A stretch of 64,000 nt of DNA, taken from the NCBI GenBank assembly GCA_020881915.1, contig JAJFPB010000002.1, forward strand, positions 5,281,001 through 5,345,000. The letters are read 5' to 3'. Under the pieces are notes generated by a model. The model saw only the letters and a program-made list of their open reading frames with translations. It was not told the DNA's origin and searched no databases. Source of the DNA: Paramyrothecium sp. XJ0827 (taxonomy: Eukaryota > Ascomycota > Sordariomycetes > Hypocreales > Stachybotryaceae). Shown here one piece after another: positions 1 through 64,000 of the stretch. Every line of letters begins with the position of its first letter. Position 1 is the first letter of the stretch. A program made the translations under genes and the position numbers.

Positions 1-358
1 ACATGAGTTTTGGAATGATTCTTTATCGATTGCATCAATCCAAAAGATCGAGATATCGGGGAAGGCCTTCTGGAGCCAGTGGAGGTATTCTCTCGCTATC
101 CCTGTTTTACTAACCAGCGTCAGCGAATTGCCAGTGAGGAAAGGGTTGATGACGAAACTACCCAATCCAATGATCCACTATGAGGTTAATTCGAACGGGA
201 GAGTGGTGCTCTGGCGCAGGGTTGCACAATTTCTGGAATTGGGCAAGTATTTTTCGCTGGCCGATTAAATCCTGATTCCTCGACTGGGGTACAATGACTG
301 TGGGATCGTGAGAAATGGCAAGCAAGGGCCGAATAGGGGATGAAGAAACTAACGCCAT
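1..358 (-). CDS. STAND/NB-ARC-like NTPase, partial at left edge
   Basis: Two exons are seen, 162..358 and 1..109, joined across a 52-nt intron (110..161, GTAGTT...TTAG); the gene runs off the left edge. The spliced peptide has the layout before and through the nucleotide-binding domain of fungal STAND (NB-ARC/TPR) proteins: a VPQSRNQDLIGQRKIL segment like the usual 'VPF.RN..F.GR..IL', then a short linker, a GKT that only appears after splicing, IAREYLHWL, and the post-Walker-A strand ISIFWIDA. The family works in programmed death and non-self recognition; that role is inferred. The first Walker A glycine is replaced (VDHWIGKT), so ATP binding may be weakened. The ATG at 358 is only the nearest plausible start. 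The open frame continues upstream to 892 but does not look coding there. Confidence 0.5.
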
Positions 359-1119
359 GGGCCTGTCCGAGGCTGAACGCCTTTTCCAGTCTCCATTGTT
401 GACCTCGAGTTGGCTAGTCTTTAATGCGTCGCTGCGTATCCTAGGGCTAACTTTAGTTTCGAGTAGGAGCGGCTTGCAGCCGGAGGAAGTCAAGCATGGA
501 CAGATCATAGAAGAACTCAATTTGACGCAGCCAGGAAAGGAAAGTAGAGAAGTCAAAGAACGACAAATGGCAAGCTGGCTCAGAGACGACTGGGCCAGGG
601 ATGCTTCAAAGGGGGGAGGGGGTAATAATGTTAGCAAATGGCTGGCCAGCGGCTCACGGTCATGCATGTCCAAAAGGCTGAGCTGAACATAGCTTCTCCA
701 TGCACGATAGCCACACCCTAAAGGATTGCGGACGTCAGCATATTTTACAGCCGTGGGGCCTGGCTGGAATGACTGAAGCATTAAATATATACGCTTCAAT
801 ATCTTGCGAAGCAAGCTGCATGAGGCAGCAGTTAATGAAAGAGCAATATTCGATGCAAACCCAACTTGGTGAGATTCTCGAATGGGCGTCATGATTCTAC
901 ACTACTACGACGCGCACCCATTTAAGTGGTTGGCTTCTGCGCCTTATCTGTGCGGAAACAGCAACCTACAAACACCTCCAAATGATGCTGTCTGAACACG
1001 AAATAAGGAAAAGAGTATGGGAAAGGAGAACATACAAAAGAAACCGCGTTGGAAATGAAGGAATTCAACGCGATGTCGGAAGGAGAGACAAAAGGGCAGG
1101 CAGAGACAACAAGGGGGGC
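359..1119. other. Intergenic, no gene supported
   Basis: Open frames cross this stretch on both strands, but their compositions look non-coding and no domain can be read. Upstream exons of the STAND-like gene could lie here. Nothing else is seen. Confidence 0.5.
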
Positions 1120-1124
1120 AAAAA
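1120..1124 (-). terminator. Pol III terminator of tRNA-Arg
   Basis: A run of five T on the minus strand lies 12 nt past the tRNA 3' end, as expected for RNA polymerase III termination. Confidence 0.7.
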
Positions 1125-1136
1125 TATAGTCAAATA

Positions 1137-1207
1137 GGTCACGGTGGGGATCGAACCCACAATCTCCTGATTCGTAGTCAGACGCCTTGCCATTGGGCCA
1201 CGCGACC
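1137..1207 (-). tRNA. tRNA-Arg (anticodon ACG)
   Basis: Read on the minus strand, this is a 71-nt cloverleaf without an intron. The acceptor stem GGTCGCG pairs with CGTGACC (one G-T wobble). The D arm, an anticodon stem CTGA/TCAG with loop CTACGAA, and a T arm with GGTTCGATCCC are all present. The loop gives anticodon ACG, which after A-to-I editing would decode CGU, CGC and CGA. The B box matches the consensus. No CCA is encoded, as usual in eukaryotes. Confidence 0.96.
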
Positions 1208-2727
1208 GCTTTTTGTTGCTTGTATGGTGATCGCCTTATAGTTAATTATACTAGCTGTACAACTCCATTAGTCTTGGGACCTTTACGTGCGCTTACATTT
1301 CCATTTTCCGGACCTGCTAAGCCTAAAGTCTTCCCACCATACCATCCCAGCTTTTGCTTATTCCAAGGACCACCCCTCGGAGTCCGATTGTGCTATATAA
1401 TTCACACATTGGTTTAGTCTCCTATTCTTTAGCGTTCTCAGTGAGGGGCTAGCTTGGTTCGGACAGTCATCTGAACTACGATACTGTAAAACTCGTATAG
1501 CCTCAAATAGCTAAGTAGTCTCTAGTTTAATTAAGTAATAACTTTATTGTAACTAATTATCTATCTATAGACATGAAGCTCACCGCAAGGTTGGTGCCTG
1601 GAGGACTCAAAGATATTGCTTTTGGGCAAATGTGTCGTTGTTGCTTGACACATTCAAAGAGAATGAAACAATACTTCTGGGGTTGGAAGTAATTTCGAAA
1701 GTGTACCGGATTCAAGGGCAGCCTTGGCCATCAGCCACAGCAACGTTACTTCAAGGTTTTATTCTACGATTACTCTTCAGCTTACATTACATTGGCGACA
1801 TAAAGACCTAAAATGGAGGACAAATTGCGCATTGATGTGACATTGATGCAAACTCTCTGCTTACGTCGCACGGTAAGATTGACTCAAAGGCAACTGATCC
1901 TGAACTTAGTTGAGTTTTTCTTGCATATTAAAGGGAATAGAACAAGGGAGGGGATTTTTTGAAAACGACGAAAATAATTTGTTTGCCGGAAAAAATGCAT
2001 TTTGGAAATAATGTGCTTAATAGACATTTCTCAGAAGACGTAGCCAAGTACAGGGTAAGTAGAACGCAGAGAGTCCACCCTGTGTCCTAACTCAGGTCAT
2101 ATTGCACAATACTTGGCGCAAATTGGGACCGGCCTAGTCAAGAACGGGAACTGTTGGTGCACTGCTTTGTATCCGTACATCAGTATATCCAGTGATTAAG
2201 ATAGGAGCAAGGTGGAGGATAGAAGCCTGGAACTGACGCGCCAGCCTAAACGAGGCGGCCCGGACGGGTATGTTGTGGGCTGCCAGCACCCACATTTGAC
2301 ACAGCTCCCCTGCAGCATCCCTAAACAGCAGCTCGGCAATGTCCCGATGTCGGCTGTGCGTTTGCATCATGTTAGTGCAGATAACGCACCTCAGCCAATC
2401 TACTAGAAGCAGGCGAGATCCCATCTGGGACGAGGAGCCGCGGGACCCTGTTGCAACGGCACTTGTAATGGGCGAAAGGAATCGCTGGCCAAGGCCGAGG
2501 TAGCATCAGGAATCACGAATCCAGGGGAGCGATCGACGCATCCCGTATTCGCCATGGCTCTCGCGAAAGAACTAGGATTCTAATGGAAGGTGGAACTTAA
2601 GAAGGGCGATACTTGCAGGGATCTTCCCTCGGTCGGGTAGACAAAGACGGAAGCCAAGACACCTAGCTCCTCTATAGCTGTCAAGGTTGGTGATAGTCCC
2701 CATACCAGACTATCACCCTGTTCAGTG
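1208..2727. other. Intergenic, AT-rich in its first half
   Basis: About 1.5 kb without a supported gene. From roughly 1480 to 2030 it is AT-rich with no long open frame. The short frames near 2134-2424 overlap on both strands and show no domain. Confidence 0.6.
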
Positions 2728-2734
2728 TATAAAT
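2728..2734 (+). promoter_or_regulatory. TATA box of the subtilisin gene
   Basis: TATAAAT lies 77 nt upstream of the ATG at 2805, a usual distance for a TATA element in filamentous fungi. Confidence 0.5.
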
Positions 2735-2804
2735 GGTGCCTGGGGATCGTCGTGTTGGGTCAAGACATCTGCGCTACCTGTGACCCATCGCAGTTGATTC
2801 CACA

Positions 2805-4040
2805 ATGTCTCCCAAGTCAATCCAGCTGATTGCTGGCCTTGTCGCAGCGGCCTTGGCCCTGCCTGCCAGCGTCGATGACATTTTGCCTGGACGTTACATC
2901 GTTGCCTTGCAACCATCTGAAGAAATCGATATCGACCTCCATACCCGCTGGGTCTCAGATGTCCACGCGCAGAACCTTGCTCGTCGCGGCGGCGAATCGA
3001 ATGGTATCGACCAGACCTTCAGCTTCCCTGGTTTCCAAGGCTACTCTGGCTCCTTCGACGAGGAGACACTGGAGGTTCTCAGGGCCAATAGCAGTGTAAG
3101 ATTCGTTCCGCCTTGCAAGCATTTTCTAGCAGCTGACTGAAGGCTACAGGTCTTGAGTGTCGAGCCCGACGTGGTCGTGAGGGTCGCATCGCCTGTCACG
3201 CAACAGAACCCACCCTGGTCGCTTTCGCAAATCTCAAACGCAAGGCCACCCCTCTCTAACTCCAGCTTCTACTACGACTCAACTGCTGGCGAAGGCGCTT
3301 TTGTCTATGTGCTTGACAGTGGCATTGTGACCTCGCATGTCGAGTTCCAGGGACGGGCCATCTTCGGCCACGACTCCTCCGGATTGCCGAGCAACAAGGG
3401 CCACGGCACTCACGTAGCTGGTATCGTCAACGGTGCTACCTACGGAGTTGCCAAGAAAGCCACCGTAATTGATGTTCAAGTCTTGGGATCCGATCAGGGA
3501 TCGCAATCTGGTGTCATCAATGGACTTGCGTGGACCGCCAACGACATCAGGTCCAAGGGCCGTGTCGGCAAGGCTGTCATCAACATGTCACTATCCGGTT
3601 CTGGCTCGACTGCGTACAACAATGCTCTTCAGGCCGTGATTGATGGCGGAACCGCTATTGTTGCCGCTGCCGGAAACTACAACATTGACTCTGTCAGTAC
3701 CGTCCCCGCCAACCACCCCAGCGTGATTGGCGTCGCTGCGAGCAACAGGAATTATCGCCGATGGTCTCAATCCAACTTTGGAACCGTTCTTGACATTTTC
3801 GCCCCAGGCGAGAGCATCACCTCGGCTTGGTACACATCCAACACGGCAACATACACAACCAGCGGCACTTCGCAGGCTTCGCCCCATGTTGCGGGTGTCA
3901 TTGCTTATCTACTTGCCTTGGAAGGGCCTCGGACACCAAAGGAGATTTTCGCAAGACTCCAAGAGCTTGCTCTCCGTGACCTGATTCAAGATACCAAGGG
4001 AGTTCCTAACATTCTTCTCTACAATGGCAATGGTCGGTGA
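2805..4040 (+). CDS. Secreted subtilisin-like serine protease (S8A, proteinase K type)
   Basis: Exons 2805..3095 and 3150..4040, with a 54-nt intron, encode 393 aa. An N-terminal signal peptide of about 18 residues is followed by an I9-type propeptide (residues about 25-105, with GRYIVAL) and the S8 catalytic domain. The triad is visible: Asp153 in VLDSG, His182 in GHGTHVAG and Ser338 in GTSQASPHVAG; the oxyanion Asn is in AAAGN near 273. The length fits fungal proteinase K-type enzymes, which are secreted as zymogens and digest protein for nutrition or host cuticle. The residue after the GTS of the active site is Gln where Met is usual; the nucleophile is kept. The protein should be active after propeptide removal. 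Ends at TGA 4038-4040. Confidence 0.95.
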
Positions 4041-4882
4041 GGTGGATAGCCGGTTGTAGGTAGCTCATTCACTCTATCACATGTTACTCCTTACGTCGCC
4101 TATCCCGAATCTTAGTGCTCGAAGATCTACAAGCTCGCGATAATAGATACCAGGATTGTTCGTCATCTGACCAATGCATGCCAGCCAGTGACCTGTCCAA
4201 TTTAATTCCTCAAGGCCACATACAAGATGCAAGGACCTTGAGACCAAAACAATTGCGCAATGCGGAAACAGCTTGCCGCGGCTGCGAGTCTTGTTTACTG
4301 CATCGCTAGCAACGCCATCACTCCTTGCATCAAGACGCCTTTTTTTTTGTCTGTGAGGCGGACGACTGACGTGGCTATCTCTCGACCGCTGGCCATGTCT
4401 AGGCTGGGTTGCATTTGATGCTGGGGGCCTACCATGTACCATATTGTTAATTCCTTAGCTATGTCGGCCTTCCAATATTCCCCTCCCAATGCCAAGGCTC
4501 AGTGTTGCCGGCGCGACGCGGCAGGCTCGCTGTCTCAATGATGTTGTATGTAGGGAAACCGGTCTGAAACTGCTGTTGTTATTACTGGACCACTTGGCCT
4601 GGAAGTGAGGCGAGCATGCAACGGGCCGTTCGTAAAAGGGATACTGTTGAACCAACTGCATATCAGAATGACCAATCATCGGAACAGAGCTGCAGGTGCG
4701 CATCTGGATTGCTAAACCCAACAAGTACTATGATGCGGGAAGAGAGAAGAAGAAAATTATTTAAATATGCTTGGAGGCTACTCTGAAAAGCTTCCAGGAA
4801 ACGCCCGAACAGCATCCAAAGTTTTTTCTCTCACCTGGAAAGGCTCAAAATTTATTCCATTTGAATCAAGACGAGCGCTGCC
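4041..4882. other. Intergenic
   Basis: It holds the 3' flank of the protease gene and the promoter of the coiled-coil gene. Several overlapping antisense frames look accidental. Nothing recognised. Confidence 0.6.
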
Positions 4883-6465
4883 ATGACGCCCAAAAATAAA
4901 CCGCAATCATCACAAAACCTCACCAATAGCACTGGGCAGAATGAGGACTGTGTTAAACAATTCTTTGTTTTCATGAGCCAGTACTGCTCCCAAGACGGCT
5001 TTCAAAAGCTCAAAACCCTCTGCGCTGAACACGAAAAACTCAAACTTGACCTTGACAAGAAGGATGAGGAGTGCCAAACAAGTCTACGCGTGGTTGGAAC
5101 GCAAAGCTGTGAGTTGAGGCAGAAGCAAGAGCAAGTCGAGAAATTGCGGGGAGATAACGCATCGCTCCTTGACCAAATCTCGAAGCTGAAGAAAGAACTG
5201 AGTACAGTTAGCCAGCAACGCAAAGCAGAAGCAGACGAGTTCACAAAGTTGAATCAAATTGCAAAGCAGCACGAAACAACCAAGGTTCAACTTCATCAGG
5301 CATTGGCAGATAAAACGAGATTGGAGACGAGTCTGAAAGAAAAGGAGGCAATGGCCCGAGAACTACAGCAAATAAGATCTTATAGCGTCATGATCACCTC
5401 TTGTAGACTCCTCAAAGACAATGGGTAGGTGACTATAAATCTCGACCGTCATTTGACGCATCAAGCCGATACTAATCATCAAGCAGTATTGGTTTGACAA
5501 GTATCTCCGAAGAAGGATTCCAGTGGGCAAATGACTTTTTGTTCCAAGAACTTGAAGAAACATCTTTTGCTCAAGACAAATGGACTACACTAAAAAGTGC
5601 TGCCATTGTGAAGGACTTTGGTGTACCACTTCCGGCTTCGAACAGCCTCGCGGCCAAGCAAGTCCGCTACGCTCTAGGCCTGTTGGCACTTGGCAACGCA
5701 TTACATTGGCACATTGCGCAATCTCTTTACCTGAGCGAGGAACCAACTGAGACGACGAACTTCCTTGACTTACTCGAAAGTAAGCCCGGGGTCCAGGAAG
5801 CGTATGCCCGTTCAGTACTTTTGAAAGCACTTGAAGAGGATCAGGGGCGGATCGGTGAACTTCGAGTGGAGAATGCTGCCGAAGAGGTAATGGTAACTCT
5901 TGCAGGTTTGATTCCCGCTCAGAAGCAAGCAGCCTGCAAGTCGGCGCTCCTGCGTATGCTTCGCAACGCTCTAGAGAAATGGAGCTCTGTGCAGCGCATC
6001 AAAGAAAGAGTAGTGACCAGATTCAAATGCAGCGAGGCCGACTTCAAGTGTTGGCAGCTCCTTGGATTTCCATCGGGACCTGCACCGCCAACCAAGACAA
6101 ACAAGAATGACAAGCAAGCCAAGCCTGGCTCGAAAGCCGTCACCAACCAGAACCAAAGCACATCATCTGAAGAACCCACAATGGCAAATCTTGACCCTGG
6201 AGATATGGATCCTTTTGAGGTCTGGCCGCTGCTTTTGGCAGGCGACACAATGCTGCACCCAGGTCTCGTCTTTAATGGAGAACAGTTTACGGCAGCCCGA
6301 GATGAGGTATACAAAGAAATGAAGGAAGAAGACTCTCGACGACGATCCGAGAAAAGAAAAGAACGACGAAGCGGTGACGGTACGGGGAATGGCAGTGAAT
6401 CGAAGAGGCGCAACTCCATTGCTTTTTTACACTCAACCGGTGGTTCCGGCCTGAAAGAAAAATGA
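4883..6465 (+). CDS. Coiled-coil protein of unknown function
   Basis: Exons 4883..5424 and 5487..6465, with a 62-nt intron (GTAGGT...CAAGCAG, ACTAATC near the end as branch site), encode 506 aa. I do not recognise a named family. Residues about 45-165 are rich in Lys, Glu, Gln and Leu with heptad spacing and should form a long coiled coil. A helical, Leu/Ala-rich globular region covers about 185-365. A Lys/Gln/Ser linker follows, then an acidic DPGDMDPFEVWPLL segment, and a very basic tail (RRRSEKRKERR) that could be a nuclear localisation signal. There is no signal peptide or membrane segment. A nuclear scaffold or regulatory role is possible but not shown. Confidence 0.8.
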
Positions 6466-6884
6466 GGCGTACCAGACGACCAGGCACGATTAAATAAATG
6501 TTGAGAGAGACAAGATGCGTGCACCGGGAAAGGATTGTGGACATACACCAACGTGACAGGCCGTTCTCAGTACTGCCATTGGTGACTACATCGTGCTAAG
6601 GGTAGATTGCTGAAGTCTGCGGCACTGATCGATCATTATCGTATGGTTTCTAGTGTATTCAGTTTCGAAGATTTCTTCGAAAAAAACCTAAAAAACTCAC
6701 ATTCAACCTTCATTGGAATTAACGAAAAGCTCCAAGACATGAAGTGGTTACCTGGCATCTTTAAAACAGCCTGACCCTTGACTATCGAATATCTAGAAGT
6801 ATATGCCATAGTATCCCAAATCTAAATATACAGAACAGTACGGTCATATATTAAATCGCGGTCTTATAGTGTATAGCGTCTCTT
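6466..6884. other. Intergenic between convergent genes
   Basis: A 419-bp 3'-to-3' spacer, AT-rich from about 6640, probably holding both polyadenylation regions. No gene seen. Confidence 0.6.
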
Positions 6885-8469
6885 TTACAACCTGGCCAAA
6901 ATTTTCCTGTTCATCATCAGACGTACAGCTAGAATCAACCCTACGCTGGCAAGGGTCAACGAGCCAGCGTAGAAGAACGCAGGTCGGAATGCAGCAAGCC
7001 CTGCATCCGTGCCTCCATAAGCCTCCAAAAGGTACCCCGCAATCGGTGCTCCCTGGAGAGGAATCAGTAACGAGCAAGGTAAAAAGGGGCCAAATGGCAA
7101 GGCCCAAGGATCTTACCATGAAATATCCAATTGTCCAGGATGTGATCAGCATTGACATGACGCTTGAAAGTTGGCCGTCTCCAAACACTGCGCCAACAAC
7201 GACGGGCATTAAACTGAAGAACCCGCCCGAGCCGACGCCGTTGAGGATGCAAAAGAAGATGAGCAGGCCGAGCGAAGAGGCAAAAGGCCACAATGCCATG
7301 GTGCTGACGGCTATGATGATTAGCGAGGCAAGCATACTGTTTACTGGTCCAACGTATGCATCAGCTCCGAATCCCATACCAATCCGGCCCACCGCCGAAG
7401 CAAGATTCCATGACGCAAGTAGGCCAGCAGCTGTTTGACTAGATAGTCCGACTGATGTGGCGTAGAGCGGAAGCAAGAATGGTGGCACGAAGAGGGGAAA
7501 GGTAGCAATAGCTCCCATTAACAGCATGGTAAGGAATTTGAGACTTCGGAACAGGCTCCTGCGGAATCGTTAATCAAGAACACATGGGGTGAATGTACAT
7601 ATTGTTGCAGACCAACGTACCATTGTACAGTTGCCACGGCTCTCCCACGCCCAGGAGGCGCTTTGAGAAAGTAAGTGGCTGGGATACAGATAGCCCATGA
7701 TGCACCGCCGAGAATCTTCAATGCCGTCTCGACACCAGAGGCATTGACGAGCTTCTCCAGAGTCAGAGCCACAACGGCGGAGCCGATTCCCGCGCCCCCG
7801 TACACAATGCCAGTGGCTAGTCCTCTTTTTCTTTTGAACCACAAAGACGGAACAGTGGCTGCTGGCTTCACTAAAATCAGTATTGAATCCAGTCCATATG
7901 ATAGAGGATTGTTTTACCAGAAAGACAAGAGAACCCCCAACGCCGAATAGGAAACCCTGGGTGGCGAACATGGCGGGAACTGATTTCGTCGAAAACCCAG
8001 CTGTAAACTGCCCGAGACCGAGGATAATGCTGCCGATCAAGGCAGTGGCGCGATAACCAATCCTATGAATGATTCGCGCGGCGACCGTTGCCAAGAGCGG
8101 AGCCAATGCGGCTCCAACAGATCCGATGAATGACAGTGTCGAGACATTGGCCAAGTGAGATTCCGAGAGATGGAGCTGTATAATACCATATGAGTACAAT
8201 AGGCCAAGATAAACAAAGAAGAGAACTGATCCGGCAGCAACGACAGGCCAACCCTCAGACTTGTCCCAGTCATCGTCGGACCCCGTTTGTTGACCTAGCA
8301 CGCGCTCATTGTCGGACTCGTTCACTGCATGGTGGTGGTCGCTGTCTGACCGGGGCATCAGCTCCAATGAGACGGCGTCCCCACGACTTTCGAGATACGA
8401 AGCCATGGGGTACTGCAAAGTTGTGCTCGTCTGTGTGGAAGACATGACTGTTGTGGAGACCTGGCTCAT
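6885..8469 (-). CDS. MFS transporter, monocarboxylate-porter-like
   Basis: Four exons (7918..8469, 7621..7865, 7117..7558, 6885..7052) encode 468 aa. Introns are 52, 62 and 64 nt; the first ends at GTGAAG, which gives the family-typical FLPAATVPSLWF segment. A polar, acidic N-terminus of about 75 residues (with HHH and DDDWDKSEGW) precedes 12 predicted membrane segments. The loop WFKRKRGLATGIVYGGAGIG is the conserved A-like motif of the monocarboxylate/MCH group. The protein should sit in the plasma or vacuolar membrane and move small carboxylates or related solutes by proton coupling; the substrate cannot be read from sequence. It is followed on the same strand by a second MFS gene of another family. 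Confidence 0.9.
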
Positions 8470-9307
8470 GAGTTTTACAGATCTAATAATGGTTTACTAG
8501 ACTGGCTCATCATTGAAAGTAACTGCAAGAGAAAGGAAAAAAAAAAAGTCGCTGCAATCTGCTTCGTTCCTACGAGCTCTGGCGCAGCCCATAGCGCTGA
8601 ACCGGATCCTTGGCATCGCGCCTTTCAATGACAAGGGACCCGCACCTCTGATGCACCAACCGGAATCGGAGATAATCTGGTGCGAAAACCTTACAGAGGT
8701 AGATGTATTCAAGGTGATACCAACCTCTCAGTCAATTGGGAAGTGAAATTCACACAGATGAACACAGAAGTTCTGCCCATCATATTCCAAGACGACGCCA
8801 ATAATGCCTAGAAGAGCTTTAGTAAAGGCTAAGAATGGTGCCCGTGGATAGGCTGAATGACGTGTCCAAATCGCCATTTTCTCGACGAACAAGCAGGCTG
8901 TCTTCCCCACATACGCTGTCTCTCTGTTTATTGACCAAAGTCTCATGCACTCATAAAAAATTGGAAGACTGGTTGAAGCAGCAGCATTCAGTATCTGTGG
9001 AATTGTTGTCGGCAATCTGTTAACCCGATTCGTTGTCCCAGCATCTCAAGGTTTCACCTCAAGGTTTCTTCTCAAGGTGTCCGTTGAAGATGCGAAAGGT
9101 TGTTATGAACACACAGCACAACCCAAGTAAGCACAAATACCCCAGGGATCTCGGAATGCGTTGACGACCTTGAACACAATCTAATGCTTTATGTTAAGAA
9201 AAAAGAACCAAACACCTTGACTTTTTGATGTAAAAACTGGATAGCATATTTGCTATTCTCGACGCTTTGGCCTCGTCATGAAACCTTCTATTCGTGCTTT
9301 TATGTCG
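8470..9307. other. Intergenic between two MFS genes
   Basis: It holds the promoter of the 8469 gene and the 3' flank of the 9308 gene. A poly-A tract lies near 8538 and a short tandem repeat at 9045. No further gene seen. Confidence 0.55.
9045..9083 (+). repeat. Three imperfect 13-bp direct repeats
   Basis: The unit CTCAAGGTTTCAC is followed directly by two copies that differ at the last bases. Function unknown; it may be chance slippage in a non-coding spacer. Confidence 0.4.
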
Positions 9308-11419
9308 CTATCCTGCTAGCTCATGTTCCCTGATAGAAAAAGCTGCGCCCAAAGCGCCGACTGCAAAAGTGAGAGCAAGCCCTGCAGTTGTTTTAGTAAA
9401 TGCTGAAGCTGTATCAATGACCGGCTTACCGTTTGTTAAAGTCAAAGTATCAACGAACGACTTGATGACCAGTGCTCTTATTTTCATTGGAAGCGACGCA
9501 ATAAAATCAATGTCTGAAAGTGCTTCTTGGATAACCTACGCATTCATGTCAGTGGTTGTCGGCCTAATGTGATCGATGCTTGAAATAGCAACCGACCTTG
9601 TCTGCATCGTTGACGCCATGCAAGTTTTGTCTTAGAAAGCCGCTGAGGGATGCCTGATATGTTGCATTGAATAAGTTGACAGCAACCAGCATCCCGACGC
9701 TCGAGCTGAGGTACCAACTCATGCTGGCAATGGCAATGTCCTTGGCACTCAGGCTTGCCGCGAGGTGGATGAATGACGAGCTCTGGGTGACGCCCATGCC
9801 CATGCCACCTAATATCACGACCGAAGTTTCGTACCAGGCCGTGGTTCCATGCCAACGAAGAACGAGGAACAAGTAGCATATGCATCCCAAAGAGGCGCCG
9901 AAGAGGGTGATATTCTTGTACCGCTTAGTTCGACCGATCATATGTCCGGAGGCAATGCCGCCGACCATGTTGCCGGCTACCATCAGGACCAAGCGGCTTC
10001 CAGCAGCGGCGGCTGACATGCCGGTGGTGATTCTGAAGTATAAGGGCACGGTGTAGAAGACCTGCGAGACTACTGTCAGTCACGAATTCTTGTGTAAAGC
10101 GGACACTTTCATACAATAAACTGGCCACCCAGCTGAAGCGCCACGATGGAATTGGCCGTCACAACGTCGCGTTTCAGGATAAGCTCCAATGGAAATATAG
10201 GCTCTTTGGCATAATATTTCTCGACCCAGACGAAAAGCACGGCAAGGCCAACGGTGAGTGCTGCGAGGGGTGCAGTGTAATGCCAAGAATAAGCCTTACC
10301 GGCAAAATCCAAGGCAACAAAGGATAAGACGAGCGTAAGAGGCAGAATCAAGGCACCTAGAATGTCGATACGAGCCAGTCGACTCCTCAGAGTGGCACTC
10401 TCATCTCGTTCGGCGAGCTGTCGGCCCTCATGTGTGGTTTCGGGGAGCCTCCAAAGGACCAGGATGATAGACAGGGCGGCGATGGGGCACTGGAACAGGA
10501 ATGCACTTCAAGTTGTGATCAGCTTCGGGATATGGATAGCTTGACATGTTCGTACTTACGGTCGCCAGCCTATTGTGTCAACCAGCCACCCTCCTATGGG
10601 ACCGCCACTGGATCGGCCTAACGTAGATATCACGTTGACATAGCTTCTCCAAGTCGCAACTTGTCGTATAGGAAGCATGTCTGGCAGTCGAGGTTAGCTG
10701 TCTGCTGGCAATTGAAAACTCCGACTAAATGTCTTAGTAGAAACTTACCTGCAATCACAACACTGACGAGACCAGACATACCCGCTCCGCCAATTCCGCT
10801 GATTGCACGGCCAGCAATGACGTGCCAGTACTCACGCCCAATGCCACTGCATCATTCTTCATTCAGCTCTTGGTAAGTGCGCCGGAGTCGAGACCAGGAA
10901 CCTACCACAGGCCACATCCGAGAAGGAAAATACTATAGGCAAAGACGAGTGCGCTCTTTCGACCGAAGATGTCACTCAATTTGCCGTACTAGATAGTCAA
11001 TCAGTACGAGTGCCTCACTGTGCTCTGATCCACTCACGAGGGGCTGGAACGCGCACTGGCCGAGGGTGTAGGCCGTCACCAACCATGAAGCTTCGGACAG
11101 GCGATGGAACTCGGATGCAATCTCGGGACTCGTTGCGATAACCAGAGAGCCATCTGCTGACGAGATGAAGACCCCTGCGACCGGAATTAGAAAGATATTG
11201 CGCCTTGCTCCGACCCAGCCGGGGCATACCAAGCATCAATGTCGAGAGGACTCCCCATATCGTCGCAGTCGAGATGGTTTGCTGCGTTTCGTCTTCGGGA
11301 CGTCGGTCATCGCTTCCCTGTGATTCTCGGGGTGTTGCTGCCTCAAGCGTCGCATCCGCCTTGAGGAGGGGACTCCTTTCGTCATGCGGCTCCGCGGTGC
11401 TCGCTGTGTCTCGGCTCAT
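9308..11419 (-). CDS. MFS drug/toxin efflux transporter, DHA2 family (14 TM)
   Basis: Nine exons (11230..11419, 11038..11174, 10906..10988, 10749..10846, 10560..10680, 10115..10505, 9597..10061, 9430..9535, 9308..9381) give 554 aa. The hydrophilic N-terminus (about 55 aa) is followed by 14 predicted helices. Family marks include SWLVTAYTLGQCAFQPLYG (helix 2 to the A-loop), YGKLSDIFGRK (motif A) and GPIGGWLVDTIGWRPAF (motif C region). DHA2 proteins export drugs, toxins or basic amino acids by proton antiport at the plasma or vacuolar membrane. The last intron (48 nt) is in frame without a stop, so retention would insert 16 residues before the final helix. No biosynthetic cluster adjoins it, so the cargo is unknown. 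Confidence 0.9.
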
Positions 11420-12895
11420 TGTAAGATGCTTAGCCCGTCCTCAAATTGTCCACGTACAATGACGGACTTTGTTTGCAGAACGGACAAAGCTCCAACTGAC
11501 AAGAGTCAAAAGATTGTTTCGATTGACACGCGCTAAGCCCCTCGGCCAAGGCTCCTTGCCGTTTCATTTTCTCATGCAGGCGTTGTGGGGGTTCTAAGGA
11601 AATAGTCGCAAGCACGGCATCGCCATCTGCAGGGCCTCGTTGGTTATTCGGGAGTAGCCGCCTGTAGGAGGGCTCCGATAACGCCTTGCGAGTATCGGAG
11701 AGACCGCATTTTTTAATTTTTTTTTGGCGTAACCGAACTGACCATTGAGACGCAGTCGGTCGGCATTTTGGGAGGAGATTGGATGTCGCCTGTTAAGTGC
11801 AATCAATATGCTGGACTGCAGACTTGTTTTAACCCTTTGCATTTTGAAAGCATGGGCAAGCTACCCAGGCAGTCAGGGTGGGACTCACGGTAGGTTCATT
11901 GTGAATTGACGCGGCGGCGCGAGAACCGAGCTGCGTAACCGCATACAAACGAACGGCTTCTTCACCCTGCCTACCCGGTTACCCACACCAAAAGACATGG
12001 GCTTGGATTGGAAGACGTCCAATGACCTGCTGATGATGATTAGACTGCTTTGGATATTAAAGTCCCACTTCCCATATCATGCCGGGTCGCAAGTCGGCAA
12101 TGTGAGTATATATAACCGTAGCATGTCGCATCCAGCCAAATTGTTTTGAGATCGCCTCTGTGAGCTCAAACGCTTCAGGTGAATATAAGCTCCAATATGC
12201 ACTGTACTTGTTTGTTCTGTTTAAGCTACCCCGTGTCGCTGCGGGTGCTTTCCTAACATTGTCAATAATAATTCTCGCCTTCCTCTTCCATATCATGTAG
12301 TACCCGCTTCGTCCTTTGGGAGACCACTGATACAAATGACACGGCACTGAACTATCTTGGTGTAGCTCACGGCCACGGAGATAGTCAAGGGCACTGGCCA
12401 GATGGCGACAGAGGTCGATCTCGTCACAGTCTTGGAGACATGTCCCGGCTCAGTCACGAGGTGCCAAGTGTGGGATGGCCGAAATATTGGACAAGAGCAT
12501 GCAATCGGCGCTTTAGATAAACCAACGTCCTTGCATGTGCTTCGAAGCTAACTAAAATGGTCTATTGTGGCTCATGCATGATTGACAGCAATTACTAGAA
12601 TGGGAATGAATACTTGAATGAGCCTTGTTATACGAGGTTTCAAGTCGGGCCACAGGAACGAAGGATTGGACCCCAATGCATCCTTCTCGCCGAGGTGCAT
12701 GCAACATTCAATAATGTAGTTCAACAATCAAGCCGGTTTATGTCTATAAGATGGGAAGATATCGTCCGTAAAGCTCATCTATTCATTTCAAGTGCAACTC
12801 GACATTCGACGGGAGCCAACTCCACACCGAACTTCACGAAAGTCCAGATCATTCCAACCAATTAGCTCACCGCCGCGGCTCGCAACGCACCAAAA
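11420..12895. other. Intergenic, divergent promoter region
   Basis: About 1.5 kb between the start codons of the DHA2 transporter and the GST. Scattered short open frames have no domain. It probably holds two promoters; no motif was certain enough to call. Confidence 0.55.
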
Positions 12896-13821
12896 ATGGC
12901 CAACACCATTCCCACAGAAGAGCTCAAGCCAATGCTTGTGTTCAACCATGTTGGCCTGCATATGCCCAATGCGTGGAAGCTTTGCTTTCTTATGAAAGAG
13001 CTCGGCATCGAGTGTGACATGCAGTTCCTTGACTTCAACAAGAACGAGCAAAAGCAGTCTCCCCACATTGACTACAACCCGAACGGCCGTATCCCAACTT
13101 TAGTTGATCGAAACAACAACGATTTCCCTGTGTGGGAGAGCAACGCTATTCTTCTATACCTCATGAATCGCTACGATAGCGAGAACAAGACTGGTTTTCT
13201 GGGCACCACACCAGAAGAAAAGGCCCAAGTCATGCAGTGGCTGTTCTTCCAAGCTAGCGGACAGGGTGAGTTATAAAAACAATGTTTTTGTCTCTACTCT
13301 CCCTCCACTCTTTGAGCCTAGCATTGACGTTTGAACGACATAGGCCCCTACTACGGTCAAGCCCATTGGTTCATATACCTACATCCTGAAGAAGTCCCTT
13401 CAGCAATTCAACGCTATCAGGATGAGATACTGCGAGTCCTAGGCGTTCTGGAGAAACATCTGCAAGGTCGAGAGTGGTACGTGCAAATTCCCCAGTTTTG
13501 AATTGTTATAGTATCCCAAATGTTGACGCGTTCGATGGATTTAGGATTGTTGGGAATCAGTGCACACTCGCTGATTTCGCGCTTCTGCCATACAACATGT
13601 TTTACGCACCCCGTCTTCTACCAGAGGGCATCACAATCGAGGAGCAATTTCCCACCGTTGCGGCTTGGCACGGCCGAGTTGCTAGCCGCGCCTCAGTCAT
13701 GGAGACGATCAGGGAAAGAGAGGGTCAAATGCGTCAGTTCTCTCAGACCATTCCCATCTTCAGAGGTGAGAAGGGGCGTATGGAGCCAGTGTTTCCGTTG
13801 ACGCAAGGTGTGAGTGGCTAG
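12896..13821 (+). CDS. Ure2-like glutathione S-transferase
   Basis: Exons 12896..13265, 13344..13476 and 13545..13821 (introns 78 and 68 nt) encode 259 aa. The N-terminal thioredoxin-like domain has NGRIPTLVD, with the cis-Pro, and VWESNAILLYL, the Glu-Ser pair that holds the glutathione gamma-glutamyl group. The helical C-terminal domain begins near residue 100 (EKAQVMQWLFFQASGQGPYYGQ). This order is that of fungal Ure2/GTT-type GSTs. The yeast prion-forming N-terminal Asn/Gln tract is absent, so a detoxification or redox role is more likely than nitrogen regulation. It should be cytosolic. Confidence 0.93.
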
Positions 13822-14686
13822 GAAATAGACAAATCGATTTCTTAATTGGCAAGCAGAAGATGACATATTCCGCGAATCGGTGACTTTCGAGAAGAAATTC
13901 GACATGAAAAATCTGCCATATTTCGTTTGCATCTGTGCATGAGCTTGTGAGCCCAAATGCATCACTTACCTCGATGGAGTGAGGGCACTAGTCAGGAGAT
14001 GCTGATGCAATTCTCCCCCACTCCAGCTTTTCGAATCTAATCTGTCAATGGTCTCGGTGTGATGAACCACAGGGAGGAGTTCAGTCTGCGGACGATTGCC
14101 TGATTGATTAGTGTAAGTACTTGGCGGAGAGCCATTTCAGTACGGTCGGCCGGGAGAGTAGGCGCTGGTAAATGTTCAATAAGTTTATAGCCGCTCATCA
14201 ATATAACTTAAGTGCACGATCCGCTCCATGTTTCCTTCATCTATCCAGTTATTGCTGGGATACGAATGTCTGGTTCTGGGGCTGAGTTCCATGCCAGGCT
14301 ATCGGATGTGTGCCTCATCTATTAAGCCCAAATAGGCAATGGTCTCGTTCATGGGGCGGGCTGAATGGGGAAGCGCCAGCTGAGAGAGACATTATTGATG
14401 GCCAAGAACAGCTCGCCCCAATCAAATTGGGCTGGGGCTAAATGTCCGCAATATATGCTCGGTATAACATTGTATTATCAGCTCGCCAAAATCATGGTGG
14501 CGCCAAGGCAAAACATACTTACCCGGTCTGTCCTGACGGGGTTCCCGGTCATCGCAACAATGCCTACTTTCTCATTTGCCATAAAGACCTCGAGGCCGCA
14601 CCAGGCTGTCTGATGCAAAAGTTTCCTTGCATGTGCAATTCCTTTATTGTAAACACGTTAGATTCGGAAGATCAGCGATACCAATC
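13822..14686. other. Intergenic
   Basis: 865 bp between tandem genes. The open frames at 14365-14686 run into the DUF2235 gene without a domain and are taken as leader. Nothing else recognised. Confidence 0.55.
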
Positions 14687-16442
14687 ATGGCTGTTCCCAA
14701 CGCCAAACAAGCGGCAAAAGAGCCGAACAAACTCATCCTGTGTTTTGATGGTACTGGCAACGCTTTCTCCGGCTCCAATGCCGACACCAATGTTGTCAAA
14801 ATCTTGAACAAGTTAGACCGCCACCACCCGAATCAATATCATTATTATCAGAGTAAGGAAGTCTTTCTTCATCTGATTCAGGATGCTGATAGATCACAGC
14901 CGGTGTCGGGACATATGACATCAATGAGCGGTCTGTTCACAAAACTTGGCTCGGGGAGGTACGGAGCAGCTTTTCCAAAACCCTCGATCAAGCTATCGGG
15001 ACGACATTCGACTCTCATGTCATGGCAGGCTATCGCTTTCTCATGCGCTATTACGAGACGGTAAGAGGGCCACCAGAGAATCAGTGTGATTCCATGCTAA
15101 CTTACGACCTCCCCTAGGGCGATAAGATTTACATGTTTGGCTTTAGCCGTGGTGCATTTACTGCCAGATTCCTTGCACGAATGATCCACACGGTTGGGCT
15201 TCTCTGCAAGGGCAACGAGGAGCTGGTACCCTTTGCATACCGGCTCTACCAGCGTTATCTAGCAGGCGAAATAGAAACATTCGGCACTACCGCTCCTGTC
15301 CAGAAGAAGACTGGGGCCGGCACAGAAACGGAGCCGTTGCTCCCCGGGGATTCTTGCAATCAATCTGAAACGACATTCGAAAGTGCCCTTAACGAAGTGA
15401 CTGCATTTAGCAACACCTTTTGCAGAAAGGAGCGCATAGGCCGAGACCCAGAGTCCAATGTCAAGGTCTTTTTCCTCGGCATGTGGGATTGCGTCAACTC
15501 CGTTGCCGTCTTTGAAGGATCCACACCCCTTCCTGTCCCTGTGGAAGGGACGGCAAACTACATCCGGCACGCCGTGGCTGTTGACGAGCGACGCGTCAAG
15601 TTCAAGGCTGCCCTTCTTGAGCAGGACAAGACATGCCCCAACAAAAACGACGACAACATTAAGGAAGTGTGGTTCCCGGGCTGTCATGGCGATGTCGGTG
15701 GCGGATGGCCTGCAGGTGACAAAGACACTGTCGACGTGAAGCCAGAGCTCACGGCTTGGCAGAAATTCAAGAACTTTTGGTTCACAGACAAGCCCAAGGG
15801 GGCGAGCAGGAACGTGCGTAACGATGCATTCCAAATGAGCGACGTTGCTCTTGCTTGGATGATAGACGAGCTTGAGCTGATTGGAAAATTGGAGCCCGAG
15901 TCAGAAGTCAAGTGGTCCAAGAACGCTGAGGGCTACAAGAAAGCATTCGCATTGGAGACGCATCAGGACCAGGCTCTCAGGGGTGTGATTCACGATTCAC
16001 TGGTATTTGGGGGAAGCGCTGCCTTTTTCAAGGTGCTCATGTGGAAATTCATGGGTCAGTTCCCGCAAGCAATAATCCTCTGCCTTGATTCTCCTCTGCT
16101 AACGTCTTTACAGAATTCCTCCCCATCATCTCCCGCTGGGAAATAGTGGACAATCAATGGGTCAAGCTTCGCTTCCCACTCAACAAGGGCTCTTATCGTG
16201 ACATCCCTCGTAACGCGGTGCTGCACGAATCGCTCAAGTACCGGCTAGAATTCGTTGAGAACTACGCTCCCGAGAACAACCATGGTGATTCGAATGAGCC
16301 ATGTCTGAATCATGAGGAGTTCGAACCGTATGCTGATCCTCTTGGTAAGGGCAGGGCGCATCCGAGTCAGGGCCATCAGCTTTACAAGCTCCCTAACTCC
16401 GATGCACCTCGAAAGAACACAAATGGGAGGCTACTGAATTAA
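14687..16442 (+). CDS. DUF2235 (T6SS Tle1-like) alpha/beta hydrolase
   Basis: Four exons (14687..14852, 14900..15060, 15118..16054, 16114..16442; introns 47, 57 and 59 nt) encode 530 aa. The start at 14687 is chosen because the family begins with the [11 protein letters not shown] strand, which lies 15 residues in. The nucleophile elbow [11 protein letters not shown] (G-x-S-x-G type), reached near residue 115, is typical of DUF2235. A conserved Asp region [11 protein letters not shown] and the HGDVGGGW segment complete the expected catalytic Ser, Asp and His. Bacterial relatives are phospholipases; the fungal substrate is unknown. No signal peptide, so probably intracellular. The splice between KFMG and FLPI restores the family reading frame. 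Confidence 0.92.
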
Positions 16443-16793
16443 TTCCCTATTAATCGTTTATGTTCTTCATTACCTGTTTATACCTCTAGATCCCACATCT
16501 TTTTATTCTCTTTTTCTTTTCTTCTCATACATATATGGCTATTTGGTTTGACAGCATCAATTTTCTCCGGCCGTCAGTTGCTGTAGCATAGAATGAATAT
16601 CAAGCAATCATGATAAAAGAAACACCCTCCTTTTATTTAGTGAATGGTGGGGAAGTGATATTAAAATGCCAACCCATGCATGGAATTTGTAGGGAGATCA
16701 TGTTCATACTTCTTTATTGACAACAATATACGAACCTGTCGTTACAGGCCCCTCCAACCACTTCTGCCGAGCAGCTGATTTTGCTATGAGAAT
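16443..16793. other. Convergent 3' spacer
   Basis: A 351-bp spacer, T-rich near 16500-16540, probably with the polyadenylation signals of the DUF2235 and GH78 genes. No gene. Confidence 0.6.
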
Positions 16794-18920
16794 CTACAAG
16801 CGCACAGTTGTCTTCCCTTTTCCTCCTTTCACCCACTTTCTCTTTTGTCCCGGGATGATAATCTCTCCCTTGGTGCCCTTGGGAGTATTCCATTCAACGA
16901 CAGCCCTTTTCCCCTTGACAGTGAACTTGGCCCAGAATTTACCCAGGCTGGTGGTGAATCCAGCCTCCGCTTCTGTCAGATCATTGAACGTGGCAGGAGC
17001 TAACCTCCATTCAATGCCGCGAGGCTTCGTGACCAAGAGCCCAACCATGTACTCGGTGAGGGTCGAAGTCGGCCCTGCGCTCCAGCCGTGCGCGTGAGAG
17101 ATGTACGACTCATCATTACGATAACTAGGACCACGGTAGCCGAATGTCCCGTCAACGAGGTAACCTTCGATTACGGTAGATTCAGTGCCGTTAGGGTTGT
17201 TGTGGTACCATCCCCACGCCGTCCGGATGAGCTCGAGCGCGCGATCCGGTCTACCGATGCGGAAGTGGCCTTCTAGCTCGATACTAGAAATGAAGGGCGA
17301 GACATTGTTGGGTAACTCTGGAACATGGGCTCCAATCGGCGTCCAATTCGACTCGAGATAGTCCGAGATGCGACTGGCCTGTTTGCTGGTAGGAGAAAAC
17401 AAATCATACGCAAGAGCCATGCTATTGCCGTCTTGGGGGTACAATTTCGTGTTATCGGGGCTGTCTTTCAAAGCACCCTTGCCTTCATCCCAAAACTGCT
17501 CAATTATGGCCTTCTGTAAAGCGGTCGCCTTCTTGGAAAATGTCCCAGCATCCTCTGTTTTACCAAGCCAAGTAGCGAGTAGGGATCCAGTACGTAGGGC
17601 ACGGTAGAACCTGTCTCGGATCAGTTCAGTGCGCGGAAAATGGGAAGATAAGAAGCCACTGACAAGACGTTTGCTGCAGCGGCGACTGTGCCGTTCTTGA
17701 GTCTCCCCCAATCTCCGGTGGCCGTTGCGTTGAGAACACCGGCCGACGTGACCTTGCCAGAGGTGTACTCGATGGCCTTGAGGTAGGACGGCCAAAGACC
17801 TTCGACGAAGGCTGCGTCTTCAGTGTAAAGGAAGTAATTATATAATCCAACAATGGCCCACAAGTGATAAGCTGAATGCCGAGGATTAGAAACCAGCCTC
17901 GCTCGAAGATTTCTCTGCGATGCTACTTACTGTCGCTGTTGGAAGAGAGATACGGCGGTCCTGCTTTAGGAAGAATGCCCGAAGGCGTCTAGTTCCAACG
18001 TTAATAGTTGAGCTTTAGGATCCTGGCTTTGTGTAACGGACCTGGTTCTCCCATATAGCTCGCAAAGCATTCTTCGTGCTTTCCAAATCACCTGTGCTCA
18101 CAAAAGCTGGTGGCACTGCAGTGCCCATATCACCGATCCATACCCACCGATCGCGCTTAGCGCCGTCGAGAAGAACTGTGTCACCAGGGCCGATGAATGC
18201 ATCGTTGAACCATGAACCTCGAGATAACACGACGTCGCGCCTGCCAGTGCTTCCTGGTACTGAGTTGGTTTGCAACGTATATGCGCCGGCATACCAGATC
18301 TCGTTGAGAAGCTTGTCTGAGGAATGGAAATATCCTTGATAGGCTCTGAGATTAGACCACGTCGGTTGGAACGAGATTTCAAGCTTGATTCCATCTATGG
18401 AAAGCTTCGACTGGGAATCAGAATCCAGGAACAAGGTCAAGTACCGGAAACCTCCCCTAAGCTTCTGATCTGGCACCACGTAGGTCCCGGCACCTTCGGT
18501 CGCTAGGCTCGTGGTCAAGGCGCCATCAGCTGTAGTGCCACCGTTGGAGCTGTCGGACTCGCGACCAATGAACTTCTTGCTCTCGGTAAAGGCCAACCCC
18601 AATGTGACCGGTGCACCCGTCAGAGTGTAGTCAACCGTGACAATACCACCAACTTCTTTCCCAAAGTCAAACACCAAAGCGGTAGTGCTTGGCCCCAGTA
18701 CGACGTTGTCGGTCTCTGCAAACGCGGAGATGAACTCCCCTTTGGGAAGGGACAGGATGGACTTGGGTGAGACTGTTCGAGATGTAGGCGCATAGTTGTT
18801 GGCGTCCCACGGCCCCGGAAACGCAGCTGAAGAGGGACCGGTACAATTGGTCGTCCGCCAACAAGTCGCAGCCAGAGCTGGCGGCATGCAACCCCACAGG
18901 GTCCAGATGGAGGGGCGCAT
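16794..18920 (-). CDS. Secreted GH78 alpha-L-rhamnosidase-like glycosidase
   Basis: Four exons (18042..18920, 17931..17988, 17664..17871, 16794..17610; introns 53, 59 and 53 nt) give 653 aa. A short, weak signal peptide (MRPSIWTLWGCMPPALA) precedes ATCWR; a longer 5' exon is possible. The first 200 residues form a beta-rich region, followed by the six-hairpin domain. The conserved acid motif DGAKRDRWVWIGDMG carries the catalytic Asp/Arg region of GH78, and later ESYISHAHGWSAGP matches the conserved C-terminal active-site loop. The family cleaves terminal alpha-L-rhamnose from pectin, flavonoid glycosides or sulfated polysaccharides. A sulfatase gene follows in the same direction. Confidence 0.88.
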
Positions 18921-19777
18921 AGTGGAAGCTCTGTGTAGTGAAGACAGTGAAGAAGAATGCTCGCTTCACGTCACCCGCACATTGGTTGCTGCACGAGTCT
19001 TTAACGATGATCCCCCATGGGGGAAGATCGGATTGCCACGAGTCCAAAATGCGGGGTCAATATAATATTTCCGTCTCCAGCATAATGATCAAGCGCTGCC
19101 CGGGACCAAAAGTTAATGTTCGCCGTGATGTTGACCGAGCCGTGATGATCGGCATGCACCAGCCTGTAAGCGGCTTCGTGAGTCCGGGTTAATTTGAGCG
19201 AGCCAGGGTGGAGAAGGTTTCCTGCTTATGACGTTGTGATTGACTAGACAGGCTTTGCAGCCCGAATTGGTCAATGTATTGATGTTCGCGACGTAAAACC
19301 AAGGATTTTCTGTTCTTCTGGATCCATGATGCAGGGCTTCTTTTTATTTTCCCTTGTTTGATGGAAGAAAATGTGAAGACAAGAGGCGATATGTGGGCCT
19401 GAATTGAGAAAGGCAGGTTAAGGCCGAACAATTGTGTGAACCAACACGTTTGAGACGGTACCATATTAACGAAAGCTAAACCATTCCGTGCTGTGAATCA
19501 CTTTGGCCGACCCGTATCTGCCATTTCGAAGGAAGCCTCTACTTTACGAGCTGTTCGTGCCAGAGACGGATTGGACGCCTCAAGGGCCCGGTTGTAGTAA
19601 AGTGGGACTGTCAGATTGTCCCTGGGAAGTTAGTCAATTCCCTTCTTGCTAGAACGCTCAATGAAAGAAAACCGATCCGCGGACAATATCACGATCTGAC
19701 ACCTTGACCCATCGGTTCACGAAATAGTCTTTGAGGCGACTAATACGTCTAATTGATACTAAAGCAACCAATAGCTA
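18921..19777. other. Intergenic between GH78 and sulfatase genes
   Basis: 857 bp holding the GH78 promoter and sulfatase 3' flank. Short frames on both strands have no domain. Nothing else seen. Confidence 0.55.
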
Positions 19778-21773
19778 TTATGTCCAGTCACTCCAGCTCG
19801 ATCCTTCCCAGTACACTGCTCCATCATTCTCAAACTGAGGTCCCTCGGCAGGAATGATGTAGCCGGCATCGCAATAGTTGAACTCAACACGTAATTGTTG
19901 CTCGTAGAAAGTATCGTATTGAGCTGATAGTGCATCACGCAGGCTGTTGACATTGCCTTGAGGGTGCAGCGATCGCCAGGGCTGCGAGCAAGTCGAACCT
20001 TTGCAGGACTTCAACACGAAGAGTAGTGCATCCAATCTTGGAATTACCTTCTCGACGGGGAACCCAAGAATGGAGCTTTGAGCCTTCGCGGCCGACTCGT
20101 CAGGGTGCAGAAGATTGGTCAGTTGGCCTGGGTCGGTCTGCGTTGATGATGTTAGCAGGCATAACGGGAAGGCCTGGCTATGGAAATAGACTTACTGTCA
20201 TGTCGTAGAGCTCGTGCTCGTTAGTGCACCAAACAGAATAGTACAAGTTGTACTGCTCACCAATAACACGTAGTGATTTGTAAGTGTTGTTGAAGATGCG
20301 TTTGTCTTCGCCGCCGTTGAATCCCCATTTACCCTCGCTGATGGCCCAGCCCCAATACTCGACGTTCACATGCTCGCGAGGGGCATGTTTGGCTGCCACC
20401 GAGAGTTCTGACCCTGTCAAAGGGATTGGCGTACCATCAAAATCTGCTCGCAAAGCCGATCCGGCCAAGGACAGAAACGTGGGTGCAAGATCGACGTGAG
20501 CAGTTACCGCTTCGGCAACCTCGCCTTTCGGGACACCCGGACCTCGGACAATCAATGGGACATTGATGTCTGTTTCGTAACCACACTCTTTTCCGGGCTG
20601 CAGCCGGTGTTGACCGATATGGTATCCATTATCGGTGGTGTAGAAGATATAGGTGTTGTCCAGGAGACCATGCTGCTCCAGCCTTTTCACGAGGCCATCG
20701 ACCAACTCGTCGACTGCTTGAAGCGCCTGTAACCGACCACGATAATGACGATCATTGTCCTCGACATTCTCCTCGCTAAGTTTGGGCTGTCGTCGGATCC
20801 AGTCCGCGCCAGACGGCTTGTCTGGGTTAAAGTTATCGGTTCTAGGCACCTTGGCGTCTGCAAAAAGGTGCTCGTGTCGCTTCGCAGATTTGGGAATGCT
20901 GACGCGGAATGTGTCATCCGACACAGGGACGTCATCGTCTGGACCCTTGACCGGGTTCAGGACGGTGCTGTTGACGTTGCTATGGGGAGCAATAGGGGCG
21001 ATGCTCAAGAAGAATGGCTTGTCGGCGGCGGCAGCGTCGTCCAAGAAGTTAAATGCCTTCTGAGCCACCAGGTCTGTCGAGTATTCTCCCAAGTGGTTGA
21101 TTGGAGCGTCGTGGTTGCGTTGGAACGTAGCATTCCAATAGTCATATGTGTTGGGATCCAAAAGGAAATCCTATCATTATGAGCAGAGCACTTCGATTAG
21201 GTGGATGCTGTTCAAGCCACTTACAGATCCATTCCAACCCTTCAGATGCGGCGAGTCATAATTCCAGATGGTATGGGCATTGAACATTTTACCCGTATAG
21301 AATGTGTTGTAGCCCGCGTTCTGGAGCCATACTGGAAGATAGTTTTCATTGTGGCCATTCTTGACAAAGATGGGGAATCCACCTATACCGTGTCAGTTAT
21401 TCTTGAAGCACCACCCAGTGGCTGGACAACTCGTACCATACGGAGGGTTCAAGTCGGTAACATTTGTGTTATGGGCAAGCTTTCCAGTCCACAGACTGGC
21501 CCGCGACGGGCAGCAGACGGCCGTGGTACAGAAATGGCGCTTGTAGAGAGTGCCCTGGTCCGTCAGGTGCTTATTGATCAAGGGTGTGTGGCTCAGGGAA
21601 TTCATGTGCAGGTCCTGGTCGTCAGTCAGGACAAGGACAATATTCGGCCTGGCCGCCTCCGCTTTCGGCCGAGGGTGCGTTCCCGCCAGTGGAACTTGGT
21701 CGCCATTCAATGCGAGAGCACATCGAGGGAAGGCGGCGAGCGCCGAGGCCAAGACTATCGATTTGAGCTGCAT
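19778..21773 (-). CDS. Secreted type I sulfatase (arylsulfatase / GlcNAc-6-sulfatase-like)
   Basis: Four exons (21437..21773, 21225..21382, 20196..21170, 19778..20137; introns 54, 54 and 58 nt) give 609 aa. The start at 21773 is chosen over 21869 because it gives a clean signal peptide. The metal-binding LTDDQD is near residue 51, and CCPSR near residue 87 holds the cysteine converted to formylglycine. The later TDNGYHIGQHRL supplies the Asp-Asn metal pair and catalytic His. The end of the catalytic domain (ELYDMTTDPGQLTNL) matches eukaryotic sulfatases of the GlcNAc-6-sulfatase/arylsulfatase branch. It would remove sulfate esters from sugars or phenols outside the cell or in the secretory route. 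It shares a 699-bp divergent promoter with the Dal5-type permease. Confidence 0.93.
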
Positions 21774-22472
21774 GTCGAGTCCAATGCAAAGCCTTGAACC
21801 GAGCTGTAGAGCACAGGTTCTCCTCACGAATGCCCATGCTAGATAAGTAAATGCCACGGCTTTTAACAAAACATCGGGAGGTCGTGCCGAGTATCGGGGA
21901 GCCTCTTCGGACTATCGACCGACATCCGAGTGCCGTAATGACACCATAAAGCAGCTGCAAACTGGACGCCTTGAAGGAAACCCCGGTGAAGTTCCGCTCT
22001 GTTGACCCTGTCAGAGCGTTGCATTGCCCGGCTCTTCTTCGAGTCAGGAGTAGGAACAGTGGGGCGTGAGGCTCACGCCATCGCCAGTGGGGATTGCGCG
22101 AGGACGGATCACCACGTCCCCCATTGGGTCCGTCGCTTAGCTGCATGAATTTCCACGTTTTACTGGAACCCATTAATTTTTTAACCGTTCGGAAATGTCA
22201 AGCTGAAGCTCCAAGGGTCCATATGCCGGCAACAAGAGTCGGATAGGAATCATGTTAGCGCAGATTACGTCTTGGCCTGTGCTGGGCTACAGAGATTTCC
22301 TCCCCGGAGATGTTCCTTTCTTCGAGTGACCATGGGCGATTCTATACATAAAAGTCCGGTGCCTGGCCGTTCCAACAGTTCGGAAATTACTCTAGCTCAA
22401 GCCGATCATCTCATCACCCAAGTGCCGGTCTGCCTTCGATTCGAGCTCCCAAGCCGTTGATCTACCGCCACG
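21774..22472. promoter_or_regulatory. Divergent promoter, sulfatase / Dal5-type permease
   Basis: 699 bp between two start codons facing apart. No gene is supported. The arrangement allows joint control of sulfatase and transporter, but no regulator site could be named with certainty. Confidence 0.4.
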
Positions 22473-24541
22473 ATGTCACAAAAGCAGCTCGAGGCTTTCC
22501 AGGACGATGCCAGCGGTAGCGATACCCAGTCGCCCGATGCGTTACAATGGACTGAGGAGGAGGAGCGGAGGCTGGTCCGCAAGTCTGTCGAAACCGTCAT
22601 GGCTCACAAGATTCTTGCTAATATTCATTTGTAGGGTGGACTTGGTCATCATGCCACTCCTAATTCTGGGATTCTTCGTCTTGCAGCTTGACCGAGGAAA
22701 CATGTATGCGAAAGAACTTGATACAACTTGATCTTGACTAATATGACAATAGTGGAAATGCCCTGACCGATGGTTTCTTCAAGGATGTCGGTATCACGCA
22801 AAATCAGTTCAACACTGGCCAGCAGCTGCTTTCGCTTGGTATTATTCTATTAGAAGTAAAAGCCCCCGATGTCCCAAGGCAGGATTACATTAGGTTACGT
22901 GGATGCTGACTCGACCTCCAGATCCCAAGCAATCTTGTCCTCTACAAGGTTGGGCCCACGTTGTGGATTGGCACCCAGATCATCGCTTGGTGAGTATTCT
23001 ATCAGTACTGAAGAAACCTCATTAATAACGCTCTTTAGGGGACTTGTTGCCACATTCCAAGCCTTCCAGAAAGGTCTGTCTGCCTTTATGGTGACCAGAC
23101 TCTTGCTTGGGTAAGACATTAATAACCAAAGCCACCCATCATGTTTGTCCTAACTTGGTATCTAGTCTTTGCGAGGCTGGCTTCATCCCTGCATCGCTCT
23201 TCACGATCACCCGCTGGTACAAGCGCAATGAAATCAGCAAACGTTTCTCGTGGTTCTTCATCGGAAACCTTAGTGCCGCAGCCATGAGCGGTATTATTGC
23301 TTATGGAATGTAAGTTTCAGCCGTCGCAATCACTCCTCTACCAGATTAATAACTAACCAGTACCTCACAGCTTGCAGTTGAGAGGCACTGCAGGCCTTGC
23401 TGGATGGCAATGGCTTTTTATCGTCAGTTGCCCCACAGCATGATCCTTCTAGATTAGGCTGATACTAATCGTCTGGTAGATTGAGGGCATGCTCACGATT
23501 GTGATCGGCATCGTTTTTCTGACAAACTTTCCCAACGAGGTTGCGAAGCCCGTGTCTTTGCTTAAGTTTCGGTACTTCACCGAACGTGAGGCCCAGATTC
23601 TGTCGCAAAGAGTTCTGCGCGACGATCCCTCGAAAGAGCAGGTCCGCACTCACGTCACATGGCAGGAGTTCAAAAGCACTGTGGGTTCCTCTCTTTTCAA
23701 TTTATATGATCATCGATGCCTGCCATGATCGCTTAATCTTGCATACGGGAAATGCTAACTTGATGGAAGGTGACCAACTGGCGCCTGCTGCCTCACTTGG
23801 CGTTCACAATTGCAGGTCTCTCGCCGGCCTCAGCCTTTGGATCTTACGCGCCCAGTCTGGTGGTCAGTTTCGGTTTCGGTCGCCTCGAATCGAATGCTCT
23901 AGTCTCCATTGGCTTCTGGTCGTTGCTGTTCGTCAACGTTTTCTGGGGTTGGGTTTGGTAAGTACATATCTCGAGAGCTAGACGATGAGAGGCTAACAGA
24001 AACTGTAGCGATAGAGTTGGCGTGCGCGGACCCATGGTTACCTTAGGTTTCATCCTTGGTCTGGGTTTCAACGTAAGGCTTCTATTCCGTCTCGCTATTT
24101 GACTAAATAAGCTAACAAACGCAGATTGGGAATCGTATCCTCGTTCACTCGACGAATGCCAACCTCAAGTTTGCCCTCTTGACTTTATCCCTGGCGTTTA
24201 GCTGGCCTTGGCGTAGGAGCCCCATGCCTTATTTCTTCTTTGTGAGATTATTGCTAATGATTATAATAGATGCTGTGAATGGTTCATGGCTGTCGTTGAA
24301 TGCCAAGTCTGCTGGTGAAAGGTCCATCACTATGGCACTGCACATCATGGCAGCCAACTGCTCGGGCTTGGTCGGTAAGGCCATCTTCCGCGAGGAGGAT
24401 GCGCCTCACTATCCTGTCGGTTTTACCATCATTGTCGGTCTTAGCGTTGCGGGTGTTGTCCTATCATCCCTGGCGAACTTGCAGTATTATTTTGGCAACG
24501 GTCGGGTTCTCGCTCGCTCGGGTCTGCGGTTTATGTATTAG
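22473..24541 (+). CDS. Dal5-type anion:cation symporter (MFS, ACS family)
   Basis: Twelve exons (22473..22582, 22635..22703, 22753..22855, 22922..22989, 23039..23110, 23166..23309, 23371..23422, 23480..23680, 23770..23957, 24009..24072, 24125..24212, 24270..24541) give 476 aa. After a 35-residue acidic N-terminus come 12 membrane segments. KVDLVIMPLLILGFFVLQLDRGNIGNA, broken over three exons, and GLCEAGFIPASLFTITRWY are hallmarks of the allantoate/nicotinate/vitamin permease group. The plasma-membrane protein should import an organic anion with protons. Intron 11 (57 nt) has no in-frame stop; splicing it restores the family-like WPWHAVNGSWLSLN. Confidence 0.92.
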
Positions 24542-25191
24542 AGGTTGGCGACCCAAGGGGTAAAATCATTGATTGCCACGGTTTAAAAGTTGTTGATTCA
24601 AGTTGATGGTAAAAGAGATCCGCAAAGCGAGTGAAGGACAATAATATTGATACCATCCAAATTTCAAGCGGTTGTGGACCACGATATCTGCGATGAACTT
24701 TCATATGGGGTAGTATGGGAGCCTTTCCACAAGATGAGATCTTGTGCGTCGGTTTTCTAGCATCTTTCTCACAGATGCATCTTGGATGATCCAACGAGCC
24801 GCACCAGCCTCAACACTTTAAGAGTTCGCGTTTGTCTGTTATCTGCACTCGTGCATGCTTTTTTCGGAGCCACAGCCATTCACAGTGCATGATAGCAGCA
24901 TCCTGCCGGCTGCTTACTGAGAACATGCATCTAATATGGCACAGCTGATTAACGCTAGGCCGCAGCGTCACACGTACATGGTGCATGGAAATATGCCAAT
25001 AACATGTATATGTTGGAGCCTATCACCGGTCTTTGTCCACGTGCGGGTCACAGAGTGGCTGAGCGCCTGAAAATGGCTGAGTTGGACGCCTGAAATCGCC
25101 CCCTCGTTTGAAAACCTATACCTGGATTAAAGTCGCAAACTGATCACTTTCTTGCCGGCGTTTTACTTCCACCACTTTTCCTCTCTGTTCA
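24542..25191. other. Intergenic
   Basis: 650 bp between tandem genes. It holds the 3' flank of the permease and the promoter of the DUF6594 gene. Nothing else recognised. Confidence 0.55.
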
Positions 25192-26090
25192 ATGACTAGC
25201 CAACATGTCAATGAAACCGCCAAGCTGTTCCGACAACTTTGGCCTCGCGTGACAGATGATAGCAATGTTACCTTGCATGGCTTTCGCCGCTTCAAGACCA
25301 CTCATCTGCTGAACCTGCGGTATCTCGAAGAGGAAATCGCGGAGATTGATCATTCCATATATCAAGCTGGGCTTTCTCTAGGACAAACGCCTTCGGCTCG
25401 CGATAGACTAGGCTTGAAGCAAAATACTGTCGATGCTGGAGCCCCAGCCGTGGAAGATACTATCACACGCGATTTGGTGTTGAAACTTCGTGGTCTAATT
25501 CAGCAATATGGTTCGACTATGAAAATGAATGAATAGAAGCTTGAGCTGACAATGTAATAACAGATGAAGCCCTTGCAGCATTCAGTCACGTCATGTCCAT
25601 GGAGACAATATCACTCTTAGATGACGACCAGCATTCGACGCTGCTGCCAGAGCTGAGTCTCTATGAGAAGTACAAAACAAGACTGATCCGAGTTGATCTT
25701 GGAACGCGCTCACGAACCGATCCATTTCAACGCTGGATACATAAACAGCTACGCTCTTTCCGTTATTGGAGAGTCTCTAACAAGCAAAAGAACTCCGGAT
25801 CTCCAGTGCCCCCCACAAAAAGGCAAGTGCGCTATCCAAACACGGTGCTCATATCTAGTGTTGTGGGCAGGGTCATCACTGTCATCATTGCCAGTGTGTT
25901 CTTTGTGGTACCGCTGAGAATACTGTCTGCCGGATCAATCCAGGCCAGCCACTTGGCCGCCGTGTGTGTTTTCATTGCAATGTTCTCGGCCATTATAGGG
26001 ACTATGTTGAAAGTGTCGAGCTACGAGATGATGGCGGCATCAGCGGCGTATGCTGCCGTGCTTTCAGTGTTTGTGTCAAATGGCTCCTAG
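25192..26090 (+). CDS. DUF6594 membrane protein
   Basis: Exons 25192..25510 and 25564..26090 with a 53-nt intron give 281 aa. The sequence follows the DUF6594 pattern found widely in moulds: an N-terminal FRRFKTTHLLNLRYLEEEI block, RDRLGL, the central DDLSLYEKYKTRLIRVD-like block (here ELSLYEKYKTRLIRVDLG) ending in FRYW, and three C-terminal membrane helices from about residue 195. Function is unknown; the layout suggests a cytosolic helical domain tethered to a membrane. Confidence 0.88.
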
Positions 26091-26373
26091 AATGGAGACT
26101 ATTAATGGCCAAGTGGTCTACTTGCAAATTGATCTGAGTCGAAAATAAGGAGGAGGGTCTCCGTTTACTTGGGTATATTGGGGAACACAATATGCTTCAA
26201 GCAAGCGCAAATTCGGTGTTGGCCACACAATGACGGTTTGTCTTTTGCTGGGTTTCATTCGCGGCATAAGCAAAAGATCGAAATGTACGGAGACCTAAAG
26301 TGTAACGAGATGTTGGGGAACAATTTGCTGCTGGTAACTGTGCTCTAAAAAGACGCATAGCATAAATCTAAAT

Positions 26374-28025
26374 CTATCCAACCAACTCTAGGTTGAACTC
26401 TTTTACTGTGACAGATCCCCCCAGCTCCTTCGTGGCGTAGTTGAAGACTGCGAAACGGAATGCAACAAAAAACTGCCAGCGATTATGCAGTGCGTAAGGC
26501 TCCCCCAGCTCTAAAAATGTCTCTCCGTCGGTGCTGTAAAAAAATCTTGCCGGATTGTCATTCTCAGGCAGCCTGAACGTGGCGTGGACATCCGCCTCGA
26601 CGCGCAGCCAAATGTCCTGCTCACCACTCGCAACACGACCTAAATTGACGCCATCGGCGGTGGCAACAACAGTTCCATTCGACCGGGGCTGCCAAGCCCC
26701 GGCCACTTCTACCATTGTGTTATCGTGTACGGCGACTAAGCTGAGAGAGTCACCCTTCTTCTGGAGAGCAATGTACGCTGATTCGTCGCGCAAGACTGAG
26801 ACACCGGTAACGTCGCCGTCCTGCATACTTCCAACGTTTAAGCGGAACGTAGCGCTAGATTTAGGTCCCACGATCCGATGCGTCAGCGTGTTTCTGGCGA
26901 GCACGAGATTGTCGGTCACAGTCGCTGTGTTGAGGACCAGACCCTCATCTCCAAGTTTCCAAGCGCCATTATCAGGGTTGTGGTTCCATTGCCACTCCGG
27001 ATGTAGCTTGGGCCCCTTGAAAGAATCGTTAAACTCCCCCGTTGGTTCAACAGTCTTGTTGGTCTGGATAGCTGGGCTAGGATAGGTTCGGGCCCAACCG
27101 CCTTCGTCGTCGGTAATGACGCGCGGGATGCCTTCATTGTCCCACTCCAGCGGTGCGAGAACAGGAATTCTCCCAGCAGGGTATGCATCGAGAAAACCCA
27201 TGTAGTACCAGTCTCCGCCAGGCGTATCGACTATGGCGCCCTGATGGGGCGTGCCAGAGTTGGGGATCGGAGAGCGCATGAATTCGAGAATTTCGTAACG
27301 GGCGTAAGGTCCCCATGGAGTGTCGCCTTTGAGAACGTATTGACCGTCCGCCGGGCGAGTAAGCCAGATGTAGTAGCTACCATTGATGTGATAGAAGCGA
27401 GCACCTTCGAGATAGACGGCTGCGTCTTCCCAAATTATCTACACGAACATCAGCTGCCACTCCGCAATATCTGGCCTTTGGAACATACCTCTTCTCGGAC
27501 TGGCGTCATGCCGTCAGGGGAGAGCTGCACAACGCTAATGTTATAACGACCGTAGGCCAGATACATTGTATCATCGTCATCGACTAGCAAACCAGCATCG
27601 TAATAGCAACCCTGAATTGGCGGATGCTTGATCCACTCCCCCTCTGGGTCGGTCGCCGTGAAGATGAAGGTTCGCTCGAAGTCAATGCAGCCATACCAAT
27701 AAAAAACGCCATTACTCTCGCGATAGCCCATTGTGCTAGCCCAAACACCACCCATGTATCCCAATGCTGTTGAGTTTAGATAGTATTTATCACCGAAGGT
27801 CAATTCAGGGATAGAATGCCCGACCATCTCCCAGTGGACGAGGTCGTAGGACTTGAGAATGGTGGCACCAGGGGACAGGTGCATAGTGCCCGCTGTGTAG
27901 TAGTAGGTATCGTTGACCCGGAAGATTTCCAAGTCTGGCAAGTCCTGCCATATGACAGGATTGTGGTAGATATTACATGCCGCCATTGCGGCCGCAAAGA
28001 GCCATGCAAACACGAAAGCTCTCAT
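26374..28025 (-). CDS. Secreted GH43 glycosidase (beta-xylosidase / arabinofuranosidase type)
   Basis: Exons 27489..28025 and 26374..27438 with a 50-nt intron give 533 aa. The start at 28025 is preferred to 28082 because it gives a signal peptide ending near AAMA. The five-bladed propeller shows the general base Asp in WQDLPDLEIF, the pKa-setting Asp in CYYDAGLLVDDD and the acid Glu in VYLEGARFY. A C-terminal beta-sandwich follows from about residue 315 (GEFNDSFKGPKLHPEWQWN), as in GH43 enzymes with a concanavalin-like module. It would release xylose or arabinose from plant or algal polysaccharides. Together with the GH78 and sulfatase genes it makes a local set of sugar-releasing enzymes. 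Confidence 0.93.
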
Positions 28026-30830
28026 CTCTCTTCCGTGTAGGCGGTTCAATAAGTGATGCTTACGATGCAACAAGGTAACCAACTGGCCCCGAAGACGGCT
28101 TTATACGCACCTTCGAGCACTTTGCTTGGCTTACACGGACAATTCAGGCCGGCTCTCAAGGATCTAGAAACGCCGACACCGTATTGGCGCGCTACAATGT
28201 GGACGTGCATAGAAGCCCCGAATTAAGCCCCCAAATTTATATTCGTTGTCCCCACCTTCACTGGATCATCTCCAATTTCCCCGCAGAAGTACGCGAGAAT
28301 AAACAAAGGCGGGGGGGGGGTTTTCGGGTGAGAGCCGAAGCTGGAGATTTTTGAGGAGAGTGGATGATACCAGCTGTTCAGCTGGTTTAAACCAGAACTG
28401 CTGGAATATTTTGCCCGCTTTTCTCTTCTATTACCTCCAATGCTTGTGACTTCTGTATACTTCACGCGACCTTACTAAACCCAACCAGACTCATGCTAGT
28501 ACTCCCAATTTTTCTGAACTAATGAGTTGCGAGGGACATCTCTCGTTTTGATACTTGATTTCGCGCTGGGAATTCTATATCGATACCTCCTATGGGACCA
28601 TTGTATCGTCTATGAAGAAACATTATCCACTGATCAGATCTGTCACTCCTAGAGCTGGTGCAATTTTTGCACTGCCGAAGGCTCTGTTGGCCAAGTCGAC
28701 TTATAATCCTGATCGTTGCCGTGATGCTCAATGATTTACTGGTAGAATTACAGAACGTTTGGAAGCCAGAAATAGCCCTGTGGTGGTGGTTGTGGTTCAT
28801 GATCAAGGACACTGCACAAGCCCACAGGGATGTTTATGCCACCAGTTCGTTAGTCACGGAGAAGTTCTTATTGCTCCGGTCTGATGCAGAAATTTCGCAA
28901 ATTTTCATTGTATGAACTGGGCACGAAAACTTACATCATAACATCTTGCACGTGTTCGTTTTCCAAGACTGGGCAAGAATAAGGCTAACTGTAGGCACAA
29001 AAGCTCTGTTGAACCGAAAGTATAACCACTCAGACTCCTTTGGCGAAAGTAGTCACGAGATCTACGTTACAGACAATCAGATCAGGTGTGAATTGACAAG
29101 TGTGTCACATCGCTATAATGCATTTAGCTGCCAAGTGTGCCTATGCCTTTCCCTTCAAGCCCAAATCTGCTGCTCGACTCTGATTACCTAGCCAAGGCAC
29201 ATAGTTTCACCTCTCTTGCTGTCATGCTCATCCAGCTCTTAGAGATTCAATCACAGAAGCAGGATCTGAACCCAGACAGGATATTCGGCAACTTCGGTCA
29301 AGCTGCAAACCCACCTGACGTGCTAACCTTTGGTTGGGAGTAGAATTTTGCACAGTCTATGATCGATTCGGCAGGCCTACCTAGAAATGTCTCCTTCGGT
29401 GTTGCCCGTCCAGATACCCCTAGCCAAGGGATGACCTGGTCATCAGACTATTTTCGTTTGACCTGAGAAGTCTGGCGACCCTGATTGCGGCAATATCAAG
29501 GGGCTATTCTAGTCTTTTAACTTGAAGGGAACATATTCTGCGACAGGATGCTATTCCTAGGAGAAATCAGGGCTATCGTCCGGCTGATGTGAACCCCCAC
29601 TCACGAGCCTTGGCACATGGTGTTTGTGGCTGCTGCCAGGGTCCTAGTGCGCTTGGACAAGGGGTCTGGAGGGGTGAGGATTGGGTAAATTAAGACTAGC
29701 GATTCGCATCTGCTGAACGATTTGCCATTTGCGGTCAAAATAACCACGAGGCTCCTGAGTTAAGTTGAGAGTTGTGGATGATTTGTTCTTTTCGGAGTAG
29801 TTGATAGTGAGACAATCCCTCCAGTTGCGAAATCATAGGTGACCAATTTTATTAGCAGAGACATCAGTGGGCCATATCTACAAATCTCTGAAAGCTACGG
29901 TGTCCGACAATGCCCGAGACTATACTCGCTCGTATGCTTTTAGATAGATCTAGGTCCAGAACCCCAAGAGGCCTCCTCTCGGAGACTTTCAGTCTTTTTG
30001 CGTTAGAAATCTTACTGGACCCATACACTGGAGACGCCCCAAAGCTGACGCTCGTGGTTAAGGCTAACTTTAAGCATAAGCAGGGCCGGGGTACATCTCC
30101 ACAAGTCGTTACGACCTTCAGAATCGGTCAACTATAGACGAGCCAGACATCGCCGCCTCGCTTCGGCAAGACTTTACGGATTCTGTGGGGAAACTTAGTC
30201 GCTTTGCGTCCTCTGCGTGCTATTGGAGCATCGGAAACTTGGCAAGATGCGAAGCAGATTAGACTGTATGCACAAAGCCAGCTATCAGCTGAGCGCAGGA
30301 AATTTTGTGCTGCAGTTGTATGCCATCTGTACCCCAAGATAGGCTTCACTTGAACTGCAATGCAAAATTCCATAGACTCAAGCTGACGAGCAGTAAGAAT
30401 CTCATTCAGGAGTAAGAACGAAGAGAAGGCAATCGGGATATCAAAGACCTAAAGTAGAGTAACGCTATTTGATATTGTGGCAATCCTCGTGACTCCCACT
30501 GTAGAGGCTATGCTGGGCTTCAGCTCGCGTCCGGACACATAAATGAAAACGCGATGCATACCCATGGCTCGTTAGGGTCACAGGCCCAGGCAATAGATTA
30601 ATTGCGGCTTACATCGATGGATCTCTCCTCAACATCCACACGACTAAATGTTCCAAATGGAGACAATGCCCAGCGGCAAGCACTTGAAATGGTTATAAAA
30701 ACTAGAACATCGCCGCTCTCAATGCGAAATATCCTCACCATCCACGCCATCCTCAGCAGTCTCAGCTTTCTCGGTACTCGCTCAGCATCAGTCTCAGCTA
30801 CTCTTCGCTACGTTGTCAACCACCATTATC
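28026..30830. other. 2.8-kb gene-poor region
   Basis: No gene is supported. The GH43 promoter lies at the left end and a ten-G run at about 28311-28320. Several 60-80 codon frames exist; one at 29910-30137 vaguely resembles part of a FluG/C2H2-type fungal protein (see findings). The region may contain decayed genes. Confidence 0.5.
28100..28105 (-). promoter_or_regulatory. TATA box of the GH43 gene
   Basis: TATAAA on the minus strand lies 75 nt upstream of the ATG at 28025. Confidence 0.5.
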
Positions 30831-31584
30831 ATGGTCCGTCAGACTATTTTGGGCGCTGCCACCTTGGCTAGCATTGTATGAAAACCTGCAAGCACTAGTC
30901 ATTTATTTGTCACTAAAGCGCGCTATAGGCACTCGTCTCAGCTACCCCGATCCTTACATCTATTCCAGAGATCACTCCTCCTGAGGGCTACACGGTCCAG
31001 GACGCCGCCTGGGAGATTGAGGTTGTCCCGGGACAGCCACCGGTTGTTTTCACCGGCACCGTTGAAAAGGTCCTCGATCAACTTCAAGAGGATTACCCTG
31101 ACTACGCTGCCAAGGCTTTTGAAAAGATTAGCAAGTATCTGGATACAGATGATGCCACGTCTCCGGCTGCTGCAATCCCTGAGGGTCTTTCGAAGCGAGA
31201 CCACAACGTCTGCTGGCAATGGCCGTTCGCATATCTGAACAGGATTGAGCAGGGCATTGCCTACTTGCGAAGTATCGGGGGTCGACCTCGCCTCCGTCCT
31301 GGACCCGGCTCCTGCGATCGGGTTAGCTGCTCGTACAAATCTGCCATTTGGTGGTGCAATGATGTGGGTATCGCTCTTCCATCAAACCAGCTGTCACTAA
31401 TAAGAAATAGAACCATTTTGAGAAGGAGATTGGTTCTTTCGGCGATATCGCGAACGCCGCTGCCGTTATCGTTGGAGAATGCAAGCAGTTCATCTATGCC
31501 CAGCAATACACTGGCTGGTATACGGGCGGCCAACGATTCCACAACGACTTGCTCAACGTCATTGTCCGCGGAGACGATTGCTAA
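30831..31584 (+). CDS. Small secreted cysteine-containing protein with Kex2 site
   Basis: Three exons (30831..30875, 30929..31363, 31411..31584; introns 53 and 47 nt) give 217 aa. A signal peptide of about 20 residues (ILGAATLASIALVSA) is followed by an acidic proline-containing pro-region and a Lys-Arg site (LSKRDHN) near residue 118. Cleavage there would free a mature part of about 100 residues with Cys, Trp and aromatic residues (CWQWPFAYLNRIEQG, CDRVSCSYKSAIWWC, then GEC and the terminal RGDDC). The mature half follows the pattern of a fungal family of secreted proteins without assigned function. A role outside the cell, perhaps toward other organisms, is inferred only from this design. 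Both introns are needed to keep the pattern. Confidence 0.85.
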
Positions 31585-32169
31585 TTGTTAGCTGCTCTTG
31601 CAGTCTGTCTGTTAGTCTTGCTGGATTGTTTCCGGGATCCAAAGTCAGAACAATCTAGAGTTATCATATTGGCAGTGAGTGATAGGAACAGACATGCATC
31701 CGATTTGGACAAATGCACGCAAAGACGGGAAAGAGAAGGTGGCACTACCTACGTGAAGGAAAGGAGGCTATTTCAGAATTCCAATAATTAGCCTCATACA
31801 GACAATATATGAATCACTTCTCGTACAACCCCAATCAACAGTGATATCGTGTTTCTGCTTGATTGTAGCCTAGCCCGGGATTTGGTACCGTTGAAGGCCA
31901 TTTTGAGAGGCGTCCCTTTCCAACTCGACAATTGATCTTACCTCGAGGGCACATTTCTTCACAGTGTTCGAAAAAGCTCGTCGCTAGAGATGATGTCCAG
32001 TGGTGAAACGACCCCTTTTAAACAAAGTCTGAACTCAAATCTGGCTTCTTTCTCTATTGACGGTCGATCACCATACTACCTATCACTTTCTACTGCTTGC
32101 AGTATCCAACTCAGTATAATTTAATACGGGGTGATGCTTCACCAGAGGCAGAAGAAATCGTGTCATCCC
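31585..32169. other. Convergent 3' spacer
   Basis: 585 bp between the ends of two converging genes. Nothing recognised. Confidence 0.6.
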
Positions 32170-33272
32170 TCAATTCAGACCTGTCCATGCCATGCCTACC
32201 AGGATAATGAATAGAGATACAACATCAACTCTTAGCACATTACTAGATCCCACGCCAGAGCCTGCATCTTGTGGTGGAATCGAACTGGTAGAATCGTCGC
32301 CGTCTGCGTCTTCAGGGCGAGTTGTTTCCTCTGGGTGGGCTGTTGGCTCCGTTTGTGTTTGCGTAGTCGAGCTTTGACTGCTGCTTGGATTGCGAATCGC
32401 ATCGAAATCAATTGGCAAATCCGCGCAGAATGAGTAAGTTAGACAATACTCGGAGTCGTCGCAGCAGCTTGTACCGCATGGCGTAAAGAAGTCATTTTCT
32501 TCGCAGCTTCCACTGGGCGTAGGGAGGCTAGCCGGCACCTCTACCGTGCTAGTTGGGGACCCGGAGTAAGAACTGATGCGATCCCAATCGAGCCGCACAC
32601 CATCGCAAGCAGACAGGCAGTCCAGCCATACGGAGCCATTCGTCCACTTGCTGGCCTCGGGGAATTCCTTGGCCGCACACTCTTGGGCACATGGATAGCT
32701 CTTACAAGGAATATCTGCAGTACCGAAGTCGACAAGTCCGTAATATCTGAGTTCTGGCATGGTTTCCACAGGCGTCCAGCGACCCTTGCCGCCAGAAAGA
32801 AAGATGATATTAGTGTTTTCTCCAGAGATGATACTTTTCGGAGCAGTATCTGGGTCGGGGAAGTAAAAGCCGTCGGCAGAAATCTTGTAGTAGGCGCCCG
32901 AGGGCCCCATCTCGGGGGGGATGGTTACTTTCACCGTGCCATCCTTGGCCGGAATCAGATCCGTAAGACTGCCTATGAACGAACGGCTCGTCAGTATGGC
33001 TGTAAGTGAGAGTTCCCACCGAAACAGAAGGTGTCAATGACGATGAACATACATTGCCACGATGTGTGAATCATATTGACTATTCCGATCTGAATGTGTG
33101 TCGTCTCGTATTGGCCGGTGTACCCGCTGCCGACTTCTGCTGCATTTTTTATCCGGACTGTAATCTCCTCGCCCGCAGTGACTTTCAGCAACTGTTCATT
33201 CTGCCCTTCAAGGCTTACGTCGGCAGCACTTGCTAGCGATGCAGCCACAATGGCTGACAGGATGCCTCTCAT
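32170..33272 (-). CDS. GPI-anchored cell-surface protein
   Basis: Exons 33053..33272 and 32170..32999 with a 53-nt intron give 349 aa. A signal peptide (MRGILSAIVAASLASA) precedes a beta-rich N-terminal domain (residues about 18-125) with VTAGEEITVRIKN and GAYYKISADGFYF, which looks like the Kre9/Knh type of wall protein. A Cys-rich stretch (CKSYPCAQECAAKEF; CGTSCCDDSEYC) follows, then a Ser/Thr/Glu-rich tail and a C-terminal hydrophobic segment (VVSLFIILVGMAW) that fits a GPI signal. Probably a plasma-membrane or wall protein. The Kre9-like assignment is tentative; a copper-binding LPMO-like role is unlikely, as no His follows the signal peptide. Confidence 0.83.
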
Positions 33273-34140
33273 CGTGGTGCAAGCTTTTCGCAGGGATTGA
33301 GATAGCCAGTCGGAGTCGCGAACACAAAGCAACAAGGGGAATGAAAAGGCCAAGCTTCACTTTTTGCTTTTAGCTGGCTGTCGAGTTCCTCCCATAACAT
33401 GGCAGTGTGGCAGTTAGATCATCAACTTTCCTGTAGAAGAAAAAAACGAGCCTCATTTCAGTTATGACTAACAAGAAATATGACAGGGGTCCTCCATTAG
33501 CCTGAATCCTTCCATCTTGGATCTTGGTCACCTTCCCATGGTGGCAAAGCGCTCAGAACAAAAAGCAACCTACCCTGAAGCAATACGTGCGTTACAAAGT
33601 CGGCTCCCAAGGCATGCAGGAAAGCGGTATAATTGCGTTGTACGGCCACTATCGTTACAGCAGAGTCCCCATATTGCAAAACCCTTAAGCTGTGATGGAT
33701 TCACGACCTGCAAGAATTTCGGTAGCCACTAACATCTCAACGAACTGCATCTATCCTCAGATGAGGGATGCTGTCCCTCGACCCTTGATCAGCATGAATG
33801 ATCGATCCTAATCAGATTTGCGGAGATTGTATGAGTTGTTTTTTATTCATTAAGCTGTGAGTGTAGCCTGCCTGAGACGCAGACGTCCCCGGGGCCTCAG
33901 AAGTAAGGCGCATTAGAAAGCAGCTCTATGCGTAGTTCTATCAAATTGGGGGTGGCTTTCACTTGCTGTGAATTGGATTTGATGATCACAGATCTTGAAG
34001 CATTTGATCGCACTTCTGGGAACCCACATCGTTATTTGAACAATTGACGACTCCTTCCCTTGTCTAACTCGTTAAAAACCCCAGTCTCAAGTTCTTGGCT
34101 CGTTTGTATTATATATATTTCAATGATAACATATATCTAT
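33273..34140. other. Intergenic
   Basis: 868 bp with the promoter of the GPI-protein gene and the 3' flank of the histidine kinase gene, which is AT-rich near 34110-34140. No gene seen. Confidence 0.55.
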
Positions 34141-37100
34141 CTAATTCATGCTTTTTGCGTCGATGTTCCTAGATTTGAATATCCTACTCAACTCTTTCAA
34201 TGATACCGGTTTTGTAAGGAAGAGATTGATCCCGCTGGCAAAGGCTTCCTGCTGCGCAGTCGAGGATGCCAAGCCCGTCAAAGCAAAGATATCGCAAGGT
34301 GGCAATTGCTGCCTAGCCTCGAATTCCCTCATCAACCGTGCAGATTCAAACCCATCCATGACCGGCATGGAAATATCCATCAGCACACAGGTGTACTTGC
34401 CTTCATTTTCGCGGAAGGCATTCAAAGCCTGCAGGCCATCAGCCGCTGTCGTGTACGCGTAGCCTAGCTTCTTGACATAGACTATGAGGATTTTGAGGTT
34501 TAGGGGATTGTCGTCGACAAGTAAGAAGTGAGCAGGTGGATCGTTTGGATTTCGTGGTTTCTCGCTTTCCCGAGAAGTATCTGTATAGCTGTCGGCGTCT
34601 GTTTGCATTGGTTGGCTCCTCTCAGTAGTTGATGATGATTGAACTCTTTCTTCATTCGGTGTCTCGTTTGGTGGAATGGCCCGTGGTGTGGTAGATGTCG
34701 GAGATTCTTGAATAGTGATGAGAGGATTCGGTTCGTTCGTTTTGAGGGGATGTTCATCCTTTGTAGTCGATGCGCTTCCAGGACCACGGATGGCAGAGGC
34801 CTGTAAACTGGTCCACCTATGAAAGGCCAAGAGCAGGACTTTGGCGAGTTTCCTGGGGCCGAGTCTGGTTACTTGGTTAAAAAAAGAATTCGATGCCTGG
34901 GGAGTGAATACGGCAACTTACGGTTGAGTGGTAAACTCGAATACTGGCCCCCTTCCATTAGATCTGAACGAAACTTCCATTTCACGTGCAATGAGGGCAT
35001 TTCGACAAACGATGACGATGGGTGTATCGATCTTGGATCCCCTTGACAGCTGAGTTTGTCTGAATGTCTCCTCGCTGCATAAAATTATGTCTGGCAACAG
35101 GTCCTGATTAGTAGAAGGACCCACGAGACACATCTCGAACCATTTGCCACAAATTGTTGAAAGTATGCTGTATTCGTCAAAGCTTGTGTCTCCCGTGCCA
35201 ATCCCAAGACCTTGCACGACAGAAAATCCTTTGAGAAAAACGCGCAATCCCTTGAGCTCATTGACATGTGCTTCGAAGTCAGTTATCTCACTGCTTGTAT
35301 CCTCTGTTAGGTTGTCTGCGGGCACGGTGACCTCCTGCATGGGCAGATCGACAGTAATGACTGTTCCTAAATGGACACGGCTCTGTACAGAAATGGAACC
35401 GCCCAAAGAGGTGACTATGCGTTTGACAAGGCTCAATCCCAAGCCCAAGCCTGCAGAAAGGCCATCTTCTTGAGAAAAAGGCGTATAGAGAAGATTTCGA
35501 AGGTAGTCTTCGCTGATGCCGGCACCAGAATCCGCCACTATGAGCTTGACGTGGATGTCAGGCGTTCCATGAGGTTTTTCCTGGCTCAATGACACTTTGA
35601 CGAATCCTCTCTGGGTATATTTAAGAGAGTTGCCCACCAGGTTCATGATTATTCGCCGAATGGCTCCTGGCTGGGTGTGGAATCTCCAGGGAATGTCGGA
35701 GTCGATCTCAAGACTGACGGCGACATTCCCGAAGGTCTCAGAGCCGTCGACCATAGCTTCATCTTCACTGTTCGGTTGTTCAATGCCATTCATGCTGTGC
35801 ATGTCAAGGAGTGTGTCAAGCCGACTTTGACCGCCCGGTCGGGATGATCTCGACGATGATGTGAGCTGTAATTTTTGGAAGTAATGGCCAGCGCACACGC
35901 ATTCGAGAACCTCTTCAGCCAGAGAGCCAATGTCGATATCAGATGATATACTCATCATCCCTGCCGTTATGTCTGCCCTTTTCTGTGGGCGGAGTCCGCG
36001 GTCAGACCCCCTCCGGCGTTTTGCACCCCCCACGAAATTGTTGACCTTGCTCCAGTCCAGTAAATGGTTTATGGTGTCTAGCAAGGTCCGGCTGCACATT
36101 TCCACAGAGTGCAGCATGTCGCTTTGGAAGACATCGAGCGGGGTGTCGCGTAACAGTTCGGCGGCCAAGACGATGCCATGCAATGGTGAGCGCAGCTCAT
36201 GCGATAGAGAGCTAAGCACGTCGATCTTGGCCTTGTTTTCCGAGAGGGCTCGCAAGCGAAGCACCTCGCCCATTATAACTGTGTTGAAGGCTTGCAGATA
36301 GCTAAGCTCGCCCTCTACTGTGAAAATACGGGTCGGAGTCTTGGTCAGCACAAATCCACCCGCAAACCAGACATGTCGCTGTGGATCCCACATTGGGACA
36401 AAGGCCACGCTCCGAGCGCCGGAAAACATCTTGCGGAAATTCTCTTCCTCATCCGCCTTGTAACGCTGATTTCTCAAACCTTGCTTCGAGGATCGAGCAT
36501 CTGGCGTAGGAGCTTCAAGAGATGAAGAGGAGAAGCGAATTTTCTCCACAGCATCAGGGGCAACAGGCTCGTCACCGGAAGAGTCGCTGGTCAAAATGGC
36601 GCCGTCGCCATTAAGATTGAAGATCTTCCCCTTTGGATAACGGCGGAAAAGGCTTGCAAGAAACGTTTCGGGAACGTTAGAGGATGCCTTGGGGCCCAAT
36701 TCGCCATCAATGCTTGATTTCAGGGAAGTCGAGAATCCAAGAACATCGCAGACGCCACCGGCGCCTTGTGAGTCGCTGGAAGACGATCGAGAACGCATGC
36801 GCTTGCCACCGTGGGAAGATGAGGATGAGCGTGAGGCTGTTGGATCCGCCTGGGAGCTAGTGAGGCCGCCGAACGAGCCGATATTTGCGCTTAGAAACAA
36901 GATGCTCTCAACTTCAATCGACTCTCTCACGATGTTTGCCGCCTTGGAGAAGATCAAATTCAACGGGTCCACACCGCCCGGCGGCGTGGCACTCGATTGA
37001 GAGCTGGTTTCCTGCAAGGCCTCAAAGGAATATGCTGGTTGAGGACGTGACTCGCCCGACGTTGTAGGGGAAACGACTTCCCCATCCGTTCTCGTGAAAT

Positions 37101-37991
37101 GCGCCGCACCATGCTGCCGCAATATCGATTGCTGGTTTTTGTTTAAGGCACCCTCATGCGACGCGTTGTGTTTAGAGACGAAGTCGTCGTTGGGATCCTT
37201 TGCGCCCCCGGAGATGGTGGTCGATCCTTCGACAAAGCTACCGATACCGCGTACCATGCGCTCTCCACGGTGGTGAGCTTTCATGGCCCGGCCCTTCTCG
37301 AAGTGTTCCATTATGGTCCGGGACAGGTCCCGCAGGAAAGTGTTACTTGCATCATCGAGACGAGACCGTGGCTTGTCATCGAAGAGGCAAAGGACGCCGA
37401 TGTCGATCCCACGTTTTGTTCGAATCGGCACGGCGCAATACGAGCGATTGAAGGGCCAGGTTTTGCAGTAAGGCCGATCTGCGAATCTTGCATCTTCCCA
37501 GAGGTCGGGTATCAATGTCACGGGCAGATCCTCGCGCTTGTTCTCGGCAGCAGAGCTGGTGGCGAGGATGTGCTCGCACATGCCGTAGGAGCGCGGGACC
37601 GCTGTGCCACAAAGCCATAGTTTATTATCTTCCTGATCGCAAGACGGCGCCTTCGGAGCCAGTGGTGATTCGGCGGTGGCTTCGGCGACAACGCACTGAA
37701 ATCTGCTGTCGAACAGGGAGATGAGGGCGCGGCTGGCGTGCAGTCGAAGGGCGGCTAGTTCCGCAAGCGCCGTGAGGACGGGATCGGACGACGATCGCAA
37801 GTCGGCCGAGGGAATGAGGTTGGCAGGGTCATTTCGGATGATGCCGGCTATGAGATGTGCATCGTATCTTTGGACGCATTAGCTGCGTTGTGCACGGCTC
37901 GTGGATGAAGGACACACCTGAATGTTTCTCGTTCGCGAGTGGTTTCGGATATCGACCCCCCGGGGCAACCCTTTTCCTCGCCAACGTCCAT
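34141..37991 (-). CDS. GAF hybrid histidine kinase with receiver domain
   Basis: Exons 37918..37991, 34922..37867 and 34141..34852 (introns 50 and 69 nt) encode 1243 aa. The small first exon is supported because it restores the family-like RERETFRYD before the GAF-like domain (about 70-240, with YCAVPIRTKRGIDIGVLCLFD). A long Ser-rich linker follows. The H-box SHELRSPLHG carries phospho-acceptor His581. The ATPase domain shows MNLVGNSLKYT, DSGAGIS and GLGLGLSLVKR. A C-terminal receiver has VDDNP and Asp1166 in LMDISMPVMDG, with the Lys in LTKPVS. It should pass phosphate through an HPt protein to response regulators, sensing an internal or light/redox cue. No membrane segments, so cytosolic. 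A hexamer repeat lies upstream. Confidence 0.93.
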
Positions 37992-38209
37992 GGTGGGGGC
38001 CGCAGGGCAATTTCCAATGCCTCTGTGCTTTAAGGAGTTCCGAGTGGACAGCAGCGCCCAGGGTGGCGGCGACGGGCGATGCGGAAGCAGAGGATTGTCG
38101 CGTTGCTCGACGCCTACGCAGGAGGACTGGCCGCAGCGCCCAGGGTCTGGGAGCTACGAGGAACAAAACGTCCGAGTAGTACTCCCGATATTACGAAGGG
38201 CCTTTGGAA

Positions 38210-38248
<39 letters not shown>

Positions 38249-40045
38249 GACATGGACACGGACATGGACATGGGGAAAATTGATCTTGGGAAGATGGCAC
38301 AATTGGGGGGCGAGACGTCGGGGCGAACCCTTTGGGCGCAGAATGGGATTTAACATTGCCACCACGTGAGACGGCGTTCTAGACTGTGAAATCGAGGTGG
38401 AGGTAAGTCCGTTACATGCACCCTCCTGCATGCATGCTGAAAGGTCCACTTTATTAGAGCGATTATGGGCAAGCTCCGATGGACGGCATCAGCCTAGGGC
38501 CATTGGCATCACCACTTGGCCGTACTCCGTATGGGCCCACCTTATCACTGCTGCTAAGGGGTGCAGCCAATCATGATTACGTTATAAAGAATTCCGGAGT
38601 TGGGACCGGAAACCTTCAAGCGACAGAAATCGGAGTTGGAATCCTATCATCATATTCTTCATATTACTCACTACAAGCCGGCCACTCGTCAGAGGTAGAC
38701 ATGGAGTACTCTTGACCAAATCAACCATGAAATAGCCCTGTCTTAGGACCTAAGGCCCCTACTTTATCGTGCTATCATCCCATTTGCGTGCGCGAAGGGG
38801 TTGCAAGACATGGAGCCGCCCCACAGCATCTTAGTCAACATGTCGGGACAAAAATGAGCTTTTCAACCCGGCATTGACACAATTACTACCTCTGCTTCTT
38901 AGCCATGATGCCGAGATAGCAGACGAAGGATTGAGAAGTCAGCAGCAGAGCGAATCGGACACCGGAGCCTCATAATATTGCTAAGCTGGACCAACCGGAT
39001 CCGCCGGGAGCTCCGTGCGCAAAATACTCATGTAGAAGATGTGTTCCTCAGGTACCTGCCCCATTCGTGACGAGGGAAAATGACAATACATCATTTATCG
39101 GCCAATTTAGCATGTCTGTAATGTATTGAAATTTCTTCCGGTCTTGTATGGTTGAGACCCGGGGTTGATACATATTCTGTCCATTTGCGCAGCGTTGGTT
39201 TGTTGTACGGCAATTCATCGCTACCTGGAGCTGCACCCTTTGGAGCGAACAATGCAGCCCGGAACACTCCTGCGCGGAAAGTTTTTTGCACTTCGATACT
39301 AATGTTCTATAGATCAGTCAACTCAGCCTGACACACCTCATGATTGAAAAGGAACATCCCAATTACTGTAAAGTCTGATGGTAAGTACAATCCGATATAG
39401 TAACCAAAAAGCACTCGGGAGGTGTTGAACACAGCGACATCTAAAATGACGGGCCATTGTGGCCGCGTGCTACAGCCCCATTGCTTTGGACACAACATGA
39501 GAGATAGGCGCGTTGGTCATGGACTTATGGTTTTACTGCATGCTTTGCCCGTACAGTTGTCGTACTATCATATAGGAATGCCCAACCTTTTTCTTATCTT
39601 GTTCTGAGGCAACATACGGCCTGAGAGCCTTTGGCGGAGAGTTATTGGCTGCAACGGCTTCCTACTTCCGCATCAACCAACACGTAGCAAGTGGTGGCGC
39701 CGTAGACATTCAATGCTGGCCCACCGTGTGTCGCCCGCTTCAGTGGCTAGCCCTGGGCGGTGACCAGGATCCGAACGCAATGGTACGGCGTTGGCCCCTG
39801 CTTGTTAGTTAGAACGGCCCTCAACGTTGGTGAGAGCACAAACTTGTCAGGGAAAAGTGTAGGCCCATAAAAGCTGACATCCACAGAAGATGACCGAGGA
39901 ATCCGTTTACAGAGTGTTAGTCCGTAAGCTCCTACTCCGACAAGGTCTCCAACCTACCTCGCACCTCTTGTTCTTGTCCTCCTTCTTCCTCTCCCACCTC
40001 TAGAAAGGTTGGTCCGTCGTCGAGCACCTGTACCACCAACCCGCA
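37992..40045. other. 2.05-kb divergent intergenic region
   Basis: It lies between the starts of the histidine kinase and P450 genes. It holds a hexanucleotide repeat at 38210. Other open frames have no domain. No further gene is supported. Confidence 0.55.
38210..38275 (+). repeat. ATGGGC hexanucleotide microsatellite
   Basis: Six perfect ATGGGC units are followed by four variants (ATGGAC three times, ACGGAC once) and an ending ATGGGG. It lies 219-284 bp upstream of the chosen start of the histidine kinase gene and may be in its promoter or 5' UTR. Such repeats vary in length between strains. Confidence 0.95.
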
Positions 40046-41841
40046 ATGGCACTCCTACTGACGTTCGCCGGGCTCATTCCGCTACTCATTCTGGCCACGG
40101 TCATTCACAGCGGAGTTCAGCTCCTTCGCAATCTCGCCACGGCTCGCAAAATAGGCGTTCCAATTCGCATCATCCTCTTTGACCACGTCAATCCCCTATG
40201 GCTAGTTTGCGATCGCGCTGTTCTTTCGCTCATTCGGAAGCTTCCCTTTGGGCTTGGCAACAATAGCTTCACCAGATACAACTACCGCGGTTGGGAAATC
40301 CCCGATCGGTATTATTCCCACCACGAAATGGGGGATGCTTATATTCTGGTTTCGTCTAAGAACATCTGGCTTTATGTCGCCGATCCCGATGCTATCCAGG
40401 AAATTTGGCGCCGAGGAAACGAATTTCCTCGCGATGTCTCCGTGACAGGTACGGTGTTAAAGTTGGTCTTGCAAAGTGGACGCCGCTCACAACTCTTAGC
40501 TATTCTCGACATTTTTGGTCCCAACATCTCTACTGTAAGTGCCCGAGCATGCGCCTGTTTGGGCTTACTGTTAACAAGAACATTGCACAGGCCCAAGGTG
40601 CCCAGTGGCAAAAGCACCGCCGGATTACGGCGTCCTCATTCAACGACCAGAACAACATGATTGTTTGGTCCGAGAGCATTACTGTTGCCACCGATATGCT
40701 CAGCGCCTGGACTTCGGCGCCAGCGGCTATTGCGACAACTGCTGATGATCTGCGTACTTTATCCCTCCATGTCATGTCTCGGGCAGGATTTGGAAAGTCC
40801 TTCAAGTACCAGCCCTACCACGCCAGAAAAGCGGCTACCGAGTCCAGCTCCTCGATGAGCTATCAGGATGCATTGAATGTCATTCTTGAAAACTGTATCC
40901 TTATTTTCGCTCTGGGCACGAAGTTTCTTGCACATCCATGGCTTCCGGAAAAGCTACGACGGCTTCACATTGCGTGCACATCATTCCAGAATCACATGAC
41001 GAAGGAGTATGAGGACGCCAAGCACTCCCAAGGATCCGTTGATCGCAATTTCATGACCTCACTTGTCCGAGCATCACAAGACGAGATGTCAAAGCTCGGC
41101 GGTCTTTTTGAAAGCGAAATTTATGGCAATATGTTTACCTTCAACCTCGCGGGCCATGACACAACCGCGCATACGTTTACATTTGCTTTGTATTTCCTGG
41201 CTGCAAATCCATCCGTACAAGATTGGATTTCAGAAGAGGTGCGCCATGTAATGGGGAGTCGACCATCTCATGAGTGGCTATACTCTGACTTTCCGCGCTT
41301 GAAACGATGTCTGGCTGTTCTATACGAGACCTTGCGTCTTTACACACCTGTTCCAACCTCAAAATTCGTCAATTCACCAGAGCCCCTCTCACTCCGTGTC
41401 GGCGGGAAGACACTTACACTGCCACCAAAAGTCATGCTAGTCCCTAGCTACGCTTCCACACAGTCAGACCCTAAGCACTGGGGAGATGACTCCCTCACAT
41501 GGCGACCCTCACGTCTCATCAAGTCCCCAACATCCGTAGACGGATCTCCATATGAAAATCTGGATGCTGAAGAGTTTATTATGCCAAACCGCGGAGTTTT
41601 CCTTCCTTGGTCTGGAGGCCCTCGCGATTGTATAGGCAGAAAATTTTCCCAAGTGGAATTTGTGGCGGTAATAGCAGTCCTCTTGCGGGAGTGGCGTGTT
41701 GATCCTGTTGTTATGGATGGCGAATCTGCAGGAATGGCGAGGAAGAGAGTCCTGGACCAGATCGAGAACGACTCTTCCCCCGTGCTTCTATTACAGATGA
41801 GACATCCCGAACGTTCACCGCTTATCTGGCGTCGAAGATAA
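40046..41841 (+). CDS. Cytochrome P450 monooxygenase
   Basis: Exons 40046..40448, 40500..40534 and 40591..41841 (introns 51 and 56 nt) give 562 aa. One N-terminal membrane anchor (LLLTFAGLIPLLILATVI) places it on the ER. The I-helix AGHDTTAHTF, the K-helix YETLRLY (ExxR) and the haem loop WSGGPRDCIGRKFSQVEF are intact, with the haem-ligand near Cys493; Trp replaces the usual first Phe of the loop, a change common in this fungal branch. Splicing of the first intron joins RDVSVTA to ILDIFGPNIST as in relatives, but the intron is in frame and lacks a stop. The substrate is unknown. A GNAT-like gene and a truncated flavin monooxygenase follow. Confidence 0.93.
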
Positions 41842-42337
41842 GATGGATTCGCAATTATTCTCAATGGGGACTACGGACATAATCACTGGTAGTAAATAGC
41901 AAGGGGAGTATGAAGAGTGGTAGCAGTGAAACGTCTTCAGTCAAGGTCAAGGCCGCTAACTAAATACCACGATAGTAGAATACAAGTCATTGAGAACAGG
42001 AACGCTCAGATTGTAAATGAGTCAATAACGTGCGGTATAGTAATAACATGAACAACAAAAGAAATTGCACATAGCACAAACGCTGTGATATGTAGATGAT
42101 AAATTACTAATGTGCAAAGCTGTTCAAGAACTAGTGAAACTAAAGAAACATTGCTACAAGCTTCAGTGGATGCTGTACAAGTTTATTCGATCAGATTGTC
42201 TCACGCATCGCAAGGATTCAATAACAGTATGTGTATATCCTCGGTCGGGAGGTTTGGCCCTTGCCCTCCGTGCCGTGTTCAAAGTCTAAATGAGTGAGAA
42301 AAGATGTGTGAGAAATATCTTAAGCCATTTGATATCG
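41842..42337. other. Convergent 3' spacer
   Basis: 496 bp between the ends of the P450 and GNAT-like genes, AT-rich. Nothing recognised. Confidence 0.6.
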
Positions 42338-43069
42338 TCAAAAACTTTTGTCCCCGTGCCTCACGACCATCTGTGAGCTAGCCAGCAATGACTCTTCAAC
42401 ATTCTTGGATATATTGGATTCTTTTTCTTGTCCCGGATAAATGCACTGCATCTGGACACTTTTTGCACCGGAATCATCTGCCTCGACTCGAAGAAAAACT
42501 TCCTCGTAGCCTGTGGGCCTAAAACCCATACGCTTGAAGGCAGCCCTCCCAGCGGGTGTGGCTGTAAGAGCTATGTCCCCAATTCAGCAAATGTTTCGAA
42601 TTCAATTGAAAGTTGTATGCGCACCAGAAAAGCCATGGATCTTCCATTTCCTTTGTTGCCCTATGATACGTGCGGTATCAAGCGCAAAATCCGAGAATCG
42701 TGGTGAAGTTGTGATCGAAGCAAAGCCTTCAAAGCGCTCAAGGTGGAACACATGGAGACCAACCTCGCTCCCATCGGCTGTGGCAAGCATGGTAGTTGCA
42801 TCGACCTCGATTTCCTTTAAACGTCCCACTAGAAGTTGATCCCAGTGGTCCTTGAGAACGGGCAGCACGATGATGACGCCAACAGAAGCACCATCTCCAG
42901 ATGGCGACCGCTTGAAGCTGATCGAGAGCTCAGGACAAGCTCTGGCCCAGCTCCGGAGGCGCTCGTAAGTCAAAGGTGCGGGGTATATGTCTTGATCCGC
43001 GTTGTAAATGTCTCTCAGATGCTGCTCGTCAATTGTCTCTTGCCGGACATCCGGGATCGCGGTCGCCAT
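42338..43069 (-). CDS. GNAT-like N-acetyltransferase fold protein
   Basis: Exons 42625..43069 and 42338..42570 with a 54-nt intron give 225 aa. The start at 43069 is chosen as the first Met next to conserved-looking sequence. The chain fits a weak GNAT pattern found in fungi: an N-terminal QDIYPAPLTYERLRSW helix, a VGVIIVLPV strand, a central strand region and, after the splice, SALTATPAGRAAFKRMGFRP, the usual end of a GNAT domain, where the cofactor-binding loop is followed by helix and 'GF'. The clear acetyl-CoA pyrophosphate loop (Q/RxxGxG/A) is not obvious, so activity is unsure. Substrate unknown. Confidence 0.75.
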
Positions 43070-43686
43070 CTTGGCCCGCCGCTCAGCGTTAGTGATAGAA
43101 GACGTGGGGCACGTTGACTTGGTTCGGCCGTGATCTTTTGACAATCTCTCCGTGTGCATTTTGTGGCGCTAAAAGCGAAAGGATGACAAAATGGCTTAGC
43201 CTGCCAGGTGGCCATTCCAGAACCAACCCATGAAGTGACGCAAATGTCGAAACGTGAATAACCATATGAAGCACCTCTTGTTAGCCATCATTCTCAAAGA
43301 CCTGAGAATAATGCCGAAGCCGTTGTCGCAACATCCAATTGCTTGCCATCTAGAACCTCAGCTCCGGCTAAGGAGAGGTTTCACAAAGTCGTATAGGGTA
43401 GCTGATCGCGAAGGAGGCATCTGCAACGTGCCCGTATTGAATGGACCTGGGGGCCCATGTTGGGAGACTCTTCAGACGAGTGATCGGTCTTAAGAATAAA
43501 ATTGTTTGACAAATGCAGGGGTCCAAATCCGTCGGCAAACTACAAAAGCTTATCACGTCCATTATTGACAGAATATTGAGCACGTGTGTACGTCACGAAC
43601 GAATGATTGAAGACACCCAAAGCTCACTCAAACTCAGAACCCGTAATCCCGCAATCTCCTCGCCAAGTTATCTTAAACGGACAAAA
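43070..43686. other. Divergent intergenic region
   Basis: 617 bp between the starts of the GNAT-like and FAD-monooxygenase genes. Small frames on both strands have no domain. Nothing else recognised. Confidence 0.55.
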
Positions 43687-44729
43687 ATGGAAAAGCCTAA
43701 ATTCCGAGTCATCTTCATTGGCGCTGGGCCAACAGGACTGTACCTGGCCAAAGCACTTGTCGCAGCGGGCATCGACTTTGTCGTCCTCGAACGTGGGCCA
43801 CCAACCTTCCTCGAACGCGGCAACCACCTCCCAATCTGGCCTCATACTGCAAGACTTCTCCATCAGGTTGGTCATTATAATGAGGCGAAGCGACGTTCAT
43901 ACAGCATGTCATCAAAAGTTGACATGCTTCCAGATGGAAGTGTCCTTGGCCAATACGATATGTGGCGAAAATTGGAAGAAAGGTAAGCAATCTCTCGCAA
44001 TAGTCCATATGCTATGAGTTACTGACATTCAAGGGCGGAAGTCATGGATATCTCATGATGCCAGTGCAACAATGCGACCTCCTTGAAATCCTCTCCAATA
44101 GCATACCTAATCGAGAACAGCTCATCAAAACGGAAGCCAAAGCCACAATGATAGAAGAAACGGCAGACATTGTCTGCGTGCACCTCGCTAATGGCGCAAT
44201 TGAAACCGGCTCAGTGGTCATTGGTGCTGATGGGACCCATGGTATAACAAAGATCTACATCAAGAACAGGGTCTCGAAGGCAGCCGGGCCAGTCTCAGCC
44301 CACCTCTCTCTCGACATCCAGACCTCTTCGCAATTTTGCAGCATCTTCTGTAAGGGACCTAATGTGTTTCAGATTGAGAGTTTACATTCCGCTGCCTTGC
44401 TTGCGAGCGAAATCTACAAGGCTGCAATCTCTTCGTCTGGTAATCCAAGTCCCGAAATGCTCGAAGCGACGTTCTCTCAATATCAGCGATTTCGCGACAG
44501 GGAGCTCAAGCACATATACGATTATGGCTATTCAAGCTTGCGCCAATTAACCTGGGACTCGTGGAAAGACTGGTTCATTGACCGCTTTCTGAAGCGCTGG
44601 ATTAGTGTGGATGCTATGATGCAAGCTTATATGCACTCTATGGTCTGCAAGGGGCAGATTCTGAGTTATGTTCCGTTCAAAGATCCTGAAGCTGCCATGC
44701 CATGGAGATGGAATCCTGATAGCCGCTGA
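43687..44729 (+). CDS. FAD-dependent monooxygenase, internally shortened
   Basis: Exons 43687..43982 and 44042..44729, joined at a GGAAG acceptor (59-nt intron), give 327 aa, against about 430-480 aa for fungal class A monooxygenases. The GxGxxG FAD motif is intact (FIGAGPTGLYLAKAL), as are HGYLMMPVQQCDLLEIL and the middle VVIGADGTHG (DG motif). The sequence then jumps to what is normally the end of the enzyme (SAALLASEIYKA, then YQRFRDREL). The region with the second FAD motif, GDAAH...P..G.G, is not present. FAD binding and hydroxylation should therefore fail. It is either a decaying gene or a protein with another role. No frameshift is seen in the remaining parts. Confidence 0.75.
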
Positions 44730-44876
44730 AATCGAGGCATCTGAGCTTTTCCTGGATCAAAGAAGAGACCGAACCCGACATTTACACCAATTGTTCACTT
44801 TGTCGAGCAGAGTTTTCATGAACTAGATGACGATGGCTATACTGCTCTGTAATTCTTCTTAAATCTTAGTTGACGA

Positions 44877-47027
44877 TTAAACGGATTCCGGACTATGTCG
44901 TCCGTCTTTTGCATCTATGAGTCGTGGTGAGTCTGAGTCTGAAAGATCAAAAACTCCCAACTTGTCGTTGCAAGTAGTCACTGGTACATCCAACCCGCCC
45001 AGTTTCCAGTGTCCGAAACCCAGTCCTTCATGTGCTAAGCGCTGAAGGTGCAGCTTCTGCGTAGCGCGCCATTCCAAGCCGGCATATGCTCGTCGCTTCA
45101 GGAATCTCTGAATGTGTATTGCAAGGGTCTCGATTGTGATGGCCGTGACAATGATACAGCATCCCAGAGTAAAAATGAGAAGAAGGCCGAACAAGCTAAA
45201 GGAAGTGTACTTTGTACTATGGATTCTCTGATATTAATCAATTAGCGATGCCCGAACTACGATCTGCTGATCTCAAGACGTACCTGGCCCTGGCACACCT
45301 GACTTTTGCCTTGATTTGTGGGCTGAACACTGTGCTTCTCAAGATCAATAAAGTCCTGACTGGGAGCAGCTGTCATGCCCAGCAGCTCGAGTTGCAGGGA
45401 TGCTAGAGCGATGGAAAACCAGTTTTGTACTTCAAGTTGCCACTGGTTCGGCTCAATTTTGAGCTGACACATTCGTGCTGTATACCAGAACCGTGACATG
45501 AGGGCTTTCGTGTCGAGTATCGAGATTCTCCCGAAGTCCGCTGCTTGGGCAAATAGGGACACGAGCCACTTTGCTGTCTTCCCAGTCTCGCCATTGGCAA
45601 ACTCGTCAATCTGCGCAAGGGTATCATGAAAGCTACCGAGGCTTGTACACGAGCGGTTCTTGGAAAATGAAGCGCTGCAAAATTGGTGCTGAGTTATGCA
45701 ACCTAAAGGCCACCCCTCTTCTGCCTGAACCCAGAAAGTACCAGCCGGCAATCCGACAGTGGAACCCTCAATGGGCGTTGTGGCTCTGTACAGCAGGTCT
45801 GCGGGCTTCTGTGCGAAGAATGTGAAATTAGGAATGAGCCATACGATATGGATATCACCGTCAGCTCGGTTGAACTCGGCTATAGGCGAAAAATGTGAAG
45901 CAAACAAAGCAGATGGACTCATCCCAACAATAGAACCGTTGTCATAGTAAGCACTGGAAACTCTGAAACAGCCGGATTAGCCGTCAGTTGCTATCGATTG
46001 GGAAGAAACGGTGTGGTTACCGGGTGGATATGCCCGACCTGACTGTACCAGCATCAACAAAGCCTCTGTAAATCGAATAAGTGGTGTTGGAATCGCCAAC
46101 AATTCTGGTATAATTAGGGTTGAGACTAGGGCCATAATGATACGTTGTGTAGGGCTCGTTACGGAAAAGGTCGTGAATCTCTATATTTGTCTTATTGGGA
46201 AGGGAGCCATTCTGAGTCGTGATTGATCTGTGTCCTTCCGTTACAAGCGGAGCGCATTGTAATGTTTGACGATACTGGAATGATGATGATTTTGGGAAGT
46301 TCAGACCTAGGTCCCTGTGACTATCCAAAAGTCCTGTATCCACGTAAATGTTGGTATCGTTGGACAGACACAAAGTGCTGTCAAATGGACATGCGGCTTG
46401 AAGATTGACGGTCATTGGAAGGGATGGGCGAGATAGCATGCCGCAGTCCGTCGCTTTGCTCTGACTTCCGTAGCAGCGTTGCGCATAGTCTGCTCCATCC
46501 TCGACAGTTCTCGAGTAGTAGGGCCATAGGTTGAACAAAAGATTTTCTTCCGAGGTAAGATAGAAAGGCAACAGGCCACATTGGCCACCTTTGACAAGCA
46601 CTTCATTGCCGAGAGCAACTCGCGAAGAGAGTGCAGATGTTGTCACTGTGGCAATGGCAATGACAGAGGCCGTCAATATTACCGGCAAAATTCGGTAGAA
46701 TGATCGGACTCTTAAATCCCTCCATGCTAATGCCACCTTCAAGGACTCGAGACATCCACTCAGTGGACTTATTGAATTGCGAAGGATAGCCTGCCTCTGG
46801 TTGTGGAGTGCATCCTGAGGCTCCGGGTTTGAGTAGACATTATGTAGCAAGAAGCAAAGAATCCGCCAGAGTTGGGCACCGGTCAAAGTCACAAAGAGAG
46901 CGATTAATGCAATGAGAACTGCGCCAATCGAGTTTGTGACGGTGAGTGTTTTGCCGAGGACCGGACCGTGGGACCAGTTAGTCCATATACCTAGGTGGAC
47001 GTGGTACGCGGAGCCGAATTCACTCAT
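44877..47027 (-). CDS. Multi-pass membrane protein, fungal conserved, unknown function
   Basis: Exons 46021..47027, 45284..45962 and 44877..45209 (introns 58 and 74 nt) give 672 aa. There are two membrane segments in the first 150 residues (near 35-60 and 120-140), a large Cys- and Asn-rich loop with many N-glycosylation sequons (residues about 150-535) and a membrane segment near the C-terminus (LFGLLLIFTLGCCIIVTAI). A cytosolic tail follows (EWRATQKLHLQRLAHEGLG...FDLSDSDSPRLI). This order recurs in moulds but I know of no assigned role. The acceptor CAAAG is chosen because it keeps frame and gives the usual YTSFSLFGL junction. The loop is probably outside the cell or in a vacuolar lumen. 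Confidence 0.82.
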
Positions 47028-48353
47028 GGTGGTTAATTGGTTGAGGATTGATCAAGTCTGGTGTGTGCAGAGCTCTATGAAGTATGCGCATGGAGTGACT
47101 TAAATGTCTTCGCTGCTCGCAGCTCGCTTGATCCCTCAGTCCAGGCACTGGAGTTTGCCCTATATTATGCAGTCTGGTATGCCTTGAGCTACCATGTGGT
47201 TGCCACAAGGCGCCATTGATGCATTGCATCTGCAGCTACTAGCCTGCAAGTAGGCGAAATGGAGGGGCGTCTTGGCTCTGGAAGTGTTTCTTTTCAGTTT
47301 GGTGAGCCACTGCCCCCAATCGGAAAGGCACGCGCTCTACTTCTGCACCTGCTCCTCTTACCGATACCCCGGGCATGCCCTAAGTCTCGTAAGGTTCCGG
47401 GGCCACAAGGCCCGTAGATCCGAGCCAATTGAGCCCAGAAGACACGTCACCTAGAGTGGAAGCTCTCACCGACAAGAGACCAAAGCGCTTTCTGGGAATA
47501 ATGGCAAATTGTGTCCACCTTGTCGAACCCGGTTTTCTGAACTCAGACTAGAGGCACCAGGAACCTACAACCGTGAAGAAAGCAGCCTTTGGAGTCGCGA
47601 TCAACCGGATTGGGTATTGGGTTTCCGGCCAAACAGTCAAAGCTGTGGAAAGCCGTAAACGAAGTGACAAATTCCATATAGATTGAAAGAAGGTCGAACG
47701 TTGAAGTCCTAAAATAGCATCATCAGAGGCGGCTGTGCCGCATGCACTCGAGATTTGTAGATGGAACCAACTGCAAACTACCGCAGCTACCCCAGCACGA
47801 AATCTGCAGGCCCTAATGCACCTCCCTCAACAAAAGTGCAACGATTAATGGCTTTTCGGCTGCGCCACCCCGGACCTACTGGCCAAGATAAAACCATTGC
47901 AAAAGTGCATGACCGGAGGTGTACTGTAGGCGGTGCCTACAGATAAGTGCTCGAATTCAGGCTAAATGATAAACTGCATGGCTGAGAGTGATTTGCTATT
48001 CTCAAAGTCCTCTCCCAAGATGTTTGGATGGCACGAAACCAGTGCTGTTGCTCTTTTCTTTATTCATAATGAAGGGAAACCCCAATCATGCATCCAAGAA
48101 CTCAAAATTGTCTTGGCCGCTCTTGTGTCCCTGGGTGTGCTCAAGCAAACAGAATCTTAGTTTGCAAGTCCGTTTTCATATAGACGCTCTTATTTTTGAT
48201 AGCTTAGCGTAGATGGTGCAACTATTTCGTTACTGGGCAGCTGAAAAGTTACTCATGACACTGTGACGAGGGCTAGTCAACTATAGAATCAACTCGTAGT
48301 CTATTGCTGGGTAGTCTAAGCATGTCCCAATGCTGCGTTACGTTTCATAATGT
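47028..48353. other. Intergenic
   Basis: 1.3 kb with the promoter of the membrane-protein gene and the 3' flank of the flavin reductase gene. No domain-bearing frame. Confidence 0.55.
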
Positions 48354-49820
48354 CTAAGCGTCTCCATACGACGCTCCAAAAGGCTCCAGCTTCACACCAA
48401 GTATATCGACATAGCCGTACTTGGAGTTGTCCTTGTTGTTCGCCATTTTCTCACCCCACTTGCCAACGGACTCATCAAACACCTTCTTGTGATCCTCCCG
48501 GCTCAAGTCAAGCGGTTGCTTGTCGTTGGCCACAAGGCGTATCCTGGAGACAGTGTTAGCTGTGTTCATCGCAGCCTCATCAGGTTGAGAGGTAGTTGAT
48601 ACTTACTGTGTTCCTGCAGCGACGTTCGTCGACCCAAAGTCTTGTTCGTCCAGCAATGTGTCGATGGAGCTCTGCACTTCACCTCGTAGGATTTTTGCAG
48701 GTAGATCAAACTCGTTCGTGATTGGTCGTGCCAGGCCAACACCGTCGACGGTGTCCAACGCACCCACCATTCCCTTAACAGTCCGTAGGCCACCCGTCAC
48801 GTAGGTCCTGGTCTTGCTGAGCTCCTTCACGATGCTATCGGCGAAGTCCAAGAAGAACGCTTCTCGCTTCTTGGTTGATTCCCGCTTGTGCGCGAAGGCT
48901 GTTTCCTGATAGGTTCCACCGGACAGCTCCACAAAGTCAAACCCGTGCTGCTCCAACTCCCCGCAGAGTGCGCGGCAGTCTTCTGGTGTGAAGCCTCCTT
49001 GCTGAAACTCAACACTGTTCACCTTGATGCCCACGATGAAGGAGCGGTCAGGGACACGAGCACGAATGGCGTCACTGATCTCGATGATGAGGCGAGCTCG
49101 GTTTGAGAGAGAGCCACCGTACTCATCAGTACGCTTGTTGGTTGTTTGCGACAGAAATTGGGCTAAAAGATATCCGCTGGAAAATGGTTAGCGACTGATA
49201 TACGGTACTGTGCAAGGTTTGACATACTGAGCCGCATGAAGTTCTACACCGTCAAAGCCGGCCTTGTAGGTGTACTCGGCAGCGTGGACAAACCCCTCGA
49301 TCACAGCCTCAAAGTCTGCTTTCTCCATGGCCCTTGGCTTGGCGAACGTCATTCCCATGATGTTACCCTCAAGCTGGACATCGCTTGCTGAAATGGGATG
49401 AGGCTGAATATTGTCCGCCACTTGTCTACCAGGGTGGCTTAACTGGGCTACCATAAGACTGCCATGCTTCTTTCCGGCCGCAGCCATTTCTTTGAACGCC
49501 TCAAAACGCTCTCCCTCAAATGGCGCTTCCCGTGGGATAATAGGATTGCCTGCCGCCTCAAGCTGGTCGTACTCAATCATGACGTTGCCCGTCAAGATGA
49601 GCCCGAACTCGCCTTCCCCCCATCGACGGTAGGCATTGATGAGCTGCGCAGTGGGAACACCACGTTTCTTCAAATCCTGACCATCCCAGGTGGACAAACG
49701 CTCGGTCATAGCACCTTTCAGGAAGCGGTTCTTAGCAGACTTGCCGCTGAATGGAAACTCCAGCGGCTGACCAAGAGGCGAGGCATCGACGGTTTCTGTG
49801 TCAATTCTTTTGGGCGCCAT
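48354..49820 (-). CDS. NADH:flavin oxidoreductase, Old Yellow Enzyme family
   Basis: Exons 49228..49820, 48607..49176 and 48354..48543 (introns 51 and 63 nt) give 450 aa. The start at 49820 is chosen over 49910 as it directly precedes the conserved [15 protein letters not shown]. The TIM barrel shows [10 protein letters not shown], the substrate-site [18 protein letters not shown] restored by splicing, the [11 protein letters not shown] segment and the FMN phosphate region near [13 protein letters not shown]. The family reduces activated C=C bonds with NAD(P)H and FMN in the cytosol, often in detoxification or secondary metabolism. The His-His/His-Asn pair of the barrel appears as HAAHG. No transit peptide. 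Confidence 0.92.
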
Positions 49821-50492
49821 TGTGAATGTTGTGGTGCTAAAGGTGTCGAGGAGTTGTAGATTCGTTGATGGATAGCAGAACGTTCGGCCGGACAACTGAA
49901 ACGACACCAACGGCTACAGTTCTTATACAAGAGAGCCTCGGCCGGATGCCCGGACAAGACCCTTCAATCGTGTCGTCATGCCGTGTAGCATGATGGTTGC
50001 TCCCTGGTAAATGTGGGGATTAACTAGCAATGGGATCTCTCCACATCTAACGATTGCTTGCCACTAAAGCAAGCTACGCGTGGGATGTGTGTAGAGACCT
50101 AGGTATCAAAATTCGCTCTGTAAGAACAGAGATTTGTGTGTGCTGCGTTCCGTCATGCACGTCATTTGTAGTCAACAAGGGGAAGGGCGCTGCTTGTGCA
50201 ACAGGCGTGCGGCACAGTTTCGTCCACACCGGCAGACTACTCGGTAGATGACCGGCTAAGTGGGGCAGATTTACTACTTTTCCAAATCATGCCCCGTTAC
50301 ATAACAAACCCGAAGGCAAAAGGGGTGCCGTCGCTTATCAATTCGCGTAATTGATATGTCTTCTCCTTCGATCAGTTGGAAAGCAAGCAGGACACGATTT
50401 AGCCAATCACATTTTCCCAGGTGCTCTTGGTAGAGCTTGGATTGATCTAATTATTCTTGTGTCTTAACTGATAACTAAGTGAATGTGTTACC
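49821..50492. other. Intergenic
   Basis: 672 bp holding the promoter of the flavin reductase gene and the 3' flank of the RGS gene. Nothing else recognised. Confidence 0.55.
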
Positions 50493-51894
50493 TCAATGAT
50501 GGACGACCTCCCTCCACATGGGCTGGAAGATGAAGAATATCACTCCGACACTAGCAAATAAGGCGCCACCAATTAAACTTTGAATCACAATCTTCCTTTG
50601 CAGTCGACGAAGATGTATGTCCTTCACTCGCAACTTCCGGTCGAAAATCATCAGGCGTCCGAGAATCTTGGCTACGCCAGAGCGATTGGATGTGATGGAT
50701 GCTTTGTCGTCGAATCTCTCCCATGGCAGCGGCTGGCGCCTGGAGAAGAGGAGAAGGAAGAAGCAACTGCCTCGGACTCCGGACAGGATGAGGCTGACTC
50801 CGAGGAACCAGAAGCCCCAGGCTCCGAAAAGCTCCCACCGCGAATGTGCGCCGGTGTACGGAACAAAGCCACGTACAAAAACAAAGATAAAGCCCACGAT
50901 GGTCAAAACAATGCCAAGCGAGGTTGCAACGCATACAGTCTCGAGTGTGCCATTGGCGACCCCAAGACGAAGGAAATTCGGGTGCGAACAGGTGCGCAGG
51001 AGCCCGAAAACGTGATCAGCGATGGGCTTGAGGCAGCGGGGGTCCTTGGACGAAGAGTTCTTCAGGGCCTCGAGTGCAGCATCGCGCATTGAGGGAGGGA
51101 TATTCAGCTCCTTGGGCGATGAGGGAAGTAGGTAAAGCCTGATGATGGACTCGAGAGCCTCGTCAGAGTCATAGGCCCCAGCTACACCGAAATCCCCAAT
51201 CGTCGCCGTCCCGCAAGATGCGCTTGTCGACGACATCAATGTATTGGCGAATGACTTGAGTCGGTCGCGCGCACATGGCTTGGGTTGTTCGAGCACAGAA
51301 CAAGCGGACGGCGGGATAACAGATTGGAGAATATGAGCGGTGGCCTGAGCAGCGGTTTCGATGTCGGAAATGCCTTCGGCGGCTAGGTGTTGCTCTGTTT
51401 TGAGTTCCTCTTCGGAGGAGTTGGATTGTGACATGTGCACGAATGTGTTCTCATACTTGGTGAATCCATTGTCGTCGCGGTTGAGTCGTCTATACCAACT
51501 TGCTTCATAGTTCTTGAACCTTTACCAGGAGTTAGTCTTGACAGAACAATTGGAAAGGGTGTGCTCTAGGACCGAGGGTACGCACCAAAGGTAGAACTCG
51601 AGGTTCTCGGGTGAGTATTCGATGTGCTTCAGGTACATGTAAAAGTCGTAAAGAGACATAGGACTGCCTACGGAGATATTAAAAACCTGTTATGAAGCAT
51701 AATTTCGACCATCTCGAGAACTGACATGTCTTATTTGCAAGCACCTTGTCGAGGCTGAGGTGCGGCGGAACAAGCCCCTGATTGCGGCCATCCGGGGAGA
51801 TGGATCTCTTGCCAAGCTTCACCTCGGTGGCATATTGTTTGATGTCTCGGTATTCTGGCTTTTTGTACCATCTCAACCATGCGGGAAACCACAT
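50493..51894 (-). CDS. Membrane-bound RGS domain protein
   Basis: Exons 51726..51894, 51586..51667 and 50493..51519 (introns 58 and 66 nt) give 425 aa. The RGS domain begins at SLDKVLANKTCSPMSLYDFYMYL and includes EYSPENLEFYLWFKNYEASW, the conserved segment that contacts G-alpha; it ends near residue 235 before three predicted membrane helices (LGIVLTIVGFIFVFV, LFGAWGFWFLGVSLIL, and a C-terminal ASVGVIFFIF). This layout matches the membrane RGS proteins of moulds that speed GTP hydrolysis by heterotrimeric G-alpha and so control conidiation, stress and metabolism. A long Ser-rich insert lies in the RGS region (about 105-200). Confidence 0.92.
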
Positions 51895-54022
51895 CGTTTG
51901 ATGCGAGTCGTCGCAACTGGCGACTGACAGAATGGTAGATGACTTTGAGATAGGTTGGAGTTACGAGTTGCTGTTCAATTCGTGCATCGTACATAGGACC
52001 AGGGGGAGAGCTAAGCTATATACGCTGGGCACCGAACCACCACCGGCTTGTCACCGTTTGACAATTTGCTCGCAAGCGAGCCTTTGACAGCTTCCCACAT
52101 GGCTCCTCGACCGGGCCTCAATCGCGACTCGTCAATGGCTTCTCTCGGGGGCGCGAACCACAACTAGCGATCCGAGCACAGGGCCGGCGTGCGGTAGCGC
52201 AGCGATTAACACGTGGGACATGGATGGAAGCGTCTGCACGGACCGCGCTCGACCAGCGTAGACCGGTCATGAGGCTGGACTGATCGGAGATAGGGCCAAC
52301 CGGCCAGGCGCACTGATTGTCAACTGCCTATCGTCATGTTGATCCCCATGTTTCCCGGAGCACATGGTCGGTGCAGGTCGGTCGGCGTGCAGATTGCCCT
52401 GAGATGCTCGAGGATGAGTTGCAGCGGCTTATTTGGACTGCCCTGGACATGCAACGACCAGTGAATGACAGCGAGAGGCTTCCATGTCTCCGCTTTTGGA
52501 GTCTAGAAGCAGCTTGAAGTGGAATAGCTCCAGGCAACAGAGTTTGCATCCTGGCATGCTTGTGCCAGACTAGCGAACAGCTGATGATGGTGATGCTATC
52601 ACCAAAAGGGACAATGACAGTTTGACACAAACCCCGCTTGGCCCATGACAGGGCGCCGGCGTATGTCTGTGTTCACCTGCAAGACTCATGTCATCTCGGG
52701 TCCTGATCAATCATGTCCTGTTTTCTGCTGGGAAGCGCTGCTCTTTCGAGAAACCGGCCTTTTCGCTAGCGGCTCTCACGACTCAAGTCTGCTTTGCGGG
52801 TCGCACGGAAATCTGGGGGCCGAAGATCTCAATACCGATCGTTAGTAGAGACAGGCGACGTCTGCCCACTTCGCGCCCAGCTAGCGGGTGCAAACTCAAT
52901 GAAGATCAGCCGGTGCGGAATTGGGACCGCAGGCTAAGCGTAGCGCCAGATATGAAGGGTTAGCGTTCCGCGACTGAGAACCGCCGGAGCAGATGTTCGC
53001 CACGCGAAGGCCCTTGGATCCAGGTTCCAACGAAGCAAAGATCCTCGCCATCCAACGCTCATGCCAAACCCTTGTGCACCATTCCAAGCACAACCCGAAC
53101 TGTTGCGGGACGGACCCTGTGTCTTGGATAGAGGGCGACGCAGCAAGCTAGCGAGTCAGCGAGGGCTAAGAAAACAGTTGCAGCGCCTCCACTGCGTAGA
53201 TTGGGGCCCAGGGCTCGAAGCCCATGACAGAAATGCCATCAGTCATGGCTATCACACCTTCGGAATGATTTTGCTCCTCTTCTAGCTACCCTAAGTGTCT
53301 GGCAGGAGTGATTACTGATGTTGCCGCTACTATGGAATGACATCGTACCCACCCACCCTTGGATGTAAGACGCTTGGTCTTGATCCATTTGTCGGGGTAC
53401 CTGTAGATCCGATGAAGTCACTGTCGTAATGCTGTAGTTATATTCGAATTTTGGCTCCTACACTAAGAGGGGGAGCGATGCTGTGGTACGACCACTACTC
53501 ATGTGCTTGTCATGCGTCAACCTTTGCGCCATGGCAAACCGAATAACAACGACACTTGATTGACCACATACTTGAGGAAAGATCGCTTGCTGTCGTCTAA
53601 GCGAGTGCAGTTAGAATCCGGATCTCGACGACATTTGCTTCTCGATACACATCCGTCCTAGACTTTGGCCGGTCGAAGAGAGAAGTGAAACTGAGCGCCT
53701 AATTCTCAACAGCTTTTATCACTCTCGAGCAATCACCTATCGATTTTATGAACCTAGAGTAGACTTTGTGGTCTTGGAGCAAGGATAATGTCGTTACTGG
53801 CTAGTAGGAACAGGCGTATTCCGGTCGGCGACCGTCTTGTCTCTCCAGAAAATGGAAAGTGTATTTAGCACTACAGTATTTGCAATGATCCATGCTTCTT
53901 CTCGTTAGCTCGAGTTTGGTAGCTAGGTAAGCGTGTTTCTGCTTCCCGAAGAGACACGTGAAATTGTAATCCATAACTGCAATCATCAAGCGTTCCTGGC
54001 AGAGTAACAGTGGATGTCATCA
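51895..54022. other. 2.1-kb gene-poor region
   Basis: It starts with the RGS gene promoter and ends at the dehydrogenase 3' flank. It is more GC-rich than other spacers from 52000 to 53200. No frame here carries a domain, and no repeat or RNA gene was seen. Confidence 0.5.
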
Positions 54023-55254
54023 TTACGCATCGCCAGTATTCAATGGATCGCCGGCATCGAACATGGCGTTCGTAATCAGAGATGGGTAGATAACATCTCC
54101 TTGTTTCAAGGCCTCGCTGATCACGTCCATGATTGCGAAACTCTCCTCGAGTGGCATGAAGCTGCTCTCTGTTTTGCTGTCTCTGATGCATCTCGCGACT
54201 TCATCAGCCTCCCAAAAGAAACCCTCGCCCGCCCGCTGTCCTGCCTCATCATTCAAAGTAGCTGCAGAGAACTTTGATGCAGCGCCATCCTGCCGAGTCA
54301 TTGTAAAGCCGTTAGGTCGATACGCAGGATGTTGGACCGCGATCTCACCCTTGGAACCGTGAATGCGAATAGCAACCGCGTCATTCCGTTTCGCAGCATC
54401 CGTTGCTGTTCTGAGCGAGGTCGTGCAGACACCGATGGCGCCCTGTGCACGGAAGTGACACAGGACAGCCACCGAATCATCAATTCCAGTGCGATATTTA
54501 CTGACGGCAGCCAAAGTTACAGGCTTGTCCTTGTTTGATGCGGGCTGGATGTGGTAAAGAACCTGAAAGATCCAGGTAAGGCCGTAGACACCAAAGTTGA
54601 GCAATGCTCCTCCGGCGAGATCTAGGTTGACCTTGCGATGGGAATCTGGAAATTCCAGCTCAGTTCCGCCGTCCACTGTGTTGTTGAATGACACGTCGGC
54701 CGTCACCCGCGATACCGTTCCAATCTCATCGGCAGCTATTAATTCGCATACCTTCTTGTTCAACGGCTGAAATCTCGTCCACACTGCCTCCATCAAGAAT
54801 AAACCCTTTTCTCGGGCAGATTCTACCAGACAACTTGCTTGCTCTGCCGTCACCGTCAAAGGTTTCTCACAAAGCACGTGTTTTCCGGCATGCAGCGCGA
54901 GCATCGCATTCTGGAAATGGTGCGAGTGCGGTGTGCCGATGTAGACAACATCGACATCTTTATCGTTTACCAGATCGATGTATCTGCCGTGTGCTTTGAT
55001 GTCTGCAAGATTTTCGAGTTTATTCGCAAAAGCTTGTGCATTTTCGATCTTCCGGGAAGCAACCGCTACAACTTGATGTGCGACGTCTGAGACACCGCGA
55101 GATGATGGATGAATAAGTATATCTCTGCAAAACGCTACCATGTCGTGAGTTTTCCCTTTTGTCTAAATCTGCTTGGGACTTAGACTCTGCATTTACCTTC
55201 TGAAATGGCCCCTGTTGCCATGATTCCCCATCGCAAAGTGAAAGGGGAGTCCAT
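54023..55254 (-). CDS. Gfo/Idh/MocA dehydrogenase (dihydrodiol / D-xylose dehydrogenase type)
   Basis: Exons 55197..55254 and 54023..55155, with a short 41-nt intron, give 396 aa. The first exon (MDSPFTLRWGIMATGAISE) completes the NAD(P)-binding Rossmann motif. The second holds VDVVYIGTPHSHHFQNAMLALHAGKHVLCEKPLT, with the catalytic Lys of EKP, then LFLMEAVWTRF and GGALLNFGVYGL, which carries the conserved C-terminal domain residues. These are marks of the trans-dihydrodiol/D-xylose dehydrogenase branch; it would oxidise a cyclic diol or sugar with NADP in the cytosol. Without the first exon the coenzyme site would be missing, so the start at 55254 is favoured. Confidence 0.93.
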
Positions 55255-55723
55255 TATGGCAGACTTATGGTGTGAAAATAGACGCTAATAAACAAATTGG
55301 CTCTTTTGTTCTAGCGGTTTTCAGTAACAAATAGATGACTTCGGAGTTATGCTAGGTCCGAATTTCAATAACCATTGCCGCAACTGTCAATCGTACGGAG
55401 CTGGGATACCTGGTTAATATAGTCACTTTGGGTCGGCAGTCGGCACAACATGGGCCGAGTGTCGGCCTACTAGGAGTACCTGCAACCATTCCATTCTTTT
55501 GATGCACTAAATCACCGGCCATAAACTTCTTATAGGCCCATACTAGACAAGAAAGGATATCTTCAGTCATTCGTTTGCTACCTCCAGTGACATGATATAC
55601 TGAAGTCGGTTGACGTAAATTGAAGAAGAGCAAAGATCTGTTTTCTTACTTCTGTTCGTAGTAAAAGAAATACCCCAGAAGTTGACATTTATTGAACTAT
55701 AGACAATGGTGTTGTGACGAGCC
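55255..55723. other. Intergenic
   Basis: 469 bp with the dehydrogenase promoter and the 3' flank of amidoligase A. Nothing else seen. Confidence 0.55.
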
Positions 55724-57011
55724 TCAATTAAAGTATGTCGAATTATCCAGATCATAATCTGTGCTATATGAGCCAGACGAATCATCCGAGTCATCGCTTA
55801 CATCAACTTCTTCATCTTCTGTGGCAGAAAACTCAGAATCCGATTTTGACATGATGCTGTCATCGTCACTATCGTAGGAGCTGTTTACTCCGACCCTGTA
55901 TTGATATCTGGAAAGTCAGCCAGCCGCGGATGGTTGGAAAATGCACGAATCGGAATTTGACTCACTCCATCGTCTCATTCATGGTCGCCCAGTGTCCAGG
56001 TAGATTTTGCCTTACGCCCACTGAAATGGCAGCATGAAGTAAATCTTGCCAAAAGGCCGACATCGTTGGTTGCTGGAAAATGCAATAAGAACAATATGAC
56101 TTCAAGAGTTAACAAAGCAACACTGTTTTTGGCGCTGGCGGTCATCTTACCTTGTTTATGCAAAGATGAATGAATGCCAGCACGAAGGATATCCACCTCT
56201 TAGATTTCTCACTATCTCCTAGTCCTGGACCGCCACGGAACTCGACTGTGCCACTGCGCCCAGGCAGAGCATTCTTGAAATTCCATAAAACATACCTATC
56301 TTTCTCGGGATTGGAGCTAGCTTGCATCAAACTGCAGAGGCTTTGTGGGTCCGGTGTTGATTGAATCAGATCCCACAAGTTGTTATAACTCATTGTAGTT
56401 CCAATTGATGCAACCCGCAGGAAGTTGGAATGCTTGGTATTCATCTTGCAGTACTTGTTATCGCGTCTGTAGGTGGGCAAGGCCTCCATGACCATAGGTT
56501 CCAAGAATATAACACCAAACGCTATGAGTCGAAGATCTCTCATGCACCATTGACGCTGAGGAGACGGTGAGACATGAATATGGCTTCCGCAATCGAGCGA
56601 CTGCAATGGGCCCCAAAAGACCTCAGACCACGCATCCCAAAAGCAATTAATTTCCAGTTCCCACGAATAATCAGTGGATAGAATAGGTGATACCGCTTCT
56701 AAGGGGACTGATCTCTGTCAGGAATTCAAGACATGATGATATGGTGCAAATATACAAGACATCAACTTACTCATAGAGTGACTAGGGGCTCCCAAAGAAC
56801 CATCCTTCGTAATCCACCACTTGTCGTAGTGTTCTGAATGTTTGCGGTACCTTTCATCCAGTCTATCAGCAATAGCGCTTAGACCCTCGCTTCTTATGGA
56901 ACGAGCCAGCTTCTCATAGTAGACTCTTCGCGAAAGGGGGTAAGAAATCCTCCGTGGCTCTGCGATGAGCTCAATCTCGACGCCAAAAAAGTAAGAGCAG
57001 GAGCCAGCCAT
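55724..57011 (-). CDS. Amidoligase A (PF12224-type, glutamine-synthetase-like fold)
   Basis: Four exons (56771..57011, 56151..56707, 55966..56072, 55724..55907; introns 63, 78 and 58 nt) give 362 aa. The start at 57011 is chosen by match to the paralogue at 60235. Features of the family: FGVEIEL at 9-15 (metal/ATP acidic strand), HYDKWWITKDGSLG at 61-74, CGSHIHVS at 120-127 and RYVLWNFKNALPGRSGTVEFRGG at about 218-240, here broken by residues differing from B. The acceptor ATCAG at 56708 was chosen because it restores IPLEAVSPILS, as in B. The enzyme class ligates an amine to a carboxylate using ATP. The C-terminus is a 60-residue Ser/Asp/Glu-rich acidic tail (DDSDDSSGS) not seen in B. No signal peptide: cytosolic or nuclear. 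Divergent from GGCT A. Confidence 0.87.
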
Positions 57012-57955
57012 GATCAAAGAAGCGGAAAGACCAAATGAGGCTTGTAAGAGAAGAGATGCAGTTTGTGAGAGTTCTCTAGAGGTGGTCATGATATCTGTGG
57101 CTTCGACTGAACCGGGGAATCGCGCCACGTTCGATAGCCCCTGATGTCAACCCCAGTTCTCGGTCCAGATGCGTCAACTAGACTTCATCATTTCGACCTG
57201 ACCAGATCCCTATTGGCTCCATTGTTTCGAACGCCCATTCTGTAGCAGTTACTCGGGGAAAAGGAATGAATCAGGCTCGCACTGTACGGCAGATTTTGAG
57301 GCCACAACTGCCGAGCACGTCCGGTGGTAGTACAGAGCCACAGGCTGCAGGAATGAGGCGTGCTGTAATTGCACTTTCGGAGCAAGATTACAATTTTTTT
57401 TTCGGTGTCCGTGTCGAGGAGTTCACGCATTGGACGGCTCTTAGATTGTGCGGCGAAGGATTCTCAACCCGCCCCGAACGTCAGCACAGGGGGCACCAAT
57501 TTGGATTTAAGGCTATACTGGGCGCGATAACGACGTTGCAAGATATTATTGGCATGTGATATTTTACGGATATTCGCCATTGCCTAAGATGATCTAGACT
57601 CGTGACCAATGCAGGCATAGATGCTGGACACCACATCAAGCAGGTAGACGATGGCTATAAACAATCTCACGTGTTTGATGAACAAGAAATAACCAGCTGG
57701 TACAACAAGATGACATTTAAGCGTGGCTGTTAATCTTGGAAACCTGGAGCCTAATGTCGGGCTACCGCATGACCAATTCCTTACTCACAGCCTTGTCAGT
57801 TCTGTCATAATCCTCTTTCCTCATAAAAATCCGCTCCGGCATTTGCTTTGCACATGTTGATTCCTTTTCTAACGCCTTGTCAACACGACACAATTCTTCC
57901 CATCCAACCATTTTTGCACGCCTTCTTGTCACGTTGTCAAGTCGTATCAGAAGGA
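57012..57955. promoter_or_regulatory. Divergent promoter, amidoligase A / GGCT A
   Basis: 944 bp between start codons facing apart. No gene is supported. The equivalent gap in unit B is 827 bp, so a shared control region is likely, though no site was named. Confidence 0.45.
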
Positions 57956-58729
57956 ATGGCATCGGAAGGGCCGAGGCAGCTCTATTTCGCTTATGGCAGT
58001 AACCTCGGGCTCAAGCAGATGGCCTCGCGATGCCCACGGAGTCGATACATCGGACGTGCTATTCTTCCAGACCATCGCTGGCAAATAAACCAGCGAAGGT
58101 TTGCGAACATCATAGCCTGCAGTGGTTACAATGTGCACGGGCTTGTCTTTGAGCTAACGGCGGACGATGAAGCGAGCCTTGACAGAAGCGAGGGTGTCTC
58201 GGCTTACGCCTACTCAAAAGCATACAAATCAGTCACACTCTACACAGCCTCTTTTGAGGCGCGAGTACCTACCAAGCGGCTGGCCGAGAACCCAAGCCTG
58301 CAGGAAGCGGCACAGCATCACCTGGAGACTGCCAAGATCCAGCATCAGGTTTTGGTATACATGAGCACTATTTACGTGAACGAAGGGACTGCCAAGCCCG
58401 AGTACGTTGCTCGGATGAACTCAGGGATCAGGGATGCTACAGCACTAGGCATCCCCGCCGACTATTTCACGAATACGGTTCGAGGATGGATCCCGGCGAG
58501 CTCTACTGCACGGATACGCGACACGGGGGCGTACGAAGTAGAGCGTGTGAGCCGTCGAGGAACTCAGTCTAGTCGGTCTCGACGCGCGCGATCCGAATCT
58601 GAGCAGCGGACCTTTAGGAGACCCCCCGAGATTTCAGTTGTACATGCGAGGGAGTGGGAGGGTGGACCACATTGGTATTGGCCGTTTCACAACCGCAGCC
58701 GAAGCACCTCTGTAAGATATCACATTTAA
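57956..58729 (+). CDS. GGCT A, gamma-glutamylcyclotransferase-like (AIG2/GGCT fold)
   Basis: Single exon, 257 aa. The start at 57956 is chosen, not the upstream frame start at 57848, because it directly precedes the conserved first strand LYFAYGSN (residues 9-16), the substrate-binding YGSN loop. GLVFELTADDEASLDRSEGVS carries the catalytic Glu79, the position of Glu in LDxxEG of human GGCT, and ATALGIPADYFTNTV matches the family's last helix. The enzyme would cyclise a gamma-glutamyl group to 5-oxoproline and free the amine. Residues about 205-257 are basic and Arg/Ser-rich (RRGTQSSRSRRARSESEQ). Pairs head-to-head with amidoligase A. Confidence 0.9.
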   Translation: MASEGPRQLYFAYGSNLGLKQMASRCPRSRYIGRAILPDHRWQINQRRFANIIACSGYNVHGLVFELTADDEASLDRSEGVSAYAYSKAYKSVTLYTASFEARVPTKRLAENPSLQEAAQHHLETAKIQHQVLVYMSTIYVNEGTAKPEYVARMNSGIRDATALGIPADYFTNTVRGWIPASSTARIRDTGAYEVERVSRRGTQSSRSRRARSESEQRTFRRPPEISVVHAREWEGGPHWYWPFHNRSRSTSVRYHI

Positions 58730-59229
58730 GGCTGTCTGCCTAATTTTCTAAATGAAGCCTGCGAAAGTGAAGCAAGAAGGCAATCGCGTGACTGTGACGC
58801 CACCATGCCAATGTGCACTTCCAACGTTGTGAAACCAACAGGGGGCATTCTGCCAGTTTTCTGTCCCACGAAAGAGGAAGGTCGGAGCCTGACCACCGAG
58901 CGGCTGATAAATCAACTGCACAAGTTGCGTTGTACTGGCCATGCGGCTCTGCCATGCGCTCTAGTACAAGACATGATGCAGAATCATATACACGACATGA
59001 CTAGGGGTCCTGGCCTCATAGCTCATTTCTCGAATTAGAGCGTGAAGGGTACGTCGGAAAACTATTGAATGGCCAAGTAAAATCATGATTGATAGATTAT
59101 GACCAATGTGCATGTATTTGATGTCGTAGTGAGAAATCTCAAGCATGACCCTCTGTCCGTTTACATATATCACTGCCACTAAAGAAAGTTGCATTACCCA
59201 GGCGGCTATTTGGGAGCATTTCTATTTTG
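58730..59229. other. Spacer between units A and B
   Basis: 500 bp between the 3' ends of GGCT A and amidoligase B. Small frames occur on both strands without a domain; one boundary of the duplication should lie here. Confidence 0.5.
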
Positions 59230-60235
59230 CTAGTATTGGGTTTCATTCAGGACCTCATATCTATTGGGCAGGAGATGCCTGATAGATAAGGCACGCGAGG
59301 CTCTTTTAATTTCCTCGTACAGTTTATAGGGACTTTGAATGTTGTCGGCAGTGGTTGGATTGCTCAGCGGTTTCTGTGAATCGTCAGCGGCATACATGAC
59401 CATCGTGAAGTGGAAATTACCAGTGTGAGCATAGCATGAATAAACGAGAGCGTGAAAGCAATCCACCATTTCGTCCTGACCTCACCACGGAGGCATCTTC
59501 CGCCCCTGAACTCAATGGTACCCGTCTTTCCTGGCACAGTATTTGCAAAGTTCCACAAAGCGTATCTGTTATCCTGCATTACATCCTTCAAAGAGACCTT
59601 GCTAGAGGCTCCCTTAATGAGATTTATGAGCGACGTGACATTGTGGCATGCCGCAAGTTGCGACGAGTTGACAGTATTTGGCTTGCAGTAAGGGCTCGTT
59701 GTCCGGTTGTACATAAGCAAATCCAGGACGTAGGGTTCGAATACAACGACCCCGAAAGCGATGTTCTTGAGCTCTTCGAGGGTGAAGGTTGCGTTTTGAC
59801 CCTTGGAGACGTGGATGTGGCTACCGCACTTGGATGATCGCTCGGGCATGTGGAAGACGGCACGCATTGCGTCCCAGAATGTGTCGATCTCGACTTCCCA
59901 CCGATTGGACGTACTCAGAATGGGAGAAACAGCTTCCATAGGAACTATAGATTACATCTCAACACAATTGGAACCTCGAGGAAGTCGGAGGTTGACTCAC
60001 TCATATCTTCGGGGTTGCCGAGGGAGCCATCTCTCGTGATCCACCATTTGTCGTAGTGCTCACTGGCCCTGACTTGGGTTGTCTCGAGTTTATTGGCTTT
60101 GGATTTGAGGCCTCTTCTGACAAGGGCTGCAGACAGCTTGCCGTAGTATAGGGCGTGCTTCTCGTTGAGCGGGTTTCTCACCTTGTGCGGCTTCATGCGC
60201 GCCTCAATCTCAATGCCAAAGGAATAAGAAGCCAT
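59230..60235 (-). CDS. Amidoligase B (PF12224-type)
   Basis: Exons 60001..60235, 59421..59944 and 59230..59373 (introns 56 and 47 nt) give 300 aa. The same family marks as copy A are present: FGIEIEA at 6-12, HYDKWWITRDGSLG at 60-73, CGSHIHVSKG and RYALWNFANTVPGKTGTIEFRGG. Several intron positions are shared with A: after the codon for the Met before IPMEAV, and at the end of the FIHA helix. The tail (about 47 residues, KPLSNPTTADNIQ...) is short and neutral to basic, without A's acidic stretch. All residues expected for ATP and metal binding are kept, so it should be active. It diverges from GGCT B. Confidence 0.88.
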
Positions 60236-61062
60236 GGAACCTGCAAACGTTGAGACTTTAAGTAGATGAGTGTCGAAATAATGCGAGTTTGGCGATGGAT
60301 CAAGGAACGATCGAAGTTATGTATGCCTGCGAATCACCGGAGTATGGTGAGGGCCTGCGCGATTCCATGTTCAAGCAAAACTATCACAGGCCCCCAACTC
60401 TGCCTCTACAGCTTTACATGACTGGTACAATTACAAAGGTAAATCAGTATCATATGGCATGTATAGGCATGTCACTGACTGTACTGTCGGCTCCATTTTT
60501 CATCCGTGAAAGGTACAGCAGACTGCTTTATCTCGATATGCACTACTTCATATTTCTCGTCGAACAAGTATAAAAACATTTGTAGACTGACAGCAAGGCC
60601 CTGGCTTGAGCCTCGAAGTTGAAGTGCCAGAGTCCTGGGGCTTCAGGGGGTGTCATTATGAAATGGCCGCGAACCACATGGTGACGAAGCGCGGAGTTCA
60701 AAAACAAGGCGAGCTCCGGCCGTTCATGCAGTCAGCCCCAGCACGTTACATTGCGGATTGGCCTTGCGCAGGTTTTGGCCACACAAGATAAGTGGTAGTC
60801 TGTACATGGCGACACAGTCCTATCTTGATGAAGACACTATGCGGCTGTTGCATTTGAGTGGTGACCGATACTACAGAAACAATCGAAGAGAACTGCCCGA
60901 GGCCAGGCAATTTTACGCGTGTCCGTTTCCCGCACCGACCTCGAAATTCCGCTCGTGGCTTCTCAAGCTCAAACAATACTAGAATGAGGACATTTACCTA
61001 CCTACAGTATTGCATATAAGCAACACAAAGGATCCTGCCGCTTTTTCGAACCGCATCAAGCA
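60236..61062. promoter_or_regulatory. Divergent promoter, amidoligase B / GGCT B
   Basis: 827 bp between facing-apart starts. One antisense-free frame at 60758-60982 encodes a basic peptide that was considered and rejected as a gene. No clear binding site. Confidence 0.4.
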
Positions 61063-62290
61063 ATGTTTACAAGGCGGGTTCAAGAGCGTTGCCCGCTCTA
61101 CTTCGCGTATGGCAGCAACTTGCATCTCGCGCAAATGGCCCAGCGATGTCCGACGAGCTCTTTCATTGGAAAAGGGACATTAGATGGATATCGTTGGCAC
61201 ATAAATGAGCGTGGAGTTGCAAACGTGGTAAAATCTCCAGGCGACATTGTCGAGGGTCTCGTTTACTCAATCACAGCCAAAGACAACAGGGCGCTGGACC
61301 GTGCTGAAGGTGTATCTAAAGATTTCTACAAGCCAATGGAATTAGAGATCTACTGTGAGCGCCATCAGCAATACTGCAACCTCAAAACCTCCAGGGTAGC
61401 TCAACTCATAGCTCAAGACAATGATACGGAGGCGGGCCCATCTTTCGGCTTCTCACAAATATCCCAGCAAGCCTCTAACCAACCCGCAGATCTAGTCGAC
61501 GCCTTGGTATATGTCAGTGAGGATTACACAAAGAACGGGACAATACGAGAAGAATACGTTCTTCGTATGCAAAGGGCAACATCTGACGCCATTGCCCTTG
61601 GCATATCTCCATTGTTCGTCGATAGATACATCACACCACACATACAGAGGCCGGAGCAAGCAGCAGAAGAGACTCTCGACATGCAAAGCAAGGGAAGCTC
61701 TAATACATCTCTTCAACCCAATCCCCAAGGCAAGTTCCATTGTTACATCGAAAATATCCTGTCTGACAATGTGTTCTTCTCTAGGACCTAGGAAGAAGCG
61801 TATTAGCCACAAAGTCCAGCCAAGCGGTTCAATAATGATGAACCTCGAAAGGTTGAAGCGCGACAATCGTCAATCCCATGCACAATCTGGATTCGCTCCA
61901 CCAACCGAACTCCTCAATGAAATGAGTAATGCGAGCGCAACAAGAGGATCCAAGGGACCCAAAACAGCTTACATTATTTTAGTCAGTGGACCAAGCGACG
62001 GATCAACTACCAATGGCGGTGTAAAAGGCGCAACACATGATTTGGAATTGGCTAACGAGATTGCCGTCCAGCGATTCCTCGATAATCTACCAATCTACCT
62101 TCCTGATGTCTTGGGATCGGATAGTAGCCAATGGACTCGATCAGAAGCTGAGGACACAAAGTCTCATGCCTTAGCCTGGCATATCGAGGATGATGGATGC
62201 ATATTATTGAGTGCGGCTATAGGAGAAAATGCGAGGTTCACTGTTCGCGTTGTTGCGCAGATACTCTCGGCTAAGGTTTACGAGTTTTGA
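61063..62290 (+). CDS. GGCT B with an extra C-terminal domain
   Basis: Exons 61063..61729 and 61785..62290, joined by a 55-nt GC-AG intron, give 390 aa. The N-terminal GGCT domain has LYFAYGSN (residues 12-19), GLVYSITAKDNRALDRAEGVS with catalytic Glu82, and DAIALGISPLFVDRYI, parallel to copy A. From about residue 222 the spliced frame adds about 168 residues: a basic GPRKKR start, a Ser/Gln linker and a compact region (KTAYIILVSGPSDG, ANEIAVQRFLDNLPIYLP, AWHIEDDGCILLSAAIGE) I do not recognise. The donor reads AG|GCAAGT; no GT site gives an open frame. If unspliced, a shorter 242-aa product results. Pairs with amidoligase B. Confidence 0.85.
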
Positions 62291-62895
62291 AGAGCAATTG
62301 CGTATCCAGTGATATGATTTACTTCTACTCTCCGCTGGCTTCAGTGTCGGAGATCAAGCGTCTTGCTTCAAAATAGGGCGATAATAAGAAAAAGAAGCAG
62401 CAAGTGAATTTCTTCAACTTGGCTGGTAATCGTTGAATCAGGCCCTTTAGCCAGTGCTATGTACTTATTTCCATGGTTATACCCTCATTGACAATGTCTA
62501 GTCTCAATCTAACATTGTATCTACAAGAACTGTCCGCGCTCGCAATCGCTAGAACTAGTGAGAGAGCGAGTTCCCAATGTAATGGTGACAGACTTTTCTA
62601 TTTAGTCGATGTCTATGAACAATTCGATCTTCACGAAAACTAATGACATTGTTTCCGGGAAGGCAATACCATATTCTAAAGACCGCACTAGCAATTCTTC
62701 ATCTGAACAACCATGACGAAGCCATGCCTAGGGCCCTTTGAATGCATTGCTTTGCATCAAATAAGCTCAGCATTGTGACCGAATTTCCGGCAAGGATGAG
62801 GCCGAACTCATCGATCATAGTTTTCACGAGCATGGAGCAATGTATTTCGTACAGGCCCTAAGCCCCTGCTCGTCATAGACGTATTCTCTACTCGT
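62291..62895. other. Convergent 3' spacer
   Basis: 605 bp between the ends of GGCT B and the aminotransferase gene. Nothing recognised. Confidence 0.55.
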
Positions 62896-64000
62896 TTAGT
62901 GTCCATTAGTTCCGTTAGTTACGGTATTCCCATTCGTCCCGTTGGTTCCGTTAGTTCCATTAGTTCCGTTGGTATTGCTCCAGTTGAGAGGTTGATCTGG
63001 CATAGTTCTGACTTCGTGTATGGCCTTTGCGACATATTGCACATTTCTCGTGTTCACTAAATGCCGTCATCTTAGCTTCAATCCAAATTGTTCAGGCTCG
63101 ATGAAACTTACAGCCGGAAATGGAAATGCGGCCTGATGCAAGCATATATATGTGGAATTGGTCCCGGAGAAGCTTAACCTCTCGAATGTTAAGGCCTGTA
63201 TAGGAGAACATACCGATCTTCAGCCAAAAATTAGCTCTGTTGTTCTCTTTTCTCCCTCGTGCCCAAAGACTCCATGGAATTTGAACGAGGGACTTACCTG
63301 GTCGATAATATGATTCCATGAGCCCGGGGTGCCTAGGCGGATCAACTCGTCATGGAGGGCATGTCGCATGTCTTTTATACGACTGCTCATGACCTGAAGG
63401 TCTGCCATCCATGTCGCGGTGAGTTCTTTAGACCTCAATACGGTCTTGACAATCGTTGAGCCATACTTTGGCGCCATGGAAATTTCGGACCGCAGCAAGT
63501 GCTGTAGACTCTCGAAAGCCTTTGACTTGATCTCGGCTGACTCTTCTGCGAGGACGAGATGCAAGGCTCCCGTCCGTTGGCCGTAGAGACCGAAGTTTTT
63601 CGAAAATGACTGCGCTACGAACATTTCAAGTCGAGGCTGTTGTTGATAGAAGTGACGAATGGCCCAAACATCTTAGACTGGATCTCCAGAAGCGAAACCT
63701 TGGTACGCGGTGTCGAAGAAGGGGAACAACTGTTTGCGCTGGCAAACATCTGCTATGGCCATCCATTGTTCCTTGGAGGGGTCCAAACCAGTTGGATTGT
63801 GGGCGCAGGTGTGTAGAACAAGGACATCTCGCGGCTGGGCGTGTGCTTCAAGAGTCTGTAGCATAGCGTTGAAATCAAAAGAGCAGTCGGCTGCCTTATA
63901 GTAGGGATACAGTCGGGTGGTAACGCCAACAGTCTCCCAGATTGTATGGTGGTTGGCCCAGGTTGGGTCTGGAAGCCATACATGCCCTGGACGGATATGA
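62896..64000 (-). pseudogene. Aspartate aminotransferase, partial, with an in-frame stop
   Basis: The gene enters from the right edge. Exons seen: 63298..64000 (open at the edge), 63112..63217 and 62896..63056 (introns 80 and 55 nt). Class I aminotransferase marks are clear: HVWLPDPTWANH, CAHNPTGLDP, FFDTAYQGFASGDP, the PLP-lysine segment FVAQSFSKNFGLYG, and the end IGMFSYTGLN...GRISISGLNTRNVQYVAKAIHEV. The enzyme exchanges amino groups between aspartate and 2-oxoglutarate. At 63673-63675 a TAA lies in frame between GDPV and DVWAIRHF, with the frame intact on both sides; family members have a coding residue there, and CAA to TAA would explain it. The tail is an Asn-Gly-Thr repeat. A sequencing error is possible. 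Confidence 0.8.
62902..62972 (-). repeat. 9-bp minisatellite coding for Asn-Gly-Thr repeats
   Basis: Near-perfect nonamer units (AAYGGNACN on the minus strand) end the aminotransferase frame and encode about six NGT-like triplets before the TAA at 62896-62898. The repeats vary mostly at third positions, so the frame appears kept. Confidence 0.8.

Follow-up and report, generated by a model that had tools for sequence, protein, structure and literature searches.

A doubled, divergent amidoligase and cyclotransferase gene pair in Sordariomycete fungi as a candidate system for adding and removing gamma-glutamyl groups

Passages of PMC2588565 describe the hallmarks of carboxylate-amine ligases of the glutamine synthetase (GS) fold as the motifs GhExE (strand 1), HxH-type (strand 4) and Ex[RK] (strand 6), together with acidic residues in strands 2 and 3 and two active-site arginines. 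The same passages place an amidoligase-family ligase beside an AIG2 gamma-glutamyl cyclotransferase in Firmicutes; an expected wording of the Pfam entry that names fungi was not borne out by them. Phage amidoligase and GGCT genes correspond to PHROG 2443 and 2520, and passages of the papers concerned contain no tested function for the phage pair (PMC11318856, PMC5513430, PMC3485107). Pairing of the two enzymes is already in print for Firmicutes and phages, as predictions available since 2008 for which the literature searched, including the passages of these four papers, yielded no tested function. The fungal, divergent and doubled form of the pair was not found in that literature.

Here we describe such a form in Paramyrothecium sp. 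XJ0827, in a window of 64,000 nucleotides, the whole stretch of DNA analysed. Gene models, which are predictions with splice sites picked by hand, confirmed the original prediction of two units in the same orientation, each with an amidoligase divergent from a cyclotransferase. All four genes are intact and open at 55724-62290, in the order amidoligase A (-), cyclotransferase A (+), amidoligase B (-), cyclotransferase B (+):

57011-55724, minus strand: amidoligase A, 362 aa; four exons (57011-56771, 56707-56151, 56072-55966, 55907-55724)
57012-57955, no strand: divergent intergenic region of unit A, 944 bp start-to-start
57956-58729, plus strand: cyclotransferase A (gamma-glutamylcyclotransferase-like), 257 aa; one exon
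60235-59230, minus strand: amidoligase B, 300 aa; three exons (60235-60001, 59944-59421, 59373-59230)
60236-61062, no strand: divergent intergenic region of unit B, 827 bp start-to-start
61063-62290, plus strand: cyclotransferase B (gamma-glutamylcyclotransferase-like), 390 aa with a C-terminal extension; two exons (61063-61729, 61785-62290)

The first intron falls at the same position in the protein in amidoligases A and B, and the single intron of cyclotransferase B is of the GC-AG type. Amidoligase A ends in an acidic, Ser/Asp-rich tail with an SIMSKSDSE motif that resembles the tails of its relatives. Unlike the phage pair, the fungal set bears introns and is located on a 6.45-Mb contig, 1.1 Mb away from its end; similar DNA was not found in the plasmid collection. 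The two intergenic regions have no 11-mer in common in either orientation and a single 10-mer in common, in opposite orientations, and promoter elements shared between the units were accordingly dismissed.

The source genome (51.8 Mb) contains eight PF12224 loci and seven PF06094 loci, among them a third divergent amidoligase/cyclotransferase pair on another contig, with 662 bp between the starts. Three pairs with their two loci within 2 kb are seen where 0.004 would be expected; adjacency exceeds chance, with a Poisson P of about 1e-8 that is indicative only, as duplicated pairs are not independent. Five of the eight amidoligase loci have no PF06094 match alongside, and one of these (C14) is A-like and carries an in-frame stop.

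Both window amidoligases exceed the PF12224 (Amidoligase_2) cut-off of 22 bits, at 64.9 (A) and 52.4 (B) in the genome frames and at 51.0 and 50.4 with exon 2 alone. The GhExE motif, FGVEIE or FGIEIE, is found in A, B and the third copy, and its two glutamates, E10 and E12, are invariant in all homologs with a residue aligned there (45/45 A-type, 34/34 B-type). D68, E82, H121/H123, E232/R234, R159 and R215 are 94-100% conserved and retained in all three copies. The active-site motifs quoted in the original prediction are all present in the four window proteins. The predicted structure of an A-type homolog (P0002) has the GS/glutamate-cysteine ligase fold with the catalytic motifs of the superfamily: GhExE sits on a strand spanning residues 5-15, E82, HxH and ExR are on strands, D68 is two residues past a strand and R215 two before a short one. 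These residues were matched to the superfamily motifs by their order along the chain, and Foldseek TM-scores of the model are low (0.28-0.41). In fold and order of catalytic motifs the fungal amidoligase resembles YbdK, plant glutamate-cysteine ligase and gamma-glutamylmethylamide synthetase, but it has no sequence-level match to them: single-sequence and profile searches of the PDB retrieved no solved ligase. None of five homologs scored above any NCBIfam family cut-off. By its motifs and modelled fold, the protein would be classed with the GS-fold carboxylate-amine ligases as defined in the passages of PMC2588565. Its fold and catalytic residues are consistent with a ligase that uses ATP and acts on glutamate or an acid similar to it.

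Cyclotransferases A and B score 29.7 and 35.4 bits against PF06094 (cut-off 22.8); against PF13772 (cut-off 27), B passes at 27.7 and A falls below at 20.4. The YGSN loop and the Glu of LDxxEG are 98-100% conserved among homologs, and this Glu aligns with a position that holds Gln in the 3cry entry and that we take, by role, to be catalytic E98. Score, loop and glutamate together point to membership of the PF06094/GGCT-fold family for both proteins. For a homolog of cyclotransferase B (P0219), human GGCT (C7orf24) is the closest solved structure by both sequence and fold. In contrast to the human enzyme, which to our knowledge has no paired PF12224 ligase, fungal B has an extra C-terminal domain, predicted in the P0219 model to fold separately from the GGCT domain. 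Alignments with homologs cover as much as 99% of the length of B; the weak fold matches of the extension, modelled together with the GGCT domain, do not imply a new fold.

Fungal linkage was scored from co-occurrence on a contig, contigs being identified by their length, and from locus tags. At least 31 of the 85 contigs of relatives with an amidoligase homolog also bear a cyclotransferase homolog, at least six carry all four gene types, and locus tags in five Xylaria, Fusarium and Colletotrichum genomes are consistent with the gene order of the window. The expectation that the pairing would be conserved in relatives is borne out to this extent; 54 of the 85 contigs, many of them short and some with Penicillium A-type ligases, have no cyclotransferase among the matches listed (best 120 of 221). 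In Colletotrichum sidae, A-type and B-type cyclotransferases lie on separate contigs among the matches listed.

Within each family A and B share only 40% identity, and in trees of both families the A/B split predates the separation of Xylariales, Sordariales, Glomerellales and Hypocreales. The anticipated parallel split of the two families was thus recovered. The description of the units as tandemly duplicated suggests a recent event, but a recent duplication is ruled out by the identity and by splits common to several orders. Probably, the pair was established before the fungal A/B split and then doubled as a unit. When the fungal ligase tree is rooted on bacteria, branching among A, B and the third lineage is poorly supported (37), and long branches meet at that point.

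As the original prediction stated, amidoligases neighbour AIG2-type cyclotransferases in some bacteria, consistent with the Firmicute pairs in the passages of PMC2588565. A cyclotransferase accompanies the ligase in 48 of 54 bacterial loci retrieved with one phage ligase, a biased sample in which the bacterial query was itself paired and some records are near-duplicates; in all 48 it lies downstream on the same strand. A terminase-like ORF occurs near 33 of the 54. A second amidoligase-like ORF occurs in 32 of the 54; none of the 32 has any of the three catalytic motifs tested, a pattern suggestive of a partner without catalytic activity there. The Firmicute and fungal pairs have the same two adjacent families and the same catalytic motifs, but the former lie on one strand, whereas the latter are divergent, intron-bearing, doubled and only distantly similar. 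With 944, 827 and 662 bp between divergent starts, the fungal pairs do not form a one-strand operon of the bacterial kind. Fungal and phage proteins are 21-29% identical (best 20 of 68 phage records). The B-type ligase homolog P0036 matches phrog_2443 and phrog_7469, P0002 matches phrog_7469 only and the cyclotransferase homolog P0099 matches phrog_2520; in the phage sample, likewise biased, 13 of 20 stretches were chosen by eye and 5 of 11 matches were also sources of the search profile.

Sequence and modelling support the predicted gene structures, folds, conserved catalytic residues, linkage and age of the split, and we consider it reasonably probable that each unit is a system for putting on and taking off a gamma-glutamyl group. 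The amidoligase would activate a carboxylate with ATP, for which the gamma-carboxylate of glutamate is the likeliest candidate, and join this carboxylate to an amine; the divergent cyclotransferase would strip the gamma-glutamyl group as 5-oxoproline and free the amine. The pair would have been doubled as a unit, both units being kept adjacent in several Sordariomycete lineages with their active sites intact. Since both are retained side by side in this state, the two units probably differ in the amine that they act on or in where they act. An amide of glutamate that is formed and then broken, as originally proposed, is the best-supported reading, with the donor, the substrate and a shared intermediate inferred. 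Glutamate would be the donor, as is usual but not universal in the superfamily (passages of PMC2588565), and one substrate would be common to both enzymes, of which adjacency and a matching split are no proof. The parallel with butirosin synthesis drawn in the original prediction is an analogy; the butirosin ligase is an ATP-grasp enzyme and does not have the amidoligase fold.

Gamma-glutamyl protection of amines is known from butirosin synthesis and putrescine breakdown, and gamma-glutamylation could likewise shield an amine in a biosynthetic or degradative pathway whose other enzymes lie nearby or elsewhere. A GFO/IDH/MocA oxidoreductase (54023-55162) and an aminotransferase (63220-63672) are plausible tailoring enzymes close at hand, yet no further companion gene of the four is known from co-occurrence on contigs and locus tags, and such a pathway seems possible if unlikely. 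A scan of 20 window ORFs (63220-63672 and 19 of the 23 stop-to-stop frames that reach 230 aa, the others being three cyclotransferase frames and 34141-34917) found no PKS or NRPS domain, which counts against it and led us to dismiss a secondary-metabolite cluster. Rather doubtful, too, is an accessory gamma-glutamyl cycle in which the ligase makes a glutathione-like dipeptide that the cyclotransferase turns over. The models are near glutamate-cysteine ligase and human GGCT, enzymes of the mammalian gamma-glutamyl cycle; however, presence is patchy, and two diverged, linked copies are found in an organism in which ordinary glutathione enzymes are expected. Glutathione-like or related peptide metabolites have been suggested for the bacterial family in passages of PMC2588565.

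Heterodimers of paralogous ligases have also been proposed for the superfamily (passages of PMC2588565), and the motif-less second ORF of the Firmicute loci would fit a single system in which A and B form one hetero-oligomer with the two cyclotransferases as its paired removers. We give this little credence, as window A and B each retain all catalytic residues checked, each ligase has its own cyclotransferase beside it and A-type genes are common on contigs without a B-type match. That two unrelated enzymes merely inherited their linkage, with a neighbourhood in common but not a chemistry, could account for amidoligase loci that have no cyclotransferase; adjacency of the same two families in bacteria, phages and fungi, in differing orientations, makes this highly improbable.

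If the put-on and take-off reading is true, a writer/eraser gamma-glutamyl pair in a linked four-gene set found in species of four Sordariomycete orders would constitute undescribed fungal chemistry. Because Firmicutes and their phages have this enzyme pair too, identification of the fungal substrate would also shed light on it there. The claim is open to direct test with four small proteins.

Additions to the original prediction were a third pair, evidence on how old the four-gene set is, the extra C-terminal domain of cyclotransferase B, CaaX tails on some A-type ligases and the phage parallel. A CaaX-like C-terminal motif occurs in 8 of 51 A-type ligases. As a very long shot, the pair might serve reversible gamma-glutamyl marking in a eukaryote: a CaaX-bearing ligase A would be prenylated, held at the membrane and mark amines of membrane proteins or lipids, the cyclotransferase would erase the mark, and A and B would be the membrane and soluble branches.

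The window lies on contig C8 of a 15-contig, 51.8-Mb genome and carries two units, each a PF12224 amidoligase (GS fold) beside a PF06094 cyclotransferase (GGCT-like). All four genes are open in gene models whose introns were picked by hand, of the GT-AG type plus one GC-AG:

57011-55724, minus strand: amidoligase A, 362 aa, hand-chosen splice sites
57956-58729, plus strand: cyclotransferase A, 257 aa, divergent from amidoligase A
60235-59230, minus strand: amidoligase B, 300 aa, hand-chosen splice sites
61063-62290, plus strand: cyclotransferase B, 390 aa, divergent from amidoligase B

Start-to-start gaps of 944 and 827 bp in these models agree with the values in the original prediction. Intron 1 interrupts the modelled proteins of amidoligases A and B and a third copy on contig C9 at an identical position, between DGSL and EAVSP or EVVSP. 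Residue 48 of cyclotransferase A is Arg, a position at which the A-type and B-type homologs without an alignment gap (63 and 107 rows) have Gly.

Within this genome, PF12224 occurs in at least 8 places and PF06094 in at least 7. Three of eight amidoligase loci are paired with a cyclotransferase, the third being a divergent pair on C9 with 662 bp between starts; by chance, pairs no more than 2 kb apart would number about 0.004. Among the unpaired loci, an A-like copy on C14 (L022, C14:3067000-3076900, about 4495-5463) has an in-frame stop, and no YGSN frame was seen near it in 9.9 kb; it is probably a decayed orphan. A copy on C13 is 28% identical to amidoligase A over 155 residues, and the three remaining loci were identified solely by their PF12224 match. 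The closest unpaired cyclotransferase relative, on C11, has a neighbouring ORF that appears protein kinase-like by eye. The nearest relative that could be named, judged by a single protein, is Paramyrothecium foliicola (Hypocreales, Stachybotryaceae), whose P0177 is 90% identical over 303 residues to the third-pair cyclotransferase; its nearest protein to cyclotransferase A, among the matches listed, reaches 56%, and its name is absent from the 98 amidoligase homolog rows. Even between close relatives, the set of four genes may be patchily distributed or evolve fast.

Protein searches across other fungi returned 98 amidoligase homologs and 117 of cyclotransferase B; the best 120 of 221 were used for cyclotransferase A. 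Each homolog was typed as A, B or C9 (the third pair) according to which protein of the window genome was its best BLAST hit. Same-contig linkage was scored by matching the size of each row's longest contig, which does not display the neighbours themselves; by this measure, 31 of 85 distinct contig sizes with an amidoligase recur among the cyclotransferase matches listed, and species names, compared by eye, agree in all 26 shared contigs that show one. All four types share a contig, again by size, in six cases (Xylariaceae FL1651 and AK1471, Hypoxylon FL1857, Xylaria cf. heliscus, X. telfairii and X. scruposa). Short contigs place the genes close together: a 4942-bp contig and a 6967-bp contig of Staphylotrichum tortipilum each carry a type B amidoligase and cyclotransferase, and contigs of 7264 and 8148 bp carry amidoligase B with both cyclotransferases. 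A-type cyclotransferases (68 contig sizes, among the matches listed) and B-type ones (115) have 21 sizes in common. Locus tags of five genomes, which carry no orientation, are consistent with the window's gene order:

Xylaria hypoxylon: g8702 cyclotransferase A; g8703 amidoligase B; g8704 cyclotransferase B
Fusarium gaditjirri: 3414 cyclotransferase B; 3415 amidoligase B; 3416 cyclotransferase A
Colletotrichum trifolii: v006382 amidoligase A; v006384 amidoligase B; v006385 cyclotransferase B (v006383 is not among the homologs listed)
X. longipes: g2882 cyclotransferase A; g2883 amidoligase A
Fusarium sp. DS 682: 004483 cyclotransferase B; 004486 amidoligase A

Counting against linkage, for 54 of the 85 amidoligase contig sizes no cyclotransferase is among the matches listed; these are not proven absences, because the best 120 of 221 homologs were used and the search detects only relatives sharing short words. 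Penicillium A-type ligases are among those with no cyclotransferase listed, and in C. sidae the A-type and B-type cyclotransferases, among those listed, lie on contigs of different size.

The ligase tree held 89 rows (86 of 98 homologs and three from the window genome); the 12 omitted were P0083, which is a fusion, and proteins shorter than 240 aa. Window A fell inside an A-only set of 44 rows (SH-aLRT 92) and window B inside a B-only set of 29 (SH-aLRT 96); 2 of 45 A-labelled and 6 of 34 B-labelled rows lay outside. Hypocreales, Glomerellales, Sordariales and Xylariales are represented in both sets, the orders of three example species and of P. foliicola having been looked up and those of the rest being presumed. 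Bacterial rooting did not settle how A, B and the third lineage branch relative to one another. The cyclotransferase tree comprised 108 rows (44 linked, 60 of 178 unlinked and four from the window genome), leaving out rows under 190 aa and P0325-P0331; a single change separates the linked A-type (19) from the linked B-type (25) proteins. Supports in these trees come from a quick search, with some long branches. P0083, from Neopestalotiopsis clavispora, is a predicted 564-aa protein in which a B-type amidoligase without the HxH region is joined to a HET domain; it is either a real fusion or a gene-model error.

A Firmicute ligase-cyclotransferase pair has been in print since 2008 (PMC2588565), and phage or island examples appear in three other papers (PMC11318856, PMC5513430, PMC3485107). 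Using one paired ligase, from a Faecalimonas phage, as query, we fetched 54 bacterial loci. A cyclotransferase ORF was present in 48, always on the ligase's strand, where it either follows the ligase frame or overlaps its end, whereas the fungal pairs are divergent. Many of these loci are probably prophages, since 33 of 54 contain a terminase-like ORF within the stretch. A second, diverged amidoligase-like ORF lies near the active amidoligase in 32 of the 54 (L051-L104); it looks like a pseudoenzyme partner, because the GxExE, GxHxH and ExR motifs are missing in all 32. A diverged amidoligase-like ORF also occurs in a Firmicute phage or prophage (L047:1609-2373). Among 20 phage or viral loci, 13 of them hand-picked by eye from match lists and two (L033 and L036) apparently the same phage, 11 stretches carry a cyclotransferase; in nine it and the ligase are at most about 1.5 kb apart, and in two the distance is about 4 to 4.5 kb. 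Five of these 11 supplied the search profile. Other such loci have glutamine amidotransferase and ATP-grasp genes in place of a cyclotransferase. P0325, a bacterial protein related to cyclotransferase B, also carries a fused poly-gamma-glutamate hydrolase domain (PF05908), a hint of gamma-glutamyl substrates.

The simplest account, which we favour with moderate confidence, is that the amidoligase would put a gamma-glutamyl group on and its partner cyclotransferase would take it off, the pair having been passed down as one unit and duplicated anciently. The bacterial pair is already known; what appears new is the fungal divergent, doubled form, which we did not find in the papers searched. A 2011 paper reports that a putative amidoligase domain is enriched in Sclerotinia and Botrytis (PMC3158057).

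Many A-type ligases have an acidic C-terminal tail, rich in Ser and Asp, that contains a SIMSKSDSEY-like motif; a loose tail pattern fits the window's A as well as 17 of 51 A-type rows. A CaaX-like C-terminus (CVIL, CTIL, CVTM, CVVM or CCIM) ends 8 of 51 A-type rows (P0001, P0002, P0008, P0017, P0026, P0027, P0032 and P0035) versus 1 of 280 other rows, a frequency made uncertain by possibly wrong 3' ends of gene models. Seven of the eight come from Fusarium, Hypoxylon, Nemania, Rostrohypoxylon, Boeremia, Xylaria and Penicillium; the modelled amidoligase A of the window has no such end. Prenylation is commonly predicted from a CaaX motif, and these GS-fold ligases are accordingly predicted to be prenylated. 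Elsewhere in the window, an ORF at 15118-16146 encodes a Tle1-like phospholipase catalytic domain (PF09994, E 1.9e-51).
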